This document shows positions 1-64,000 of a DNA stretch of 64,000 bases, piece by piece. The notes under the pieces were generated by a model, which worked only from the letters and a program-made list of their open reading frames with translations, ran no database searches and was not told the DNA's origin. Each line of letters starts with the position of its first letter. Position 1 is the stretch's first letter. Position numbers and translations under genes: made by a program. Source of the stretch: Alkalicoccus halolimnae (GTDB lineage Bacteria; Bacillota; Bacilli; Bacillales; Salisediminibacteriaceae); assembly GCF_008014775.2 (NCBI RefSeq), contig NZ_CP144914.1:1674001-1738000 (forward strand), written 5' to 3'.

Positions 1-1090
1 CTCCAAGAACACGATTGCTGTTGCGATCGCCGATGCAGGTCGAGATGCTCCTCGCTTTTGGGGCACCATCCCGCATACGGTAGAAAATGTTCGAAAGTTG
101 ATGCGTAAACTCGGTCCATCGGATCGTCTGCGTGTCTGTTATGAAGCCGGTCCTACGGGCTATCCATTGTATCGGCTGCTACTCTCTCTCGGTATCTCTT
201 GTGACATTATCGCCCCCTCTCTCATTCCCCAACGACCGGGTGAGCGGGTGAAAACAGATCGTCGGGATGCGCTTCGGCTCGCACAGCTGTATCGTGCCGG
301 AGAGTTAACCTCGATTTACGTGCCGACGGAAGCAGATGAAGCACTGCGCGATCTGGTGCGTTGCCGGGAAGATGCAAAAGAAGATGAACTTCGGGCCCGT
401 CAAAGGTTGAGCAAGTTTCTCCTGCGCCACGAGCTTCGACCGCCGCAAGGCGTAAAGCGCCAAACGAAAAAATACAGAGAGTGGTTAGATACACTGAAGT
501 TCTCTCAGGATACCCTGCGGGTCGTTTTCCGGGAATATTACCATCAGCTCAAGGAAATGGAACTACGCGTGCAACGGCTGGAAGACGAAATCTATACCCA
601 GTCGATCCAAGGTGTGCACGCCTCCATGATTCAGGCACTTCAATGCCTCAAAGGGGTGGCACTCATTACAGCCATCGGAATTGTCGCAGAAATTGGGTCC
701 TTTCATCGGTTCCGCACTCCCGGACAATTGATGGCATACGCTGGCCTCGTCCCCTCCGAATACTCGAGCGGAGAACGGCGGAATCAGGGAGGCATTACGA
801 AAACCGGCAATCGGCATATACGTCGTTTGTTGGTGGAGGCAGGGTGGAGTTACCGCTATTCCCCGGCGGTCAAGGGAGACTTGAAAAAGCGACAAGTTGG
901 CAGTTCTCCCGCAGTGCAGTTGATCTCCTGGAAAGCGCAAAACCGGCTTCATAAAAAATTTTACCGCTTGCTCTCCAAAGGAAAAGAAAGTCACAAAGCC
1001 GTTACTGCCGTCGCTCGGGAACTCCTTGGTTTCATCTGGGCGATCTCTCGAGAAATCGACCCGTTGCCACCCGCCAGTGACCAAATGTAA
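1..1090 (+). CDS. IS110-family transposase, 5' end cut off by the window edge
   Basis: Open in frame from base 2, so the true start and the first catalytic Asp lie outside the window. The remaining ~362 residues show the IS110 layout. An N-terminal DEDD (RuvC-like) half carries YEAGPTGY and the KTDRRDA pair; a coiled linker follows; the C-terminal Transposase_20 half carries YAGLVPSEYSSG with the presumed catalytic Ser and GNRHIRRLLVEAGW. IS110 enzymes move DNA through a RuvC/Tnp active site guided by a structured non-coding RNA from the element's end. Base composition is more GC-rich than its neighbours, consistent with a recent arrival. Whether the copy is intact cannot be judged here. Confidence 0.93.
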   Translation, partial: SKNTIAVAIADAGRDAPRFWGTIPHTVENVRKLMRKLGPSDRLRVCYEAGPTGYPLYRLLLSLGISCDIIAPSLIPQRPGERVKTDRRDALRLAQLYRAGELTSIYVPTEADEALRDLVRCREDAKEDELRARQRLSKFLLRHELRPPQGVKRQTKKYREWLDTLKFSQDTLRVVFREYYHQLKEMELRVQRLEDEIYTQSIQGVHASMIQALQCLKGVALITAIGIVAEIGSFHRFRTPGQLMAYAGLVPSEYSSGERRNQGGITKTGNRHIRRLLVEAGWSYRYSPAVKGDLKKRQVGSSPAVQLISWKAQNRLHKKFYRLLSKGKESHKAVTAVARELLGFIWAISREIDPLPPASDQM

Positions 1091-1489
1091 TGCGTTTCTT
1101 CTCGGAAATACACCCGATAGATGAGCCCAGGGCTCGAAGGCAAAGGGGAAAGACCGGTAAGGAACATCCACGTGCTTCCTCTGTGCTAGTCCGGCTTCAC
1201 CGGATGAACGCACGTCCCGAGTTAGTGGAAACGTCCTTAATCCGGAAAGAGACCATGTGAGAACCCACGGATATCAGAGTGCGAACCGTCGCCACTATTT
1301 TTGCCTTCGTGCCGTGTGCTTACCTTTACGGGCACGCCGAAAGAAAAGAGGAGGAATTCAAGCGATCCGAAAGAACACGAAAACTTGAAAAAGAAGCCGA
1401 AAGGCTTTGGTTCTTTAAGTCGGGCAAAATGTAATACCAATGGCAAAGGGAGTTCTTCTCTTGACAGTTTCGTTCATATCAGGAAGCTG
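1091..1489 (+). other. Non-coding tail of the IS110 element (possible guide-RNA region)
   Basis: About 400 bp between the transposase stop codon and the first dispersed repeat hold no convincing gene. The stretch is rich in short self-complementary segments (for example around 1135–1215 and 1335–1415). IS1111-type members of the IS110 family encode their bridge RNA downstream of the transposase, so this is the expected place for one. The right end of the element is not defined; a change in character near 1460–1490 is the best guess. Function is inferred from family knowledge only. Confidence 0.35.
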
Positions 1490-1935
1490 GAAAGCTCCTC
1501 CACGGCAGGCCTGCCGGGTTGAAGCGAAGTTTTCTTATATATCAACAACAGGCTTGGCTCTTACGCACGTTTGGTGAAAACAAAATATATCTGACAAAAA
1601 AACTAATTTAACCCTTAAACATTCTATCGTTTAAGCCTGGGCCGCCAGCTTTTTAAGTAGACTTATCTTCTGTCATCGTAAGCCGGAAAGACAAGTTCCC
1701 CTTTTTCGCGTAAGAACCACAGGCTTTAACAGAGCTTAAAGAATAAGTGTCACAATAATCAGTCTTTTTACCGTAAGCTGTAGTGGACATGGAACGAATC
1801 CGGGGCGGTCAAGGACAGGTCCCGCCCCGGACTACCGCAGTGAAGAAGGGATCAGCTGAGGCCGGCCCTGCGCACCCATGAAAACGAAAACGCACGTTCA
1901 TCGCTTATCTACTTTATTTTCAAGGCAGCCAATCA
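1490..1935 (+). repeat. Composite dispersed intergenic repeat, longest copy
   Basis: Three modules in a row recur elsewhere in the window. Module C (1490–1545) is a hairpin around CCACGGCAGGCCTGCC. Module B (1553–1760) contains TTACGCACGTTTGGTGAAAA and CTATCGTTTAAGCCTGGGCC. Module A (1765–1930) ends with AACGCACGTTCATCGC and TTTATTTTCAAGGCAGCC. Other copies lie at 3030, 8860, 15745, 17878, 27700, 36105, 46685, 48080 and 62732. No coding potential is evident. The copy lies between the IS110 tail and the SDR gene. Confidence 0.75.
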
Positions 1936-1962
1936 AATAAAAGGTTTGAGGAGGAATATGAT

Positions 1963-2757
1963 ATGCAAACGCCACTTTTAAATAAAGTAGTAGTTATAAC
2001 CGGCGCTTCGAGTGGAATAGGAGCTGAAATGGCTCTTGAAACTGCCAGAAAAGGCGGTCTCCCGGTATTAATTGCCAGATCTGAAGATAAACTCGTTAAG
2101 ACAGCTGAAAAAATCATTAAGGAGACAAACACAGTACCTTACATATACCCGGCTGATGTGACCGATTATATCCAAATGAAGAAATTGATCGGTGAATTGG
2201 AAGAAATAACTGGATCTATCGATGTGCTTATAAATAATGCAGGAGTCGGGGTGTTTGACTATATCACTGATATAGACATGGAGGAGGCAGATACCATGTT
2301 TCGAGTGAATGTACTTGGAACAATGGTCTGTACGAAAGCAGTGCTTCCGGGTATGAAAAAAAGAGCAGCAGGTCAAATTATTTTTATGTCATCGATTGCA
2401 GGAAGTATTGCTACTCCGAAAGCAGGAGTTTATGCTGCCACAAAACATGCAGTGAATGGTTTCGCTGATGCTTGCAGATTGGAAACAAAAGGATTTGGCA
2501 TAGATATAAATGTTGTTAGTCCGGGACCAGTGGAAACCGGTTTTATCGATCACGCTGATAAAGAGGGAACCTACAAACAAAGCGTGGCTTCTGTTATCCT
2601 CGAAGCTGAAGAAGTGGCTCGAAAAACGATCAGGCTGGTCAGCCGTCCAAAGAGACAATTAATTCTGCCTGCCTGGATGAGGATTCCTATAAAAATTCAG
2701 AAGTTATCTCCTGGATTTTTTGAATGGATGGCTGGAAGCACCCTCAGGAAAAAATAA
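1963..2757 (+). CDS. SDR-family NAD(P)-dependent oxidoreductase
   Basis: A 264-residue classical short-chain dehydrogenase. It has TGASSGIG (residues ~13–20) for the cofactor, NNAG (~91), a catalytic Ser in the SSIAG segment, and YAATK (Tyr-x-x-x-Lys, ~157–161). PGPVETGF follows. The start is ATG with GAGGAGG 8 bp upstream. The C-terminal tail is basic and hydrophobic, as in the YqjQ/DltE-like group, which may associate with membrane. The substrate cannot be told from sequence. The gene stands alone, between the composite repeat and a gene-poor gap. Confidence 0.88.
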   Translation: MQTPLLNKVVVITGASSGIGAEMALETARKGGLPVLIARSEDKLVKTAEKIIKETNTVPYIYPADVTDYIQMKKLIGELEEITGSIDVLINNAGVGVFDYITDIDMEEADTMFRVNVLGTMVCTKAVLPGMKKRAAGQIIFMSSIAGSIATPKAGVYAATKHAVNGFADACRLETKGFGIDINVVSPGPVETGFIDHADKEGTYKQSVASVILEAEEVARKTIRLVSRPKRQLILPAWMRIPIKIQKLSPGFFEWMAGSTLRKK

Positions 2758-3029
2758 ATCAACCGCAAATATTTATAAAGCTTTTAAAAGACCAATGTTG
2801 TTATATAAATGCCTGCCACTCCTTCAGCTGCCTGGGAGATGCCTTTCAGCCAGTCTTTCCATAAGTCCTGAATGACCATCATACTTTCATTCCGCAGGCG
2901 TATTTGTCCGCCGCTCATATCGTTAAATAGGAATTTCGTGAATAAAAGACAGATTTTCTGTTCTGGAACTTACAAGAACGAAGCGAATACGGGCCTGTGA
3001 AAAAAGGGTGCGGGAGATCCAGAGCCGGT

Positions 3030-3095
3030 CCGGAAAGCGACCCCCATGGAAACGAAAGCGCACGTTCATCACTTCTATGCTTTAATTTCAAAGAA
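3030..3095 (+). repeat. Dispersed repeat, module A (partial copy)
   Basis: Contains CATGGAAACGAAAGCGCACG followed by TTCATC and a degenerate tail (TTTAATTTCAAAG). The preceding CCGGTCCGGAAAGCG matches the copy at 8980. The rest of the 2758–3136 gap holds only a weak 44-codon minus-strand frame (2784–2918). Confidence 0.6.
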
Positions 3096-3136
3096 GAACG
3101 CTGTCAGAGCCAATTTCAAAGGTGGTGCTAGTAATA

Positions 3137-3604
3137 ATGATACGTATATTTTTTGTCTGTCTTGGGAACATATGCCGATCTCCGATGGCAGAAGCGGTAT
3201 TCAGGCATAAAGCTGAAAAAAGAGGGATAGAGTCCAGATTATTGATTGAATCTGCAGGGACGGGTGAATGGCATGTCGGTCATCAACCTCACGAAGAAAC
3301 GCTGAAAACACTTCGATATAATCATATACCTGCAGGCAATATGGTCGGAAAGCAATTAAACGAAACGGATGTAGATGCAGACTATATCATTGCTATGGAC
3401 GCTGCCAATCTCGGATATATAAATCAGATGAGGGGCTCCCATACTGGAAATGAAGTATTCCGCCTGCTTGATCTGCTTCCTGACATACCAGAAGATGATG
3501 TCCCTGATCCTTATATGACCGGAAACTTTGAAGAGGTTTTTTATTTGATTGATCAAGGATGTGAAGCTTTACTGGATTACATTATCGCAAAGGAAAGGCT
3601 TTAG
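3137..3604 (+). CDS. Low-molecular-weight protein tyrosine phosphatase (YfkJ-like)
   Basis: 155 residues. The P-loop VCLGNICRS near the N-terminus gives the CX5R(S) signature of low-molecular-weight phosphatases, and the general-acid Asp lies in the VPDPY motif near residue 125. Length and the NFEEVFYLIDQGCEAL C-terminal region match B. subtilis YfkJ. An in-frame GTG at 3122 overlaps the Shine-Dalgarno AAGGTGGTG, so the ATG at 3137 is preferred. These enzymes dephosphorylate protein tyrosine (and sometimes arginine) and have been tied to stress resistance in Bacillus. The next promoter begins only 19 bp after the stop codon. Confidence 0.93.
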   Translation: MIRIFFVCLGNICRSPMAEAVFRHKAEKRGIESRLLIESAGTGEWHVGHQPHEETLKTLRYNHIPAGNMVGKQLNETDVDADYIIAMDAANLGYINQMRGSHTGNEVFRLLDLLPDIPEDDVPDPYMTGNFEEVFYLIDQGCEALLDYIIAKERL

Positions 3605-3622
3605 AATACTGCCTTCTCCCTG

Positions 3623-3647
3623 GTTTATTTAATGCCAATGAGGGTAT
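3623..3647 (+). promoter_or_regulatory. Sigma-B-type promoter of the methyltransferase gene
   Basis: GTTTAT (3623–3628), a 13-bp spacer, then GGGTAT (3642–3647). This is one base from the Bacillus sigma-B consensus (GTTTAA, 12–15 bp, GGGTAT). It lies 39 bp upstream of the methyltransferase start. Confidence 0.65.
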
Positions 3648-3686
3648 AATATTTACAGCGTTTGACAATAAAGGTGAGAAGAGAAG

Positions 3687-4685
3687 GTGAGAGTTTTGAG
3701 CGAGCTGCAGAGAGTAATACAAGCAAGAAACTGGATGAAAACAAATGAAAACTTTCTGGAAACATGGCATGCTCACGTGGGTTATGACATGGATTTGTTT
3801 GACAGCTTTGAAAAGGGAGCAAGTGTGAAAGAAGTTTCTTCTTCCAGAAACTTATCAGAAGAACTTCTGGAGCGCTGGGTCGATGTCGGTTTACAGGTAG
3901 GACATTTGACGAAAAAGAAAAAAGAAAAAGTTAAGGCAAAGAAAAAAATGGTAAGATATGCTTCAAAAGCAAGCAGAGAATCTGTAGGAATTCTTCTCAG
4001 TGAAATGATGGAACTTCATATCCCAACGCTTCTGAAATATCCGGACCTGATCCGCTCGGATGAAAGGCTTACATATCTTTCAGATAAGTTTGCGGAAATC
4101 GTAGCGGAAACTTCAACTTTTTTGGAGAAAGCGGCTGTCAGCCCCATTCTTAAATGGGTGAAGCAGGAAAACCCCGCCAGCATTATTGATTTCGGCTGCG
4201 GTTACTGCGGCTACTTAAGTGCTGTTCATAATAAATATCCTGAGACAGAGCTTATTGGTGTGGAATTAAGCAGGGAAGTTGTTGAGAAAGCTAAAGCGCG
4301 TGTCTCCCAAGATATTGATGTTCGACAGGGAGATATTGAGGACTTTCTTGAGAGCTTCGAAGGTAAAACGGATATGATCATGGCGCACAACCTTCTTTAC
4401 TATTTTAAGCCTGAAGAACGGGTTACGCTCTTTAGGAAATTTGCTGGTGCTTTAACCAAAAAAGGTTCTGTAACAATTATTTGTCCCCTTGTTTATGCAA
4501 AACATGGAGGAGCATTTACAACAGCATTCAATACGTTCATGTCCGCCCATGACAATTTATATCCCCTTCCTTCACCAGAAACGATTAAAAAAGATGCAGG
4601 AAATTCCGGCTTCCACGTTGCCGGCATGAAACCACTCATCCGAGAGGGCGGATGGTACTTAATAACGTTGAAAAAAAACTCCTGA
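3687..4685 (+). CDS. Class I SAM-dependent methyltransferase with N-terminal helical/winged-helix domain
   Basis: 332 residues. The N-terminal ~150 residues are helical and lysine-rich, with a winged-helix look (LSEELLERWVDVGLQVGHL). The C-terminal half is a Rossmann methyltransferase with motif I DFGCGYCGYL (~168–177), acidic residues after beta-2 (GVELS) and a QGDIEDF motif. This layout resembles O-methyltransferases of the acetylserotonin/polyketide type, so methylation of a small hydroxylated or carboxylated molecule is likely. GTG at 3687 (Shine-Dalgarno AAAGGTGAG) is used; TTG at 3696 (GAGAAGGTGAG) is nearly as good. The adjoining carotenoid genes and the shared promoter type suggest, but do not prove, a pigment-tailoring role. 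Confidence 0.8.
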   Translation: MRVLSELQRVIQARNWMKTNENFLETWHAHVGYDMDLFDSFEKGASVKEVSSSRNLSEELLERWVDVGLQVGHLTKKKKEKVKAKKKMVRYASKASRESVGILLSEMMELHIPTLLKYPDLIRSDERLTYLSDKFAEIVAETSTFLEKAAVSPILKWVKQENPASIIDFGCGYCGYLSAVHNKYPETELIGVELSREVVEKAKARVSQDIDVRQGDIEDFLESFEGKTDMIMAHNLLYYFKPEERVTLFRKFAGALTKKGSVTIICPLVYAKHGGAFTTAFNTFMSAHDNLYPLPSPETIKKDAGNSGFHVAGMKPLIREGGWYLITLKKNS

Positions 4686-4695
4686 CATTTTCCGG

Positions 4696-4729
4696 CTGCT
4701 CATGCCGTTCTCCGGCAGAGCAGTTTTTT
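4696..4729 (+). terminator. Rho-independent terminator after the methyltransferase gene
   Basis: CTGCTC…CGG / CCGG…GAGCAG stem followed by six T. It separates the methyltransferase from the carotenoid operon. Confidence 0.75.
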
Positions 4730-4740
4730 AAAAACCTATG

Positions 4741-4762
4741 ATGTACAAAGATTATACAAAAG
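4741..4762 (+). promoter_or_regulatory. Putative CarH/LitR operator: two tandem 11-bp repeats
   Basis: ATGTACAAAGA (4741–4751) and TTATACAAAAG (4752–4762) are exactly consecutive and both fit nTnnACAnnnn, the repeat bound by Thermus CarH. Both also contain T(G/A)TACA, the half-site described for LitR/PplR regulators. A third phase (4763–4773) matches poorly. The repeats abut the -35 of the sigma-B-type promoter at 4765. Binding by the CarH-like protein encoded at 57250 is inferred. Confidence 0.5.
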
Positions 4763-4764
4763 TT

Positions 4765-4790
4765 GTTTATACGTTTATATTTACGGGAAA
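4765..4790 (+). promoter_or_regulatory. Sigma-B-type promoter of the carotenoid operon
   Basis: GTTTAT (4765–4770), a 14-bp spacer, then GGGAAA (4785–4790). This fits the sigma-B pattern and recalls sigma-B control of S. aureus crtOPQMN. No convincing sigma-A promoter was seen in the same gap. Confidence 0.55.
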
Positions 4791-4829
4791 TCTATAGATT
4801 ATAAAGCAGTCGGAAAGAGGTGCAGGTAA

Positions 4830-6320
4830 ATGACACAAGTGGCGATTATTGGTGCGGGTCCAGGTGGACTTGCTGCGGGGATGATACTGGCAGCAAATGG
4901 ATACGAGGTGGATATTTATGAGAAGCAGCAATACGTAGGTGGAAGAACTTCTTCTTTTACAAAAGGGGAATATACTTTCGACTTAGGACCGACATTTTTC
5001 AGTATGACGCATGTATTGGAAGAGATTTTCACGAAAAGTGGCAGAAATCTTCATGATTATGTAGAGTTAATTGAACTGGACCCGATGTACTCCCTCGTTT
5101 TTGATAACCTGACCATCAGGGCGAGCAGGAATGAAGAAAAAATGTTTGCGGAAATCGAAAAAAACTTTCCGGGAAACGGTCCTGCTTACAAAGAGTTTAT
5201 GAAGGATACAAGGAAAAAATTGGCTGCCTTATCGCCTATTCTTCAGGAAGAGCATGCCTCTTTATTTGATTACCTGCGTCTGAGAAGCATTAAAGCTCTT
5301 CCGCAGCTTGAAGTAGGTAAAACATTATATGATGTTCTTGCGAAATATTTCGATGATGAAAGGTTGATCCTTTCCTTTACTTTTCAATCTAAATATCTCG
5401 GGATGTCTCCATGGGAATGTCCGGGAGCGTTTAGCATATTATCATTTATGGAGCACGAATATGGAGTCTTTCATCCGCGCGGGGGATTAAATCAAATTAC
5501 AAAAGCAATGGCTGCAGTTGCCGAAGAACACGGGGCCCGAATTCATTTAGATTCGGGTGTTCAAAAAATTGATGTGCAGAATGGAAAAGCTGAGAGTCTG
5601 CTTCTTGAAAGCGGTGAAGTAATAAAGTCGGATCATATCGTCATGAATGCGGACTTTGCAAACAGTATGTCAACATTAATCGATGATAAATACAGAAAAA
5701 AATACTCGGACAAAAAACTTTCCAAAAAGAAATATTCATGTTCAACGTTTATGATATATGCCGGGGTTAACAAAAAAATTGATCTGGACCACCATACCGT
5801 TTTTTTCTCAGCGGATTATAAGAAAAATGTCGAAGAAATTACTAAACTGGGGAAGCTTTCCGATGATCCATCCATATATGTACACAATGCTTCAGTTACA
5901 GATAATACCCTGGCACCCGAAGGTAAATCTGCTCTTTATATCTTGGCTCCGGTGGCTAATAATTTCAGTGAAATTAACTGGGAAGAGAAGAAGCAGAAAT
6001 TTCGTGATTTAATTATGGAGGAAGTGGCCTCCAAGCTGGGTATGCCTGACCTGGAACAGCATATTGAAGTGGAGGAAATTCTCACTCCTTTTGATTGGGA
6101 GAAAGATAAACTTATTTATCAGGGAGCAACTTTTAATCTTGCTCATAACCTCGGACAAATGATGTATTTCCGTCCTCATAATCAATTTGATGATATTAAA
6201 GGGATTTGGCTTACCGGAGGCGGGACACACCCGGGAAGTGGTCTTCCCACGATCTTTGAATCAGCGAAAATTACTTCAAAACTTATTATGCAGTCCGATC
6301 GTAGGAAGGTGAATTCATGA
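4830..6320 (+). CDS. CrtI-type carotenoid desaturase/oxidase (second desaturase of the cluster)
   Basis: 496 residues, FAD-dependent phytoene-desaturase fold. The N-terminal dinucleotide motif is IIGAGPGGLAAGM, followed by YEKQQYVGGRTSSF. The C-terminal FAD motif LTGGGTHPGSGLPTIFESAK is of CrtI type rather than CrtN type. Such enzymes remove hydrogens stepwise from, or oxidise the end groups of, linear carotenoids at the membrane. Which step this paralog takes (further desaturation, or oxidation to aldehyde/acid as in CrtNc/CrtP-like enzymes) cannot be told. AAAGAGGTG precedes the ATG. The stop overlaps the next start (ATGA), so translation is coupled to crtN. Confidence 0.88.
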   Translation: MTQVAIIGAGPGGLAAGMILAANGYEVDIYEKQQYVGGRTSSFTKGEYTFDLGPTFFSMTHVLEEIFTKSGRNLHDYVELIELDPMYSLVFDNLTIRASRNEEKMFAEIEKNFPGNGPAYKEFMKDTRKKLAALSPILQEEHASLFDYLRLRSIKALPQLEVGKTLYDVLAKYFDDERLILSFTFQSKYLGMSPWECPGAFSILSFMEHEYGVFHPRGGLNQITKAMAAVAEEHGARIHLDSGVQKIDVQNGKAESLLLESGEVIKSDHIVMNADFANSMSTLIDDKYRKKYSDKKLSKKKYSCSTFMIYAGVNKKIDLDHHTVFFSADYKKNVEEITKLGKLSDDPSIYVHNASVTDNTLAPEGKSALYILAPVANNFSEINWEEKKQKFRDLIMEEVASKLGMPDLEQHIEVEEILTPFDWEKDKLIYQGATFNLAHNLGQMMYFRPHNQFDDIKGIWLTGGGTHPGSGLPTIFESAKITSKLIMQSDRRKVNS

Positions 6321-7777
6321 AAACGATAATCGTCGGAGCAGGAATAGGCGGAATGGTCACAGCGCTGTATGAACGTATGGCAGGTAATGAGGTTGTTATG
6401 TTTGAATCCAAAGCCAGACTCGGGGGGAGACTGGCTTATCACGAAAGAGGAGAATACCGGGTGGACGAAGGACCAACTGTAGTGCTTCTTCCGAATATGA
6501 TAAAAGAAATTCTGAATGAAATTGGACTGGCAGACAGGGTGGAATTTGTTCAGATAGATCCCTTATACCCTCTTCATTTTCCAGACGGATCCAACTTTCT
6601 CAAATGGAGTAATAAAGAGAACCAGAAAAAAGAAATTGAGAAACATTTCCCTGGAGAATCCGGGGGTTTTGACGAATATATGGACGATATGAAAGAGCGT
6701 TATTTTGATGGGAAAGCTTCTTTTCTCGATCATGCCTTTTTGCAGCGCCGTGCATTTTGGACGATAGGAAATATAAAAACGCTCATAAAACTGAAAGCTT
6801 ATCAATCTGTTCGAAAGCAGTCTAAAAAATATTTTAAATCTATCAGGCTCCAGGAAGCTTTCGCTCTGCAGACTTTATATATAGGAGGCTCCCCTGAACA
6901 GACTCCTGCCATTTATTCTCTCGTACCATTCAGTGAGCATGAACACGGCATCTGGTACATTAAAGGTGGTTATGCGAAACTTGCCGAAGTCCTTGCAGAA
7001 GCTCTCGAAGAAAGAGGAGTGGAAGTAAGAACTCATTCGAGCGTAAGTGAAATTGTTACTGAAGCCAATGAAGCGACCGGCTGCATTGTTAACGGAGAAG
7101 AGGTAAACGGGGACAGGATTGTTTTGAATGGAGAATTTCCAGCAGCTGAAAAATTAATGCCGGAAAATTCTAAAAAAACATACAAGCCGTCATCCGGCTG
7201 TCTTTTATTTTATTTTGGTCTTAACAAGCCGCTTAACACAGCTCATGTTCATAATTTCTACATTGGAGAAAGCCTTGACAAGCATATGAATGATTTGTTT
7301 GTGGAACATAAGTTATCTGACGATCCTGCCTTTTACGTTTTTAACCCTTCGCTAATCGATGAGACACTCGCACCTGAGGGCCACGGTGTAGCCTATGTCC
7401 TTGTCCCTGTACCTTCCGCTGACAAAATCAGCAGAAAAGAATATTTAACCTATGCCGAGAAAATAAAAAAATTGCTGATAGAAAGAACAGATGCCCAGCT
7501 CAATGAAAAAATTGAATGGGAGCATATTCGAACACCTCATGAAGCTAAATTGGATGGTTTATATCAAGGGGGGAGTTTCGGTATTGCTCCTACACTATTT
7601 CAATCAGGTGTATTCAGACCTCAAGTAAAACCATTCTCCTATAACAATGTTTATGCTGTGGGAGCATCTGTTCACCCGGGTGGCGGCATTCCAATCGTTA
7701 TGCATGGTGCAAAAGTCTTATCAAAAATTCTTCGAAGTGAGACTAAAGAGGAATTAATGGATATTAAAGAGAATTAA
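6317..7777 (+). CDS. crtN: Dehydrosqualene (4,4'-diapophytoene) desaturase CrtN
   Basis: 486 residues. FAD motif IVGAGIGGMVTALYE at the N-terminus; the central LQTLYIGGSPEQTPAIYSLV and C-terminal GASVHPGGGIPIVMHGAK are close to staphylococcal CrtN, from memory. It converts the C30 precursor 4,4'-diapophytoene to diaponeurosporene/diapolycopene at the membrane. It overlaps the upstream desaturase by 4 bp, and crtM follows after 92 bp. Of the three paralogous oxidoreductases in the cluster, this is the best match to CrtN itself. C30 rather than C40 substrate use is inferred from that likeness and from the crtM/crtP/crtQ company. Confidence 0.88.
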   Translation: MKTIIVGAGIGGMVTALYERMAGNEVVMFESKARLGGRLAYHERGEYRVDEGPTVVLLPNMIKEILNEIGLADRVEFVQIDPLYPLHFPDGSNFLKWSNKENQKKEIEKHFPGESGGFDEYMDDMKERYFDGKASFLDHAFLQRRAFWTIGNIKTLIKLKAYQSVRKQSKKYFKSIRLQEAFALQTLYIGGSPEQTPAIYSLVPFSEHEHGIWYIKGGYAKLAEVLAEALEERGVEVRTHSSVSEIVTEANEATGCIVNGEEVNGDRIVLNGEFPAAEKLMPENSKKTYKPSSGCLLFYFGLNKPLNTAHVHNFYIGESLDKHMNDLFVEHKLSDDPAFYVFNPSLIDETLAPEGHGVAYVLVPVPSADKISRKEYLTYAEKIKKLLIERTDAQLNEKIEWEHIRTPHEAKLDGLYQGGSFGIAPTLFQSGVFRPQVKPFSYNNVYAVGASVHPGGGIPIVMHGAKVLSKILRSETKEELMDIKEN

Positions 7778-7869
7778 TTAGCCAGAGGATAAATAATTTT
7801 GTTACTCTCTAATTACAGAGGAAAATCCGAGAAATAGGAGAAGCGGATTCAGGAGAGGAGTAATCCCTT

Positions 7870-8712
7870 ATGCAGGTTCAAGAAGCATACGATCATTGCC
7901 GGCTTATAATTGAGCAGCACTCCCTTACTTTCGCCAAGGCATTTAAGCATCTTCCCAGGAAAAAGCGTCAGGCTGTCTGGGCAGTATACGCTTTCTGCAG
8001 GACAGCTGATGATATCGTTGATGAGGGTGTAGAAAAAGAACGGGAACTGAAAAGATTTAAAAAGGATCTGGATAGGTTTGCTGATGGTGATACTCCGCTT
8101 CACGATCCGCTTTGGACAGCCCTGGAAGATGCTTTTAGACATTTTTCTTTTGACATTCAGCCTTTTTACGACATGATAAAAGGACAGGAAATGGATTTGT
8201 ATGGTTATAATTACCGGTCTTTTAATGAGGTATTAAACTATTCTTATCATGTAGCGAGTACAGTAGGGTTAATGCTGCTTCCTATTCTTGCTCCAGACGC
8301 AAAGGAAGAACTGAAATTGAGTGCTGTTAAGCTGGGATATGCTATGCAGATTACAAATATACTCAGGGATATAGGAGAAGATATGGACCGAGACAGAAAG
8401 TATATTCCTGATGAACTAATGAAAAAATATGGTTACACTCAAGCAATGCTCGAACGCAGGGAAGTAAATCAAGGATTTATTTCTATTTGGGAAGAAATGG
8501 CTCAGAGTGCAGAGAAATATTACGAAGAAGGTTTAGAGCTCACGAACTTATACCCGGTTCATTCAAGACTGCCTGTGCAAGCAGCAGCCCTTTTGTATAA
8601 AAGAATCCTTCATTCTGCCAGAAGAAATGAATATGATGTTTTTAAGCGCCGAGCTGTCGTGTCGCAGGAGGAAAAGTCAGTAATATTAAACGAACTGGCT
8701 TCTATAAAATAA
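7870..8712 (+). CDS. crtM: Dehydrosqualene synthase / phytoene synthase family (CrtM)
   Basis: 280 residues, trans-isoprenyl diphosphate head-to-head synthase. The first Asp-rich motif is FCRTADDIVDE (~44–54). The second Asp-rich region is NILRDIGEDMDRDRKYIP with the family signature. It condenses two farnesyl diphosphates to 4,4'-diapophytoene, the first committed step of the pathway. GGAGAGGAG lies upstream of the ATG. It is last in the plus-strand operon, with a strong terminator starting at its stop codon. Confidence 0.92.
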   Translation: MQVQEAYDHCRLIIEQHSLTFAKAFKHLPRKKRQAVWAVYAFCRTADDIVDEGVEKERELKRFKKDLDRFADGDTPLHDPLWTALEDAFRHFSFDIQPFYDMIKGQEMDLYGYNYRSFNEVLNYSYHVASTVGLMLLPILAPDAKEELKLSAVKLGYAMQITNILRDIGEDMDRDRKYIPDELMKKYGYTQAMLERREVNQGFISIWEEMAQSAEKYYEEGLELTNLYPVHSRLPVQAAALLYKRILHSARRNEYDVFKRRAVVSQEEKSVILNELASIK

Positions 8713-8758
8713 AAGCCCCATGGTAGGAGACATCGATGCTCCGCCCATGGGGCTTTTA
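8711..8758 (+). terminator. Terminator of the crt plus-strand operon
   Basis: AAAAGCCCCATGG pairs with CCATGGGGCTTTT across a 21-base loop. The stem begins at the crtM stop codon. Confidence 0.85.
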
Positions 8759-8859
8759 CTATTGGTTTTGTCGGTATTTGATGATTTTTTGGCAGCCTTA
8801 AAAATAGAACATCTATTTCATATTGAACACCATCTATAGTTTCCTCTTTTCGCTCACCA

Positions 8860-9045
8860 GCCTTTTTACCGTAAGCTGAAGTGGACATGGGACGACTCCG
8901 GGGCGATGAAGGACGAGCCGAAGATCCACCCCTCCCGACCGCAGGGAGGAAGGGATTAGCTGAGGCCGGCCCGCCCGGAAAGCGTCCCCATGGAAACGAA
9001 AGCGCACGTTCATTGCTTAAATACTTTATTTTCAAGCTAGCCATT
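8860..9045 (+). repeat. Composite dispersed repeat, module A
   Basis: Long match to 1765–1935: TTTTTACCGTAAGCTGAAGT, then GTGGACATGG, TAGCTGAGGCCGGCCC, CATGGAAACGAAAGCGCACG and CTTTATTTTCAAGCTAGCC. It fills most of the space between the two convergent carotenoid operons. Nothing else was found in this gap. Confidence 0.75.
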
Positions 9046-9115
9046 AAAAAAAGCCTGCTCAACGATTAGGGTTTTCAGAAAAGAGGAACAAGGAAACAAC
9101 CTTTTCATGTATAGG

Positions 9116-10585
9116 TTACCTGTGCTCTTTATAAATAAGATCTGCAACGTTCATCCCACTCAAGGTTACCATCGGAGAACCTCCGCCGGGATGTGTGCTT
9201 CCTCCTGTGAAGTATAAATTCGAAAAATCTACCGCTTTGTTATAAGGTCTCAAAAATGTATTTTTGCGTTTATTGGATGATATCCCATACAACGCTCCAC
9301 GGTAAGCATAAAATTTATTCTTAATATCAGCCGGCGTTACCGTTTTGGAATCAATAATTGAGGGAGCGATATCCAACCCATGGGATTTCATTTTTTTTAA
9401 TACAAATTCCTGAGAGATTGATTCTTGATTACCACTTTTTGAAAGAGGAGGGGCATTAATCAGGAAAAACATATTATCTCCCCGTGGTGACATAGCTGGT
9501 TCTGTCTTTGAGGAAGTACAAATATAAATAGTTGGATCTATTCCATAGGATTCTTCCTGGAAAATAGATCGAAATTCTGCTCCTGGATTTTCACTAAAAA
9601 AAACGTGATGATGATTTAAATCGAATTTCCGGTCAGATGCAGCCAGAAGCACGTAAGCAGAAATAGAGGGATCGGCGGCCGCAGCTTTTTTATTTGTAAA
9701 AGAAGGTCGATTTTTCTCATCTACCAACCGGGGAAACTGTGTTAATAAATCCCCGTTCAAAACAACAGCGTCAGCCTGAAGCGAGTTGTCATTGTCTATC
9801 ACAACCTCTTTTATTTTTCCATCGGCTCCCTCCAGAGAAGTTACTTCTCTGCCTTTCATGATCTCTACACCTATTAGTTCAGCTGCCCGTTCCATACCTT
9901 CTGCAATTTTATAGTTTCCTCCCATTGTGTAATAAACCCCATCTCCGAGTTCCAGGTGTCCAATTAGTCCAAAAGTTGCTGGCGAGTAATAAGGGGAAGA
10001 GCCGATATAAGTAGCGTATCGGTTAAAGGCAGCCAGGATTCGTTCATCTTTAAAAAAACGCCTGTGAAAGTGGTCGAGATTCTCTAGCGGTCTGGTAGTC
10101 ATTAAAGCTTTCATTAATGGCAGCGACAGATAGTCTTTCCAGCTTTTGAAAGTACGTCTTAGAAAATGATTTTCAGCTGTGTGAAAAAGCCGGGATGTCT
10201 CATTCAAATAAGCTTCATAGTTATCTGCTGAACGGGGGTCGATCTGCAGCAGTTCTTCCTTCATCTTTTCTTTATTCGATGAAAAGGTAAAGGAAGAATG
10301 ATCATAAAAACTATTGGTAGTATGATCTGTTAATTTAATAAAGTTAAAAAAGTCCTCCGGGTTCTGGCCGGACCTTTTTATAACTTCATTAAAAACACCT
10401 GGCATTGTAATGGTATTTGGACCGAAATCAAAACGGGAACTGCCTAATGAAACTTCGTGCAGCTTCCCGCCTATATGATTATTTTTTTCAATTAATACGG
10501 CTTGAAACCCTGAGGACTGCAGGGAAATTGCAGCACTGATCCCTCCAAGGCCTCCACCTATTATAACTACCCGTTTTTTATTCAT
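9116..10585 (-). CDS. crtP: Diaponeurosporene/diapolycopene oxygenase, CrtP (CrtNb) type
   Basis: 489 residues from the ATG at 10585. IIGGGLGGISAA starts the FAD domain; YRGALYGISSNK and LYFTGGSTHPGGGSPMVTLS near the C-terminus resemble S. aureus CrtP. It oxidises the terminal methyl of the C30 carotenoid towards aldehyde/acid. A longer frame extends upstream, but the ATG used here follows GGAAAGGA and overlaps the crtQ stop as ATGA. It is the last gene of the minus-strand operon CruF-like–acyltransferase–crtQ–crtP. No clear terminator was seen before the repeat at 9045. Confidence 0.9.
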   Translation of the reverse strand: MNKKRVVIIGGGLGGISAAISLQSSGFQAVLIEKNNHIGGKLHEVSLGSSRFDFGPNTITMPGVFNEVIKRSGQNPEDFFNFIKLTDHTTNSFYDHSSFTFSSNKEKMKEELLQIDPRSADNYEAYLNETSRLFHTAENHFLRRTFKSWKDYLSLPLMKALMTTRPLENLDHFHRRFFKDERILAAFNRYATYIGSSPYYSPATFGLIGHLELGDGVYYTMGGNYKIAEGMERAAELIGVEIMKGREVTSLEGADGKIKEVVIDNDNSLQADAVVLNGDLLTQFPRLVDEKNRPSFTNKKAAAADPSISAYVLLAASDRKFDLNHHHVFFSENPGAEFRSIFQEESYGIDPTIYICTSSKTEPAMSPRGDNMFFLINAPPLSKSGNQESISQEFVLKKMKSHGLDIAPSIIDSKTVTPADIKNKFYAYRGALYGISSNKRKNTFLRPYNKAVDFSNLYFTGGSTHPGGGSPMVTLSGMNVADLIYKEHR

Positions 10586-11679
10586 TGGTAATTGCGTCCT
10601 TTCCATGTGAATCCACGTTTTGAAAAGCCGAGAAAAGCTGAATAAGCTAATATAGTAAACATCATTACAATCGATAAAGGAAATAATATAAAAAGCCACG
10701 GTTTTTGACGTGTGAATAAATCCACAGCCAATTTAATGGATAATGTGAGCAGAAGCGGAAGAAAATAAAGTAACTCACCCGTATAAATACCTAAGAAAGC
10801 AATTGGAACCGGTAAAAGAAACAACAGACTATAAAAAATTATAATAGCTGTCATAATTGTTATGCTTCGTCCAAGGCCAGGAAAGAAATTTTTGGAAAAA
10901 CCTTCCCAGACTTCTTTGTTTGTCTCGTACATAAAACATTGAACCGTATTAGTGTTATTTACCAGGCGAACGTTCCAGCCAGTACGTTTCATGATTTTTG
11001 CTATGTGTATATCCTCTACCAGGGAAGCTTTAACTGAGTAGTGACCGTTTATTTCATCGTACGCTTTTTTTCTGAACATCATGTAGGCTCCGTGTGCAGC
11101 CGTTGATTTATCCCATAGAGTGTGGTTGGCGAGAAGCACAGGAAGATGAAAGAAAACTAGAAAATGCTGCATTGGTACGAGGAGATGTCCGAGCAGGCTT
11201 TTTAATGGAATCTGAGGGAACCCGGTAACAAGCCCCGTTTTTTCTGTAAAGGCGTGCAATGATCTGTCTATTATATTGGGGTGTACCCGAACATCAGCAT
11301 CCAAAAAAAGTAAAAAATCTCCTTTGGCCTGCTTGGAAAGCTGGTAGCAGGCATGAACTTTCCCAACCCATCCTTTAGGAAGATCTTCACCTTCCAATAA
11401 ATGGATCCTTTGGTCTTTTGACGATGCTTCCACTAGTTTTTCGGCAGTCTGATCTGTAGATCCATCATCTAAAATGAGAATTTCCAGCTCACGATAAGTA
11501 ATATGCCCCAGCGAATCGAGCAGCGGTTTCACGTTAGCTTCTTCATTTCGCATTGGAATAAGAATGGAAACAGAAGGGGTAAAGGATGATTGTCTTTTAT
11601 CACGAAGCAGAGGCATCAAAGATCCGTTAATGATCGTAAGCAGGAGCATGATAAATAAGAAAATGATATATGCTGTCAC
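10582..11679 (-). CDS. crtQ: Carotenoid glycosyltransferase, GT2 family (CrtQ-like)
   Basis: About 365 residues. A hydrophobic N-terminal anchor is followed by a GT-A domain: SILIPMRNEEANV, ILDDGSTDQTAE, the metal-binding LFLDADVRV, and VEDIHIAK as acceptor/catalytic Asp region. Two or three C-terminal membrane segments follow. It should transfer a sugar to the carotenoid carboxylate at the inner face of the membrane. The GTG at 11679 follows GGGGG and overlaps the upstream stop (GTGA); another GTG at 11715 lacks a good ribosome site. The order crtQ–crtP with an acyltransferase matches staphyloxanthin-type clusters. Confidence 0.87.
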   Translation of the reverse strand: MTAYIIFLFIMLLLTIINGSLMPLLRDKRQSSFTPSVSILIPMRNEEANVKPLLDSLGHITYRELEILILDDGSTDQTAEKLVEASSKDQRIHLLEGEDLPKGWVGKVHACYQLSKQAKGDFLLFLDADVRVHPNIIDRSLHAFTEKTGLVTGFPQIPLKSLLGHLLVPMQHFLVFFHLPVLLANHTLWDKSTAAHGAYMMFRKKAYDEINGHYSVKASLVEDIHIAKIMKRTGWNVRLVNNTNTVQCFMYETNKEVWEGFSKNFFPGLGRSITIMTAIIIFYSLLFLLPVPIAFLGIYTGELLYFLPLLLTLSIKLAVDLFTRQKPWLFILFPLSIVMMFTILAYSAFLGFSKRGFTWKGRNYQ

Positions 11680-12392
11680 TCGATAACCCCCAAAAAACGT
11701 TTCGTATTTTCCCACCTTTGAGCAAAGCCTTTCTTCCCATAAAGCAGAGGAATAAATGAAGAATCGTTTAAAACAGTCCGTTTTAACATTTCGAGCTCTA
11801 TTGTCAGCATTTTTTCAGCTTCGTCAGTCCATCTTTTTCGATTCCATGAGGGTGCACCCTTGATCGGAGAAGCAGAATGGACGAACCATTCGGGGCGCTG
11901 CTTATGAAAAAGGCCGTGGTAAAATACGACCGGAATTAAAGGAGCTGCGGGTACCCGCCATTTCAGGTAGCCGGCACCCCCGAAAAAAGAAAGAGGTCTT
12001 TTTTCAAGAGGATATTCATTCCCCTGTGGAAATAGAAAAACATTTTTCCCCTCTCTCAGCTGGGAAGAAGCATAATCCAGAGCGTATTTAACGGAGCGTG
12101 GGGAACGGCTGTTTACGGAAAAAGCCCCCAGTTTGTTAAAAAAAGGAAATCTCTGCAGTCCGGCCTCATCCATCATAGCGACGGCATCTGTATGCCAAAG
12201 AGTGTGATTTAAATAAAACAGCATAAGAGGGTCCCACCAGGAACTGTGATTCACCAAAATTATGGCACCTCTTTGAGGGGGTGGAACGGAATTTTTTGAT
12301 TGATAAAGGCCGTGAAAGTTTTTAGAGATTAACTGCCGGTTATACAGATGAAACATTTTCTCGAAATGCAGGTTATTCGCTGCTTTAATCAT
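11676..12392 (-). CDS. PlsC-type acyltransferase, probable carotenoid-glycoside acyltransferase
   Basis: 238 residues. The HX4D catalytic motif NHSSWWDP sits at ~48–55, and FPQGNEYPLEKR matches the second motif (EGTR position) of the 1-acylglycerol-phosphate acyltransferase family. In S. aureus the final acylation is done by CrtO, an unrelated membrane protein. Here the position between the CruF-like gene and crtQ makes this a likely functional equivalent that esterifies the sugar with a fatty acid. ATGA overlap with the upstream gene and GTGA overlap with crtQ show tight coupling. Confidence 0.83.
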   Translation of the reverse strand: MIKAANNLHFEKMFHLYNRQLISKNFHGLYQSKNSVPPPQRGAIILVNHSSWWDPLMLFYLNHTLWHTDAVAMMDEAGLQRFPFFNKLGAFSVNSRSPRSVKYALDYASSQLREGKNVFLFPQGNEYPLEKRPLSFFGGAGYLKWRVPAAPLIPVVFYHGLFHKQRPEWFVHSASPIKGAPSWNRKRWTDEAEKMLTIELEMLKRTVLNDSSFIPLLYGKKGFAQRWENTKRFLGVIE

Positions 12393-13174
12393 AGATCAGC
12401 CCTTCTATTGAAAAAGATATAAAGTACATAATAAGCAGAGGCGGTCAGTAAGGACACGAGAGGAGCAAGAATCATTCCGTTAACTAAGGCTACAATGACA
12501 AACATAAAAGCCATCATCCCGTAAAGATACAACATTCGTTTGTGCCAGAAATGCCTGTTCGTTCCTTTCCATTTTCCGTTTCTTAATAAAACAGTAGAGA
12601 GTATGAAGTGTAGTATGAAAGAGAGGATGAACCATCCGAGAAAATTACTGAAAGGGATGTTGTAATAAAAGCCCCCGGTTTCCCAAACCCAGTACTGCTT
12701 AACTTCAAATGCAACAGGATCAATAATTAAATCCAGCGAAGTTCCAATAAAAGCTCCGTAAACAGAGTAGATAATTCTACGGAACCTTTTAAAAATATTC
12801 ACGACAGGAGCAGCCAGCACGTGGGAAGTTGCGATGACCATAGTCCAGGCAAATCCTATCGTTAACGGTACACCGGCTACTTTCGGACCGAAGTCTGCCT
12901 GATAGCTGTAATCGCCAAAAAATAATCCTGTATGTACTCCGAAACTCTCGATTGCCATAGACATTATGAAAATGGTACCGATGAGAAACAAGCCGGTTAA
13001 AGCAGGAGAATTTCTGTAGAAATAAAACATTCCCAGTAAGCCGGATGTCATTAAGAAAACAACGTTAGCCCATTCGAGCCAGGAGGGGACAAGGTCGAAA
13101 GATAATAAAAAAAGCCCAATAACGTACCAGATAATGAAAAAACGGTATAAATAATAATCAAGTTTCAGTGGCAT
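12389..13174 (-). CDS. Carotenoid biosynthesis membrane protein, CruF/DUF422 family
   Basis: 261 residues with about seven membrane helices. The family signature is present: HTGLFFGDYSY, GVPLTIGFAW, and DLIIDPVAFEVKQYWVW followed by YYNIPFSNFLGW. CruF proteins add water across the terminal C1,2 double bond of linear carotenoids. First gene of the minus-strand operon; ATG preceded by AAAGGATGAG. S. aureus has no such gene in its cluster, so the end product here may differ from staphyloxanthin. Hydratase activity on a C30 substrate is inference. Confidence 0.83.
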   Translation of the reverse strand: MPLKLDYYLYRFFIIWYVIGLFLLSFDLVPSWLEWANVVFLMTSGLLGMFYFYRNSPALTGLFLIGTIFIMSMAIESFGVHTGLFFGDYSYQADFGPKVAGVPLTIGFAWTMVIATSHVLAAPVVNIFKRFRRIIYSVYGAFIGTSLDLIIDPVAFEVKQYWVWETGGFYYNIPFSNFLGWFILSFILHFILSTVLLRNGKWKGTNRHFWHKRMLYLYGMMAFMFVIVALVNGMILAPLVSLLTASAYYVLYIFFNRRADL

Positions 13175-13267
13175 CTTCTCATCCTTTCAAGGTGCACAGA
13201 GTTGCGCCTATGCTATTAATTTGTCATGCTATGTGAATAGTTTACCCTTATAACTATAGTTCTATTC

Positions 13268-13296
13268 AGTATAACTTTTAAAAATAAAACGGGCAA
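13268..13296 (-). promoter_or_regulatory. Sigma-A promoter of the minus-strand carotenoid operon
   Basis: On the minus strand: TTGCCC, a 17-bp spacer, then TATACT, about 95 bp before the CruF-like start. No nTnnACA repeats were noticed beside it. Confidence 0.5.
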
Positions 13297-13331
13297 TTTA
13301 GAAGAATGAGACCATAAGGAGGAACAGTTTC

Positions 13332-14045
13332 ATGAAATATGTTATCGTTACCGGAGCGGCATCGGGCATAGGGAAAACTATTGCAGAACAATTTATCAAG
13401 CAAAATTACTATGTGTTTTTACTTGATAAAAAAGATTCTATAGAGGGACATTTTTCTTATTCTTCCTCACTCTATTCCTTTCATCAGGTTGATGTAAGTT
13501 CAGAAGATTCAATCCGACATTTTTTCAGAGAGCTGGCAGATGAAAAAATAAAAATTGACCTGCTTATCAACAACGCCGGTATATCTGAATTCGTACCTTT
13601 TGATGATTTAACTCTAGACAGCTGGGACAAGGTAATAAATACAAATCTAAGAAGTGCAGTGATTATGAGTAAAAAAGCTGTACCAGTGATGAAAAAAGAT
13701 TCATCGATCATAAATATTGCCTCCACCCGTGCTGCTATGTCTGAGCCGGGGAGTGAAGCATATGCAGCGTCAAAGGGAGGACTCGTTTCATTAACGCATG
13801 CACTGGCAGCAAGTCTTGCCGATAGAAACATACGCGTTAATTGTATCAGTCCGGGCTGGATTCATACCGGGTCCCGGGAAGAGTTGATTGATTATCACCA
13901 TTCTCTGCACTGGTCCGGCAGAGTTGGCTCTCCGGAAGATGTAGCTTCCGTATGTACTTTTCTTGCAGATGAAAAAAATAAATTTATCAACGGCGAAAAT
14001 ATTACGATCGATGGCGGAATGACAAGGAAAATGCGCTACGATTAA
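13332..14045 (+). CDS. SDR-family oxidoreductase
   Basis: 237 residues. TGAASGIG cofactor motif near the N-terminus, NNAG (~84), and the catalytic YAASKGG (Tyr-x-x-x-Lys). CISPGWIHTG and a C-terminal ENITIDGGM are typical of FabG-like reductases with NAD(P). The ATG follows AGGAGG. The next gene starts 13 bp after the stop, suggesting co-transcription with the HAD phosphatase. It diverges from the minus-strand carotenoid operon; no functional link is shown. Confidence 0.88.
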   Translation: MKYVIVTGAASGIGKTIAEQFIKQNYYVFLLDKKDSIEGHFSYSSSLYSFHQVDVSSEDSIRHFFRELADEKIKIDLLINNAGISEFVPFDDLTLDSWDKVINTNLRSAVIMSKKAVPVMKKDSSIINIASTRAAMSEPGSEAYAASKGGLVSLTHALAASLADRNIRVNCISPGWIHTGSREELIDYHHSLHWSGRVGSPEDVASVCTFLADEKNKFINGENITIDGGMTRKMRYD

Positions 14046-14058
14046 TAAGGAGCAGAAA

Positions 14059-14949
14059 ATGGATAACATCAAAATGATAGCTACTGATATGGATGGAACA
14101 CTTCTCAATAATGATCGGAAGGTTTCACCAAGAAATATTGAATTATTGAACGAAGCAGCTGAATCCGGAATAAAAATATGCGCTGCGACAGGAAGAGACT
14201 TTCGTGAAGCTTCCGCTCCTCTGAAAGAAGCATCTTTATTTCTGCCGGTAATCGGGGCTAATGGCGCTGAAATCCGCTTTGCTGATGGAAGCCTGTTTGA
14301 CGAAAAAACGTTGGATAATTCACTTTTCAGCCTTATTACAGACCCTCTTAAAAGAGAGCAGGTGTATTACGAGGTATATACGAATCTGGGTGCTTTTACA
14401 ACGAATAAAGAAGAAGGGCTGAAGCTTGTGCTGGATGTTCTTGCGTCAACTGGATCAAAGATGCCTAAAGAAGAGGCGCTTGCTCTCGCAGAAAAACGCT
14501 TTGAAGAAGGAAATGTTCAGCTGACGAGAAACTATGAAACGCTTTTGGCAGAGGAAAAAACAAAGCTATTGAAAATTTTAGCTTTTTCTGCGAGCGAGAA
14601 AATACGCCGCAGAATAAGGTCTGAATTAGCTGAACTTCCGGTCGATATCAGTTCATCGGCAATGGAGAATCTGGAAATTACCCACCACGAAGCTACTAAA
14701 GGCAGGGGAGTTCAGTCACTTGCCGGGCATTACGGCATAAAGTTAAGTGAAGTGATGGTTATTGGTGATAATGAAAATGACTTGTCAATGATGGATGCTG
14801 CCGGATACGCAGTAGCAATGGCAAATGCAGCGGAATCAGTTAAACAAAGAGCGGATATAATTACTGGAACTAATTATGAAAGCGGAGTAGCTCAAGCGGT
14901 AGAACGGGTACTGGAAGCCAGAAAAGCTTCATTAAAGAAAAGTTTATAA
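14059..14949 (+). CDS. Cof-type HAD-IIB sugar-phosphate phosphatase
   Basis: 296 residues. HAD motif I DMDGTLLN (Asp nucleophile), motif II in CAATGRD, Lys in the ATKGRG region, and motif IV GDNENDLSMM. An alpha/beta cap lies between motifs II and III, as in the Cof/YwpJ group that hydrolyses sugar phosphates, FMN and similar small phosphates. It lies 13 bp downstream of the SDR gene and probably shares its message. The substrate is not predictable. Confidence 0.9.
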   Translation: MDNIKMIATDMDGTLLNNDRKVSPRNIELLNEAAESGIKICAATGRDFREASAPLKEASLFLPVIGANGAEIRFADGSLFDEKTLDNSLFSLITDPLKREQVYYEVYTNLGAFTTNKEEGLKLVLDVLASTGSKMPKEEALALAEKRFEEGNVQLTRNYETLLAEEKTKLLKILAFSASEKIRRRIRSELAELPVDISSSAMENLEITHHEATKGRGVQSLAGHYGIKLSEVMVIGDNENDLSMMDAAGYAVAMANAAESVKQRADIITGTNYESGVAQAVERVLEARKASLKKSL

Positions 14950-15168
14950 CGAAGATAACTGGGGAATAGCAGTACACATGTTACCTCTGTGACAGCTTCT
15001 TTGCTGCGTGAGATCAGCTGTTATCTTGAAGATATTTTATGCTGTTAAATTCAGATAAAATGACTGGGGCAGAGAAGTGATAAATATGCGCATGCGGTCT
15101 CTGCTATACTTGAAAGGGGCCGCTGCCTTTATAAACCAATGTATACTATTAGAAAGGGGCAATGAATC

Positions 15169-15699
15169 ATGTTAAAAAAGTTGTTTGGTCTCGATAAGAA
15201 AGAATCAAAAAAAGAAGTCGAAATGCCTGAAGCGGATGGGAAAGATGTCCTGCACAGCCCGGCTGACGGAGAAGTTGTCGCATTATCAGAAGTTCCAGAT
15301 CCTACTTTCGCTGAGAAAATGATGGGAGACGGTGTAGCAATTAAACCATCTGGAGGCACGATCGTATCTCCGGTACACGGAGAAATAATGCAGCTTTTCC
15401 CGACAAAACACGCTGTAGGTATTAAAACTGTCAATGGAATTGAAATTCTCCTTCATATTGGCATTGAAACTGTAAACATGCAGGGAGAAGGCTTTAAAGC
15501 TTTTGTTAAAGAGGGCGATAAAGTGGCCGTCGGTGAAAAACTGATTGAGTTTGATCCGGCCCTTGTTAATGAAAAAGCGGAAAGTACTATTACTCCGGTT
15601 ATTATTACAAATGGGGACGCCGTTGCTTCCATAGATAAAGAAGAAGGCAAAGAAGTTACTGCAGGAGAAACGGTCATTATGACCATTACTTCCAAATAA
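15169..15699 (+). CDS. crr: PTS glucose-type IIA component
   Basis: 176 residues. A short charged linker precedes the EIIA-Glc fold. The donor-facing His is in PTKHAVGI and the phosphorylated His in ILLHIGIETVNM. A stand-alone IIA domain passes phosphate from HPr to IIB domains of other permeases; in B. subtilis YpqE is comparable. ATG follows AGAAAGGGG. No IIB/IIC gene is near, so its partner is encoded elsewhere. Confidence 0.92.
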   Translation: MLKKLFGLDKKESKKEVEMPEADGKDVLHSPADGEVVALSEVPDPTFAEKMMGDGVAIKPSGGTIVSPVHGEIMQLFPTKHAVGIKTVNGIEILLHIGIETVNMQGEGFKAFVKEGDKVAVGEKLIEFDPALVNEKAESTITPVIITNGDAVASIDKEEGKEVTAGETVIMTITSK

Positions 15700-15744
15700 A
15701 TTTTTCTTTCTGTTTATATTAGTTTTCAGAGTGTTGATTAAGTA

Positions 15745-15915
15745 AAGAAAGAAGTCTATGTATTCGATTCCTTGTATTTTCTCCTCCGCTTACCGGCGGA
15801 AGCTTGCCGTGGGGCTTGTCTTCAGCTATTTCCAATGCTTCCCTGCATTGGAAAGGATCTTCAGACTGCGCTTTAACCCCACTGGCGTCCCCGCCGGACA
15901 CTGCAGAGAAAATCC
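15745..15915. repeat. Hairpin-rich intergenic repeat, module C-like
   Basis: Contains CCGCTTACCGGCGGAAGCTT, GCCGTGGGGCTTG, GCGCTTTAACCCCACTGGCG and CCCCGCCGG, related in layout to the copy at 27700. The rest of the 15700–16134 gap, including AT-rich sequence at 15920–16130, shows no supported gene. Confidence 0.55.
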
Positions 15916-16134
15916 TCTTTTTTTACAGGAGAAACCTGTCGTACGCTTGTGTTTGCAGCAAAGTCTTTCTTTTTGTTCAGATGCTGGAGCTGTAGAAGGG
16001 TGACTTCGGAAGAACGATTCTTTGTTTTATGAAAGGCAGGTCGGCTGAGAGCGTTCTCTCCGCAAAGCGACTCTTCGAAAGCGGAAACAGCCAACTGTAT
16101 ACTTATACAGAAAAATTACTTTGTAAACAACCTG

Positions 16135-16171
16135 AAAACTGCCGGGCATTCTTAATGCCCGGCAGTTTTTA
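16135..16171 (-). terminator. Terminator downstream of uppP
   Basis: AAAACTGCCGGGCATT pairs perfectly with AATGCCCGGCAGTTTT over a 3-base loop. It works on both strands, with T-runs on each side. Confidence 0.9.
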
Positions 16172-16176
16172 TACTG

Positions 16177-17007
16177 TTATACTTCCATTACAGTATTTAA
16201 GTCAATATAAACCAGCACGAAGGCTGCGAGCAGGAAACAATATACTGCAAAATAGATAAGCCGGCTTTTTTTGAGGAAATCGATAAGCCAGATAATCCCT
16301 AAAATAGAAAAAATAAAAGAGATGATAAATGACACAATCAGATTGAGGGGACCGATATAATCAATTATTTCCATTGTAACATCGCCTATTCCAAGCAGTG
16401 TTGAACCGAGAATAACTGGAATAGCCAGCAAGAAGGAGTAACGTACTGCCGTGTCGCGGTCCAGTCCCCGGATTAAAGCTGCCACCAGCGTTGCTCCGGA
16501 TCTTGAAATCCCTGGTAAGACTGCAAGCGTCTGAACGAGTCCAATGATGACCGCATCGATTTTTGTCATCGTGTCAGGTGTTTTATTCCCCGTTCTATGC
16601 ACACGCTCAATAAATATGAGAGCTACACCAGTAAGAGCTAAAGCGGTGGCTATAACGACCGGAGTTTTCATTGATTCTCCTACAAAATCGGAGAATAAGT
16701 AACCAAGTGCCCCTGTGATAAAAGTTGCAATTAATATGTAAACTCCAAAATTGAACATAGTTTTATCAGAATCTTTTCTTTTTACAATAAATCGGCAGAA
16801 GCCGGCTGCGACCTGCCAGATATCTCTCCAAAAGTACAGCATAACGGCTAAAACAGAGGCAAGATGCAGAAAGATTTCAAAAGCAAGACCGGGGAAAGAA
16901 TAACCAAACAACAACTGTGTGATGACGATATGAGCTGTGCTTGATATTGGAAGGAACTCGGATATACCTTGAACGATACCAAAAATAATTGCTTCAATAA
17001 GTGACAT
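16177..17007 (-). CDS. uppP: Undecaprenyl-diphosphate phosphatase UppP (BacA)
   Basis: 276 residues and about eight membrane helices. QGISEFLPISSTAH near residue 14 and LPGISRSGAT (~163–172) are the two conserved active-site segments. The enzyme recycles undecaprenyl diphosphate to the monophosphate carrier for cell-wall synthesis at the outer membrane face, and its loss or overexpression affects bacitracin sensitivity. It stands alone between a strong terminator and a divergent thioredoxin-like gene. Confidence 0.96.
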   Translation of the reverse strand: MSLIEAIIFGIVQGISEFLPISSTAHIVITQLLFGYSFPGLAFEIFLHLASVLAVMLYFWRDIWQVAAGFCRFIVKRKDSDKTMFNFGVYILIATFITGALGYLFSDFVGESMKTPVVIATALALTGVALIFIERVHRTGNKTPDTMTKIDAVIIGLVQTLAVLPGISRSGATLVAALIRGLDRDTAVRYSFLLAIPVILGSTLLGIGDVTMEIIDYIGPLNLIVSFIISFIFSILGIIWLIDFLKKSRLIYFAVYCFLLAAFVLVYIDLNTVMEV

Positions 17008-17160
17008 GAGGGACTCCCTTTCCTTAAATGTTTGGATACGAAACTTATTGTAACAGATTATAAAGTCAAGGATATGTAAATTTTGTGATATTTAAATGAT
17101 AGCACTATGGAGCGTCTGCATTCTGGCGTATACTGGAGAGTAGAAAGGTGGAATGCAGGA

Positions 17161-17796
17161 GTGAAAATACTGATATCTTATCTTATATTAATAACAGCAG
17201 TTGGAGCTGGTATTTTTATCTTTCTTACTAACCAGGAACAGGAAGATCAAAGCAGCGAGGCACTGGAAGCATATATGGAAAATGATGGAATTGAAAGAAC
17301 TGTGCCTGACGAGGAAGATACAGTCAGTTTTCAGACTGTAGAGGAAGTAGGCGTAGAACCGGGAATGGAAGCAGCTGATTTCGAACTTCCTCTCCTTAGC
17401 GGAAGCGATACGCTTTCTCTTCATGAGCTGCGTGGAAACTTTGTAGTGGTGAACATGTGGGCTACGTGGTGTCCGCCGTGCCGGGAGGAAATGCCTGATT
17501 TTGTAAGGTTTTATGAAGAGTATAAAGATGAAGGCGTAGAAATGATCGGCGTTAATATGACGGCTTCAGAAAAAAATAAGGAAGTTGTTCACCAGTTTGT
17601 CGATGATTTTAATATTCCTTTCCACACTCTGCTTGACGAAGAAGGGATAATGGAAGAAGCCTATAATGTTTACGTTATGCCTTCCACTTATATTATTGAT
17701 CCGGATGGACGTATGGTAATGAACCGTCCCGGCTATATCAGCTACGAAATATTGGAAGAGAACTTCTTGGATATTAAGGAAAACTATGAGGGATAA
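17161..17796 (+). CDS. Membrane-anchored TlpA/ResA-like thiol-disulfide oxidoreductase
   Basis: 211 residues from GTG 17161 (AGAAAGGTGG 7 bp upstream); an open frame continues to 17107 but without a ribosome site. A single N-terminal membrane helix is followed by a strongly acidic linker and an AhpC/TSA–TlpA domain with the active site WATWCPPCREEMP. VMPSTYIID supplies the cis-Pro loop. It acts outside the membrane, reducing or isomerising thiols. It is separate from the resA gene at 39985. Confidence 0.88.
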   Translation: MKILISYLILITAVGAGIFIFLTNQEQEDQSSEALEAYMENDGIERTVPDEEDTVSFQTVEEVGVEPGMEAADFELPLLSGSDTLSLHELRGNFVVVNMWATWCPPCREEMPDFVRFYEEYKDEGVEMIGVNMTASEKNKEVVHQFVDDFNIPFHTLLDEEGIMEEAYNVYVMPSTYIIDPDGRMVMNRPGYISYEILEENFLDIKENYEG

Positions 17797-17812
17797 TAAG
17801 AAGAGTGAACAT

Positions 17813-17850
17813 AAAAACCCCGGCGTTGATAAAACAGCACCGGGGTTTTA
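17813..17850 (+). terminator. Terminator of the TlpA-like gene
   Basis: AAAACCCCGG … CCGGGGTTTT stem-loop with T-rich tail. Confidence 0.85.
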
Positions 17851-17877
17851 AATTGTTTTTACTTTAGCTTTGTTAAA

Positions 17878-18045
17878 GTCTGTGGCTCTTACACACGTTT
17901 GGTGAAAACAAGATATATCTTAAAAAAGCTCATTTCACCCTTAAACCTTCTATCGTTTAAGCCTGGGCCACCTGCTTTTTACGTAGACTTATCTTCTGCG
18001 CACGTTCATCGTTTCAATACTATTATTTTCAAGGTAGCCTTTCCT
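17878..18045 (+). repeat. Composite dispersed repeat, modules B and A fused
   Basis: TTACACACGTTTGGTGAAAA and CTATCGTTTAAGCCTGGGCC match 1560–1650. At about 17998 it jumps directly to module A (GCGCACGTTCATCG, TATTTTCAAGGTAGCC), lacking the ~200 bp between them at 1675–1885. The remainder of the gap before 18154 shows no gene. Confidence 0.7.
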
Positions 18046-18153
18046 TTAAAAATAGTAGATCAATTAACCTGGTTTTACGAATGAACAGTGAATTCATCTT
18101 CTTATTTATCATTTGTACTCTGCTTCCGAGTCCAGATGAGAAAGGAAGGATAT

Positions 18154-19065
18154 TCAATCCCGGTGTTTATCATAATAGGAAATTTTCGCTGCTTTCTGGA
18201 CGGCTGCCAGTGTATCAGGGGAAAGAGAAGTGTTGGCAGCAGAAACATTGTCCCGGAGCTGCTTATGAGTTCTCGCCCCTTGAATGGCAGTAGCTACAGG
18301 TTTACTGCTTAAGACGTATCTCAGCGCGAGGGAGCTCAATGAGAGGCCGGCTTCATCAGCAATAGTCTGTAACTCCTGGACTGTGTTCTTCAATTCTTCT
18401 CCCGAGTAATCCAGATAACCGTCTTCAGTCAGTTTCTCAGCTGAAGCAGACGTGAGAAGTCCCTTGGCGACGGGGCCGCGGGCAATGACGGACACCTGGT
18501 GATCGTTCAGAAGATCAAACCATTCTTCCGGACGGCGGTCGAGGATATTATACTGCATCATATTGCTTACAATCGGCTCGTTTTTCACAAACCTTTTTAT
18601 AACGTTCGGTCGAATAGAAGAAGTGCCGTAATAGCGGATCAGCCCTTCGTTTACAAGTTCATCAAGTGCTTCCAGTGATTCATGTAATGGATCCTCTATT
18701 GTGCCGCCGTGCAGCTGGTATAAATCAATATAATCTGTACCGAGACGACGTAAAGAATTTTTGCAGGCTTCTTTTATATAAGATTTGGATGGGTTCCAGC
18801 GCCATCCATCGATATCCGGCCCCCATTCGTTCCCCCCTTTAGTTGCCAGGAAAACGGAATGCCTTTTTTTCGCTAAAGCCCTGCCGACAGACTCTTCATT
18901 AAATCCGAACTTGTACAGATCAGCAGTATCAAAATAATTTATGCCTAGATCAACAGCTTCATGAAGCAGTTTTTCATTGGATTCGTGGTTTTCAGACAGT
19001 GACATGCAGCCAAATCCTATTTCAGATACATGCATTTTTGACGAGCCGAGCTGATTATATTTCAT
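18154..19065 (-). CDS. Aldo/keto reductase (YqkF-like)
   Basis: 303 residues, (beta/alpha)8 NADPH-dependent reductase. The catalytic tetrad is visible: Asp and Tyr in FDTADLYKFG, Lys in LATKGG, and His in YQLHGGT. From memory, B. subtilis has yqkF beside nudF, and the same adjacency is seen here in divergent orientation. It probably reduces aldehydes or dicarbonyls; the natural substrate is unknown. ATG with a GGAAGAG ribosome site. Confidence 0.9.
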   Translation of the reverse strand: MKYNQLGSSKMHVSEIGFGCMSLSENHESNEKLLHEAVDLGINYFDTADLYKFGFNEESVGRALAKKRHSVFLATKGGNEWGPDIDGWRWNPSKSYIKEACKNSLRRLGTDYIDLYQLHGGTIEDPLHESLEALDELVNEGLIRYYGTSSIRPNVIKRFVKNEPIVSNMMQYNILDRRPEEWFDLLNDHQVSVIARGPVAKGLLTSASAEKLTEDGYLDYSGEELKNTVQELQTIADEAGLSLSSLALRYVLSSKPVATAIQGARTHKQLRDNVSAANTSLSPDTLAAVQKAAKISYYDKHRD

Positions 19066-19225
19066 AAAATCTCTTCCTTTCTTTATGAATTAGCCCTCAC
19101 TTTACGTAAAGCATTGCAGAAACGCAAGTAATAGCATATTCTAATAGATAGCAGTATCTGCGGAACATTAACAGCGGGCAATGATCCCTGATTGAAATAA
19201 ATATTGTCGCAAAGGAGTATCTGTT

Positions 19226-19777
19226 ATGCAAAAAAAATTATATGAAGAAACCTTAAAAACGAAAGATATTTATAAAGGGTCGATTATTGATGTGGAACTG
19301 CAGGATGTTCTGCTTCCGAACGGCAGGGAGAGTAAACGCGAAATTGTAAATCATCCAGGTGCTGTTGCGGTAATCTGTATAACGGAAGAAGACAAAATGG
19401 TTCTTGTTAAACAGTATCGCAAAGCCTTGAAAAAAGCTATTGCTGAGATACCGGCAGGGAAGCTTGAAAAAGGAGAAAAACCTGAAATATGTGCACAAAG
19501 AGAGCTCGAGGAGGAAACAGGTATTAAGGCTGCTTCCTTAAAATTACTTGATTCATTTTATACGAGTCCTGGATTTGCAAATGAACTGGTATACATATTC
19601 GAAGCAGAAGGACTCCGCTCAGGAGAAAAACATACAGATGAAGATGAATTTGTAGAAAGAGTTGACGTTAGTTTAGAAGAAGCGAGAGAAATGATAAAGA
19701 CTGGAGAAATACACGACGCCAAAACAATTTATGCAGTCCAGGTATGGGAACTGCAAAAACTAAGAAGTAAATTATAA
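19226..19777 (+). CDS. nudF: ADP-ribose pyrophosphatase, NUDIX family
   Basis: 183 residues. The Nudix box runs from GKLEKGEKPE to RELEEETG (G-x5-E-x7-REUxEExGU), about residues 76–98. FYTSPGFANE and the long C-terminal helix fit the ADP-ribose hydrolases. It splits ADP-ribose to AMP and ribose 5-phosphate, using Mg2+. ATG follows AAAGGAG. The gene lies immediately upstream of the Fur box and fur. In B. subtilis other genes including spoIIM lie between; here they are missing. Confidence 0.92.
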   Translation: MQKKLYEETLKTKDIYKGSIIDVELQDVLLPNGRESKREIVNHPGAVAVICITEEDKMVLVKQYRKALKKAIAEIPAGKLEKGEKPEICAQRELEEETGIKAASLKLLDSFYTSPGFANELVYIFEAEGLRSGEKHTDEDEFVERVDVSLEEAREMIKTGEIHDAKTIYAVQVWELQKLRSKL

Positions 19778-19794
19778 TAATTATTACTTTATTA

Positions 19795-19809
19795 TGATAA
19801 TCATTATCA
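19795..19809. promoter_or_regulatory. Fur box (7-1-7 palindrome)
   Basis: TGATAATCATTATCA, a perfect 7-1-7 inverted repeat identical to the Bacillus Fur consensus. It sits one base upstream of the -35 of fur, so fur is very likely autoregulated by Fe-Fur. Confidence 0.9.
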
Positions 19810-19810
19810 T

Positions 19811-19840
19811 TTGACAGTTATTTTTAATAAAGCATATAAT
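19811..19840 (+). promoter_or_regulatory. Sigma-A promoter of fur
   Basis: TTGACA (19811–19816), 18-bp spacer, TATAAT (19835–19840): both hexamers are consensus. Confidence 0.85.
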
Positions 19841-19917
19841 GTTCATTAAGAGGGAACTTCCCTGTGTTTTTATAGGATTGCGCAAAAAGCGTGGGTCGAT
19901 TGGGGGAATAATAAATT

Positions 19918-20358
19918 ATGGAGCAGCGGATAGACCGAATAAAAAAACAGCTGCACTCTCAAAGCTATAAGCTTACTCCTCAGCGGGAGGCTACAGTTCG
20001 AGTACTGCTGGAACATGAAGATGATCATTTGAGTGCTGAAGATGTATATATGCTTGTTAAAGAAAAGTATCCTGAAATCGGTCTGGCAACAGTTTACCGT
20101 ACACTGGAACTTCTTACAGAATTAAAAGTTGTGGATAAAATAAATTTCGGGGATGGAGTTTCCCGCTATGACCTTCGTCAGGAAGGGGCAGCCCACTTTC
20201 ATCATCACCTTGTGTGCCTGGAGTGCGGGGCAGTCGATGAAATTCAGGAAGATCTGCTGGGAGATGTCGAAAAAATTGTAGAAAAACGCTGGAATTTTGA
20301 AATTAAAGATCATCGATTAACATTTCATGGAATTTGTCATAGGTGTAATTCAAAATAA
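19918..20358 (+). CDS. fur: Ferric uptake regulator Fur
   Basis: 146 residues. N-terminal winged helix with LTPQREATV and the recognition region GLATVYRTLELL. Metal site HFHHHLVCLECG, second Cys pair HRCNSK-type CHRC near the C-terminus (structural zinc). Length is usual for the family. The perfect Fur box upstream and the syntenic position before xerD favour Fur over PerR or Zur. As Fe2+-Fur it represses iron-uptake genes. Confidence 0.94.
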   Translation: MEQRIDRIKKQLHSQSYKLTPQREATVRVLLEHEDDHLSAEDVYMLVKEKYPEIGLATVYRTLELLTELKVVDKINFGDGVSRYDLRQEGAAHFHHHLVCLECGAVDEIQEDLLGDVEKIVEKRWNFEIKDHRLTFHGICHRCNSK

Positions 20359-20374
20359 ACATAAGCAAACAGAT

Positions 20375-20408
20375 AAAAAAGATGCCACAATCTGTGCATC
20401 TTTTTTTA
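20375..20408 (+). terminator. Terminator of fur
   Basis: GATGC … GCATC stem within A/T-rich flanks (A6 before, T7 after). Confidence 0.75.
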
Positions 20409-20489
20409 TTGACATTTTTTCAAAGCACTATGCACGTAATTGCGAAAATATGATATGCTATGATTATATTAAGGTACTGGAAAAGGCAG

Positions 20490-21386
20490 GTGAGTCTCCT
20501 GAATAATGAAATCGAGGAATATATGAACTTTCTAGTCGTGGAAAAAGGTTTAGCAGCTAATTCCACCAATGCTTATGCGAGAGATTTGAAGCGGTACTGC
20601 ACCTACTTGCAAAATGAGGAAGGTATTCAGCATTGGAACGAGGTTCAAAAGATTCACGTTACCGCCTACCTCCACTATCTGCATAACTTAGGACGTGCCG
20701 GTTCATCTGTTTCCAGAATGCTTTCATCAATCAGGTCTTTTCACCAGTTTTTAATCCGGGAAAGAAAAGCAGATCATGATCCGGTTCTTCATATTGAGAG
20801 GCCGAAACTATCACAGAAACTTCCGAAGGTTTTATCCACAGAGGAAGTTGAAAGCCTCCTCCAAGAACCGTCTTCCAATGCTCCAATGGAAGTAAGGAAT
20901 AAAGCAATGCTTGAACTTTTGTATGCAACAGGGATGCGCGTGACGGAGCTCTGCAGTCTGAAAATGAGTGACCTCCATTTATCGATGGGGTTTGTTCAAT
21001 GCCTTGGGAAAGGAAATAAAGAAAGGATTATCCCGTTGGGAACTCATGCAGTGGACGCGATGGAGAAGTATCTAAACTCCAGCCGCCGTAAACTCATGAA
21101 GCAGCAGCATGAAAATGTTTTTGTAAACCATCATGGGAAACCGCTCTCAAGACAGGGTTTTTGGAAAATACTTAAAAAAATTGCTTTAGAAGCAAATATA
21201 GAAAAAGAATTAACTCCTCATATGCTGCGCCATTCTTTTGCTACGCACCTTCTTGAAAACGGGGCAGATTTAAGAGCAGTTCAGGAAATGCTCGGTCATG
21301 CCGACATTTCTACTACTCAAATATATACGCATGTGACAAAAGTAAGAATGAAAGATGTATATTCTCAGTACCACCCGCGTGCCTGA
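20490..21386 (+). CDS. xerD: Tyrosine recombinase XerD
   Basis: About 298 residues. N-terminal SAM-like core-binding domain, then a catalytic domain with Arg in ATGMRVTELCSL, Lys in GKGNKER, HMLRHSFATHLLENG, HADISTTQIYTH, and the nucleophile Tyr in IYTH. With XerC (CodV) it resolves chromosome dimers at dif. The start is uncertain: GTG 20490 is used, with AAAAGG close upstream; CTG 20499 would give the N-terminus closest to known XerD. Downstream is deoB, as in B. subtilis. Confidence 0.94.
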   Translation: MSLLNNEIEEYMNFLVVEKGLAANSTNAYARDLKRYCTYLQNEEGIQHWNEVQKIHVTAYLHYLHNLGRAGSSVSRMLSSIRSFHQFLIRERKADHDPVLHIERPKLSQKLPKVLSTEEVESLLQEPSSNAPMEVRNKAMLELLYATGMRVTELCSLKMSDLHLSMGFVQCLGKGNKERIIPLGTHAVDAMEKYLNSSRRKLMKQQHENVFVNHHGKPLSRQGFWKILKKIALEANIEKELTPHMLRHSFATHLLENGADLRAVQEMLGHADISTTQIYTHVTKVRMKDVYSQYHPRA

Positions 21387-21484
21387 CAGCGGGTATTAAA
21401 CAGAAGTCTGACTTCAGACGTCATAGCATTGAATCGTAAATCAGAAGAAATAAGTATGAATTTTATTAAGGAGATGATGAGTAA

Positions 21485-22669
21485 ATGAGCAGCTATCGCT
21501 TTAACCGAATTTTTCTAATTGTAATGGATTCAGTCGGAATTGGGGAAGCACCTGATGCCTCTGAATTTAACGACATCGGTTCCGACACCCTCGGGCACAT
21601 TGCTGAAAAAATGAATGGCCTTTCCATGCCTAATATGGACCGCTTAGGACTAACAAAAGTTAAACAGTATCAAGGCGGGACGGAACCGGACAAAGTAGAA
21701 GCTTCCTATGGGAAAATGCAGGAATTATCGGCAGGGAAAGATACAATGACAGGACATTGGGAAATTATGGGCCTTCATATCGACAAGCCTTTCCGTACAT
21801 TTCCTGATGGTTTCCCGGATGCTCTGATCAATGAAATTGAATCCAGAACCGGCCGTAAAGTTATCGGTAACAAACCTGCTTCAGGCACTGAAATACTCGA
21901 CGAACTTGGGCAGGAACACGTGGAAACCGGAGCCTTAATTGTTTACACATCGGCGGATTCCGTGCTGCAGATTGCCGCTCATGAGGAGGTAATTCCACCG
22001 GAAGAGCTGTGGGAAATATGTGAAATGGCAAGAGAACTGACTTTGGATGATCCCTATATGATAGGACGCATCATAGCAAGGCCATTTTTAGGAAAACAGG
22101 GCAGCTGGGAAAGAACGTCCAACCGCCATGACTATGCGCTTAAACCTTTTGGCCGCACTACTATGAATGAATTGGCTGATGAAGGTCTGGATTCCATTGC
22201 TATCGGAAAAATTTCGGACATTTACGATGGGGAAGGAGTCACCACCTCATTAAGAACTGTCTCCAACATGGACGGTATGGATAAACTGGAGCAGTCAATG
22301 GAAATGGATTTTACCGGGTTGAGTTTTTTGAACCTTGTTGACTTCGATGCGAAATTCGGTCATCGGCGTGATCCTCTGGGATATGGAAAAGCACTGGAGG
22401 AATATGATGCCAGACTGCCGAAGGTAATGGAAATGCTTCAGGAAGACGACTTACTGCTTATTACGGCGGACCATGGCAATGACCCTGTTCATCATGGAAC
22501 TGATCATACCAGGGAATATGTGCCGCTGATTGCATACAGCAAAAGTCTTCAGGATTCTTCATCATTAGGAACTAGACAGACATTTGCAGATATTGCAGCA
22601 ACGGTGGCAGAAAATTTCAAGCTGAAAATGCCGAATCAAGGTACCAGCTTTTTAAAAGAACTGAAATAG
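21485..22669 (+). CDS. deoB: Phosphopentomutase DeoB
   Basis: 394 residues of the alkaline-phosphatase superfamily. Metal ligands: [12 protein letters not shown] at the N-terminus (Asp), the phosphorylated Thr in [10 protein letters not shown], and ITADHGNDP with [10 protein letters not shown] near the C-terminus. It interconverts ribose (or deoxyribose) 1- and 5-phosphates, linking the nucleoside phosphorylases downstream to central metabolism. ATG follows AAGGAGATG. First gene of a four-gene operon. Confidence 0.97.
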
Positions 22670-22680
22670 GAGGAATTGTA

Positions 22681-23493
22681 ATGCAGGCAGTAAAAGACGC
22701 TCAAACGTTTATCGAAAAAAAATTAAAAGGAAAAAAGCCTGAAATAGGTCTCATACTCGGCTCAGGCCTTGGGGTTTTAGGAGATGAAATAACTTCCCCG
22801 GAAGTTATCAAATACGAAGATATTCCGGGATTCCCCAGTTCTACAGTGGCCGGTCATAAAGGACAGCTCGTTATCGGGGAGCTTGAAGGGAAAACAGTGG
22901 CAGCAATGCAGGGAAGATTCCACTACTACGAAGGTTATGATATGGACCTTGTCACGCTTCCAATTCGTGTAATGAAGGCAGTTGGTATAGATACTCTTAT
23001 CGTTACGAATGCCGCTGGAGGAATCAATGAAGAGTTTTCACCGGGGAATTTAATGCTTATTGAGGATCATATTAATCAGTTTGGAACTAATCCTCTGATA
23101 GGCCCGAATGATGAAGAACTAGGGGTTCGATTTCCTGACATGTCCCAGGCTTACTCTAAAGAGCTTCTGAAGATTGCATCTGAAACAGCAAAAGAACGGG
23201 ATATTTCTGTTCAGAGGGGTGTATATGTCGGAACCACGGGGCCTTCCTACGAAACCCCCGCTGAAGTAAGAATGCTCCGCATTTTGGGAGGGGATGCTGT
23301 TGGAATGTCAACAGTACCGGAAGTCATAGCTGCACGCCACAGTGAAATGAATGTATTGGGGATCTCCTGTATTTCAAATATGGCAGCAGGTATTCTCGAT
23401 CAGCCGCTCGCTCACTCAGAAGTGATTGAAACAACAGAAAGGGTTAAGATTGATTTTCTGGCGCTCGTAAAATCGATTGTCGCTAAAATGTAA
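22681..23493 (+). CDS. punA: Purine nucleoside phosphorylase 1 (trimeric type, 6-oxopurine pocket)
   Basis: 270 residues of the trimeric PNP/MTAP family. GSGLG phosphate loop (~28), [19 protein letters not shown], and VTNAAGGIN. The purine-binding residues of human PNP are conserved: Glu in TTGPSYETPAE (Glu191 here, human Glu201) and Asn in CISNMAAG (Asn233 here, human Asn243). That pocket favours guanosine and inosine. ATG with AGGAGG, 11 bp after deoB. A paralog follows at once. Confidence 0.95.
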   Translation: MQAVKDAQTFIEKKLKGKKPEIGLILGSGLGVLGDEITSPEVIKYEDIPGFPSSTVAGHKGQLVIGELEGKTVAAMQGRFHYYEGYDMDLVTLPIRVMKAVGIDTLIVTNAAGGINEEFSPGNLMLIEDHINQFGTNPLIGPNDEELGVRFPDMSQAYSKELLKIASETAKERDISVQRGVYVGTTGPSYETPAEVRMLRILGGDAVGMSTVPEVIAARHSEMNVLGISCISNMAAGILDQPLAHSEVIETTERVKIDFLALVKSIVAKM

Positions 23494-23504
23494 GGAGTGA
23501 GTTT

Positions 23505-24356
23505 ATGTCACTAAAAAAAGTAAAAGAAGCAGCTGAAATGTTGAAGAGCCGGTTTTCTTTTAATCCTAAGGCAGGACTTATACTGGGGTCGGGACTCGGA
23601 GATTTAGCCGAAGAACTTGATGATGCGGTAGTGTTTCCATATGAAGATATTCCTCACTTTCCGATTTCAACGGTAGCCGGACATAAAGGACAGCTGGTGG
23701 CTGGACTGTTAGAGGGAGTCCCTGTGCTGGCAATGCAGGGAAGATTTCACTTCTATGAGGGATATTCCATGCAGGATGTGACTTTTCCAGTTAGAGTAAT
23801 GCATGAAGCAGGATGTGAATCGCTGATTGTTACCAACGCATGCGGAGCAATGAATACAGAGTTTTCACCTGGAGATCTTATGATTATAACCGATCATATT
23901 AATTTCACCGGAGCTAACCCGCTGATCGGTAAAAATACAGAAGAGTTCGGACCGCGTTTTCCGGACATGAGCCGGGCTTATGACGAGGGCCTGGTGGTTC
24001 ATGCCCTGGACACAGCCTCTTCTCTTTCTATCGATGTCCAGCAGGGCATCTATGCTGCGGTAAGCGGACCCTCCTACATGGCTGGAGCAGAATTAAAAAT
24101 GCTTCAAACCTGCGGAGCTGATACAGTAGGAATGTCGACAGTTCCGGAAACCATTGCTGCAAAGCATATGGGGATGAACGTTTTAGGTATATCCTGTATT
24201 ACTGATATGGCTGTACCGGGAGAAACGGATGGCATTACTCATGAAGAGGTAATGAAAACAGCTGCAGCAGCAAAGCCTGTATTCAAAAAGCTCGTCCGTG
24301 GAATACTGGGTCAAAGCAGCAAAGAGACTTGGGAAAAGGAGAGAACTAACTTATGA
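23505..24356 (+). CDS. Purine nucleoside phosphorylase 2, paralog with altered base pocket
   Basis: 283 residues, same family and clearly a tandem paralog of the preceding gene ([26 protein letters not shown]). The two base-contact positions differ: the Glu of GPSYE is Met192 (GPSYMAGAE), and the Asn of CISN is Asp234 (CITDMAVPG). In human PNP, Asn243Asp shifts preference to adenosine, and Asp is normal in the adenine-specific MTA phosphorylases. So this copy may cleave 6-aminopurine nucleosides. Starts 11 bp after its neighbour; its stop overlaps pdp (ATGA). Confidence 0.92.
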
Positions 24357-25654
24357 GAATGGTAGACGTGATCGAAAAGAAACGAAACGGCCAGGCTCTC
24401 AGCAAAGAAGAAATTAATTTCTTCATAGATGGCTATACAAAGGGAGATATCCCTGATTATCAGGCTTCAGCATTATTAATGGCAGTATATTTTCAAGGTA
24501 TGACGGCTGAAGAAACGGCTCTATTAACGCAGGCAATGGTAGACTCCGGGGAAACTATCGACCTCTCTTCCATAAAGGGACACAAAGTTGACAAGCATTC
24601 GACTGGGGGCGTGGGAGATAAAATCAGTTTCATTACAGGGCCGATAGTTGCTTCTGTCGGAGTTCCGGTAGCTAAAATGAGCGGTCGCGGCCTTGGTCAC
24701 ACAGGTGGAACAATCGATAAATTGGAATCTGTAGAAGGATTCAACGTAGAAATTACGAAAGAAGAATTTATTGAGAATGTGAATAAATATAAGCTTGCTG
24801 TAGCAGGACAGACGGGTAACCTTGCCCCTGCTGATAAAAAACTTTATTCCCTCAGGGATGTTACTGCTACTGTCGATTCTATTCCACTGATTGCCGGTTC
24901 TATTATGAGTAAAAAGCTGGCTTCCGGTGCTGACAGTATTGTACTTGACGTTAAAACGGGCTCAGGAGCTTTCATGAAAACTTTGGAAGAATCTGAAGCA
25001 CTGGCCAGAGAAATGGTACAGATTGGTAATAACCTGGGTCGAAAAACGATAGCGGTAATTAGTGATATGAATCAGCCGCTTGGGTACGAAATCGGCAATG
25101 CAAACGAAATTAAAGAAGCCGCAGAAGTATTAAAAGGAAAGCGGGTAGATGATTTACGACATCTTGCTCTGGAACTGGCTGCTCATATGACAGTCCTGGC
25201 AGAAGTTTTTGACACTTATGAAGAAGCTTATGCAAAATTAGAAGAAAATGTGGATAATGGAAAAGCCTTTGAAGCATTCCGTACTTTTATACATGCACAG
25301 GGCGGCAATACTGAAATGATTGATGATCTTTCATTATTGCCGAAGGCAGCCTTCGATATTGAGGTTCCTGCTGCAAACAGCGGCTATGTTAATTCTATTG
25401 ATGCTGCATCGGTAGGAATTGCTGCTATGCACCTCGGTGCCGGAAGAGCTACTAAAGAAGATCAGATTGACTTTGGAGTGGGTATTTCCCTTCAAAAGAA
25501 AATCGGCGATTATGTAGAAAAAGGTGAACCACTTGTCATACTTCATTCTCAGGAACAGAACCCGCAAGCCTCCATTGCTAAAATCAAAGAGGCCTACTCC
25601 GTTACAGAGGAGAAACCGGAAAAGCCGACGCTGATTTATAAAGTGATAAAATAG
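24353..25654 (+). CDS. pdp: Pyrimidine-nucleoside phosphorylase
   Basis: 433 residues. The family signature [18 protein letters not shown] is at ~109–126, with [10 protein letters not shown] (~79–88) for phosphate and the [11 protein letters not shown] hinge segment. It phosphorolyses uridine and thymidine. Overlaps PNP2 by 4 bp and closes the deoB–PNP1–PNP2–pdp salvage operon. In B. subtilis dacF, spoIIA and spoVA genes sit between pupG and lysA; here pdp is followed by a terminator and lysA. Confidence 0.96.
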
Positions 25655-25708
25655 ACAATTGCTTCATTAAAAGGAAAGATTGGAGATTTATCGTTCCTGA
25701 ATAAAGTT

Positions 25709-25747
25709 AAAGCAGCCTGACAGAATTTCCTGTCAGGCTGCTTCTTT
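25709..25747 (+). terminator. Terminator of the deoB–pdp operon
   Basis: AGCAGCCTGACA … TGTCAGGCTGCT stem, then CTTT-rich tail. Confidence 0.85.
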
Positions 25748-25884
25748 AAATGTCATAAACTGCTGAGGAACTTCCGTGAAAATTCTCTGCTGAGGGCGGC
25801 AGAGAATTGAAAAGAGAGTACTGAAAAACAAAAATTGGCCTGCATACGTTGTAAAGATCACTGTTTCTGTCGGCATACTAATTC

Positions 25885-25913
25885 TTGATTTTCACTCTGA
25901 CCTGTGCTATGTT
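25885..25913 (+). promoter_or_regulatory. Sigma-A promoter of the lysA leader
   Basis: TTGATT (25885–25890), 17-bp spacer, TATGTT (25908–25913), directly before the riboswitch. Confidence 0.6.
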
Positions 25914-25927
25914 TAAAAAAATTAATT

Positions 25928-26105
25928 GAAAATGCAGATAGAGGTGCAGAGCATATTAGTAATATATGGGAGCGGGTGGCCCGCGATGATCATGTAGGAA
26001 AGGGTGTTCTGCCGAAGAATCTTTACGGCCTTGCGTATAGATTCTGGGAATCCGCTGAACAAGCGGGTTACTGTCACAGTTCAGCTGTGGAGCACTATCT
26101 TTTTT
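25928..26105 (+). ncRNA. Lysine riboswitch (L-box)
   Basis: The conserved L-box blocks occur in order: AGAGGTGC (25940–25947), GAAAGGGTG…GCCGAAG (~25997–26018), TTCTGGGAATCC, ACTGTCAC, and GTGGAGCACTATC (26087–26099). When lysine binds, the downstream terminator should form and lysA transcription stop. The region is by chance also open in frame with lysA, but translation does not start here. Confidence 0.9.
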
Positions 26106-26124
26106 CGGATCTGCGAAAGTTTCG

Positions 26125-26164
26125 GAAAATGAATGGTTCCCACTGTTCATTTTCTTTTTTTTGT
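26125..26164 (+). terminator. Riboswitch-controlled terminator before lysA
   Basis: GAAAATGAA … TTCATTTTC stem followed by ten T, 28 bp upstream of the lysA start. Confidence 0.85.
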
Positions 26165-26191
26165 GCATTTAATGATTGGAGTGTTATATAT

Positions 26192-27523
26192 ATGAATAAT
26201 TACGGTACTCAGCGTATTAATGAAATGGGAAGATTGGAAATAGGCGGGGTTGATTCTGTCCTGCTCGGCGAAACGTATGGGACTCCTCTTTTTATATACG
26301 ACGTTAAAGATATTCGTAACCGTGCCCTGGAATTCCATGAAGCGTTTAAAAAACAGCAGGTTTCCTATCAGATAGCTTATGCTTCTAAAGCATTCAGCTG
26401 TATTGCTATGATGGAGCTGGCGAATGAACTTGGTTTAAGTCTGGACGTCTGTTCGGATGGTGAACTTCATACAGCATTAGCGGCCGGGTTCCCTGCGGAA
26501 AAAATTCATTTTCACGGGAACAATAAAACGCCGGATGAGCTTGAAATGGCAGTTGAAGAGAAGATCGGATGCATTGTCGTCGATAACTTCACTGAGCTGA
26601 CATGGCTTATGGCTTTAACTGAAAGTAAGAAAACAGAAATGGACGTGCTTATAAGAATTACTCCTGGGGTGGAAGCCCATACGCATGAATATATTTCAAC
26701 GGGACAGGAAGATTCGAAATTCGGTTTTGATTTGAACAGCGGGCAGGCAGATGAAGCGATTCGTTTACTCCTTTCCCACAGCTACCTCAAACTGCAGGGA
26801 GTTCATTCACATATCGGCTCCCAGATCTTCAAAGCGGAAGGGTTCGAGGAAGCGGTAAAAGAAATCTATCGTTCGATTCACGGCTGGTCTGTAAAAATGG
26901 ACTATTATCCTAATGTATTAAACGTAGGTGGTGGATTTGGTATTCGCTATGCAGAAGGAGATTCTCCACTTCCACTTGGGGAGTATATCGATAGAATGGT
27001 CGAAACAGCGAAAGCAGAAGCGGCTGCGATGAACAAGCCGGTTCCTGAAATCTGGGTTGAACCGGGAAGAGCGTTAGTAGGGGAGGCAGGAACTACGCTG
27101 TACAGCATTGGTGCAAGAAAAGACATTCCTCAAGTACGCACGTATGTCTCTGTTGATGGAGGTATGACAGATAATATACGCCCGGCCCTTTACCAGGCGG
27201 AATATACGGCAGTACTCGCCAACCGGGCAGCTGAGAAAACAGAAGAAACAGTTTCCGTAGCAGGCAAGTGCTGTGAGAGCGGAGATATGCTTATCTGGGA
27301 TTTGAAGCTGCCAACTGTTCATCAAGGGGACTATCTCGCAGTGTTTTCTACAGGAGCCTATGGTTATTCCATGGCGAATAATTACAATCGTATTCTCAGG
27401 CCGGCTGTCGTCTTTGTAGAAGATGGTGAGCATGAATGTGTTATTGAAAGAGAAACGTTTACTGACTTAACCCGCAGAGAAAAAAGTTACTCAAAAGCAG
27501 GATTTATTGCAGGACAGTCTTAA
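26192..27523 (+). CDS. lysA: Diaminopimelate decarboxylase
   Basis: 443 residues, fold-type III PLP enzyme. PLP-Lys in AYASKAFSC (~residue 61), HGNNK, GSQ…HSHIGSQ, the GGGFGIRY phosphate loop, EPGRALVGEAGT and the substrate Cys in GKCCESGD. Makes lysine from meso-DAP at the end of the pathway. ATG 26192 is chosen because the open frame upstream is the riboswitch and terminator. ppiB follows, as in B. subtilis. Confidence 0.96.
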   Translation: MNNYGTQRINEMGRLEIGGVDSVLLGETYGTPLFIYDVKDIRNRALEFHEAFKKQQVSYQIAYASKAFSCIAMMELANELGLSLDVCSDGELHTALAAGFPAEKIHFHGNNKTPDELEMAVEEKIGCIVVDNFTELTWLMALTESKKTEMDVLIRITPGVEAHTHEYISTGQEDSKFGFDLNSGQADEAIRLLLSHSYLKLQGVHSHIGSQIFKAEGFEEAVKEIYRSIHGWSVKMDYYPNVLNVGGGFGIRYAEGDSPLPLGEYIDRMVETAKAEAAAMNKPVPEIWVEPGRALVGEAGTTLYSIGARKDIPQVRTYVSVDGGMTDNIRPALYQAEYTAVLANRAAEKTEETVSVAGKCCESGDMLIWDLKLPTVHQGDYLAVFSTGAYGYSMANNYNRILRPAVVFVEDGEHECVIERETFTDLTRREKSYSKAGFIAGQS

Positions 27524-27590
27524 AACGAGACTTTCAGACGTTGAGACCTGCATTTTTTAAATAAGGTAAACGACTCAAAAGTATCCGAGA

Positions 27591-27630
27591 AACCTTTATG
27601 ACAAATTCAGTCATAAAGGTTTTCTATTTT
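27591..27630 (+). terminator. Terminator of lysA
   Basis: AACCTTTATGAC … GTCATAAAGGTT with T-rich tail. Confidence 0.85.
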
Positions 27631-27699
27631 CCGTCGATATAATTACACTATCAAATAAGGCGTACGTTTTTTCTATAGCTGTGTTAAAGCTGTTGTTGA

Positions 27700-27870
27700 T
27701 ATATATAAGAAAACTTTGCTTCAACCCGGCAGGCCTGCCGTGGAGGAGATTTCCAGCTTCCTCAGGCTGACGCCCTGCGGGATCTTCCAATCTCCTTCTT
27801 CCACAGGCGTCCGCCGGTTTCCGCTTCGTTTTGATTTCCCAATACAGAAAGCCCTCTGGTTGAATCAAGG
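27700..27870 (-). repeat. Composite dispersed repeat, module C in reverse orientation
   Basis: TTGATATATATAAGAAAACT and CAACCCGGCAGGCCTGCC are the reverse complement of 1505–1545. It goes on with inverted segments CTTCCTCAGGCTGACGCC and TTCCACAGGCGTCCGCC, and ends with GAAAGCCCTCTGGTTG. No gene was found in the surrounding gap (27631–28069). Confidence 0.65.
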
Positions 27871-28069
27871 AGGTACAAAGGTAGAAACCAGTGCTAAGGT
27901 GATTTTTCAAGACGCATGCGGAAAAAGAAAGCTGACCATTTATTTGTTGTATGAATAATAATGCTGTGTACAGAAGTTTTTTAACTCTAAACAGTTTTTA
28001 ATAGCACCTGCCCTTTCCTTCTGATAAAATAAAGATGCTAAATAAAAAGTAAACTTGGAGGTTGTACAT

Positions 28070-28504
28070 ATGAAAAAAGGCGAGATTAAGTTTGAAAATG
28101 GAGAAACGATTGAAATAGAGTTTTTTCCGGAAGCAGCACCTGGAACCGTAGACAACTTTGAAAAGCTGGCTAATGATGGTTTTTATAATGGTTTAACGTT
28201 TCATCGTGTTATTCCGGGCTTTGTTGCCCAGGGAGGATGTCCAAATGGAACAGGGACAGGTGGACCGGGTTACACAATTAAATGTGAAACGGCCGGAAAC
28301 CCTCATAAACATGAAAAAGGCAGCCTTTCCATGGCTCATGCAGGAAAGGATACAGGAGGGAGCCAATTTTTCCTCGTATTGGACAAGCAGCCTCACCTGG
28401 ACGGCGTACACACAGTTTTTGGAAAAATTACTTCCGGTATGGATACACTCGATCGTATCAAAGCGAACGATACGATGGAGGAAGTTAATGTGTTTGATGC
28501 TTAA
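28070..28504 (+). CDS. ppiB: Peptidyl-prolyl cis-trans isomerase, cyclophilin type
   Basis: 144 residues. Compact bacterial cyclophilin: [13 protein letters not shown] (catalytic Arg, Phe and Gln), GGSQFFL and [12 protein letters not shown]. Catalyses proline isomerisation in the cytoplasm. ATG 28070 follows GGAGG; the in-frame TTG at 28055 overlaps that site. Position between lysA and rib genes is as in B. subtilis. Confidence 0.96.
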
Positions 28505-28536
28505 ACTGTAAACTTTCTTTTAGTAAGTAGATTTAC

Positions 28537-28566
28537 TTGCTTCCTTTAAAAAGAGAATGCTATAGT
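28537..28566 (+). promoter_or_regulatory. Sigma-A promoter of the rib operon
   Basis: TTGCTT (28537–28542), 18-bp spacer, TATAGT (28561–28566). Confidence 0.5.
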
Positions 28567-28606
28567 TAAGTATGCTAAGAACAGGATCTTACAATATAAT
28601 AATAAT

Positions 28607-28752
28607 TCCTTCGGGGTCGGGTGAAAGTCCCAACCGGCGGTGATAAGGTTTGCAGCCTTTCAGTCCGTGACCCGTGTGGTGATTAACAACAGCTCACGGT
28701 GGATTTGGTGGAAATCCAAAGCCGACAGTAAAGTCTGGATGGGAGAAGGAAC
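28607..28752 (+). ncRNA. FMN riboswitch (RFN element)
   Basis: All RFN hallmarks are present: CTTCGGGGTCGGGTGAAAGT, CCAACCGGCGGTGAT, AGTCCGTGACCCG, GGTGGATTTGGTGGAAATCC, AAGCCGACAGT, and GGATGGGAGAAGGAACG. It turns off the ribD-ribE-ribBA-ribH operon when FMN is plentiful. Confidence 0.96.
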
Positions 28753-28835
28753 GTTTAGCGGAGTAAATTGCAGGGGATAAGTTTATCCTCGTTTCTGTTT
28801 GTTCACTAAACTTTACGCAGATATTCTGCACGTAT

Positions 28836-28875
28836 GCCCTGAATGGAATTAATAATTCTATTCAGGCTTTTTTTA
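28836..28875 (+). terminator. FMN-riboswitch terminator
   Basis: GCCCTGAATGGA … TCTATTCAGGC stem and seven T, between the RFN element and ribD. Confidence 0.85.
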
Positions 28876-29010
28876 TTATATGATTTTTTCAGACTATACT
28901 CTGTCAGGGAGGCAGTAATTACAAAAACGGACAGAGGACATATGCTGGTGAGTTAAATAAAATTCAAGTAAATTGATCAATGGTCATTCTAGTCATTGGG
29001 GGATCAGAGT

Positions 29011-30096
29011 ATGAATGAAAAATATATGCATTTGGCTGTTCAAATGGCACGTGCGGCTGCCGGTCAGACGTCTCCGAATCCACTAGTTGGTGCAGTAATC
29101 GTTAAAGAGGGAGAAGTTGTTGGTCTAGGAGCACATTTAAAAGCTGGAGAGAAACATGCTGAAAGGCATGCCCTGGACATGGCTGGCGAAAAAGCTTCTG
29201 GAGCAGAAATGTATGTCACTCTGGAACCTTGTTCACATACCGGCCGCACGCCTCCGTGTGCAGACGCGATTATTAATGCAGGGATTAAAAAGGTTTATGT
29301 AGCTTCGCATGATCCGAATCCCCAGGTAGCCGGGCAGGGGATAAGAAAATTAGAAGCAGCTGGCATCAACGTACAAAAAGGTATATTAAAAAAGGAAGCC
29401 GAAGAGTTAAATTACTTTTTCTTCCATTTTATACAAACAAAAACTCCGTACGTCACGTTGAAAATGGCAGCAAGCATTGATGGGAAAACGGCGACCTCTC
29501 AGGGAGAAAGTAAGTGGATCACTGGAGAAGAATCGAGACAGGATGGCCATCAGCTGCGGCATGAACATGATGCTATTCTCGTAGGAATTGAAACCGTACT
29601 GGCAGATAATCCTTCCCTCACAACGAGAATTTCAGGCGGAGGATCCAATCCGTTAAGAATCATTTTGGATTCTAAACTGAGGACTCCTGCAGATGCCCGG
29701 CTTGTTACAGATAAACAGTCTACCTGGATTTTCGCTACAGAGCAGTGCTCTAAAGAAAAAGTCAGGCTTCTCAGGAGTTTAGGAGTGAAAGTTACAGTTT
29801 TATCAGGGTTTTCAATAGATATAAAGGAAGTATTAGAAAAACTTGGTGAAGCTGAGATTACTTCCTTATTAGTAGAAGGCGGCGGCACAGTACACGATAG
29901 TTTCGTGACAGAAAATTTATTTCAAAGGGTAGTGTTATATACGGCGCCAATTCTTATTGGAGGCAGACAATCACCTCAATCTGTTGCAGGAAATGGAATA
30001 GGGAAATTGTCTGAAGCCGCTGTCCTGCAGCTTCACTCCTCTGTGAATATTGGCAGCGATGTCAGGCAGATTTTTTTAAGAAAGGATGAAAACTAA
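29011..30096 (+). CDS. ribD: Bifunctional riboflavin deaminase/reductase RibD
   Basis: 361 residues. The N-terminal deaminase has the zinc ligands HAERHAL and EPCSHTGRTPPC; the C-terminal reductase begins near residue 145 (VTLKMAASIDGKTA) with LLVEGGGTVHDSF. It deaminates then reduces the pyrimidine made from GTP. ATG 29011 follows GGGGGA. Its stop overlaps the ribE start by one base (TAATG). Confidence 0.96.
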   Translation: MNEKYMHLAVQMARAAAGQTSPNPLVGAVIVKEGEVVGLGAHLKAGEKHAERHALDMAGEKASGAEMYVTLEPCSHTGRTPPCADAIINAGIKKVYVASHDPNPQVAGQGIRKLEAAGINVQKGILKKEAEELNYFFFHFIQTKTPYVTLKMAASIDGKTATSQGESKWITGEESRQDGHQLRHEHDAILVGIETVLADNPSLTTRISGGGSNPLRIILDSKLRTPADARLVTDKQSTWIFATEQCSKEKVRLLRSLGVKVTVLSGFSIDIKEVLEKLGEAEITSLLVEGGGTVHDSFVTENLFQRVVLYTAPILIGGRQSPQSVAGNGIGKLSEAAVLQLHSSVNIGSDVRQIFLRKDEN

Positions 30097-30749
30097 TGTT
30101 TACCGGAATAATTGAAGAAAAAGGAAGAGTTCTTTCTTTGCAGCGGACTGGGGAAGCAATCGTAATGACTGTTGCCGCTCCTAAAATACTTCAGGATGTG
30201 CGGATGGGAGACAGTATATCTGTAAACGGAGTCTGCTTGACTGTAACTTCATTTACATCTGAATCATTTACAGTTGATATGATGCCGGAAACGGTCAGGG
30301 GAACCAGTTTAAAGGAGACCGGTGAAGGTTCCCAGGTAAATCTGGAAAGAGCTATGTCCGCAGGCGGCAGGTTCGGCGGTCACTTTGTAAGCGGCCATGT
30401 GGATGGTATAGGCAAAATAATATCAAAACGGGCAGATCATAATGCTGTCTATTATGAGATTGAAATTGAATCGAAATTAAGGCCTTACTTTACTTTAAAA
30501 GGCAGTGTATCGATAGATGGGACGAGTTTAACTGTTTTTGGAGTTACAGACCGCACTTTTACTATATCTATTATTCCACACACGCTTGAAGAAACCATTA
30601 TCGGTCAAAAAGAAGCAGGAAGCGTTGTAAATATTGAAGTAGACATGCTTGCAAAATATGTGGAAGAACTGCTGCAGCATAAATTCAGAATACAGGACAA
30701 TCTGGAACCAGTTACAGAAGATTTCTTAAAAGAGCACGGCTTTAAATAA
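30096..30749 (+). CDS. ribE: Riboflavin synthase alpha chain
   Basis: 217 residues made of two similar barrel halves, each with an MFTG or SVNGVCLTV / SIDGTSLTV motif (SVNGVCLTV ~42, SIDGTSLTVFG ~140). Dismutates two 6,7-dimethyl-8-ribityllumazines to riboflavin. Called ribB or ribE depending on species. Coupled to ribD. Confidence 0.95.
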   Translation: MFTGIIEEKGRVLSLQRTGEAIVMTVAAPKILQDVRMGDSISVNGVCLTVTSFTSESFTVDMMPETVRGTSLKETGEGSQVNLERAMSAGGRFGGHFVSGHVDGIGKIISKRADHNAVYYEIEIESKLRPYFTLKGSVSIDGTSLTVFGVTDRTFTISIIPHTLEETIIGQKEAGSVVNIEVDMLAKYVEELLQHKFRIQDNLEPVTEDFLKEHGFK

Positions 30750-30776
30750 AAGTCTGCAGAGAAGGAGGCGGGTCCG

Positions 30777-31976
30777 ATGAGCTATTTTGATCCAATTGAA
30801 GAAGCGATATATGCTTTGGCCCAAGGTGAGGTCGTTATTGTCTGTGACGATGAAGATAGAGAGAATGAAGGTGATTTTATATCACTTGCAGAAAAAACCA
30901 CTCCTGAAGTAATAAATTTTATGATTACTCACGGCAGGGGTCTGGTCTGTACGCCGATTACTGAAGAACGAGCAGAAAAACTGAACCTGGTGCCCATGGT
31001 TGACCGTAATTCCGATCCTCATGGGACGGCTTTCACAGTAAGTGTGGATCATAAGCATACGACAACCGGTATCTCTGCTCCTGAACGAGCGATAACTGTT
31101 CAAGCATTAATTGATGAAGACACAAAGCCTGCTGACTTCCAGCGTCCGGGACATGTATTTCCTCTGGTTGCAAAAGCAGGCGGAGTTCTCCGACGTGCCG
31201 GTCATACCGAAGCAGCCGTTGATCTGGCCAAAATGGCAGGTGCTAAACCAGCGGGGGTTATCTGCGAGATAATGAATGCGGACGGCACGATGGCCCGTGT
31301 ACCGGAATTAAGAGAAATAGCAGATGAACATGATCTGAAAATGGTCACAATTAAAGACCTTATTCAGTATAGGAATCGGAAAGATAAACTTGTTCAGCGT
31401 GAAATAGAAATTAAACTTCCTACTGATTACGGGGAATTTCGAGCCATTGGGTATTCCAATGTAGTAGATGGCAAAGAACATATTGCTATTGTGAAAGGCG
31501 AAATAGGAGGGAATAAACCGACCCTTGTAAGAGTCCACTCAGAATGTCTGACTGGAGATGTGTTTGGCTCAAGAAGGTGTGATTGTGGACCTCAGCTGCA
31601 TGCTGCTCTGGCACAGGTAGAAGAACACGGGTCCGGTGTAGTGCTTTATATGCGGCAGGAAGGCAGAGGGATAGGTCTTTTAAATAAAATGCGTGCATAC
31701 AAACTGCAGGAAGAAGGTCTCGATACCGTGGAAGCTAATGAAAAACTGGGATTTGAACCTGATCTGAGAGATTATGGGATCGGAGCACAGATTTTAAGAG
31801 ACCTTGGAATCAGGAAGATGAAGCTGTTAACGAATAACCCCAGGAAAATTACCGGTTTAAAAGGGTATGATCTTGAAATTGTCGACCGTATTCCGATTCA
31901 GCTTCCACATTCAGGGGATAACGAAAAGTATCTAAAAACCAAAAAAGATAAGCTTGGTCATATGCTTCATCTTTAA
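30777..31976 (+). CDS. ribBA: Bifunctional DHBP synthase / GTP cyclohydrolase II
   Basis: 399 residues. N-terminal DHBP synthase has [11 protein letters not shown] and the HTEAAVDLA segment. C-terminal cyclohydrolase II (from ~205) has the zinc Cys cluster [20 protein letters not shown] and RQEGRGIGL. It supplies both precursors of riboflavin. AGAAGGAGG precedes the ATG. Confidence 0.97.
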
Positions 31977-31998
31977 TTATTGAAGGAGTTGTTTAGCA

Positions 31999-32463
31999 GT
32001 GGGAAAAGTATTTGAAGGTAACTTAACAGGACAGGATTTAAAAATAGGCATCGTGGTAGGGCGGTTTAACGACTTTATCACTGGAAGACTTTTGGAAGGG
32101 GCTGAAGATGCATGCCGCAGACACGGTGTTGATGCTGAAGGTGTAGACGTTGCGTGGGTGCCGGGAGCTTATGAAATTCCGTTTATCGCGAAAAAGATGG
32201 CTGAAACAGGCAAGTATGATGCTATTGTTACGCTTGGAACAGTTATCCGGGGTTCTACCCCTCATTTCGATTATGTATGCGGAGAAGCTGCTAAAGGCGT
32301 ATCACAGGCCGGGATGTCCACAGGAATTCCTGTTATATTTGGAGTGATTACAACGAATACGATTGAACAGGCCATCGAGCGCGCAGGTACAAAAGCGGGT
32401 AATAAGGGATGGGAAGCAGCGGTCGCAGCTATTGAAATGGCTAACCTGAATAAATCGTTTTAA
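31999..32463 (+). CDS. ribH: 6,7-dimethyl-8-ribityllumazine synthase
   Basis: 154 residues. [23 protein letters not shown], the catalytic His in [14 protein letters not shown], and [16 protein letters not shown]. Forms lumazine for RibE, usually in icosahedral shells. GTG start with AAGGAG. Last gene of the rib operon. Confidence 0.97.
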
Positions 32464-32497
32464 TCAATTAATGATACCGGAAACAGCAGAAGAACAG

Positions 32498-32536
32498 AAA
32501 AATGCCGCCATGGATATATTCATGGCGGCATTTTTC
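32498..32536 (+). terminator. Terminator between ribH and the DUF309 gene
   Basis: AAAAATGCCGCCATG … CATGGCGGCATTTTT; serves both convergent genes. Confidence 0.88.
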
Positions 32537-32559
32537 TGATTGCTTTCTTATACAATCCG

Positions 32560-33099
32560 CTATAAATTTCTAGTCAGCTGTTTTTCAACAAGTGCTTTTC
32601 TGCGGGCCTCTATGACTTCTGAACGATCACGATGGCGGTGTTTATAAATGAGGTTTTCATCAGCTGCCCGATCGTCGTAATTCCAGGTACATCTGCGATT
32701 TTCCGCTGTCTGCCGGCATTCTTTCTGGAGACTTCTATCCGTTAAAGGAAGATTCATAGGAGAGTAGTCACCGTTGACCTGGATATTATACATGCGCTTA
32801 TGAATAAGGGAGATGAGTGTATCTTCATCAATGCTTAAATCCTCTAATAAACCGGACTCGTTCTCCATGTGTTTCAAAACCTTTTTATAAAGGCGCATAC
32901 TTCCTTTGAAATTTTTCTGACGCTCATGATAAACAGCTACAGCTAATTGTATGAGCGTAAGCCACTTCTTTTCCCGATTTTGTTCCAGCCAGTATTCCTC
33001 GAGAATTTCGTGACATTCAAAATAATCGCGGGTACTATGAAACTCTATTAAAAATTCTTTATATTCATCAGGGTAATAATATAATAAATCAGCTCTCAC
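32560..33099 (-). CDS. DUF309 protein (YpuF-like)
   Basis: 179 residues. DUF309 motif FHSTRDYFECHEILEEYW (~20–37) followed by a helical bundle (LTLIQLAVAVYHERQKNF). GTG 33099 follows GAGGAG; an upstream in-frame ATG at 33138 has no ribosome site. The role is unknown; the family lies next to scpA in many Bacillaceae, as here (divergent). The C-terminal ~50 residues are basic and less conserved-looking. Confidence 0.85.
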   Translation of the reverse strand: MRADLLYYYPDEYKEFLIEFHSTRDYFECHEILEEYWLEQNREKKWLTLIQLAVAVYHERQKNFKGSMRLYKKVLKHMENESGLLEDLSIDEDTLISLIHKRMYNIQVNGDYSPMNLPLTDRSLQKECRQTAENRRCTWNYDDRAADENLIYKHRHRDRSEVIEARRKALVEKQLTRNL

Positions 33100-33225
33100 A
33101 AGTTCACACTCCTCAAGTAAACAACTTGTTTCTATCATAAAGGATAGAAGCTTAATTGTGAAGAAAAGCGATGGTTATGAGATTTTTCTATGATATAATA
33201 ACGCGAGGAAAAGGATGTGGATAAA

Positions 33226-33981
33226 ATGAGCTACAGTGTAAAACTGCATGCTTTTGAGGGACCGCTGGATCTGCTGCTGCATTTAATTCAAAAAAATGAT
33301 CTGAACCTTCACGATATTCCGGTGAAGGAAATAACAGACCAGTATATGACTTATATTCATGCCATGCAGATACTGGAATTAAATCTGGCCAGTGAATATT
33401 TAGTAATGGCATCTACTTTGATTCATATGAAAAGCAAGCTGCTTCTCCCGATTGAGGAATCAGAATGGGAGGAGGAACTCCTGATCGAAGATGAGGAATT
33501 TACGAAAGAGGATTTAATGGATAAATTAAAAGAATATAAGCGATATAAAGAAGCAGCTGCTGAATTTAAAAATCGTGAACTGGCAAGAAGCAGACTGTTT
33601 ACCAGACCTATGAGTGATTTAACACCACTGTTGGAAGAAACTTCCGAAGAAGAAAAAAATGCAGTGGATGTTAATGTATACGATATGCTTGAAGCTTTTA
33701 AAAAGATTCATCAAAAGAAAAAATCGAAAGTGAAGCCTGTGACACGCATAAATCGGGAAGAAGTACCGATTGAAAAGAAAATGCAGGAAGTGGTTTCGTT
33801 TTTAACAAATGCAGGGGGAGAAATTGCTTTTGCTGACCTTTACGAAGAGGACAACGAGGCTGAGCTTGTAGTAACTTTTTTATCTGTATTGGAGTTAATG
33901 AAAGCAGACAAGATCATGTGCGTACAGGAAAAAAATTATGAAGACATAAAAATTAAAGAGAAAGTAGGAATTCCTTCATGA
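33226..33981 (+). CDS. scpA: Segregation and condensation protein A
   Basis: 251 residues, kleisin of the SMC complex. N-terminal FEGPLDLLLHLI and ASEYLVMASTLIHMKSKLLLP bind the SMC neck. A charged linker follows, then a C-terminal winged helix (EKKMQEVVSFL). ATG 33226 is favoured by spacing from GAGGAAAAGGA; GTG 33217 is in frame. Translationally coupled to scpB through ATGA. Confidence 0.95.
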   Translation: MSYSVKLHAFEGPLDLLLHLIQKNDLNLHDIPVKEITDQYMTYIHAMQILELNLASEYLVMASTLIHMKSKLLLPIEESEWEEELLIEDEEFTKEDLMDKLKEYKRYKEAAAEFKNRELARSRLFTRPMSDLTPLLEETSEEEKNAVDVNVYDMLEAFKKIHQKKKSKVKPVTRINREEVPIEKKMQEVVSFLTNAGGEIAFADLYEEDNEAELVVTFLSVLELMKADKIMCVQEKNYEDIKIKEKVGIPS

Positions 33982-34556
33982 ATGTAAATCAGGTACTGGC
34001 AGTAGCTGAAGGACTTCTTTTCGTTGCCGGTGAAGAAGGTATGACAGAAAGTCAGTTGATGGAAGTACTGGAAATTGATAAAAAAACACTGGATTTTCAT
34101 ATGGATGAACTAAAAAAATATTATGAACAGCCTTCGAGAGGAATTCAACTTATTGAACTAGGCGGAACTTATCAGCTGACTACAAAAGAAAAACATGCTG
34201 ATTATTACAAAAAAATGGTGCGCTCGCCATCCTCTGCTACTCTTTCTCAGGCTTCCCTTGAAGCCCTTGCCATTATTGCTTACAAGCAGCCTGTTTCCAG
34301 ACTCGATGTAGAAGACATCAGAGGAGTGAAAACAGAACGTCCCCTGCGGACGCTGCAGGCAAAAGGACTGATAGTGGAGAAAGGAAGACAGGAGGGGGCA
34401 GGGCGTGCCATTCTCTACGGAACAACGAAAAACTTTTTGGATCAGTTTGGCCTTCAGTCGCTCAGTGAGCTGCCGCCCCTCCCGGAAGTAGAAGAAGAAG
34501 AATTTGATTTGTTTTATGAAAAATTTCAAAAGGCTGTGGAAGAAACGGATTCCTGA
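33978..34556 (+). CDS. scpB: Segregation and condensation protein B
   Basis: 192 residues with two winged-helix domains. AEGLLFVAGEEG at the N-terminus; SQASLEALAIIAYKQPVSR and the DIRGVKTERPLRTLQAKGLI stretch are family marks. Homodimer that binds the ScpA centre. In B. subtilis ypuI, dacB, spmA and spmB follow; here an unrelated SDR–MarR–P450 block does. Confidence 0.95.
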   Translation: MNVNQVLAVAEGLLFVAGEEGMTESQLMEVLEIDKKTLDFHMDELKKYYEQPSRGIQLIELGGTYQLTTKEKHADYYKKMVRSPSSATLSQASLEALAIIAYKQPVSRLDVEDIRGVKTERPLRTLQAKGLIVEKGRQEGAGRAILYGTTKNFLDQFGLQSLSELPPLPEVEEEEFDLFYEKFQKAVEETDS

Positions 34557-34630
34557 AATTTTTTGAATGACTTTGTCAGCGTTTTTTGATGTTATAAAAA
34601 AGCTTATTTTACTGCCTCCGGTAATGGTTT

Positions 34631-35431
34631 TTAACGCATGACACTTCCTCCTGATATCTTTACAGATTCGCCGATAATATTGGCACCGCTGTTGGACAGT
34701 AAATAGATAATTGTATCTGCTACTTCTTCCGGCGAAGTAATTCGTCCGGAAGGGAGGTCATCTTCTATTTTTCTGCGCATTTCTTGATAGGAAATACCTG
34801 CCCGCAGAGCTTTTTGTTCAATAATTCCCCCAGCCATTTCTGTATCTACAAATCCCGGACAAACAGCGTTCACTCGAACCCCATATTCGACTGCTTCCAA
34901 TGCAAAAGACTGCGTGAAGCCTATTAAAGCAAATTTTGAACCTGCATAGGCTGTATTTCCGTAAGTGCCGCGGAGACCGGAAAGGGATGAAACGTTTACT
35001 ATTTTCCCTCTTCTGTTTTTCTGCATAATTTTATAAACTGCCTGGGACAGCATGATTTGAGCTGTGAAGTTTGTCTCCATAATGTTAGTGAGGTCTTCCT
35101 CTTTAATTTTATCTACGAGGTCTCCGCCAGTGATTCCTGCTGCGTTAACAAGCCCTTCGATGTCGCCAAATGCTTCACAGGCTTCACTGACAATTCGGTT
35201 TCTATCGTCTCCGGATGCAATATCACCCGGAACGACATGGATTCTGCTGCTCTCGGATTGATAATGAACCGTTTGTTTTAACTGCGATAGTTTTTCTTCG
35301 TTTCTTCCTGTCGCAGTAACGTTCGCTCCCAGTTTTAACAGAGCGAGGGCAGTGACATAACCGATTCCTCCGGTAGCCCCTGTAACGAGAATATGCGTAT
35401 TTTGAAACGAAGTCTCGGAAAATAGTGTCAT
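34631..35431 (-). CDS. SDR-family oxidoreductase (FabG-like)
   Basis: 266 residues. TGATGGIG cofactor motif, NAAG (~96), Ser in NVSSLSG, and YAGSK catalytic pair. VCPGFVDTEM and IIGESVKISGG near the end. ATG with GAGGAGG. It is divergent from a MarR-type regulator gene, which may control it, although the clear operator lies on the regulator side. Substrate unknown. Confidence 0.88.
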   Translation of the reverse strand: MTLFSETSFQNTHILVTGATGGIGYVTALALLKLGANVTATGRNEEKLSQLKQTVHYQSESSRIHVVPGDIASGDDRNRIVSEACEAFGDIEGLVNAAGITGGDLVDKIKEEDLTNIMETNFTAQIMLSQAVYKIMQKNRRGKIVNVSSLSGLRGTYGNTAYAGSKFALIGFTQSFALEAVEYGVRVNAVCPGFVDTEMAGGIIEQKALRAGISYQEMRRKIEDDLPSGRITSPEEVADTIIYLLSNSGANIIGESVKISGGSVMR

Positions 35432-35549
35432 ACAATAATTACCTCCTCAATATAATGAACGACTATGACATGATAAATAAATATGGGGAGTTCGTAGTTA
35501 CTATTATAGGTCAGAGCTGTTGCAATAAGCCGGATTTACGGCCTTTCTC

Positions 35550-35596
35550 TTGACTAATAAACGAGCGGGAGGTATTATTACCTCGAAATCGAGATA
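35550..35596 (+). promoter_or_regulatory. Promoter and operator of the MarR-family gene
   Basis: TTGACT (35550–35555), 17-bp spacer, TATTAT (35573–35578). Immediately after comes TACCTCGAAATCGAGATA (35579–35596), an inverted repeat very like the MhqR operator as I recall it (ATCTcgaa/ttcgAGAT). Binding there would block transcription, so autorepression is likely. Confidence 0.7.
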
Positions 35597-35611
35597 AAAG
35601 GAATGATAATA

Positions 35612-36049
35612 ATGGCTGATGAAGAAGAGCAGTCACTCAAGCTGTTTGTTGTGTTCTCCAGGGCATACGGTTCAATAAGGAAAAAAATTGAAGATGATAT
35701 TCGTAATTATGACCTGAACCCTACTGAATTTGCAGTTCTAGAGCTTATTTATTCAAAAGGAGAACAGCCGATTCAAAGAATTGGTGAACAAGTGTTGATA
35801 GCCAGTTCAAGTATAACGTATGTCGTAGATAAACTCGAAAAGAAAAATTATCTGGAGAGAAAATCTTCCCCTGTGGACAGGCGCATCACCTATGCCGAAT
35901 TAACGCGTAAAGGAAAAGAGTTAATGGATGACATATTTCCCGCCCACAGAACTTTTATTCATTCTCTTATGGAAGGACTGAGTCCGGAGGAAAAAAAAGA
36001 TATGTTGGTTCTATTGAAAAAGTTAGGATGGCATGCGGAAAAAAATTGA
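35612..36049 (+). CDS. MarR-family transcriptional regulator (MhqR-like)
   Basis: 145 residues. Winged helix: LNPTEFAVLELIYSKGEQ, recognition helix around VLIASSSITYVVDKLEKKN, and wing with SPVDRRITYAELTRKG. The N- and C-terminal helices form the dimer. MhqR represses quinone-detoxifying genes in B. subtilis; the operator overlapping this promoter points to that subgroup. No redox Cys is seen, unlike OhrR. ATG 35612 is favoured by spacing over 35603. Confidence 0.85.
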   Translation: MADEEEQSLKLFVVFSRAYGSIRKKIEDDIRNYDLNPTEFAVLELIYSKGEQPIQRIGEQVLIASSSITYVVDKLEKKNYLERKSSPVDRRITYAELTRKGKELMDDIFPAHRTFIHSLMEGLSPEEKKDMLVLLKKLGWHAEKN

Positions 36050-36104
36050 AACTAATTAAAATAAGGTGACTTAAGAATTTCCGATTTCTGCTCCGCCTGT
36101 GGAC

Positions 36105-36375
36105 ATCCTTTATATTCAGCTATGTTAAAGTCCCGGATTCTTACGTGAAGAATCGGAAATGGCTTTCCGGCTTACGATTACAGAAAGTAACTTCACTTAA
36201 AAAGCTCGTGGGCCAGGCTTAAACGAGAGAAGGTTTAAGGGTTAAAACAGTTTTTTAGTGAGATAAAGTAAGTTTTCCCAAAACGTGCGAAAGAACCAAG
36301 TCTCGTGTTGATAAATGTAGAAAGCTCCGATTCGGCCTTGCCGGGGAGGAGCTTTCTTTTTTCCGAGTCCCGCTG
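36105..36375 (-). repeat. Composite dispersed repeat, modules C and B in reverse orientation
   Basis: Reverse complement of 1490–1760: GGCTTTCCGGCTTACGATTA, GGGCCAGGCTTAAACG, AAAACGTGCGAAAGAACC, and the hairpin GAAAGCTCC … GGAGCTTTC at 36330–36358. The last hairpin could also act as a terminator after the MarR gene. Nothing else was found in 36050–36430. Confidence 0.7.
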
Positions 36376-36430
36376 AATGCGTCTGCTGGTTTATATCTCA
36401 CGGACATATGATACATATAAGAACGGGTTT

Positions 36431-37738
36431 CTATGATTTGACCACTGTCTGGCTTTGTGCATTTTTTTTAAGTTCGAATGGAGAATCTTTAATTCTCGTC
36501 ACTTCCTGAATGACAAAACCACTCTCAGGAATTGCGGGAACTCTGGATAGGCTCCATGATAAATCCTGTTCCGGCACAAAGTAAGTAATGTTATCATTAA
36601 AATATTTAAAGAACGACCGCATAACCATCACAGTCAGCCATTCTCCCGCGCACCTGTGCCCTGCATAGTGATTTCCTCCTCCTTGTGGAACAAAAGAAAA
36701 GGGACTGCCTTCCCATTCCTTAAATCTTTCAGGAAAGAAGTTTTCCGGGTTGGTCCAGCTGTCAGGGTGGCGGTTTGTTCCATAAAAATCGAGTACCGTC
36801 AGAGTGTTTTTCTTGAATGTATATCCTTCCCAAGAGAATGTTTTTTTAACTTTAGCTGCCATAGCAGGTGCAAACGGATAAAAGCGGCGGACTTCCTGAG
36901 CAAACATCTTACTGTAGTTATCTTTATCCTCAATCAGTTTTTCTTTTACTCCTGGATGTTCCTCTAAGGCTGTAAAACCAAAGACGAGAAAATATGCTGT
37001 CGCTACTAAAGGGCGTACTGCATTATTGAGTTCAACAGCTGCAGCAGAGGGTTCGAGCTTTTTCCCCTTCATATCCCGATGGTGGGCAATAATATATGCG
37101 GCAGAATACTCCGGTGGATTTATTTTTTCTTTTCTGATGTCTTTTATGATTTGAGAAAGCCACTTTTCCTGATTTTCCCGTGCCTTTCTTCCTTCTTTCA
37201 GTCTCTTGACAGAGCCGAAAGAGTCCACCATTAAACCCATTTCTTCTGTCCTCTTAGCAGCGTCTTCCTCCGAAAGAGGCACCCCAGCCCATCTGCATCC
37301 GCTGCGTACAAGCACTTCCTTCAATTCTTCAAAAACAACGACACGAGGTTTTGTTTCCCATTCCTGCACTTTTTTCTCCAGTTCCTCAAGAGCAATATCT
37401 TTCATTTCTTCAAGTCTTTCCGGAGTCATCATAGATAAAAACATCTGCTTGCGGTGCCGGTGGGAAGGACCGTCCATCCCATGAACTCCGCTGCCAAGAA
37501 GAGATTTACTGATAGCGGAAGGAACAGCGTTTTTACGGATGAAAAGATCTTTATTATAGAATAACTCTACTGCTTCAGCTCCTCCCATACAAATTGCTTT
37601 TTTCCCTAGAAGTCTGGTTTCAAAAATATCAGAATCCAGGCTTTTTCTTCTGTCTGAAATAAACGTGAAACCTTCTTTTATCAGGTTTCTTGTGTTATCA
37701 ATTCCTTTGGCTTTAGGAATGGGGTGTTTTATCTTCAT
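36431..37738 (-). CDS. Cytochrome P450, CYP152 fatty-acid peroxygenase type
   Basis: 435 residues. Heme loop FSFVPQGGGNHYAGHRCAGEW (Cys ligand in HRCAG). The I-helix lacks the usual acid–Thr pair and has NAVRPLVATAY, the Arg-Pro pair of P450 BS-beta peroxygenases that anchors the substrate carboxylate. ExxR motif in EVRRF. Such enzymes use H2O2 to hydroxylate or decarboxylate fatty acids with no reductase partner, and none is nearby. ATG with GGAGG. A weak sigma-B-like promoter (GTTTTA, 13 bp, GGGTAG) lies at 37786–37810 on the same strand. The gap 37739–38170 shows no other feature. Confidence 0.92.
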   Translation of the reverse strand: MKIKHPIPKAKGIDNTRNLIKEGFTFISDRRKSLDSDIFETRLLGKKAICMGGAEAVELFYNKDLFIRKNAVPSAISKSLLGSGVHGMDGPSHRHRKQMFLSMMTPERLEEMKDIALEELEKKVQEWETKPRVVVFEELKEVLVRSGCRWAGVPLSEEDAAKRTEEMGLMVDSFGSVKRLKEGRKARENQEKWLSQIIKDIRKEKINPPEYSAAYIIAHHRDMKGKKLEPSAAAVELNNAVRPLVATAYFLVFGFTALEEHPGVKEKLIEDKDNYSKMFAQEVRRFYPFAPAMAAKVKKTFSWEGYTFKKNTLTVLDFYGTNRHPDSWTNPENFFPERFKEWEGSPFSFVPQGGGNHYAGHRCAGEWLTVMVMRSFFKYFNDNITYFVPEQDLSWSLSRVPAIPESGFVIQEVTRIKDSPFELKKNAQSQTVVKS

Positions 37739-38170
37739 TTTTTTCCTCCAGTTTTTATAATATAACGATTATACCTACTCCTTAACTACCCCTTAAAACC
37801 ATAATAAAACAAGAGCCGGTTTAATAATGCTGCATGGGATAGGGACATACCTCTTTTTAGAACCACCATAAGGAGAGGAATTAACCTTCCTTGGCAGAAG
37901 ATGTACCCGACGTCGAAGCAGGAGGGGTATTGAGGGAGTAAGTGAAGCAGGTGACTCCTCTTCTAATAGGAATAACACGAAAAAAGCGGTCCCTGCCGCG
38001 TTAACTGTCCACAACTGCTCTTGAAAAATTTGATATTGAAAACAACGCCCCTTGTCCGCCGTTGTCCACTGCTCCAGTTACAACCAAGGAATTGTAAAGA
38101 GAAGCTTTTAAATAATTAATTCGGCATATAGAGTTGCCTAAGGAAGAATAAATTTAATAGATAGTACGCC

Positions 38171-38989
38171 TTATAAATCATTTAAAAACTGAGTTATTTC
38201 CTGCCAGTAGACAGGATCGCCTTGAAGCGTATTATGACCCTCTCCACTAATGGTCACGATACGCGTTTTCCCATCCCATCTGGAAAAGGTTTTATGAGAA
38301 TGTTCTGCTGGTATCACTTGATCCTCATCAGCTGTAATTCCAAGGAGAGGAGAAGAAATAGTTTCTGCCATCTCGCTCACTTCAAAAGGGTGCCGGATAA
38401 ATCGTTCTACAGGAAAGAGAGGATGCCGTTCCCCCTGAAGACGTGTTCTTGAGTCATATGGAGAAATAAGAATAGTTGCTGCTACAGGACGCTGCTTTGA
38501 AACATAGGATGCTGCAGAAGTGCCCATGCTTCTGCCGGCAGCAACGATTTTATGAGAATTAATATCCTCTCGGGAGGAAACGTAGTCAAATAAAGCTGTT
38601 CCGTCCTTATACAAATTGTCCTCTCCCGGAGTGCCGGTACTTTTACCATATCCACGGTAATTCATGAAAAGAACAGACCAGTCATCTGGATATTGATTAC
38701 TTTCAAGAGCGGTTGAAGCTTCTTCGGCATTTCCTCCGAAATAAATAACGAGCGGAGATGGGGAATTTTTGTCACTGTGCTGAAGCCATCCATGTAGAAT
38801 ATTCCCATCTTCAGTCTCGAAGTTTATTTCTTCTGTATTATGGAAATGTTCGTTCACCTGGTTAATTCGTTCTTCAGATAAAGAAGCCCCTTGAAACAGA
38901 CTTTCCTCCTGGCTGCTGATGACATTCCATGCAAAAAGAAAATAGACGGCTATAGCTGCTGTAAGACACGCTCCTATAAAAACTTTCAA
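38171..38989 (-). CDS. Membrane-anchored alpha/beta hydrolase
   Basis: 272 residues. An N-terminal hydrophobic segment (~5–22) is followed by an alpha/beta hydrolase domain: FMNYRGYGKSTG, nucleophile Ser in AAGRSMGTSAA, Asp in ITADEDQVIP and His in SGEGHNTL. The catalytic domain is probably outside the membrane. TTG start with AAAGGAGGTG. Similar to YqkD/BEM46-type proteins; substrate unknown. Confidence 0.87.
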   Translation of the reverse strand: MKVFIGACLTAAIAVYFLFAWNVISSQEESLFQGASLSEERINQVNEHFHNTEEINFETEDGNILHGWLQHSDKNSPSPLVIYFGGNAEEASTALESNQYPDDWSVLFMNYRGYGKSTGTPGEDNLYKDGTALFDYVSSREDINSHKIVAAGRSMGTSAASYVSKQRPVAATILISPYDSRTRLQGERHPLFPVERFIRHPFEVSEMAETISSPLLGITADEDQVIPAEHSHKTFSRWDGKTRIVTISGEGHNTLQGDPVYWQEITQFLNDL

Positions 38990-39171
38990 TTATACAGCAC
39001 CTCCTTTCGAATTGTTCAGGACAAAATTTCTGGGATGCCCTGAAAAATCGGCTGGCACCGGGTAAAGCTCCGTTGTTGCCGCATACGTATTTTAGAGTTA
39101 CAATTAAATACTGGTAAGTATAGTTCATTTTAAAAACGTTGTCGGGATGATAACGATGAGGAGAGATCGAT

Positions 39172-39891
39172 ATGGAAAGACTACAGAAAATTATAGCTGG
39201 TGCTGGAATTACTTCCAGGCGAAAAGCTGAAAAACTTATCGAAGATGGGAAAGTATCTGTAAATGGTACCATAGTAAAAGAGCTGGGAGCGAAAGCCGAT
39301 GTTAACAGTGATGAAATCGTAGTGGATGGCATGCCTCTTGAAAAAGAAGAACCTGTCTATTACCTTCTCTACAAACCTTCCGGAGTCATTTCCAGTGTGA
39401 AAGATGAAGCTGGAAGAAAAGTCGTCACTGATTATCTCCCTACAGAGAAACGTATCTACCCAGTAGGAAGACTTGACTTTGATACTTCCGGAGTATTGAT
39501 AATGACTAACGATGGAGAATTTGCTAATATGCTGATGCATCCAAAATATAAAGTCGAGAAAACCTATTTTGCAAAGGTAGAAGGAATTCCTGATAAGCAG
39601 AAGCTGCAAAAGCTCAGCAGAGGAATTTATCTTGACGGAGTAAAAACAGCACCTGCCTTCGTAAAACTGCGAAAAAGTGAAAACAAAAAAGGTACATCAA
39701 TTATTGAGCTTGTTATCCACGAAGGCAGAAACAGACAGGTGCGCCGCATGCTGGAAGAAGTCGGACATCCGGTTTTAAAGCTGAAGCGGGAACGATACGG
39801 TATTCTCGATTTGAAAGGATTGAATGCGGGAGAATACAGAGAGTTAAAACCTCACGAAGTTAAGAAACTGCGTGAATTGTCTGTCACATAA
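39172..39891 (+). CDS. rluB: 23S rRNA pseudouridine synthase RluB
   Basis: 239 residues. N-terminal S4 domain (ERLQKIIAGAGITSRRKAEKLI) and an RsuA-family catalytic domain with Asp in GRLDFDTSGVLI, then HEGRNRQVRRMLE. Modifies U2605 (E. coli numbering) of 23S rRNA. Precedes resA, as in B. subtilis. Confidence 0.94.
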   Translation: MERLQKIIAGAGITSRRKAEKLIEDGKVSVNGTIVKELGAKADVNSDEIVVDGMPLEKEEPVYYLLYKPSGVISSVKDEAGRKVVTDYLPTEKRIYPVGRLDFDTSGVLIMTNDGEFANMLMHPKYKVEKTYFAKVEGIPDKQKLQKLSRGIYLDGVKTAPAFVKLRKSENKKGTSIIELVIHEGRNRQVRRMLEEVGHPVLKLKRERYGILDLKGLNAGEYRELKPHEVKKLRELSVT

Positions 39892-39984
39892 CGTTCGTAA
39901 AAATTAATTTAGTCAGCTGTATACATTTTACTGCAGATGATAAGATTAAGTAGAGCAACATTAACTCTGAAGAGGAGTGTCTAT

Positions 39985-40512
39985 ATGAAAAAACGCCGGC
40001 TTTGGATGCGGACTGCTATTCTTCTGGTAATGGCAGCTGCAATTGGATATACGTTTTATAACCATTTTTCGGAAGAGCGCGGACTTGTTGATGCCGGAGA
40101 TGAAGCTCCTAATTTCATCCTTGAAGATGCAAATGGCGAAGAAGTCGAGCTGGATAATATGGAAGGGCAGGGAGTTTACTTAAACTTCTGGGCAACTTAC
40201 TGTACGTACTGCCGGGATAAAATGGATTACTTAAAAGAATACCAGGAAGAATATGCTCAAAAAGACGTGCAGGTAATTAATGTTAATGTGGATGAAACTA
40301 CTCTGCAGGTTGAACGTCATAAGGAAAGGTACGACCTCGATTTCGACTTATTCATTGACCGGAATATGGTTGTAAGCACAGAATATGGTGTTGGAGTACT
40401 TCCTTCCGTCTACCTTATCGATGAAGAGGGACAAGTGATAGAGAGGCAGGTAGGAGGTAAAACAGAAGAGCAGGTAGTAGCGGCATTGGATAAACTGGTG
40501 CCGGATAATTAA
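39985..40512 (+). CDS. resA: Thiol-disulfide oxidoreductase ResA
   Basis: 175 residues. One N-terminal membrane anchor and a TlpA-type domain outside the membrane. ResA reduces apocytochrome c heme-site cysteines for ResBC. The active site reads WATYCTYCRDKM, whereas B. subtilis ResA has CEPC; the Pro of most TlpA proteins and the acidic Glu are absent here. LPSVYLID gives the cis-Pro loop. ATG 39985 follows AGAGGAGTG. The resB start is 12 bp downstream. Confidence 0.93.
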   Translation: MKKRRLWMRTAILLVMAAAIGYTFYNHFSEERGLVDAGDEAPNFILEDANGEEVELDNMEGQGVYLNFWATYCTYCRDKMDYLKEYQEEYAQKDVQVINVNVDETTLQVERHKERYDLDFDLFIDRNMVVSTEYGVGVLPSVYLIDEEGQVIERQVGGKTEEQVVAALDKLVPDN

Positions 40513-40524
40513 CGGGGGTTCATA

Positions 40525-42198
40525 ATGAATAAAGTAACGTGTGAATGCGGACATAAAAACCCATTTGGTACCTACCTCTGTGAGTCTTGCGGAAAGCCGC
40601 TTAAAGAAGACGGCAGACTTGCCAATATGCGGTATGAAGGGGTTGCGAGAAGATCCCAGACATACAAAAAAACGATTGTTGACAGAGTCTGGAACTTCTT
40701 TTCTTCTGTGAAAGTAGGTATCTGGATTATAGTGCTCCTCCTGGTTTCATCTTCTATAGGTACGCTTTTTCCGCAGGAGATGTATATTCCACCCGGAGAA
40801 GACCCATCCCTTTATTATGCTCAGGAATATGGAATTTTAGGGCAGCTTTATTACGATCTTGGTTTTCATAATTTATACAGCTCATGGTGGTATATGCTGC
40901 TGATCGCAGCCCTGGGTATTTCTCTTGTTATTGCAAGTCTGGATCGATTCGTACCTTTATACCGGGCTTTAAAAAACCAGCGTGTAACACGACATGCTGC
41001 TTTTATGAAGAAACAGCGTGTTTTTGGGGAGGCTCCAATAGCTGACTCCACAGATAAAGATTTTCAGACAGCAAAAAAGGCCCTCGAAAAAAAACGTTAT
41101 AAAGTTCGAGAAGAAAACGGAAACTTACTGGCTGAAAAAGGAAGATTTGCCCGGTGGGGTCCCTATGTCAATCATATAGGGCTGATTATCTTTTTAATAG
41201 GCGGGATGCTCCGCTTTTTCCCCGGAATGTATCTCGATGATTACGTATGGGTCCGTGAAGGTGATACAGAAGTAATAACAGGGACTAATGGAGAGTATTT
41301 TGTTGAGAATAATGAATTTCTTGTCGAACTGTATGACGAGGAGCAGGAGGACATTTTCCAGGAAGCGCTGACACGCCAGAATGCCCCTGTAGTTTCCAAC
41401 TACCAGACTAGTGCGACGCTGTATAAACGGTCTTCGGAAACTTTAGGGAGTGAAACGGAACTGGAAAAGATTGAAGATCACGACATACGCGTGAACCATC
41501 CGCTCACCTTTGAAGGTATTTCCCTTTATCAAGTCGACTATCGTCTGAACGAACTTTCTAATTTCACTTTCGGTATTGAATCCGAAGACAATCAGGAAAA
41601 TGTAGAGAATATTTCTTTTGAAGTAGACTTAACGGATCCGCAGATGTTATACGAATTGGATAACGATTATCAAGTGGAAATCATTGAATATTTTCCTAAT
41701 TTTTATATTAATGATGACGGTGAACCTTCTACACTGAATCGTGTTCCCGATAATCCCCGAATTATATTTGAATTGTTTCCACCGGGTGTGGATCCAGAAC
41801 AGGATAGCGGGGAAATCAGTTTAATAGGCGTCCAGGTAAATGAAGAGCTCAATGGAGAGCATGATCATGCAATAAGAATGCTTGATGTCGAAATGGTCGA
41901 CGTAACCGGACTAACAGTGCGAAGAGATCATACGCTGCCTGTTATCATTACTGGCGGTATAATATTTATGATTGGGCTTGTACAGGGATCGTACTGGCAC
42001 CACAGGCGTATATGGCTGCAGCGCAAAGACGGAAAGATAATGATCGCCGGACATGCGAATAAGAACTGGCATGCATTAAAAAAGGATATAGCCCTCTTGC
42101 GAAGCGGAACCAATCTGCCGGGAGCGCTGGACCAGCTTGATGAAGAAAAAGATGAAGATCCTTTAGGTAACAAAAAAACAAATGAAGGAGGCGGCTGA
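40525..42198 (+). CDS. resB: Cytochrome c biogenesis protein ResB (Ccs1)
   Basis: 557 residues. It opens with a zinc-ribbon-like segment (CECGHKNPFG…CESCGK), followed by membrane helices with VKVGIWIIVLLL and SSIGTLFPQ. A large extracytoplasmic domain and a last helix near residue 480 follow. With ResC it carries heme to the outer face and attaches it to apocytochromes. The soluble region is strongly acidic, as in halophile exported proteins. Confidence 0.95.
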   Translation: MNKVTCECGHKNPFGTYLCESCGKPLKEDGRLANMRYEGVARRSQTYKKTIVDRVWNFFSSVKVGIWIIVLLLVSSSIGTLFPQEMYIPPGEDPSLYYAQEYGILGQLYYDLGFHNLYSSWWYMLLIAALGISLVIASLDRFVPLYRALKNQRVTRHAAFMKKQRVFGEAPIADSTDKDFQTAKKALEKKRYKVREENGNLLAEKGRFARWGPYVNHIGLIIFLIGGMLRFFPGMYLDDYVWVREGDTEVITGTNGEYFVENNEFLVELYDEEQEDIFQEALTRQNAPVVSNYQTSATLYKRSSETLGSETELEKIEDHDIRVNHPLTFEGISLYQVDYRLNELSNFTFGIESEDNQENVENISFEVDLTDPQMLYELDNDYQVEIIEYFPNFYINDDGEPSTLNRVPDNPRIIFELFPPGVDPEQDSGEISLIGVQVNEELNGEHDHAIRMLDVEMVDVTGLTVRRDHTLPVIITGGIIFMIGLVQGSYWHHRRIWLQRKDGKIMIAGHANKNWHALKKDIALLRSGTNLPGALDQLDEEKDEDPLGNKKTNEGGG

Positions 42199-42202
42199 TG
42201 CT

Positions 42203-43387
42203 ATGCTGGAATTCAGCAGTACTCTACTGTACATTGCTTTCGGTTTATATTTAGCAGCTACGATTCTTTTTGCAGTATCGATCACCGGCAGGAAGTTTAA
42301 AAATAAAAGCGGGGAAGAGCGTAATAAAGCAGGATTATTTGGATATATAAGCGCTGCACTGGCACTGATTTTCGCTATATCTTACTTTATTACCCGCTGG
42401 CTGGCAGTTGGATATGCACCGGTAAGTAATATGTTTGAATATACAACAGTTCTCGGGATCACGATGTCACTAGCTTTTGTCATTATCTATCCGATATATA
42501 AAAATAATTATCTCGGATTATTCACAATGCCGATAGTGATGTTGATTATTGCCTACGCTTCCATGTTTCCGGGCGAGGCTCAGCCATTGATTCCTGCGCT
42601 TCAGTCAAACTGGCTGTTTATTCATGTAATTACGACAGCTATCGGACAAGGAATACTCGCAATTGGTTTCGCTGCGGGTCTGTTATATCTCGTACGTATG
42701 ATAGATTTCACAAAAGCTTCCAGAAAAGTTAAGAGTATTGAATTTATTATGTTCGGATTGTTAGCTACAATTGCTTATATTTTTATAGGGATTGGTTTTG
42801 GTGCGGCAGATTATACTGCAACGTTTAATTATGTTGACGAAACTGGAGAATCTGCAGAAGTGAACTATGTTCTTCCCCCTCTGGTAGGTCCAAATGAAGG
42901 AGAACTTATTTCAGAACAGGGATTTGATCCGGTTTTGTCTATGCCTGAATATATCCGTAGTGATGATGTAAACACCGTACTGTGGTCAATTATTGGTGGG
43001 CTGATCTTATACAGCGGAATGCGGTTGGGATTCAGAAAACCGATTGGCGGAGTTTTACAGCCGATTGTAAGAAAGGTTAATCCACAGACAGTGGATGAAA
43101 TAAGCTACCGGGCAATTGCGATAGGATTTCCGGTGTTTACACTGGGTGGACTGATATTTGCAATGATCTGGGCACAGATAGCCTGGACACGCTTCTGGGG
43201 ATGGGATCCTAAGGAAGTTTGGGCCCTTATTACATTTCTATTCTATGCAGTCTATCTTCATCTTCGATTATCGAGGGGCTGGCAGGGAGAAAAAAGTGCA
43301 TGGCTTTGTGTAATCGGTTTTGCAATCATTATGTTTAATCTGATATTTGTAAACCTTATAATCGCCGGACTTCACTCTTATGCGTAA
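42203..43387 (+). CDS. resC: Cytochrome c biogenesis protein ResC (CcsB/CcsA)
   Basis: 394 residues and about eight to ten membrane helices. The heme-handling motif WGRFWGWDPKEVW appears as TRFWGWDPKEVWALI near residue 330, and conserved His residues lie around it (YLHLRLSRGW, LHSYA). ATG 42203 follows GAAGGAGG; the ATG at 42182 overlaps resB and that site. A terminator follows. Confidence 0.95.
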   Translation: MLEFSSTLLYIAFGLYLAATILFAVSITGRKFKNKSGEERNKAGLFGYISAALALIFAISYFITRWLAVGYAPVSNMFEYTTVLGITMSLAFVIIYPIYKNNYLGLFTMPIVMLIIAYASMFPGEAQPLIPALQSNWLFIHVITTAIGQGILAIGFAAGLLYLVRMIDFTKASRKVKSIEFIMFGLLATIAYIFIGIGFGAADYTATFNYVDETGESAEVNYVLPPLVGPNEGELISEQGFDPVLSMPEYIRSDDVNTVLWSIIGGLILYSGMRLGFRKPIGGVLQPIVRKVNPQTVDEISYRAIAIGFPVFTLGGLIFAMIWAQIAWTRFWGWDPKEVWALITFLFYAVYLHLRLSRGWQGEKSAWLCVIGFAIIMFNLIFVNLIIAGLHSYA

Positions 43388-43411
43388 TTTCGATACAATA
43401 TAATCAGGAAT

Positions 43412-43450
43412 AAAAAGGCTGTCCGTTGTTTTCAATTGGACAGCCTTTTA
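43412..43450 (+). terminator. Terminator between resABC and resDE
   Basis: AAAAGGCTGTCC … GGACAGCCTTTT stem-loop; it ends 16 bp before the resD start, so it may attenuate read-through. Confidence 0.8.
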
Positions 43451-43465
43451 CATGGAGGGATAAGG

Positions 43466-44194
43466 ATGACCGATACGGAACAACAGACAAGGGTATTAAT
43501 AGTTGACGATGAAGAACGTATCCGCAGACTTCTCAGGATGTATTTGGAAAAAGAAAATTATATCGTTGAAGATGCCGAAAATGGAGAAGCAGCGCTGGAT
43601 ATGGCGATTAGTACAGACTATGATTTAATCGTTCTCGATCTGATGATGCCTGGTATTGATGGCATACAAGTATGTGAAGAAATTCGAAAACATAAAGCTA
43701 CTCCTATCATCATGCTCACCGCAAAAGGAGAAGAAATAAACCGAGTGCAGGGCTTCGAGGCAGGAACAGACGATTACATTGTAAAACCATTCAGCCCAAG
43801 AGAAGTTGTTTTAAGGGTTAAGGCTCTGCTGAGAAGATCGTCCTCTACAAAATTTCTGCAGACAGAAACGAAAACAAAAGAAATATTTGAATTCTCTCAT
43901 TTAACAATTGACGATGATGCTCATAGAGTCACAGTCCAAAATAAATTAATAAACTTAACTCCAAAAGAATATGAGCTTCTTCTTTATCTGGCACAGGCTC
44001 CGGATAAAGTGTTTGCTAGAGAGCAGCTTTTGAAAGATGTTTGGAATTATGAATTTTTTGGCGATCTGCGTACTGTGGATACCCATATTAAACGCCTTAG
44101 GGAGAAACTGAGTCATATTGAACCGAAAGCGGCAGACATGATTAAAACTGTCTGGGGTGTTGGTTATAAGTTTGAGGACGCTGAACAGGGATGA
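43466..44194 (+). CDS. resD: Response regulator ResD
   Basis: 242 residues, OmpR/PhoB family. Receiver: VDDEERIRRL, phospho-Asp in LIVLDLMMPG, Thr in LTAKGEE and Lys in YIVKPFSPRE. C-terminal winged helix with LTPKEYELLLYL and RTVDTHIKRLREKL. Controls aerobic and anaerobic respiration genes, including res. ATG follows GGAGGGA. Overlaps resE. Confidence 0.95.
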   Translation: MTDTEQQTRVLIVDDEERIRRLLRMYLEKENYIVEDAENGEAALDMAISTDYDLIVLDLMMPGIDGIQVCEEIRKHKATPIIMLTAKGEEINRVQGFEAGTDDYIVKPFSPREVVLRVKALLRRSSSTKFLQTETKTKEIFEFSHLTIDDDAHRVTVQNKLINLTPKEYELLLYLAQAPDKVFAREQLLKDVWNYEFFGDLRTVDTHIKRLREKLSHIEPKAADMIKTVWGVGYKFEDAEQG

Positions 44195-45960
44195 TGTTCT
44201 GGAGAAGCGTCGTAGGGAAAATCTGGTTTACAATACTACTGCTCGTATCTGTAGTACTGCTTGTATTGACTATTCTGCTTCTTGAGTATTTTGAGCGGTT
44301 TCATGCAGAGCAGGCGGAGGGAGAACTATTAAATCATGCCAATCTCATCGTCAGCTTTCTGGAGTACGAAACAACAGACGGTGAGGCTCTGGATATGAGT
44401 CAGGTTATTTCCGAGTCATACTCTGCACGGGCACTGCTCATCGGGGAAGAAGGGTACTGGTACACCTCTGACGAAGATGAGCAGGAAATCCCGGTAGAAG
44501 TTTTTTATGAACATGATGATTTAGCAAATGTTATGGAGAACGAAGAAACGGTAGTGACCCGGGGAGATTATTCTGTTACAAGAACACAGGGAGAAAATGC
44601 AGAAATTATGATTGTTGGAATGCCGGTAGTATTCGAAGATGGGGAAGAAGGATCCCTGTTTCTTTATCAGTCTCTGGACGTAATAGAAGAAGCGACAAAT
44701 CAGACAAAACAGATTATATTTTTTTCCGCCGGTATAGCGATTATTCTGACTACCGTTTTTGCTTTTTTCCTGACTTCAAGAATAACAGCCCCACTGAGGC
44801 AGATGAGGGCGGCTTCTCTCGAAGTTGCAAAAGGAAATTTTGATACAAAAATACCTATTCAGACTAAAGATGAAATCGGCCTGCTTGCTATGGCTTTCAA
44901 TCGGATGGGACGGGCTTTAAATACCAATTTACATGCGTTGAATCAGGAAAAAGAACAGCTTTCCCATATTTTGAGTTCTATGGCTGACGGAGTTATGACA
45001 TTCAATAAGACAGGGCGTGTCGTAGTAACCAATCCACCTGCTGTAGAATTTATTAATTCATGGAGGTATGAAGAACAGCTGGAGGAAAACAGCGAACCTC
45101 CTCACCTGAATGTTTTATTCCAGAAGGTTCTGAAGCTGGAAGAAGAAGTAGTGGATGAAGTGACGATTCAAGGCAGAACCTGGGTTATATTAATGACACC
45201 TCTTTACGATCAGAATGATATAAGAGGAGCAGTTGCAGTTCTAAGGGATATGACGGAAGAAAGACAGCATGATAAGCTTCGCAAAGACTTTATTGCCAAC
45301 GTTTCTCATGAACTGCGTACCCCTATATCCATGCTCCAGGGATATGGAGAAGCTATAGTGGATGGAATAGCGGAGACAGAAGAAGAGAAAAAAGAAATGG
45401 CACAGATTATCTACGATGAATCATTGAGAATCGGAAGGCTTGTAAATGAACTGCTGGACCTTGCACGCATGGAAGCGGGCCATCTTACATTAGCTAAAGA
45501 AGAAATTCATATTAAAACGATGCAGGAAAAAATCTTAAGAAAATTTCAAGTTATAGCTAAAGAGCAGAATGTCCGACTTATAGGAGAAAATTTGACCCGA
45601 ACTGAATATTTTATTGGTGATCCGGATAGACTCGAACAAGTTATGACTAATTTAATTGATAATGCCTTCAGGCACACCCCTGAAAAAGGAACGATAACTG
45701 TGCGCATGAAAGAAGAAGATAATGGATTGAAAATGGAGGTGGAGGATACTGGAACCGGCATTCCCGAGGAAGACCTTCCATTTGTCTTTGAACGTTTTTA
45801 CAAAGCAGATAAAGCGAGAACTCGCGGAAGGGCAGGTACTGGCCTGGGACTCGCCATTGTACAGAATATCGTCGACGCCCATGGCGGAAAAGTGTCCGTT
45901 CATAGTAAAGTAGGCGAAGGAACGAGCTTTAATGTTTTTCTTCCGATTACCAGAGATTAA
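44191..45960 (+). CDS. resE: Sensor histidine kinase ResE
   Basis: 589 residues. Two membrane helices flank an acidic outer domain (~30–165); then HAMP (~190–245), PAS (~250–355), HisKA with phospho-His in FIANVSHELRTP (~370), and HATPase with NLIDNAFRH, DTGTGIP and GTGLGLAI. Senses redox/oxygen state through an unknown signal. Coupled to resD by ATGATG overlap. Confidence 0.95.
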   Translation: MMFWRSVVGKIWFTILLLVSVVLLVLTILLLEYFERFHAEQAEGELLNHANLIVSFLEYETTDGEALDMSQVISESYSARALLIGEEGYWYTSDEDEQEIPVEVFYEHDDLANVMENEETVVTRGDYSVTRTQGENAEIMIVGMPVVFEDGEEGSLFLYQSLDVIEEATNQTKQIIFFSAGIAIILTTVFAFFLTSRITAPLRQMRAASLEVAKGNFDTKIPIQTKDEIGLLAMAFNRMGRALNTNLHALNQEKEQLSHILSSMADGVMTFNKTGRVVVTNPPAVEFINSWRYEEQLEENSEPPHLNVLFQKVLKLEEEVVDEVTIQGRTWVILMTPLYDQNDIRGAVAVLRDMTEERQHDKLRKDFIANVSHELRTPISMLQGYGEAIVDGIAETEEEKKEMAQIIYDESLRIGRLVNELLDLARMEAGHLTLAKEEIHIKTMQEKILRKFQVIAKEQNVRLIGENLTRTEYFIGDPDRLEQVMTNLIDNAFRHTPEKGTITVRMKEEDNGLKMEVEDTGTGIPEEDLPFVFERFYKADKARTRGRAGTGLGLAIVQNIVDAHGGKVSVHSKVGEGTSFNVFLPITRD

Positions 45961-46030
45961 ATATACAAAAGAAGGTTTCTTATAAGTGTATAAAGCATGA
46001 TTATCATTTACGAATATGAAGGAGGACAAT

Positions 46031-46588
46031 ATGAAAATTTACACAAAAAAAGGCGATAAAGGACAGACACAGCTTATTGGTAAGAGAGTGGAAAAGACAA
46101 ATGAGCGTGTAGAAGCTTATGGTACGGTTGATGAACTTAACAGTTTTATAGGGGTGGCAGTATCCCTGATGAAAAAAACAAATTTTACCGACATTCAAAC
46201 TGAATTATTGACTATCCAGCACGAGCTGTTTGATTTAGGCGGAGATCTGGCAAATGTTACAGAGAATAAAGAGTGGACGTTAAAAGAAGCTTCGATTACG
46301 AGGCTTGAAAACAAGATAGATGAATATTGGGAAGAGGCTCCACCTTTGAAGAAATTTATTCTTCCCGGTGGAGAGCCCGCGGCTTCCTATTTACATGTCT
46401 GCAGAACCGTTGCCAGAAGGGCAGAAAGATTGACGAGCGCCATTCATGACGAACATGATATGCCCCCGGCTGCACTTCCGTATTTAAACCGTCTGTCAGA
46501 CTTCTTCTTTGCAGCTTCAAGAGCGGTTAATCACCGATCCGGGACAGAGGATATCTTGTATGAAAGAGGGAAAGATGTTTTTAATTAG
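46031..46588 (+). CDS. PduO-type ATP:cob(I)alamin adenosyltransferase
   Basis: 185 residues. N-terminal KIYTKKGDKGQT, YGTVDELNSFIG, and RTVARRAERL with PYLNRLSDFFFAASR near the end: the ATP- and corrinoid-binding segments of the family. It makes adenosylcobalamin (coenzyme B12). ATG 46031 follows AAGGAGG. In B. subtilis sigX-rsiX follow resE; here this gene does. No B12-dependent enzyme is encoded nearby, but a CarH-like adenosylcobalamin photoreceptor is at 57250. Confidence 0.94.
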   Translation: MKIYTKKGDKGQTQLIGKRVEKTNERVEAYGTVDELNSFIGVAVSLMKKTNFTDIQTELLTIQHELFDLGGDLANVTENKEWTLKEASITRLENKIDEYWEEAPPLKKFILPGGEPAASYLHVCRTVARRAERLTSAIHDEHDMPPAALPYLNRLSDFFFAASRAVNHRSGTEDILYERGKDVFN

Positions 46589-46684
46589 AGTAATATGAAA
46601 ATCAATTCATAAGTGCTTAATTCAGACAAATAGAAGAATTCTCATAAAATTCTTTTCTTACATTAATAGTCAAAGCAGGGAAAG

Positions 46685-46960
46685 ACGGGCATTTCCGGAG
46701 GAGTAAGCGCCGTTTGAAGATTCAGTGTGGGGAAGGGTTTTGAGGAATTCAGTTGAAGACCATTTCCCGTAAAAATACATCCGCGACAATAAAGCAGATA
46801 ACCGATAAACGGATGCTTTCGCTTCCATGGAGACGCAGGCGGGCCTAAGCTAATCCCGTCTTTATTCGCCCTGAAACCCTCTCATGTGCCCTGCATGCAG
46901 CTTAAAGAAGGAATACAGAGAAGAATCTTATCTTCTAATCAATCGCAGACTTTAACACAG
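46685..46960 (-). repeat. Composite dispersed repeat, module A-like, reverse and degenerate
   Basis: On the minus strand: GGGATTAGCTTAGGCCCGCC and CCATGGAAGCGAAAGC correspond to the module-A segments at 8955–9005. GACTTTAACACAGC near 46950 matches a piece of module B. No gene in 46589–46968. Confidence 0.5.
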
Positions 46961-46968
46961 CTAAACAT

Positions 46969-47007
46969 AAAAAAGCTGAGCCTTATTTTCAAGGCTCAGC
47001 TTTTTTG
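46969..47007. terminator. Bidirectional terminator upstream of the lipoprotein stop
   Basis: AAAAAAGCTGAGCCTT … AAGGCTCAGCTTTTTT, perfect stem; serves the minus-strand lipoprotein gene. Confidence 0.9.
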
Positions 47008-47011
47008 TGCT

Positions 47012-47863
47012 TTAAAGAAGTATTTCGATATCGGCGTTTTCCCGTAAATCTTCAACATACTGGTTCTGTCTGAGCTGCTCTTCTAATTCCTCCTGGACGT
47101 CCTCAAATTCTGATTCTGCCATTTCTGGATTGCTTGATGCAGCCGTTTCATAGTACTCTCTGACTTCTTCTTCTGGAACTTCATATTCTTCTTCTATTTG
47201 ATCCATAGAAAGAAGTTCTTCCACGAGTGCCATCTGTCGGATTTCTTCTTCTAAATCTTCTTCAGAGTAGCCCTGTGTTTCCAGAGCTTCTTCAAATTGT
47301 TCATCTGATTCGAACTGGGAACGAATTTCTTCAAGCTCCTCTTCGACCTGATCTTCGTCAGCTTCTATGCCTTCTGATTCAGCTTCCTGGGAAAGAAGAG
47401 TCTGGTTGATAAGCTGCTCGAGAAACTGCTGCTGAAACTGCATCATCATCATAGAGCTCTCTTCCTCAGCCATATCCTGCTGAGCAAACATAGTTTCAAT
47501 CTGAGCTAACTGTGATTGTAGTTCACCATTGGTAATTTCTTCTCCATTCACGACAGCTGCTGGTTCTTCAGGGTCCTCATCCATAATATTCACCTGATCT
47601 TCAGCTGGTTCTTCAGAGGAATTTTCCGGAGATTCTTCGGCTGTATTTTCTGTGTTTTCGTTATCAGCTGTTGCGTTGTCTGTATTGTTTTCTTCAGCAG
47701 CTTCATTAGTGCTGTCATTGTTCTCAGTATTTGTTTCTTCAGACGTATTGCCATTTCCCTCTGTATTTTCGTTATTTCCTTCTTCATTACCTCCACATGC
47801 TGCTGCGATAAGGAGTGTAGATAAAGATAGAGTTAATAATCCATTTCTAGTCATTTTTTTCAT
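47012..47863 (-). CDS. Acidic lipoprotein with SurA N-terminal (foldase-like) domain
   Basis: 283 residues. Signal peptide and lipobox LLIAAAC (Cys at ~23). About 75 residues of Asn/Glu/Thr-rich low-complexity linker follow, then a SurA_N-like domain beginning PAAVVNGEEITNGEL with long helices to the end. Unlike PrsA there is no parvulin isomerase domain. It is extremely acidic, as expected for a protein exposed to high salt. It may act as a chaperone on the outer membrane face; this is inference. ATG preceded by AAAGGTTG. Confidence 0.83.
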   Translation of the reverse strand: MKKMTRNGLLTLSLSTLLIAAACGGNEEGNNENTEGNGNTSEETNTENNDSTNEAAEENNTDNATADNENTENTAEESPENSSEEPAEDQVNIMDEDPEEPAAVVNGEEITNGELQSQLAQIETMFAQQDMAEEESSMMMMQFQQQFLEQLINQTLLSQEAESEGIEADEDQVEEELEEIRSQFESDEQFEEALETQGYSEEDLEEEIRQMALVEELLSMDQIEEEYEVPEEEVREYYETAASSNPEMAESEFEDVQEELEEQLRQNQYVEDLRENADIEILL

Positions 47864-48079
47864 TTAAAAAATCAACCTTTCTTTGAATGTGCTGCGTATT
47901 GACTATAACTGTATCATATTTAAATAAGAGTTATCAATTGATTAATCTCATATAAATATGTATATGCAGGGTTTCTAAACGATGAAACAGCCGTCAATAT
48001 AAAGTGTAACAGTGTTAAAATATTACAGTTCAGGCGAACAAATTATATGTTCTGTTTGCGATCACATTTTCAAACCATA

Positions 48080-48138
48080 AAAATAGAAACGAAAGCACGC
48101 CTTCATCACTTATAAACTTTATATTCAAGGTAGTTTTT
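48080..48138 (+). repeat. Dispersed repeat, module A (short copy)
   Basis: GAAACGAAAGCACGCCTTCA, TCACTTATAAACTTTATATT and CAAGGTAG match the 3' end of module A. The rest of 47864–48227 is AT-rich with no supported gene. Confidence 0.6.
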
Positions 48139-48227
48139 CCAGAGTCAAATTTTAAAATTTTGTATTAAAGACAGCAGTTATTAAGGCCTAGATAGTCTGG
48201 TGCATATGAGATGGTTCGTAGCATAAA

Positions 48228-48270
48228 TTAAAGCAGCTGTCCTGTGAAAATTTCAGGACAGCTGCTGAAA
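48228..48270 (-). terminator. Terminator of serA
   Basis: AGCAGCTGTCCTG … CAGGACAGCTGCT stem downstream of the minus-strand serA. Confidence 0.8.
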
Positions 48271-48342
48271 ATAGCTCGATCAGACTTGATCTGTTCATTC
48301 ACAGATTTCTCTTTAAAAGCACGGATTTGGTCTATTGAGCTT

Positions 48343-49956
48343 CTATAGTTCAATAGCGGAAACAGAATTAATTTCTTCTATTTCAGCAAAAGCTTTTAAA
48401 ACAGCTTCATCGCATTCTTTATCTGTTGCGAGAAGCATGATAGCTTCTCCACCTTCTGTCTTTCGTCCAACCTGCATTGTTGCAATGTTAACATCGTGAG
48501 CACCTAACAGCTGACCTACTTTACCTATCACACCCGGCCGGTCGTTATGACGTACATATAACGTATGGGCAGCAGGCTGAAAGTCCAGTTTAAAACCGTT
48601 AATTTCAACAATTCTTGCTCCAATTTCCTGGCTGTACGTTCCGTGAATATGAATGGAGCTGTTTTCACCCTGGACATAGGCTTTCACAAAATTTGCGTAA
48701 CCTTTAGATTCACTTTCGTGTCGTTCAGAAACTTCTACATCTCTTTCTTTTGCGATCCAGGATGCGTTGACCTCATTGACGTAGTCGTCAATTCTGTTCC
48801 TGAAAAAGCCGGCAAGAAAGCTTCGGTTGAACAGCCCGGTTTCCTGATCGGATATTTCCCCGGCATAACTGATTTCCACTTGTTTTACTGGTTCCATGAA
48901 TAGCTGGGAAGCGGTATCACCCAGGGTCCGTGTTAATTTGGTGAAAGGTGAAAACTTATCGAATGCTTCCTGATCGAGATAGGGAAGATTCAGTGCGTGT
49001 GGAGCTGGTTTACCGGATAAATAATCTAAAACTTCCTGAGAAACGGATTCTGCAACGTTCAACTGCGCTTCGGAAGTAGAAGCAGCTATATGAGGTGTTG
49101 TAATTACCTGAGGGAGCTTGGTAAGAGGATGATTTTTAGCCGGTTCTTCTTCAAAAACATCTATCGCAGCTCCTCGTACATGGCCTGATTCTACAGCTCG
49201 GTAAAGGGCATCTTCATCTATTATTCCTCCGCGGGCGCAGTTTAATACGTAAACACCCTTCTTAGTCTTTTTGAATGTTTCATCGTTAAGAAGCCCTTTT
49301 GTATCTTTCGTCAACGGTGTATGAACAGATAAAATGTCGCTTTGACTCAATGCTTCTTCGAGGGAGACAGCAGTTACGTGATTTTTTTCAGCTCTGGACT
49401 GGGTTAGAAACGGATCGTAAGCTATCACATTCATACGGAAAGCACGGGCTCTCTGGGCAAGTTCTGCCCCTATTCTACCAAAACCGATAATGCCTAGTGT
49501 TTTGCCATAAAGTTCAGCTCCCTGATAAAGCTTTCGATCCCACCGGCCTTCCTGCATCGACTGATTTGCCTGGGGAATGCTTCGGACAAGAGAAGCAAGC
49601 ATAGCAAAAGTATGTTCTGCTGTTGAAATAGTATTACCGTCAGGGGCATTAACGACAACTACCCCATGAGAGGTGGCAGCATCCAGGTCTACGTTGTCAA
49701 CGCCGACACCGGCGCGTCCAATTATTTTTAAGTTCGGGAGTTTATCGAGTATTTCTGCCGTTACTGTAGTAGAGCTTCTTATTAAAAGAGCATCTACAGT
49801 GTCTAAAGCTATCTTCGTTTCCAGAACGTTCTCCTGGATTACGTTCACTTCTGAACTTTCGAGAATAGGCTTTAAACCATCTGCGCTCATATTATCTGAA
49901 ACCAATACAGTAAATGTTTTCATTTCCTGATGAACAGGATTCTGTACTTGTACCAT
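48343..49956 (-). CDS. serA: D-3-phosphoglycerate dehydrogenase
   Basis: 537 residues. Substrate domain; NAD-binding [20 protein letters not shown] (~150–170); catalytic Arg in NCARGGIID, Glu, and His in [13 protein letters not shown]. An intervening ASB domain and a C-terminal ACT domain ([13 protein letters not shown]) follow, for serine feedback. First step of serine synthesis. ATG 49956 follows AAAGGTGGAG; the internal MKTFTVL start lacks spacing. Confidence 0.96.
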
Positions 49957-50267
49957 TCTCTATCTCCACCTTTTTGAGTCGTTGATTTAATCATATTAAC
50001 ACGAAAGTCAGATAATTTGCACGTACACAGCAAAAAAGCAAAAGTTTTTTTCTCGAGGACGGAAAAGTCTGACAATTAAAGCGCTTACAAGTGACGGAGC
50101 ATGGATAACAGGGAAGATAATAAGTTGTTGTGCACATATATTTTTCATTTTCAAAGTGCTGTAATGTCTTCAATATACATTCGAGCTTCATTTTGCTGAT
50201 TGTCCTCCACTTTTTCAGGAAGCGATATTCTGCAGTATCAGCATCAATAATCATTACCAGACCTGCA
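49957..50267. other. Intergenic region serA–fer, no supported gene
   Basis: AT-rich. An 87-codon minus-strand frame (49991–50254) lacks a ribosome site and family features. In B. subtilis the riboflavin transporter gene fmnP lies here; no trace was seen. Confidence 0.5.
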
Positions 50268-50316
50268 CAGAAAAGCCCTCTGCCAATTTATATAAAGGCA
50301 GAGGGCTTTTCTTGTT
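50268..50316 (-). terminator. Terminator of fer
   Basis: AAAAGCCCTCTGCC … GGCAGAGGGCTTTT stem, 40 bp beyond the fer stop. Confidence 0.85.
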
Positions 50317-50350
50317 TTTAGAGGTTTGTATCACTTTCTGAGTGGAAATT

Positions 50351-50785
<435 letters not shown>

Positions 50786-50868
50786 TTATACAAAGAAGTT
50801 GGGAAGAGATCGCAGAATAATCTATAATGTAATTTACGAAACCTATTACGTAAGAGGAGAGATGTATA

Positions 50869-51912
50869 TTGTACAGGCTTTACATCCATCTATTGAAAAA
50901 AATGGATGGAGGCAGAACTCTCAGTGGACCCGTCCATATTTTGAAAGGGAAAAGATCTGCAACCACGATACAGGATACAGCACTTTTCGGTTTGGAAAAA
51001 TGGGCGGCTCTTTTAAAAAATATTTCCTACTCGCATTTGCGTATTGAAGAACAAAAATTGATTCAGAAAGAACTGGTAAGCATAATCGATAAACGAGCCT
51101 TTCTTACTGAAAGAGGAGAGGAGATTTTTCAGCGGAATAAGACCTTTTTTAACCACCTGGCTGTAGATGGAATGAAATGGGAATGGAATGGCGAAGCGGA
51201 TATTTTTTGGCGGCGATTAACGCTGTTAGTTCAGACTTTAAGTTGGATGAAAGGTGGTTCAGCTTCCTTTATCCCAGTAAATTCTGATTATGAGGATAAA
51301 AAATTTGTGAAAAATCTGCTGAAATCCTATGAAGCAGAAGAGATTTCTTTGAAGCTCCATGGATTCCTGCTGCATGCTCTGAAAGCGGTCTCTGAAGAAG
51401 ATGCAGAATTATTTGTAAACAGGCTGACCGGGCGCAGTCAAACAGGAAAAACGATCCGTCAGCTTAACAGCAGAGATGAAGAGATAATCTTTACATATCT
51501 GCGGTTCCGAAGCACCATCCATCATTTAATGAGTCAATTAACGGCAGAAGACAGTTTTTTACCTCTGCTGCTTCCTGAAGCATCGAGTCTCGGCGCAGTT
51601 ACAACTTCCGCACGAATAACAGGAGACTTTTTATATAAAGGAATGTCTCTCAAAGAAATAGCGGCAGAAAGAGGTCTGAAAACAAGTACAATAGAGGATC
51701 ACCTTGTTGAACTGGCTATGTACGATGATCATTTCCCATATCAAAACTTTATTAAAACCAGTGATATTAAAAAAGTAGAGCTTATTTTGGATGAAAAAGT
51801 AAATCTAGGGAAATTAAAAGAAATACGCAATGCTCTGAACGACGAACTAAATTATTTTGAAATTAGACTGGCACTGTCACTTCTGAACAGAAACAGTCAA
51901 AGGGGAAAGTGA
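50869..51912 (+). CDS. YpbB-like helix-turn-helix protein
   Basis: 347 residues. N-terminal segment [27 protein letters not shown] and a C-terminal HTH_40-type domain ([25 protein letters not shown]) match YpbB, encoded beside recQ across Bacillaceae. TTG start 8–9 bp after AGAGGAGAG. Molecular role unknown; the coupling with recQ suggests work in DNA repair. Its stop lies just before the recQ start. Confidence 0.87.
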
Positions 51913-51914
51913 AA

Positions 51915-53396
51915 ATGGAAGCTTATCTTAAAAAACTTGGCTATACCTCGTTCCGTCCGGGACAGCGTGAAATTATTGAATATGTTTTGAAAGGTGAAGA
52001 TGTATTTGCCATGCTCCCGACAGGAAGCGGTAAAACACTGTGTTACTATCTGCCATCAAAAATATTGGATGGACTGGTGGTTGTAGTTTCTCCTCTAGTC
52101 TCCTTAATGGCTGATCAAGTGGCTCAGCTGAAAGCTCAGGGAGATCGGAGTACAGCTCAATTGTCGAGCCTGCAGTCAAGGAAAGAAAAAGCAGAAGTTA
52201 TCAATAAAATGAATAAATGGGATCTGCTGTACATGTCTCCTGAAATGCTGTCGGTGGATTTCATTCAGGAAATACTAAAAAAACAAAATATAGCTTTGTT
52301 TGTTGTCGATGAAGCACACTGCATATCGCAGTGGGGCTATGAATTCAGACTTGAATATCAGGAGCTTGGAAGCAGGATAGATGATCTTGGGAGACCCCCG
52401 GTTCTTGCGTTGACAGCTACAGCTACAGCACAAGTAAGGAAAGATATATTATCTCAGCTTCGGTTAAAAAAGCCTCAGGTTATTACGCATTCTGTGGACA
52501 GGAGAAACATTTATCTGGAAGTTAAAAAAGCAGCTTCGTTCCATGAAAAAATGGAAATGTTTCAGGAGGAGCTGGCATCGGTTCCTAAACCCTGTGTTGT
52601 CTACGCTGGCACAAGGAAAGCTGCAGAATTTTATTCGCAGGAAATAGAGAATTTCAGTTCAGCATACTATCATGGAGGGATGAACAAAGAGGACCGTACG
52701 CTTATTCAATCGCAGTTTTTAAATGACGAGCTGGAAGTTTTAACTGCTACGAATGCTTTCGGTATGGGAATTAACAAAGCAAATGTAAGAGCAGTGATTC
52801 ATATGAGCATGCCTTCATCTCTGGAACATTATATTCAGGAAATAGGGAGAGCAGGCAGGGACAACCTCCAGAGTAAAGCTTTGATCATCGCAATGGAAAA
52901 TGACAAACATCTGCCGCTTTCTTTTATAGAAAATGAATTGCCTGATAAAGAATGGCTGGAAAAACGACTGCTTCCGAAAATTACAGACGGGAAGCAGGCA
53001 GTAGAAGTTCAGCATGAATTGGAAGCATCTGATACTATGTGGAGCATGATAACGGGGCACCTGGAAAAAGAAGGGATAATAACAGAAGGTTTATTTACAA
53101 CTGATCCCTCTTTAAAAGAGATTATTCATAAATTGGAAAAAAAGTATCAGGAAAGAAAAAAAGAAAAACTGAAGCAGGTAGAAGAAATGTACAGCTACAC
53201 GAGAACCGACAAATGTTTAAGGGAAGTAATTGTACGTTTATTCGAAGAAGAGTTAAGGCAGCGGCCCGTATACTGTTGTTCAAACTGCCGCCATGTTCTA
53301 AAGTGGGACGAACACGGAAAATCTGAAGTGATAAATAATAGTGAAAAAATCGGATGGAAAAAAAAGCTGTCTGTTATTTTCTCTTATGACAAATGA
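51915..53396 (+). CDS. recQ: ATP-dependent DNA helicase RecQ (RecS-like)
   Basis: 493 residues. Motif 0/[13 protein letters not shown] and [16 protein letters not shown] box [12 protein letters not shown]; motif III ALTATAT; motif [12 protein letters not shown] short zinc-binding/winged C-terminal part with CCSNCR. It lacks the HRDC domain, like the short RecQ paralog of Bacillus. ATG 51915 is better spaced from AGGGG than GTG 51909. Confidence 0.94.
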
Positions 53397-53414
53397 CAAA
53401 GGCGGTGGGGGAAT

Positions 53415-53990
53415 GTGAATAATCAAGCCCGCATAATAGATCAGCTGAGTGACAAAGAACTATACGTAAACCTTTATATGACCCAGGGCATTATTTTCTG
53501 TGCTGCTCTGCTGGGAGCATGGATTCTACAGAGCAGTATTCTCGCCCCATTTCTATTAATCGATTTCACCTGGTCAGCTGCTTCTGCAGGCCTCCTGTTT
53601 GCAGGGATCATATTGCTTCTGGAAGTTCTCTTCACTTATACTTTACCAGAAAAATGGTTTGATGATGGTGGAATAAATGTTAGGATATTTAAAAATATGC
53701 CGGCGCACCTTATTGTTTTAGTCAGTGGAATCGTGGCTTTGTCTGAAGAACTTTTATTCCGCGGAGTATTGCAGACAGAATTTGGGATAGTGGTCTCTTC
53801 TCTAATATTCGCCCTTATTCATCTTCGATATTTAAAGAAAGTTTTTTTATTTTCTTTTGTGCTTGCCATGAGTTTCGGTCTCGGCTTCCTGTTTATGTGG
53901 ACTGGTAATTTATGGTCTGTAATAGTGGCCCACTTCGTTATTGATTCTGTTCTTGGTCTGCTCATCAGATACCGCCATATAAGGAAATAA
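53415..53990 (+). CDS. CPBP-family intramembrane metalloprotease (YpbD-like)
   Basis: 191 residues and about five to six membrane helices. The Abi/CaaX protease motif EExxxR is ALSEELLFRGVLQ (~115), with FALIHLRY and IVAHFVIDS supplying His ligands. Family members cleave within membranes; the role of YpbD is unknown. GTG start with GGTGGGGG. Part of the ypbB–recQ–ypbD run. Confidence 0.88.
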   Translation: MNNQARIIDQLSDKELYVNLYMTQGIIFCAALLGAWILQSSILAPFLLIDFTWSAASAGLLFAGIILLLEVLFTYTLPEKWFDDGGINVRIFKNMPAHLIVLVSGIVALSEELLFRGVLQTEFGIVVSSLIFALIHLRYLKKVFLFSFVLAMSFGLGFLFMWTGNLWSVIVAHFVIDSVLGLLIRYRHIRK

Positions 53991-54067
53991 TTAAACCGAA
54001 TAGTAGAAATATTTACAAAAAAGTGGTATTGTTAATAGTAGAGAACATGGAAGGGAGATGGATACAA

Positions 54068-54289
54068 TTGATACCTGAACGAACGGATTATGAAACCCGT
54101 GAGGAGAGTGTCCCCCCTCTCCCATCCCGAAAAACGATGCAGAGGAAAAAGAGCCCGTTTAAAAGTATAAGCCGCAGAAAAAAGAAGAAGAATCTGGAGT
54201 TTCCCCTCATCAGAATTTGCCTCCTGCTTTTCTTTACAATTATTACGGCAGTAGCTACATATCCGGTATGGATTGAACAGATTCGTTAA
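54068..54289 (+). CDS. Small basic single-pass membrane protein in the ypbE position
   Basis: 73 residues from TTG 54068, 10 bp after AAGGGAG. The N-terminal half is polar and very basic (RRKKKK); one C-terminal hydrophobic helix (~48–65) ends in a short outer tail, so the order is N-in. B. subtilis has the LysM protein YpbE here; no LysM domain is present in this one, and homology cannot be judged. Function unknown. Confidence 0.6.
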   Translation: MIPERTDYETREESVPPLPSRKTMQRKKSPFKSISRRKKKKNLEFPLIRICLLLFFTIITAVATYPVWIEQIR

Positions 54290-54569
54290 AGGGGCTTTTC
54301 AGGTGAAAATCTTTCTATGTTGCAGCTGTCAAGGCTGCTTACCGGGCTTCTTTTAAACATCGTTTTATCAGCGTCTGAAACTTCAGTTTCTGGTCTAGGA
54401 GAGAACAAATCTAAGTTTAACTTACGCTGAAAGTTAATATTATATTGGGATTTCAGCCGTCTGTAGCTATATGGAGGGCTTTGTCTTTTGATAAGAACAG
54501 TATTTAAATTACTTTTTTAACTGCTGTCGTACAGCAAAATATTTTTAATAAGAATAAAGGAGAATACCG

Positions 54570-56246
54570 ATGAATGTAATTCCCTCTGATATTGATATAG
54601 CGCAGCAGGCAAAGTTGGAAAAGATTACGAAAATCGCTCACGGTCTTGGAGTCGATGAAGAATTTGTAGCACCCTATGGACATTATAAAGGAAAATTATC
54701 ACTTGAGCTTCTACATAATGCAAGTGGAAAAAAAGATGGAAAGATCATTTTAGTTACAGCGATTAATCCTACTCCTGCTGGTGAAGGAAAATCGACAATG
54801 ACGGTTGGGCTGGGCCAGGCGTTAAATCATATTGGTAAAAAAGCTGTAGTTGCCATTCGGGAACCGTCTTTAGGACCAACAATGGGGATGAAGGGAGGAG
54901 CCTGCGGCGGCGGTTATTCACAGGTTGTTCCCATGGAGGATATAAATCTGCATTTCACTGGAGATATCCACGCAATAACAACTGCTCACAACGCGTTAAC
55001 CGCATTAATCGACAACCATATTCACCGTGGAAACGAGCTTGGTCTGGATGTAAGGAAACTCACATGGAAACGAGTTATGGATATGAATGACCGATCTCTC
55101 CGTCACATCGTTGCAGGACTCGGGGGCCCTTTACAGGGTGTTCCTCATGAGTCAGGATTCGATATTACGGTAGCTTCTGAAATTATGGCCATATTATGTC
55201 TGGCTGACGGTATTAATGACCTGAGAAGCAGACTGAAGAAAATGGTCATTGGGTACACTTTTCATGATGAGCCATTAACAGTAGCTGATTTGGAAGTCGA
55301 AGGAGCTCTGACACTGCTTTTAAAAGATGCGATGATGCCAAACCTGGTTCAGACTTTGGAAAATACTCCAGCCCTCATTCACGGAGGACCATTTGCAAAT
55401 ATAGCTCATGGCTGCAATAGTGTAGTAGCTACAAAAATGGCGGCTAAATTGGGAGATTATGTAGTGACAGAAGCCGGGTTCGGAGCAGATCTGGGCGCTG
55501 AAAAATTCATGAATATAAAATCCAGGGCTGGAAATATTAAACCAAGTGTAGTTGTAATTGTAGCTACAATTCGTGCTCTGAAGATGCACGGCGGTGCGGC
55601 CAAAGCTGATTTAAAGCAGGAAAATTTACATGCTCTGGAAAAAGGGTTTGAGAATCTTGATAAACACATCGAATCGATTCGTGCATTTGGGCTTCCGCCC
55701 GTTGTGGCTGTTAATCGTTTCACCCACGACACGGAAGAAGAAATAAATGTATTAATGAAATATTGCAGACAAAAAGGCGTAGCTGTTGAATTAGCTGAAG
55801 TTTGGGAGAAGGGCGGAGCAGGCGGAGTGAAACTTGCTGAGAAAATCATTCAGGCAGCGGATGAACCTTCTGTATTCACACCACTTTATGATCTTGAGTT
55901 AACTATTGAAGCGAAAATAAATAAAATTGCAAAGGAGATATACGGAGCTGACGGAGTGGATTTTTCCGTTGAAGCAAAAAAACAACTGGAAAGAATCACC
56001 GATAGTGGATGGGGTACTCTGCCTGTCTGTATGGCTAAAACCCAGTATTCCTTATCTGATGATGCCTCTAAAATTGGAAGACCCCGAAACTTTCGAATAA
56101 CCGTGAGGGAACTCAGAGTTTCAGCGGGAGCAGGATTTGTAGTTGCCCTGACAGGTAATGTAATGACAATGCCGGGCCTTCCAAAACGACCGGGAGCTCT
56201 GGACATGGATGTGTCCGAAGATGGGAACGCAGTAGGACTTTTCTAA
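54570..56246 (+). CDS. fhs: Formate–tetrahydrofolate ligase
   Basis: 558 residues. P-loop-like [18 protein letters not shown] (~65–82), [13 protein letters not shown], and [13 protein letters not shown]. Makes 10-formyl-THF from formate, ATP and THF. AAGGAG before the ATG. Not at this site in B. subtilis 168 (which lacks fhs), so it interrupts the syntenic run between ypbE and ypbG. Confidence 0.97.
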
Positions 56247-56290
56247 CTTTTTCTAGTACGTATTATCAGGATAACTTCTAGTATTGTTGC

Positions 56291-56330
56291 GGAACACTTC
56301 TCGGTATTCTGAGAGGTGTTCTTTTTATTT
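56291..56330 (+). terminator. Terminator of fhs
   Basis: GAACACTTCTC … GAGAGGTGTTC and T-rich tail. Confidence 0.85.
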
Positions 56331-56426
56331 TCTGGAATTTATATAATAAAGGCTGTCTTCGTTATCTTTTTTATGTATCTCTATGGTAAGATACGTATAA
56401 CGTTTGTACAGGAGGAGATAGTGTCA

Positions 56427-57173
56427 ATGAGGGTTTTAATATATATGGTGACTGGATTGAGTGCACTCGTATGCTATATGTTCTTCAGAGCCAGAATAAC
56501 AGAATTCCTCGTTCATGATATTTCATTTTTTGAAAACAATCTGTCTAAGCGGCTGCTGTTTATTTCTGACCTTCATAAAAGAAAGGTTTCCAAAAAGGAT
56601 ATAAAAAGAGTGGGTAATGTCGATCTTATTCTTATTGGTGGAGATATAACAGAAAAAGCAGCAGATAACGGAACGCTGTTAGATAATCTTAAAACGTTAA
56701 CTGCAAAGGCTCCTGTCTATTTCGTATGGGGTAACAATGACTATGGAAAGAGAAAAAAACTCCAGGAATACCTTGTATTGTATAACGTGAACCAGCTTAA
56801 TAACCGAAATGTTACATTTGAAGAAGAGGGCTGGTCTCTCGCCGGGGTCGAGGATCTTAATTTTCATTTTCATAATATGAATGAAGCATTAAACGGTGCT
56901 GTGAACCCAACACTTCTCTTATGTCATGACCCTGAAATTATTAAAGAATCAAACAGATATACTAACATAAAATTAATACTATCCGGACATACACATGGAG
57001 GACAAATAAGAATCGGGAAATTTTCACCTGCTCCTAAGGGGAGCCTGAAAAAATATCAGGATATCACACACCTCACTTCCAATGGATACGGAACTACAAG
57101 ACTTCCGCTGCGCCTCGGTGCACCACCACAGATTCATGTAATTAATCTTGTTAACGTTTCGAAGCAGAGATGA
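56427..57173 (+). CDS. Metallophosphoesterase (YpbG-like)
   Basis: 248 residues. N-terminal membrane anchor, then a calcineurin-like domain: FISDLHKRK, LILIGGDITEK, VWGNNDYG (GNHD variant), LLCHDPEI and LSGHTHGGQIR. The first motif has Asp-Leu-His as expected. ATG 56427 follows GGAGGAG. Synteny with ypbG; substrate unknown. Confidence 0.87.
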   Translation: MRVLIYMVTGLSALVCYMFFRARITEFLVHDISFFENNLSKRLLFISDLHKRKVSKKDIKRVGNVDLILIGGDITEKAADNGTLLDNLKTLTAKAPVYFVWGNNDYGKRKKLQEYLVLYNVNQLNNRNVTFEEEGWSLAGVEDLNFHFHNMNEALNGAVNPTLLLCHDPEIIKESNRYTNIKLILSGHTHGGQIRIGKFSPAPKGSLKKYQDITHLTSNGYGTTRLPLRLGAPPQIHVINLVNVSKQR

Positions 57174-57249
57174 AGAGAGTATTATTATGCTATAATTTAA
57201 ACTAAATAAATCATATTTATAATTAACCAAGAAGCAGGTGAAAAACCTT

Positions 57250-58146
57250 ATGGCAGAGCAGCAGGGGAAATATAATATTAAAGCAGTATCTAATTTATTA
57301 GGGATTCATGCAGGAACATTGAGGGCTTGGGAGAGACGGTACAAGATTATAGAACCCATCCGAAACGAGGCAGGCCACAGGCTTTATAGTGATGAACATA
57401 TTCGTATACTAAAGTGGATAGTTAACAAAGTAGATAATGGTTTTACGATTGGACAGGCTGTAGATCTTTTAAACAAACAGGAAGAGCCGGCCTTTATTGA
57501 TCATGATCCACGTTTTACGAATCAAATGGACGTTTTAAAAGAGCAGATAATGCATGAACTTCTCCATTTCCAGGAAAATAAAGCCAACGAATTAATTGAC
57601 CGTGCTTTTGGGCTGTTTTCCACCGATAAAGTACTAATTCATATTATGGGAGGAATTCTGCAGGAAGTAGGCATGAAATGGGAAAGAAGGGAGATATTTA
57701 CTGCTCATGAACATTTTGTTACCTCGCTTCTAAGGACAAGGATAGGAATGGTATTTCATTCCCTGCCTATAAATGGCTTTCTACCTAAAGCAGTTTGTGT
57801 TTGCGGCCCGCAGGACCAGCATGAATTAGGTTTGTTGATTTTTACTTATTATTTAAAGCAGCGGGGATACGAAACCGTTTATCTGGGTGCTGGAATTCCG
57901 GCAGAAGATGTTGAGCAGGTAGTTAAGGAAGTGGATGCCAAACTGGTAGTTGTGTCTACTACGCTGCCGGATCATTTATCAAAAGCTTTAAATCTGGCAG
58001 AAAACCTCCACGAAACCTTTCAGGATATAAAGGTTGGACTTGGAGGACATGCACTGAAAAATTTAAATGTCTTTGAAAAGAATAAATATAAAGATTTGTT
58101 AATAGGTAATAATGAAAATGAATGGAACACCTGGTTAAAGAAATGA
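57250..58146 (+). CDS. CarH/LitR-like MerR regulator with B12-binding photoreceptor domain
   Basis: 298 residues. MerR DNA-binding head YNIKAVSNLLGIHAGTLRAW with RNEAGHRLYSDEHI (~10–60). A four-helix B12 cap holds W144-x9-E154-H155, the motif that shields the upper axial adenosyl group in CarH. A Rossmann B12 domain has D189-x-H191-x-x-G194, with His as lower ligand, and LGGHALKN. Known members bind DNA as adenosylcobalamin tetramers in the dark and fall apart in light, derepressing carotenoid genes. ATG 57250 follows AGGTGA. Likely targets are the repeats at 4741. Confidence 0.88.
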   Translation: MAEQQGKYNIKAVSNLLGIHAGTLRAWERRYKIIEPIRNEAGHRLYSDEHIRILKWIVNKVDNGFTIGQAVDLLNKQEEPAFIDHDPRFTNQMDVLKEQIMHELLHFQENKANELIDRAFGLFSTDKVLIHIMGGILQEVGMKWERREIFTAHEHFVTSLLRTRIGMVFHSLPINGFLPKAVCVCGPQDQHELGLLIFTYYLKQRGYETVYLGAGIPAEDVEQVVKEVDAKLVVVSTTLPDHLSKALNLAENLHETFQDIKVGLGGHALKNLNVFEKNKYKDLLIGNNENEWNTWLKK

Positions 58147-58610
58147 TTCTGAAGGCTGTCAAAAACGGTAAGGATAGTATTTTCGCCGGCTATACGACAT
58201 TATAAATATAGAAAAAGAGGCGGTAGAGCCTCTTAATCACAAAAATGAACATCGAGAGAGCCTTATATGACAGATCAATATATTAGTGTAAGAGCCAATA
58301 TATGGTGAACAAGCCGGCGACTTCAGAAGAATCATTAACGTCTTAAAATCCGCTCTTCCGGTGGACGAGGTAAATGTGTTAGTGGAGCAGGAAATCCGCA
58401 TGGTTTCTCCACGGCAGGTGGAGAAGCTAAAACTCAGCTTTTATGTATAAGTTACCTTCAAAAAATTATTTTTTTATTTCGTTCTCCTCAGGGTGCTGGA
58501 AAGAAATAAAAAAGTATGTGGAAAAAAGCTGTATACTTCTTTATAGTAAGAAGTGAGAAGAAATTTTTTAAAGAAGATAAATTTCGAGACCACACTTAGA
58601 GGTGAAACTT
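58147..58610. other. Intergenic region before gudB
   Basis: No supported gene. A 52-codon open frame (58292–58450) without a start codon ends in a hairpin segment TCTCCACGGCAGGTGGAGA (58407–58425) that recalls repeat module C. Poly-T and a plausible gudB promoter lie at 58470–58560, not resolved. Confidence 0.45.
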
Positions 58611-59894
58611 ATGGTAGATAAAACTAAACTCGAAAAAGATGCGGAGCGTGTAAAAAAAGAAAAGAATGTTCTGGAATCAACCCAGACTGTTATTCACAAA
58701 GCTCTCGGCAAATTAGGGTATTCTGAAGAAGTTTTTGAACTGCTTAAAGAACCTCTTCGGATGATGACTGTTCGAATTCCGGTGAAAATGGACGACGGTT
58801 CCACTACTATCTTTACAGGTTTCCGCGCGCAGCACAATGACGCAGTTGGACCTACTAAAGGAGGAGTCAGGTATCACCCTAACGTAACAGAAACAGAAGT
58901 GAAAGCGCTGTCAATATGGATGAGTCTGAAAGCAGGGATTGTAGGGCTTCCTTATGGCGGGGGGAAAGGCGGAATAATCTGTGATCCCCGCAATATGTCT
59001 TTTCCGGAAGTAGAAAGATTAAGCCGGGGGTATGTACGTGCTATAAGTCAAATCGTTGGACCCACTAAAGATATACCAGCTCCGGACGTTCAAACGAATT
59101 CGCAGATCATGGCATGGATGATGGATGAATACAGCCGCATGAAAGAATTCGATTCTCCTGGATTCATTACGGGTAAACCATTAGTGCTGGGAGGTTCTCA
59201 CGGCAGAGAATCAGCTACTGCTAAAGGGGTAACAATATGTATCCGGGAAGCCGCCAAGAGAAAAGGTATTAATCTCGAAGGCGCACGTATCGTTATACAG
59301 GGGTTTGGAAATGCAGGTAGTTTCCTTGCCAAGTTTATGCACGATGCCGGAGCTAATGTAGTGGGGATATCTGACGTTCAAGGAGGGCTTTACGACCCGG
59401 AAGGTCTTGATATTGACTATCTTCTGGACAGAAGAGATAGTTTTGGAACAGTTTCAAACCTCTTCAAAAACACAATATCCAATGATGAGCTTTTAGAACT
59501 GGAATGTGATATTTTGGTGCCGGCTGCTATCGAAAATCAAATTACCGAAAAAAATGCGGACCGTATAAAGGCAAGCATTATCGTAGAAGCGGCAAACGGC
59601 CCTACTACGATGAAAGCGACGGAAATGCTGTATAACAGGGGGATTCTGCTGGTTCCTGATGTGTTGGCGAGTTCCGGAGGTGTAACGGTTTCTTATTTTG
59701 AATGGGTTCAAAATAACCAGGGGTTCTACTGGGAAGAAGAAGAGGTTGAAGAAAGGCTGCAGGCTGTTATGGTGAAGGCATTTGAAAATGTTTACCGGGT
59801 TGCTCAGATGCGAAATGTTGATATGCGTCTTGCTGCATATATGGTCGGTGTTAGAAAAATGGCAGAAGCCAGCCGGTTCCGGGGATGGATTTAA
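58611..59894 (+). CDS. gudB: NAD-dependent glutamate dehydrogenase
   Basis: 427 residues, the same length as active B. subtilis GudB. Catalytic Lys in GGVRYHP…LPYGGGKGGI, PAPDVQTNSQIMAW, and NAD fold VIQGFGNAGSF. The segment TEVKALSIWM carries a single VKA, so the 9-bp duplication that inactivates gudB in strain 168 is absent. ATG 58611 follows AGAGGTG. Degrades glutamate. Confidence 0.96.
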   Translation: MVDKTKLEKDAERVKKEKNVLESTQTVIHKALGKLGYSEEVFELLKEPLRMMTVRIPVKMDDGSTTIFTGFRAQHNDAVGPTKGGVRYHPNVTETEVKALSIWMSLKAGIVGLPYGGGKGGIICDPRNMSFPEVERLSRGYVRAISQIVGPTKDIPAPDVQTNSQIMAWMMDEYSRMKEFDSPGFITGKPLVLGGSHGRESATAKGVTICIREAAKRKGINLEGARIVIQGFGNAGSFLAKFMHDAGANVVGISDVQGGLYDPEGLDIDYLLDRRDSFGTVSNLFKNTISNDELLELECDILVPAAIENQITEKNADRIKASIIVEAANGPTTMKATEMLYNRGILLVPDVLASSGGVTVSYFEWVQNNQGFYWEEEEVEERLQAVMVKAFENVYRVAQMRNVDMRLAAYMVGVRKMAEASRFRGWI

Positions 59895-59921
59895 AAGCTG
59901 AAATTCGATATACTATTAATT

Positions 59922-59956
59922 AAGCTGTTCCTTTTTCAAGGGAGCAGCTCTTTTAT
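59922..59956 (+). terminator. Terminator of gudB
   Basis: AGCTGTTCC … GGGAGCAGCT with T-rich tail. The following 59957–60277 shows no supported gene (only short frames under 45 codons). Confidence 0.75.
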
Positions 59957-60277
59957 ATTTCTATTTTTGAAATAGTTATTTGAGCATTTAACATGATTAT
60001 TTACGGTTTTTCCCGGAAGGATTTACACCGCTTTTTGCAGAGCAGCGGAACAAAAGGATTGTCTTTTCATCCGGTTATAAAAATCTTTTCAAAAAAGGAA
60101 CATTCTTAAACTGTTCCGGGAAAAAAAGCTGTCATACCACTCCCGGTCCATATATAGATGTCTGTTCAAAGCACCTGCTTCCGGGGGTTTCTTATTGGAA
60201 TAATAAAGAAAGCTATGAACAGTCAAGCAGATGAAGGTATCCAGCGAATATTATGCTGAAAGGAAAGAGTTGATAAA

Positions 60278-61279
60278 GTGCAGCAGGAAAAAGTAATAAT
60301 TATTGGCGGCGGCCCTTGTGGATTATCAGCAGCTATTGAACTGCAGATGAAAGGATTAAACCCGCTGATCATTGAAAAGGGAAATCTGGTTCACTCCATC
60401 TATAAATATCCGACTCATCAGCAGTTTTTCAGTACAAGTGAAAAACTTTCTGTAGGGGGCATTCCCTTTTATAGTACTGAGAGAAAACCGAAAAGAAACG
60501 AAGCTTTAGTTTATTACCGCAAAGTCGCTGAGGAAAAAGAGGTAAGGATCAACTCATATGAGGAAGTAATCGCTATTGAAGAGCATACTGATGGAGGAAA
60601 TTATAAATTATCTACAGAAAGTAAAGGGGAAACCAAAGAATACCTTACCGAATATATTGTTGTGGCAACTGGCTATTACGACTCTCCCAATTCGATGAAT
60701 ATTCCAGGAGAAGAACTTCCGCACGTCTATCATTATTTTCACGAGGCTCACCCTTATTTTGGTCAAAAAGTTGCGGTTATCGGCGGAAAAAATTCAGCGG
60801 TAGATGCGGCATTGGAATTGGAAAAAGCCGGGGCTGAAGTGACAGTTTTTTATCGCGGAAGTGATTATTCACCAAGTATAAAGCCCTGGATTCTTCCGGA
60901 ATTTGAGTCCCTTGTAAAAAACGAAAAAATTAGAATGTATTTTAATACGTCAATTACTAATATTGAAAGAGAAAGTATTTTCTTTCTTCAAAAAGGTATG
61001 GAGGATTCAATAAAGGTGGATTTCGTATTCGCAATGACCGGCTATCATCCCGACCATTCCTTTATTCGCAGCATGGGGGTACAGGTGGACGATGCAAGCG
61101 GAAGGCCGGATTATTCTCCCCTAACAATGGAAACAAATAAAAATAATATTTTTATTGCGGGAGTTATTGCGGCAGGGAATAACGCGAATGAGATTTTTAT
61201 TGAAAACGGACGCTGGCATGGACAGTATATTGCTGAAGAAATTTATAAAAAAGAGGTTCAAAAAGTCATTTCTAAATAA
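60278..61279 (+). CDS. ypdA: Bacillithiol disulfide reductase YpdA
   Basis: 333 residues of the thioredoxin-reductase-like flavoprotein family. FAD motif IIGGGPCGLSAAIE, NADPH motif VIGGKNSAVDAALE, and a C-terminal GVIAAGNNANEIFIENGR. It lacks the CxxC pair of thioredoxin reductase; the Cys in GGGPCG is the one used by YpdA. GTG start with AAAGGAAAG. Keeps bacillithiol reduced. Confidence 0.93.
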   Translation: MQQEKVIIIGGGPCGLSAAIELQMKGLNPLIIEKGNLVHSIYKYPTHQQFFSTSEKLSVGGIPFYSTERKPKRNEALVYYRKVAEEKEVRINSYEEVIAIEEHTDGGNYKLSTESKGETKEYLTEYIVVATGYYDSPNSMNIPGEELPHVYHYFHEAHPYFGQKVAVIGGKNSAVDAALELEKAGAEVTVFYRGSDYSPSIKPWILPEFESLVKNEKIRMYFNTSITNIERESIFFLQKGMEDSIKVDFVFAMTGYHPDHSFIRSMGVQVDDASGRPDYSPLTMETNKNNIFIAGVIAAGNNANEIFIENGRWHGQYIAEEIYKKEVQKVISK

Positions 61280-61451
61280 TGAAATGAACGGGATAGTGCA
61301 TAACGTATCAACATTTCTCTGTTCAAATGCTTCATGATCTGTTTCGGAATATCGATGTATTTTCTGCAGAAGGGTCAAGGAATGGCTTTATCAGAAGAAG
61401 TTGTATGTACGAACACTGCTGCTATTCTAACTGCAGACAGGAGGGGAATTC

Positions 61452-62411
61452 ATGAAAAAAGTTTTAATCATATCTACAGGCGGAACGATTGCCAGTGTAG
61501 AAAATGCGGAAGGGAAACTCGAGGCTGGAAGGTATTCCGGCGAAGAATTGGGAGATAAACTTGGAATACCGGAAGAAATAGAAGTTAAAATTATCTCGGC
61601 TTTTCAGAAGCCGAGCGTACATATTACTTTCGATGATCTGGACGAATTGAAAGACATAGTCGAAAAACAGAAAGAATCTTTCGACGGAGTCGTCATTACT
61701 CATGGTACTGATACTCTGGAAGAGTCAGCATATTATTTGGATTTAACTTCAAACGTAGAGATCCCGGTCGTTTTTACAGGCTCGCAGCGGTCGCCGGATG
61801 CTCTGGGAAGTGATGCCTATATTAACCTCCGCCATGCTGTTTATGCTGCGGCAAGTGAGCAGCTTCGTAATATCGGAGTAACAGTCGTTTTCAATGAACG
61901 GATATTCTCTGCAAAATATGTAAAAAAAGAGCATGCTTCAAATATTCAGGGGTTTAATGCTTTCGGTTTTGGTTATCTCGGTATTATAGATAATGATGAA
62001 ATTCACCTTTATCAAAAACCGGTTTCCAGGCAATATTATGAAGTCGTCCATCAGGAGAAAGTAGACGTGGAAATTGTTAAGTGTTATATGAACGCTTCTG
62101 AAGTTTTTATTAAAGCCTGTATTCAACAAAAGAGTGATGGAATTATTTTAGAAGCTCTCGGCAGAGGTCAGATACATCCAGACATGGTAGATGCAGTAAG
62201 TGAAGCGATTGAAAACGGTATTCCTGTAGTGATTACGACGGCTTCAGAAGAAGGTCATGTATATACGACTTATGACTACAAGGGAAGTGCTTACGATTTA
62301 TATAACAGGGGCGTAATTTTAGGTAGAGATTACGACAGCAAAAAAGCAAGAATTAAACTTATTGCCTCTCTCCGCTCTTCGAAAGACATTTATCAGGCTT
62401 TTAAATATTAA
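61452..62411 (+). CDS. ansA: L-asparaginase, type I/II family
   Basis: 319 residues. First catalytic Thr in STGGTIAS near the N-terminus; second set in THGTDTLEES with Asp and Lys region; FTGSQRSPDALGSD. No signal peptide, so cytoplasmic. Hydrolyses asparagine to aspartate and ammonia. AGGAGGGG before the ATG. Confidence 0.93.
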   Translation: MKKVLIISTGGTIASVENAEGKLEAGRYSGEELGDKLGIPEEIEVKIISAFQKPSVHITFDDLDELKDIVEKQKESFDGVVITHGTDTLEESAYYLDLTSNVEIPVVFTGSQRSPDALGSDAYINLRHAVYAAASEQLRNIGVTVVFNERIFSAKYVKKEHASNIQGFNAFGFGYLGIIDNDEIHLYQKPVSRQYYEVVHQEKVDVEIVKCYMNASEVFIKACIQQKSDGIILEALGRGQIHPDMVDAVSEAIENGIPVVITTASEEGHVYTTYDYKGSAYDLYNRGVILGRDYDSKKARIKLIASLRSSKDIYQAFKY

Positions 62412-62530
62412 GCTCTTTTAAAGCATTCCTGTAAAGTGTTAATTTCCACTTTGAAAAAACAGGGGCCCCTCGCTAAGATAAGAATAGAGACTCGACTCTA
62501 CTATTCCAATCCTTGAGGAGGGACCTTACT

Positions 62531-62686
62531 ATGAAGTTTGAAATGCAGGACCAACAAAATCAACGGATTGCCCGTATTTCTTCCAGTCACCTGATTATCG
62601 GGGTGGATATTGCCCAGCATCACCACGTGGCACGGGCTGTCAATTACCGGGGCATCGCCTTTGGTAAGCCGCAGGCCCTCCAATAA
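62531..62686 (+). pseudogene. Remnant of a second IS110-family transposase (N-terminal 51 codons)
   Basis: ATG after TTGAGGAGG starts a frame with HLIIGVDIAQHHHVARAV, typical of the first catalytic segment of IS110 transposases, and stops at codon 52. The rest of the gene is missing. The sequence just upstream (62460–62530) may be the old left end of the element. The truncation point runs into a dispersed repeat. It differs from the transposase at the left edge. Confidence 0.8.
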
Positions 62687-62731
62687 CAACACGCAGCTTT
62701 AACAGAGACACTCATGCAGGATCACTGTACC

Positions 62732-62792
62732 TCCCATGGAAACGAAAGCGTTCGTCTATCGCTTATCTACTTTATTTTCAAGGTAGCCATAT
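62732..62792 (+). repeat. Dispersed repeat, module A
   Basis: CCATGGAAACGAAAGCG, TATCGCTTATCTACTTTA and TTTTCAAGGTAGCC, nearly the same as the copy at 1875–1930. It lies 45 bp after the IS110 remnant. Confidence 0.7.
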
Positions 62793-62880
62793 ATTAATTG
62801 TGTCAGTGTCTGGTATCGTTTCAACAGCTGCTGCGTCTCCCTGCTGCAAAGGATAAGTGAAAAAGAAGGGACTGAAAACG

Positions 62881-63555
62881 ATGATAGGTATCCTGACCGC
62901 AGCCTGCGCACCGGCTATTGCTCTGCTGACTTTTTTTTATTTAAAAGATGAGTTTGAACAAGAACCGGTTCATATGGTAATTAGGTGCTTTGTATTCGGT
63001 GCCCTTCTTGTATTTCCAGCGATGTTTACTCAGTATGTTATTTCTGAAGAAACGAGCATGACTTCCCCGTTATTTCACATATTAATAGAAACGGTATTTA
63101 TTGAAGAATTTTTCAAGTGGTTTACAGTACTTGGAGCGGTTTATTTTCATGTTCATTTTAATCAAAGATATGATGGAATAGTTTATGCTGTTGCTGTAGG
63201 ACTAGGGTTTGCGGCCATGGAAAATATATTTTATCTTCTCGCAAACGGACTTGAATCAGCATTTCTTAGAGCGGTATTTCCAGTCACTAGTCATGCTCTA
63301 TTTGGTGTAGTAATGGGATATTATTTTGGTCTTGCAAAATTTTCAAAGCATAAGTTTCTTTTTTTATCCGCCGCTGTAGTTCTGCCCTACATCTTCCATA
63401 GTATTTACAATGCTATACTTATACACTTTGAAAGCTGGTCCGTATTAATTATCCCTTTTATGATCTTTCTATGGATATTTGCTATGCACAAAGTTAAGCT
63501 TGCAAACAGACAGCATTCCAATAGTGATGAGGCAGTTCCGTGGCGCTTTTCTTGA
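62881..63555 (+). CDS. prsW: Intramembrane protease PrsW
   Basis: 224 residues, about eight membrane helices. Catalytic Glu pair in FIEEFFKWF (~75–83); TSHALFGVVMGYY and ENIFYLL give other conserved sites. PrsW makes the site-1 cut in the anti-sigma factor RsiW. ATG 62881 follows AAGAAGGGA; GTG 62857 is in frame but without a clear site. In B. subtilis sleB and ypeB come next; neither is found here. Confidence 0.93.
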   Translation: MIGILTAACAPAIALLTFFYLKDEFEQEPVHMVIRCFVFGALLVFPAMFTQYVISEETSMTSPLFHILIETVFIEEFFKWFTVLGAVYFHVHFNQRYDGIVYAVAVGLGFAAMENIFYLLANGLESAFLRAVFPVTSHALFGVVMGYYFGLAKFSKHKFLFLSAAVVLPYIFHSIYNAILIHFESWSVLIIPFMIFLWIFAMHKVKLANRQHSNSDEAVPWRFS

Positions 63556-63623
63556 TATCACCGGCTTTTCCGTTGTATGATAAGATACATCAGAATAAAC
63601 TACTTACAGTTCAAGGAAAGGGA

Positions 63624-63800
63624 GTGAGTTTTTTGCCAGAAACAAAGCAAAGATACAAAGTAACGATTCGTTGTCAAAACTGCGGCGAAAAATATATCCT
63701 TCGGGGTCGTCCCAATGAAAATGGTGGATTTGATACTGGCTTTAAACGCTGCGTCTGTGGAAATGAAACGGCATTTGATCTGGATGTTGCTCCTGAATAA
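63624..63800 (+). CDS. Small zinc-ribbon-like protein
   Basis: 58 residues from GTG 63624, or 55 from TTG 63633; both fit the AAGGAAAGGGAG site. CQNCG (Cys-x-x-Cys) and CVCG (Cys-x-Cys) suggest a four-Cys metal site, in a two-strand ribbon with an Arg-rich turn. Family not recognised. It follows prsW after 68 bp and is closed by a terminator. Confidence 0.72.
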   Translation: MSFLPETKQRYKVTIRCQNCGEKYILRGRPNENGGFDTGFKRCVCGNETAFDLDVAPE

Positions 63801-63812
63801 GTCTATATAGTG

Positions 63813-63843
63813 GAATACGGCAGGTTACTGTCGTATTTTTTAT
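63813..63843 (+). terminator. Terminator after the zinc-ribbon gene
   Basis: AATACGGCAG … CTGTCGTATT with T tail. Bases 63850–64000 hold no feature I could support. Confidence 0.8.
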
Positions 63844-64000
63844 GTAGTATAATTAATATACCGCTTCTTAAATAATTGTTTCAAAAAAGTTAATGGTCTT
63901 GATGAAAGAGAAGACACCTTCCTGATGCTCTTTCACTAAGACCTCCATGAAGATGCCGTGTGGACCCATAAGGAATCCCTGTCTTTTGCTCCAGCTTCAT

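Follow-up and report, generated by a model that had tools for sequence, protein, structure and literature searches.

What controls the carotenoid genes of Alkalicoccus halolimnae, and does light enter into it? The stretch of DNA analysed here (the window, 64,000 nucleotides) carries a carotenoid operon and, some 50 kb away, a gene for a MerR-type regulator with B12-binding domains (Table 1). In the systems already described, CarH bound to adenosylcobalamin (AdoCbl) occupies tandem nnnnTnnACAn repeats over the -35 or -10 element of a promoter and leaves upon photolysis (excerpts of PMC8156234 and PMC9304148). Our comparison of sequences suggests that the host probably keeps its carotenoid genes shut in the dark via a B12 light sensor. 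More specifically, we propose, with a probability of roughly two in three, that a CarH/LitR-type AdoCbl light repressor blocks a sigma-B-type promoter of crtN, and that pigment would need both light and general stress.

Table 1. Features of the window, with the DUF4397 locus (L031, own coordinates)
Feature	Position	Strand	Basis or remark
Likely terminator, CTGCTC...GAGCAG with T6 after it, of the methyltransferase gene upstream	4696..4729	+	Read from sequence
Candidate CarH operator, units at exact 11-bp steps	4739..4771	+	Comparative array; sequence only
Operator units TGTACA, TATACA, TGTTTA	4742-4747, 4753-4758, 4764-4769	+	Matrix and relatives
Sigma-B-type -35 box GTTTAT, inside third operator unit	4765..4770	+	Family arrays, consensus
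Sigma-B-type -10 box GGGAAA, 14 nt past -35	4785..4790	+	Sequence
crtN-like desaturase, first gene of the operon	4830..6320	+	Pfam Amino_oxidase
Second CrtN-like FAD oxidoreductase, overlaps first gene	6317..7777	+	Pfam Amino_oxidase
crtM-like squalene/phytoene synthase, committing step	7870..8712	+	Pfam SQS_PSY, E 9e-72
Second carotenoid set: CrtN-like oxidase, glycosyltransferase, acyltransferase, Caroten_synth	9116-13174	-	Domain matches
Lysine and FMN riboswitches	25931-26105 and 28603-28754		Above gathering score; only riboswitches in window
PduO-type cobalamin adenosyltransferase	46031..46588	+	PF01923, E 2e-60
carH/litR-like gene	57250..58146	+	298 aa; Pfam, structural matches, predicted fold
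MerR DNA-binding head, then four-helix and Rossmann B12-binding domains	57250..58146	+	Pfam order
DUF4397 gene (L031); its array	650-1480; 1501-1549	-	Refined pair pattern, more than one pair

The regulator and its ligand residues

The open reading frame of the regulator starts with an ATG at 57250, and a GTG 12 bases upstream is a possible alternative start. Its product matches MerR_1, B12-binding_2 and B12-binding (Pfam), each above the cut-off; the head is PF13411 (E 9e-16), and the B12 domains PF02607 and PF02310 stand in the CarH/LitR order. The nearest solved structures are those of Thermus CarH/LitR (3whp/5c8d, E 5e-28), and a Foldseek search with the predicted fold (mean pLDDT 85, model built from 34 sequences) placed TtCarH/LitR chains at all of ranks 1-39, with a best E of 1e-16 and 25-30% identity. 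The genome, a single contig of 3.69 Mb, holds one full-length match to the protein; apart from it, only the head of a 253-aa MerR-like frame gave a hit (E 9e-4). Domains, residues and TtCarH as top structural match thus bear out the initial annotation, which had called this gene a CarH-like regulator.

The protein shares with CarH of Thermus thermophilus (5c8d, 5c8e, 5c8f) the domain order, the fold, the W-x9-EH motif and the lower histidine ligand. The two motifs read from it initially, W144-x9-EH155 and D189-x-H-x-x-G, were found where they had been placed (W144, E154, H155, D189, H191, G194), and W131, E141, H142 and H177 of TtCarH have their counterparts in W144, E154, H155 and H191. RAWERRY at residues 25-31 fits the RxWERRY recognition helix and is the same in all 34 sequences of our alignment, which we chose among the matches listed (120 of 1060) and to which the alignment counts below also refer.

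Two positions differ from Thermus CarH, which has His132 and GxxH where the Alkalicoccus protein has Glu145 and QxxH. Of the four motifs described as a light signature, GxxW, EH, GxxH and GxxxP (PMC11796333, excerpts), three are kept and GxxH reads Q188xxH191; among the matches that we picked, glycine stands at the position of Gln188 in 7 of 34, and the proline of GxxxP is kept in 26 of 34, our protein included. Glu145 takes the place of His132, which serves in Thermus as the upper ligand in light, so that this Thermus feature is absent. Glutamate is found there in 34/34 of the aligned proteins picked from the matches listed, in 29 of 30 carH genes of relatives (own included) and in 19 of 20 further genes. 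Glu145, Gln188 and the excerpted report that TtCarH H132A stays mostly tetrameric in light, notwithstanding an earlier report of disassembly that it also cites (PMC10442372), would suit a protein that binds B12 without being a light switch and senses AdoCbl as a metabolite, or another signal, with the array mediating that response. We consider this improbable: GxxW, EH, GxxxP and H191 are retained, B12 proteins have been described that respond to light and carry Arg, Gln or Tyr where TtCarH has His132 (excerpts of PMC11796333), and the related CarH/LitR of Bacillus megaterium responds to light (excerpts of PMC8156234). The His132 upper ligand is not universal according to the excerpts of PMC9304148 and PMC11796333, and because published light-responsive proteins carry other residues there, it was not taken as defining. 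In view of Glu145 and QxxH, we placed CarH membership on the head, the remaining ligand residues, the fold and the operator; a light response of the protein is likely.

The lower ligand histidine is replaced by asparagine, and the tryptophan is lost, in three CarH orthologues (G015, G016 and G030; loci L054, L057 and L058). EH is lost in G016 and G030 and retained in G015; a search of G015 for crtN gave nothing at E <= 1e-120, and the other two have crtN without the array described below. These proteins are perhaps B12-blind relatives.

The repeat array and its distribution among relatives

The operon is preceded by a likely terminator, which leaves crtN with a promoter of its own; a simple terminator scan reported nothing at 4696..4729. 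Since the operon includes crtM, the committing step, control at this promoter would gate the whole pathway. As the initial annotation had claimed, two tandem 11-bp repeats (TGTACAAAGATTATACA at 4742-4758, of the form TGTACA-N5-TATACA) stand before the operon, and a third unit, TGTTTA, which that two-repeat reading lacked, follows one step further on.

In number, the strict pattern TnnACA-N5-TnnACA does not stand out from chance: the window has a single copy where 1.98 would be expected, and the genome has 116, compared with 102 in a reversed control. By itself the strict two-unit pattern is not significant and has the random frequency that the initial annotation had named as refuting its proposal, and relatives were compared for this reason. 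A refined pair pattern gave 19 genomic matches (15 distinct positions) against 15 in the control, counts that by themselves prove nothing; only two loci in the genome have more than one refined pair, crtN and the DUF4397 site considered below.

For the comparison, an 11-bp matrix was built from 253 units in 93 genomes outside the host's family, which also includes Salipaludibacillus and Evansella species (the Alkalicoccus/Salipaludibacillus family). It reads roughly TTTGTATAAnT, its score is summed over three 11-bp steps, and an array was called at a score >= 0; we relied on this rule because a shuffle test at 40 shuffles per sequence was also passed by 14 of 30 carH upstream regions. Applied to the whole window, this other-family matrix gave scores >= 0 at 3 of 127,936 positions (both strands), all of them at 4729-4772, and at crtN the minus strand outscores the plus strand (23.0 vs 16.5). 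The same matrix marks 19 of the 25 crtN promoters of the Alkalicoccus/Salipaludibacillus family, as against 20 of 5000 shuffles, the array-negative promoters being those of G002, G006, G016, G026, G030 and G033.

The order sample comprised 299 genomes, scored at crtN E <= 1e-150 and carH E <= 1e-30 for the top-ranking 5 or 7 candidates in each genome. Matches to crtN were found in 137 of them, own included; both genes occur in 124 genomes, crtN alone in 13, carH alone in 72 and neither in 90. Upstream regions of crtN were collected from 150 genomes, 30 from loci and 120 by coordinates from the order sample, not counting the orthologue of G047, the crtN of G011 with its broken frame, and the second of the G034 copies. 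With units written as T[GA]TA[CT]A or TGTTTA, the carH-positive regions hold 173 unit pairs at spacing 11 and 0-14 at each of spacings 6-10 and 12-21, with further peaks at 22 (68 pairs) and, faintly, at 33 (13). At least one 11-bp pair precedes crtN in 108 of 137 carH-positive and 2 of 13 carH-negative genomes (Fisher 8e-6), whereas dinucleotide shuffles of the carH-positive set average 0.3 of 137, with a maximum of 2. This count needs no training, its unit pattern having been chosen after the promoters were viewed; by the matrix, which was partly trained on the same promoters, the figures are 118/137 and 2/13. The 13 carH-negative genomes fall in six families, which makes their effective number smaller than 13, and the Fisher values overstate independence because the genomes are related.

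The co-occurrence of carH with crtN and the distribution of the arrays support the earlier view that a CarH-type protein and the 11-bp operator belong together. That the repeats arise by chance, or are the site of another regulator, we regard as very improbable: the chance-level counts of the strict pattern, in the genome as in the window, and the arrays of G081 and G205, which have no carH at E <= 1e-30, would fit such an origin, but the peak at 11 bp and the association with carH argue against it, as does one lineage in which the array is missing together with carH or its ligand residues. In that lineage G026 has neither carH nor array, and the array is likewise absent from G016 and G030, where Asn replaces His191 of CarH and W and EH are lost; the three belong to one genus, have similar upstream sequences and were counted as one event. 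The converse, a strict coupling of the array to an intact CarH, was weakened by the 19 of 137 carH-positive genomes that have no array by the matrix. CarH was checked in ten of these, and two proteins lack B12 residues while eight have them all: G002, G006 and G033 (the last with Val at 145), and five more from other families.

The distance of about 50 kb between regulator and target, noted initially as an oddity, is nothing of the kind, being 45-79 kb in the 17 genomes of the family in which a single contig carries carH and a full-length crtN. It reflects conserved gene order and not the linkage of a circuit; in G011, where the crtN frame is broken, carH and crtN are 2.3 Mb apart. We also considered autoregulation of carH and rejected it for this genome, as its own upstream region scores -10.2 and has no usable array. 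Among the 30 carH upstream regions, six score >= 0: G023 (30.2), G009 (16.0), G019 (15.0), G032 (5.8), G036 (4.2) and G044 (0.7). The arrays upstream of carH at L044/G023, L042/G009, L041/G019 and L039/G032, which are Salipaludibacillus genomes, suggest autoregulation there.

A putative sigma-B-type promoter inside the array

The sigma-B motif of B. subtilis is given as GTTTAA-N15(+/-2)-GGGTAT, a spacer of 14 being apparently optimal (PMC9847131, excerpts). The sequence at crtN, GTTTAT-N14-GGGAAA, agrees with this consensus at five of six positions in the -35 box and four of six in the -10 box, with a spacer of 14. Most members of the Alkalicoccus/Salipaludibacillus family likewise have T-GTTTA as the last unit, followed by GGGWA 14 nt past GTTTAN, an observation made on a hand-chosen display of 19 of the 25 family promoters. 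Counted over arrays scoring >= 0, GTTTA within the array with GGGWA at N12-15 occurs in 14 of 19 from this family and in none of 101 from elsewhere (Fisher 2e-14). When spacers of 3-39 are allowed, the family has 16 placements, 13 of them at N14, while elsewhere there are none. When the array is ignored, 15 of 25 family upstream regions reach a sigma-B-like score >= 11, compared with a mean of 0.13 of 25 after mononucleotide shuffling; outside the family the figures are 7 of 125 and 0.47. The host has sigB (G000:C1:864450, TIGR02941 above the cut-off, E 8e-118). In G004, of the same genus, the array is present and the -10 box is absent.

The alternative to be weighed here is a conventional CarH switch at a sigma-A promoter, of the type described for B. 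megaterium and Thermus, with the sigma-B-like boxes coincidental or secondary. A weak sigma-A-like pair, TATACA-N17-TATATT (9/12), does overlap the array; sigma-A polymerase is what CarH blocks in the excerpts of PMC8156234, and the arrays of other families are devoid of the sigma-B signature. The position and fixed spacing of the two boxes in the family arrays and the excess of sigma-B-like scores over shuffles speak against such a switch, and we hold it to be unlikely.

The crtN upstream regions of G283, G303, G219, G241 and G082 have sigma-B-like elements without the 11-bp array, and the best match to CarH that these genomes offer is a remote one (E 1e-52 to 1e-65). In such genomes crtN may be under sigma-B without CarH.

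The gene with its domains and ligand residues, the conserved array and its co-occurrence with carH, the promoter-like elements at a fixed position in the array and the presence of sigB are what we observe; DNA binding, dark repression, photolysis and sigma-B dependence are what we infer from them. Counting against the proposal are the higher score of the minus strand at the array, the 72 genomes with carH and no crtN, the four-of-six match of the -10 box and its absence from G004. In the dark, AdoCbl-bound CarH would sit on the 11-bp array before crtN, and since the -35 box lies inside the third repeat, the bound repressor would cover it and block RNA polymerase carrying sigma-B. Light would break the Co-C bond and CarH would leave the DNA, upon which crtN-crtN2-crtM would be transcribed, given active sigma-B.

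Such an arrangement has both precedents and points of difference. The MerR-B12 protein CarH/LitR of B. megaterium (Takano 2015; Fernandez-Zapata 2018; both via excerpts of PMC8156234 and PMC9304148) is likewise a carotenoid repressor, and its operator, over -35 or -10, is a tandem row of 11-bp TnnACA repeats, either four or three plus a degenerate one; the Alkalicoccus units read TRTAYA/TGTTTA instead of four full TnnACA, and the last of them holds a sigma-B-type -35 box, whereas the excerpts describe sigma-A polymerase. The Thermus operator also has three tandem repeats, one of which includes the -35 element (PMC9304148, excerpts), so that a repeat bearing the -35 box is already known; the excerpts of PMC8156234 and PMC9304148 describe it at Thermus and Myxococcus promoters, with sigma-A polymerase. 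B. subtilis and Listeria also couple light to the general-stress regulon, by activating sigma-B itself (PMC3019169, excerpts), whereas the B12 repressor of Alkalicoccus would act at single promoters. Among the papers listed, titles, term counts and abstract beginnings yielded no description of a sigma-B promoter with a CarH operator, which the two B. megaterium papers could mention in their full text, and the best literature matches on pigment or light included no paper on the genus Alkalicoccus. The conserved CarH switch would be of a known kind, and it is the promoter arrangement of one family, as read from its sequences and well supported by its position and conservation, that we did not find in print.

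The C30 carotenoid genes of the staphyloxanthin operon of Staphylococcus aureus are under sigma-B, as proposed here for Alkalicoccus. We know of no B12 light repressor at the staphyloxanthin operon; in Alkalicoccus, by contrast, light and sigma-B seem to converge on a single element.

Further targets, cofactor supply and implications

The second locus with more than one refined pair lies before a DUF4397 gene (PF14344, E 1e-54), whose array (G000:C1:739327-739375) lies 20 bp ahead of it. In gene orientation the units are TATACA, TGTACA, AGTACA, TGTACA and TGTACA, at steps of 11, 11, 10 and 11. The predicted product has an N-terminal helix, a beta-rich body, an MPATG stretch and a C-terminal helix (model mean pLDDT 72). 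Among orthologues of at least 69% identity, the matrix trained on crtN promoters gives 10 of 15 family members a score >= 0 (37 of 3000 shuffles), and it gives none of seven distant homologues (<50% identity) such a score. A perfect GTTTM-N12-16-NGGTAW occurs in 11 of 23 orthologues of at least 50% identity (shuffled mean 0.18), a consensus that was picked after the sequences were seen. This cell-surface gene is a good lead for a second CarH target, with a sigma-B-like promoter predicted in many relatives. The upstream stretch of the opposite-strand carotenoid set at 9116-13174, on the other hand, contains no 11-bp array by matrix scan, and the later pigment steps may therefore escape light gating.

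Cofactor supply appears to be a general matter. The initial annotation had made the adenosyltransferase the third part of a dedicated circuit. The enzyme is indeed there (its longest open reading frame begins at 46016, the domain scan having been run from 46031), but PF01923 occurs in 60 of 60 genomes searched (our own and 59 relatives), single copy in 55, and also in family genomes that have no carH (G020, G025, G026, G027) and in the B. subtilis control. Its presence thus belongs to general B12 metabolism and is uninformative on the circuit: the enzyme supplies AdoCbl generally, unspecific to the carotenoid genes. Of the three-part circuit first proposed, the regulator and the operator at the carotenoid operon stand, and the adenosyltransferase drops out; the third repeat, the sigma-B-type promoter inside it, the second candidate target and Glu145 are additions to that first reading. 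The gene follows a ResD/ResE-like pair (43436-45960), a place that sigX usually takes. No cobalamin riboswitch was found in the 64-kb window at gathering score.

A wider proposal joins these observations: a B12 photoreceptor would belong to the general-stress regulon of Alkalicoccus/Salipaludibacillus, with letters shared between operator and sigma-B promoter imposing a requirement for light and stress together, with a similar pairing of operator and promoter at the DUF4397 gene, and with release from DNA by a route other than the Thermus bis-His state, Glu145 standing in that place. We judge the chances of this whole to be evenly balanced. If the operator is indeed fused to a sigma-B promoter, a general-stress promoter would carry a light veto of its own and link photoprotection to stress with no extra regulator, and pigment is predicted to require both inputs. 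Such an element would be a compact natural AND gate and could offer green-light control in Gram-positive hosts, and the clade would allow the part played by the light-state ligand to be tested in comparison with Thermus CarH.
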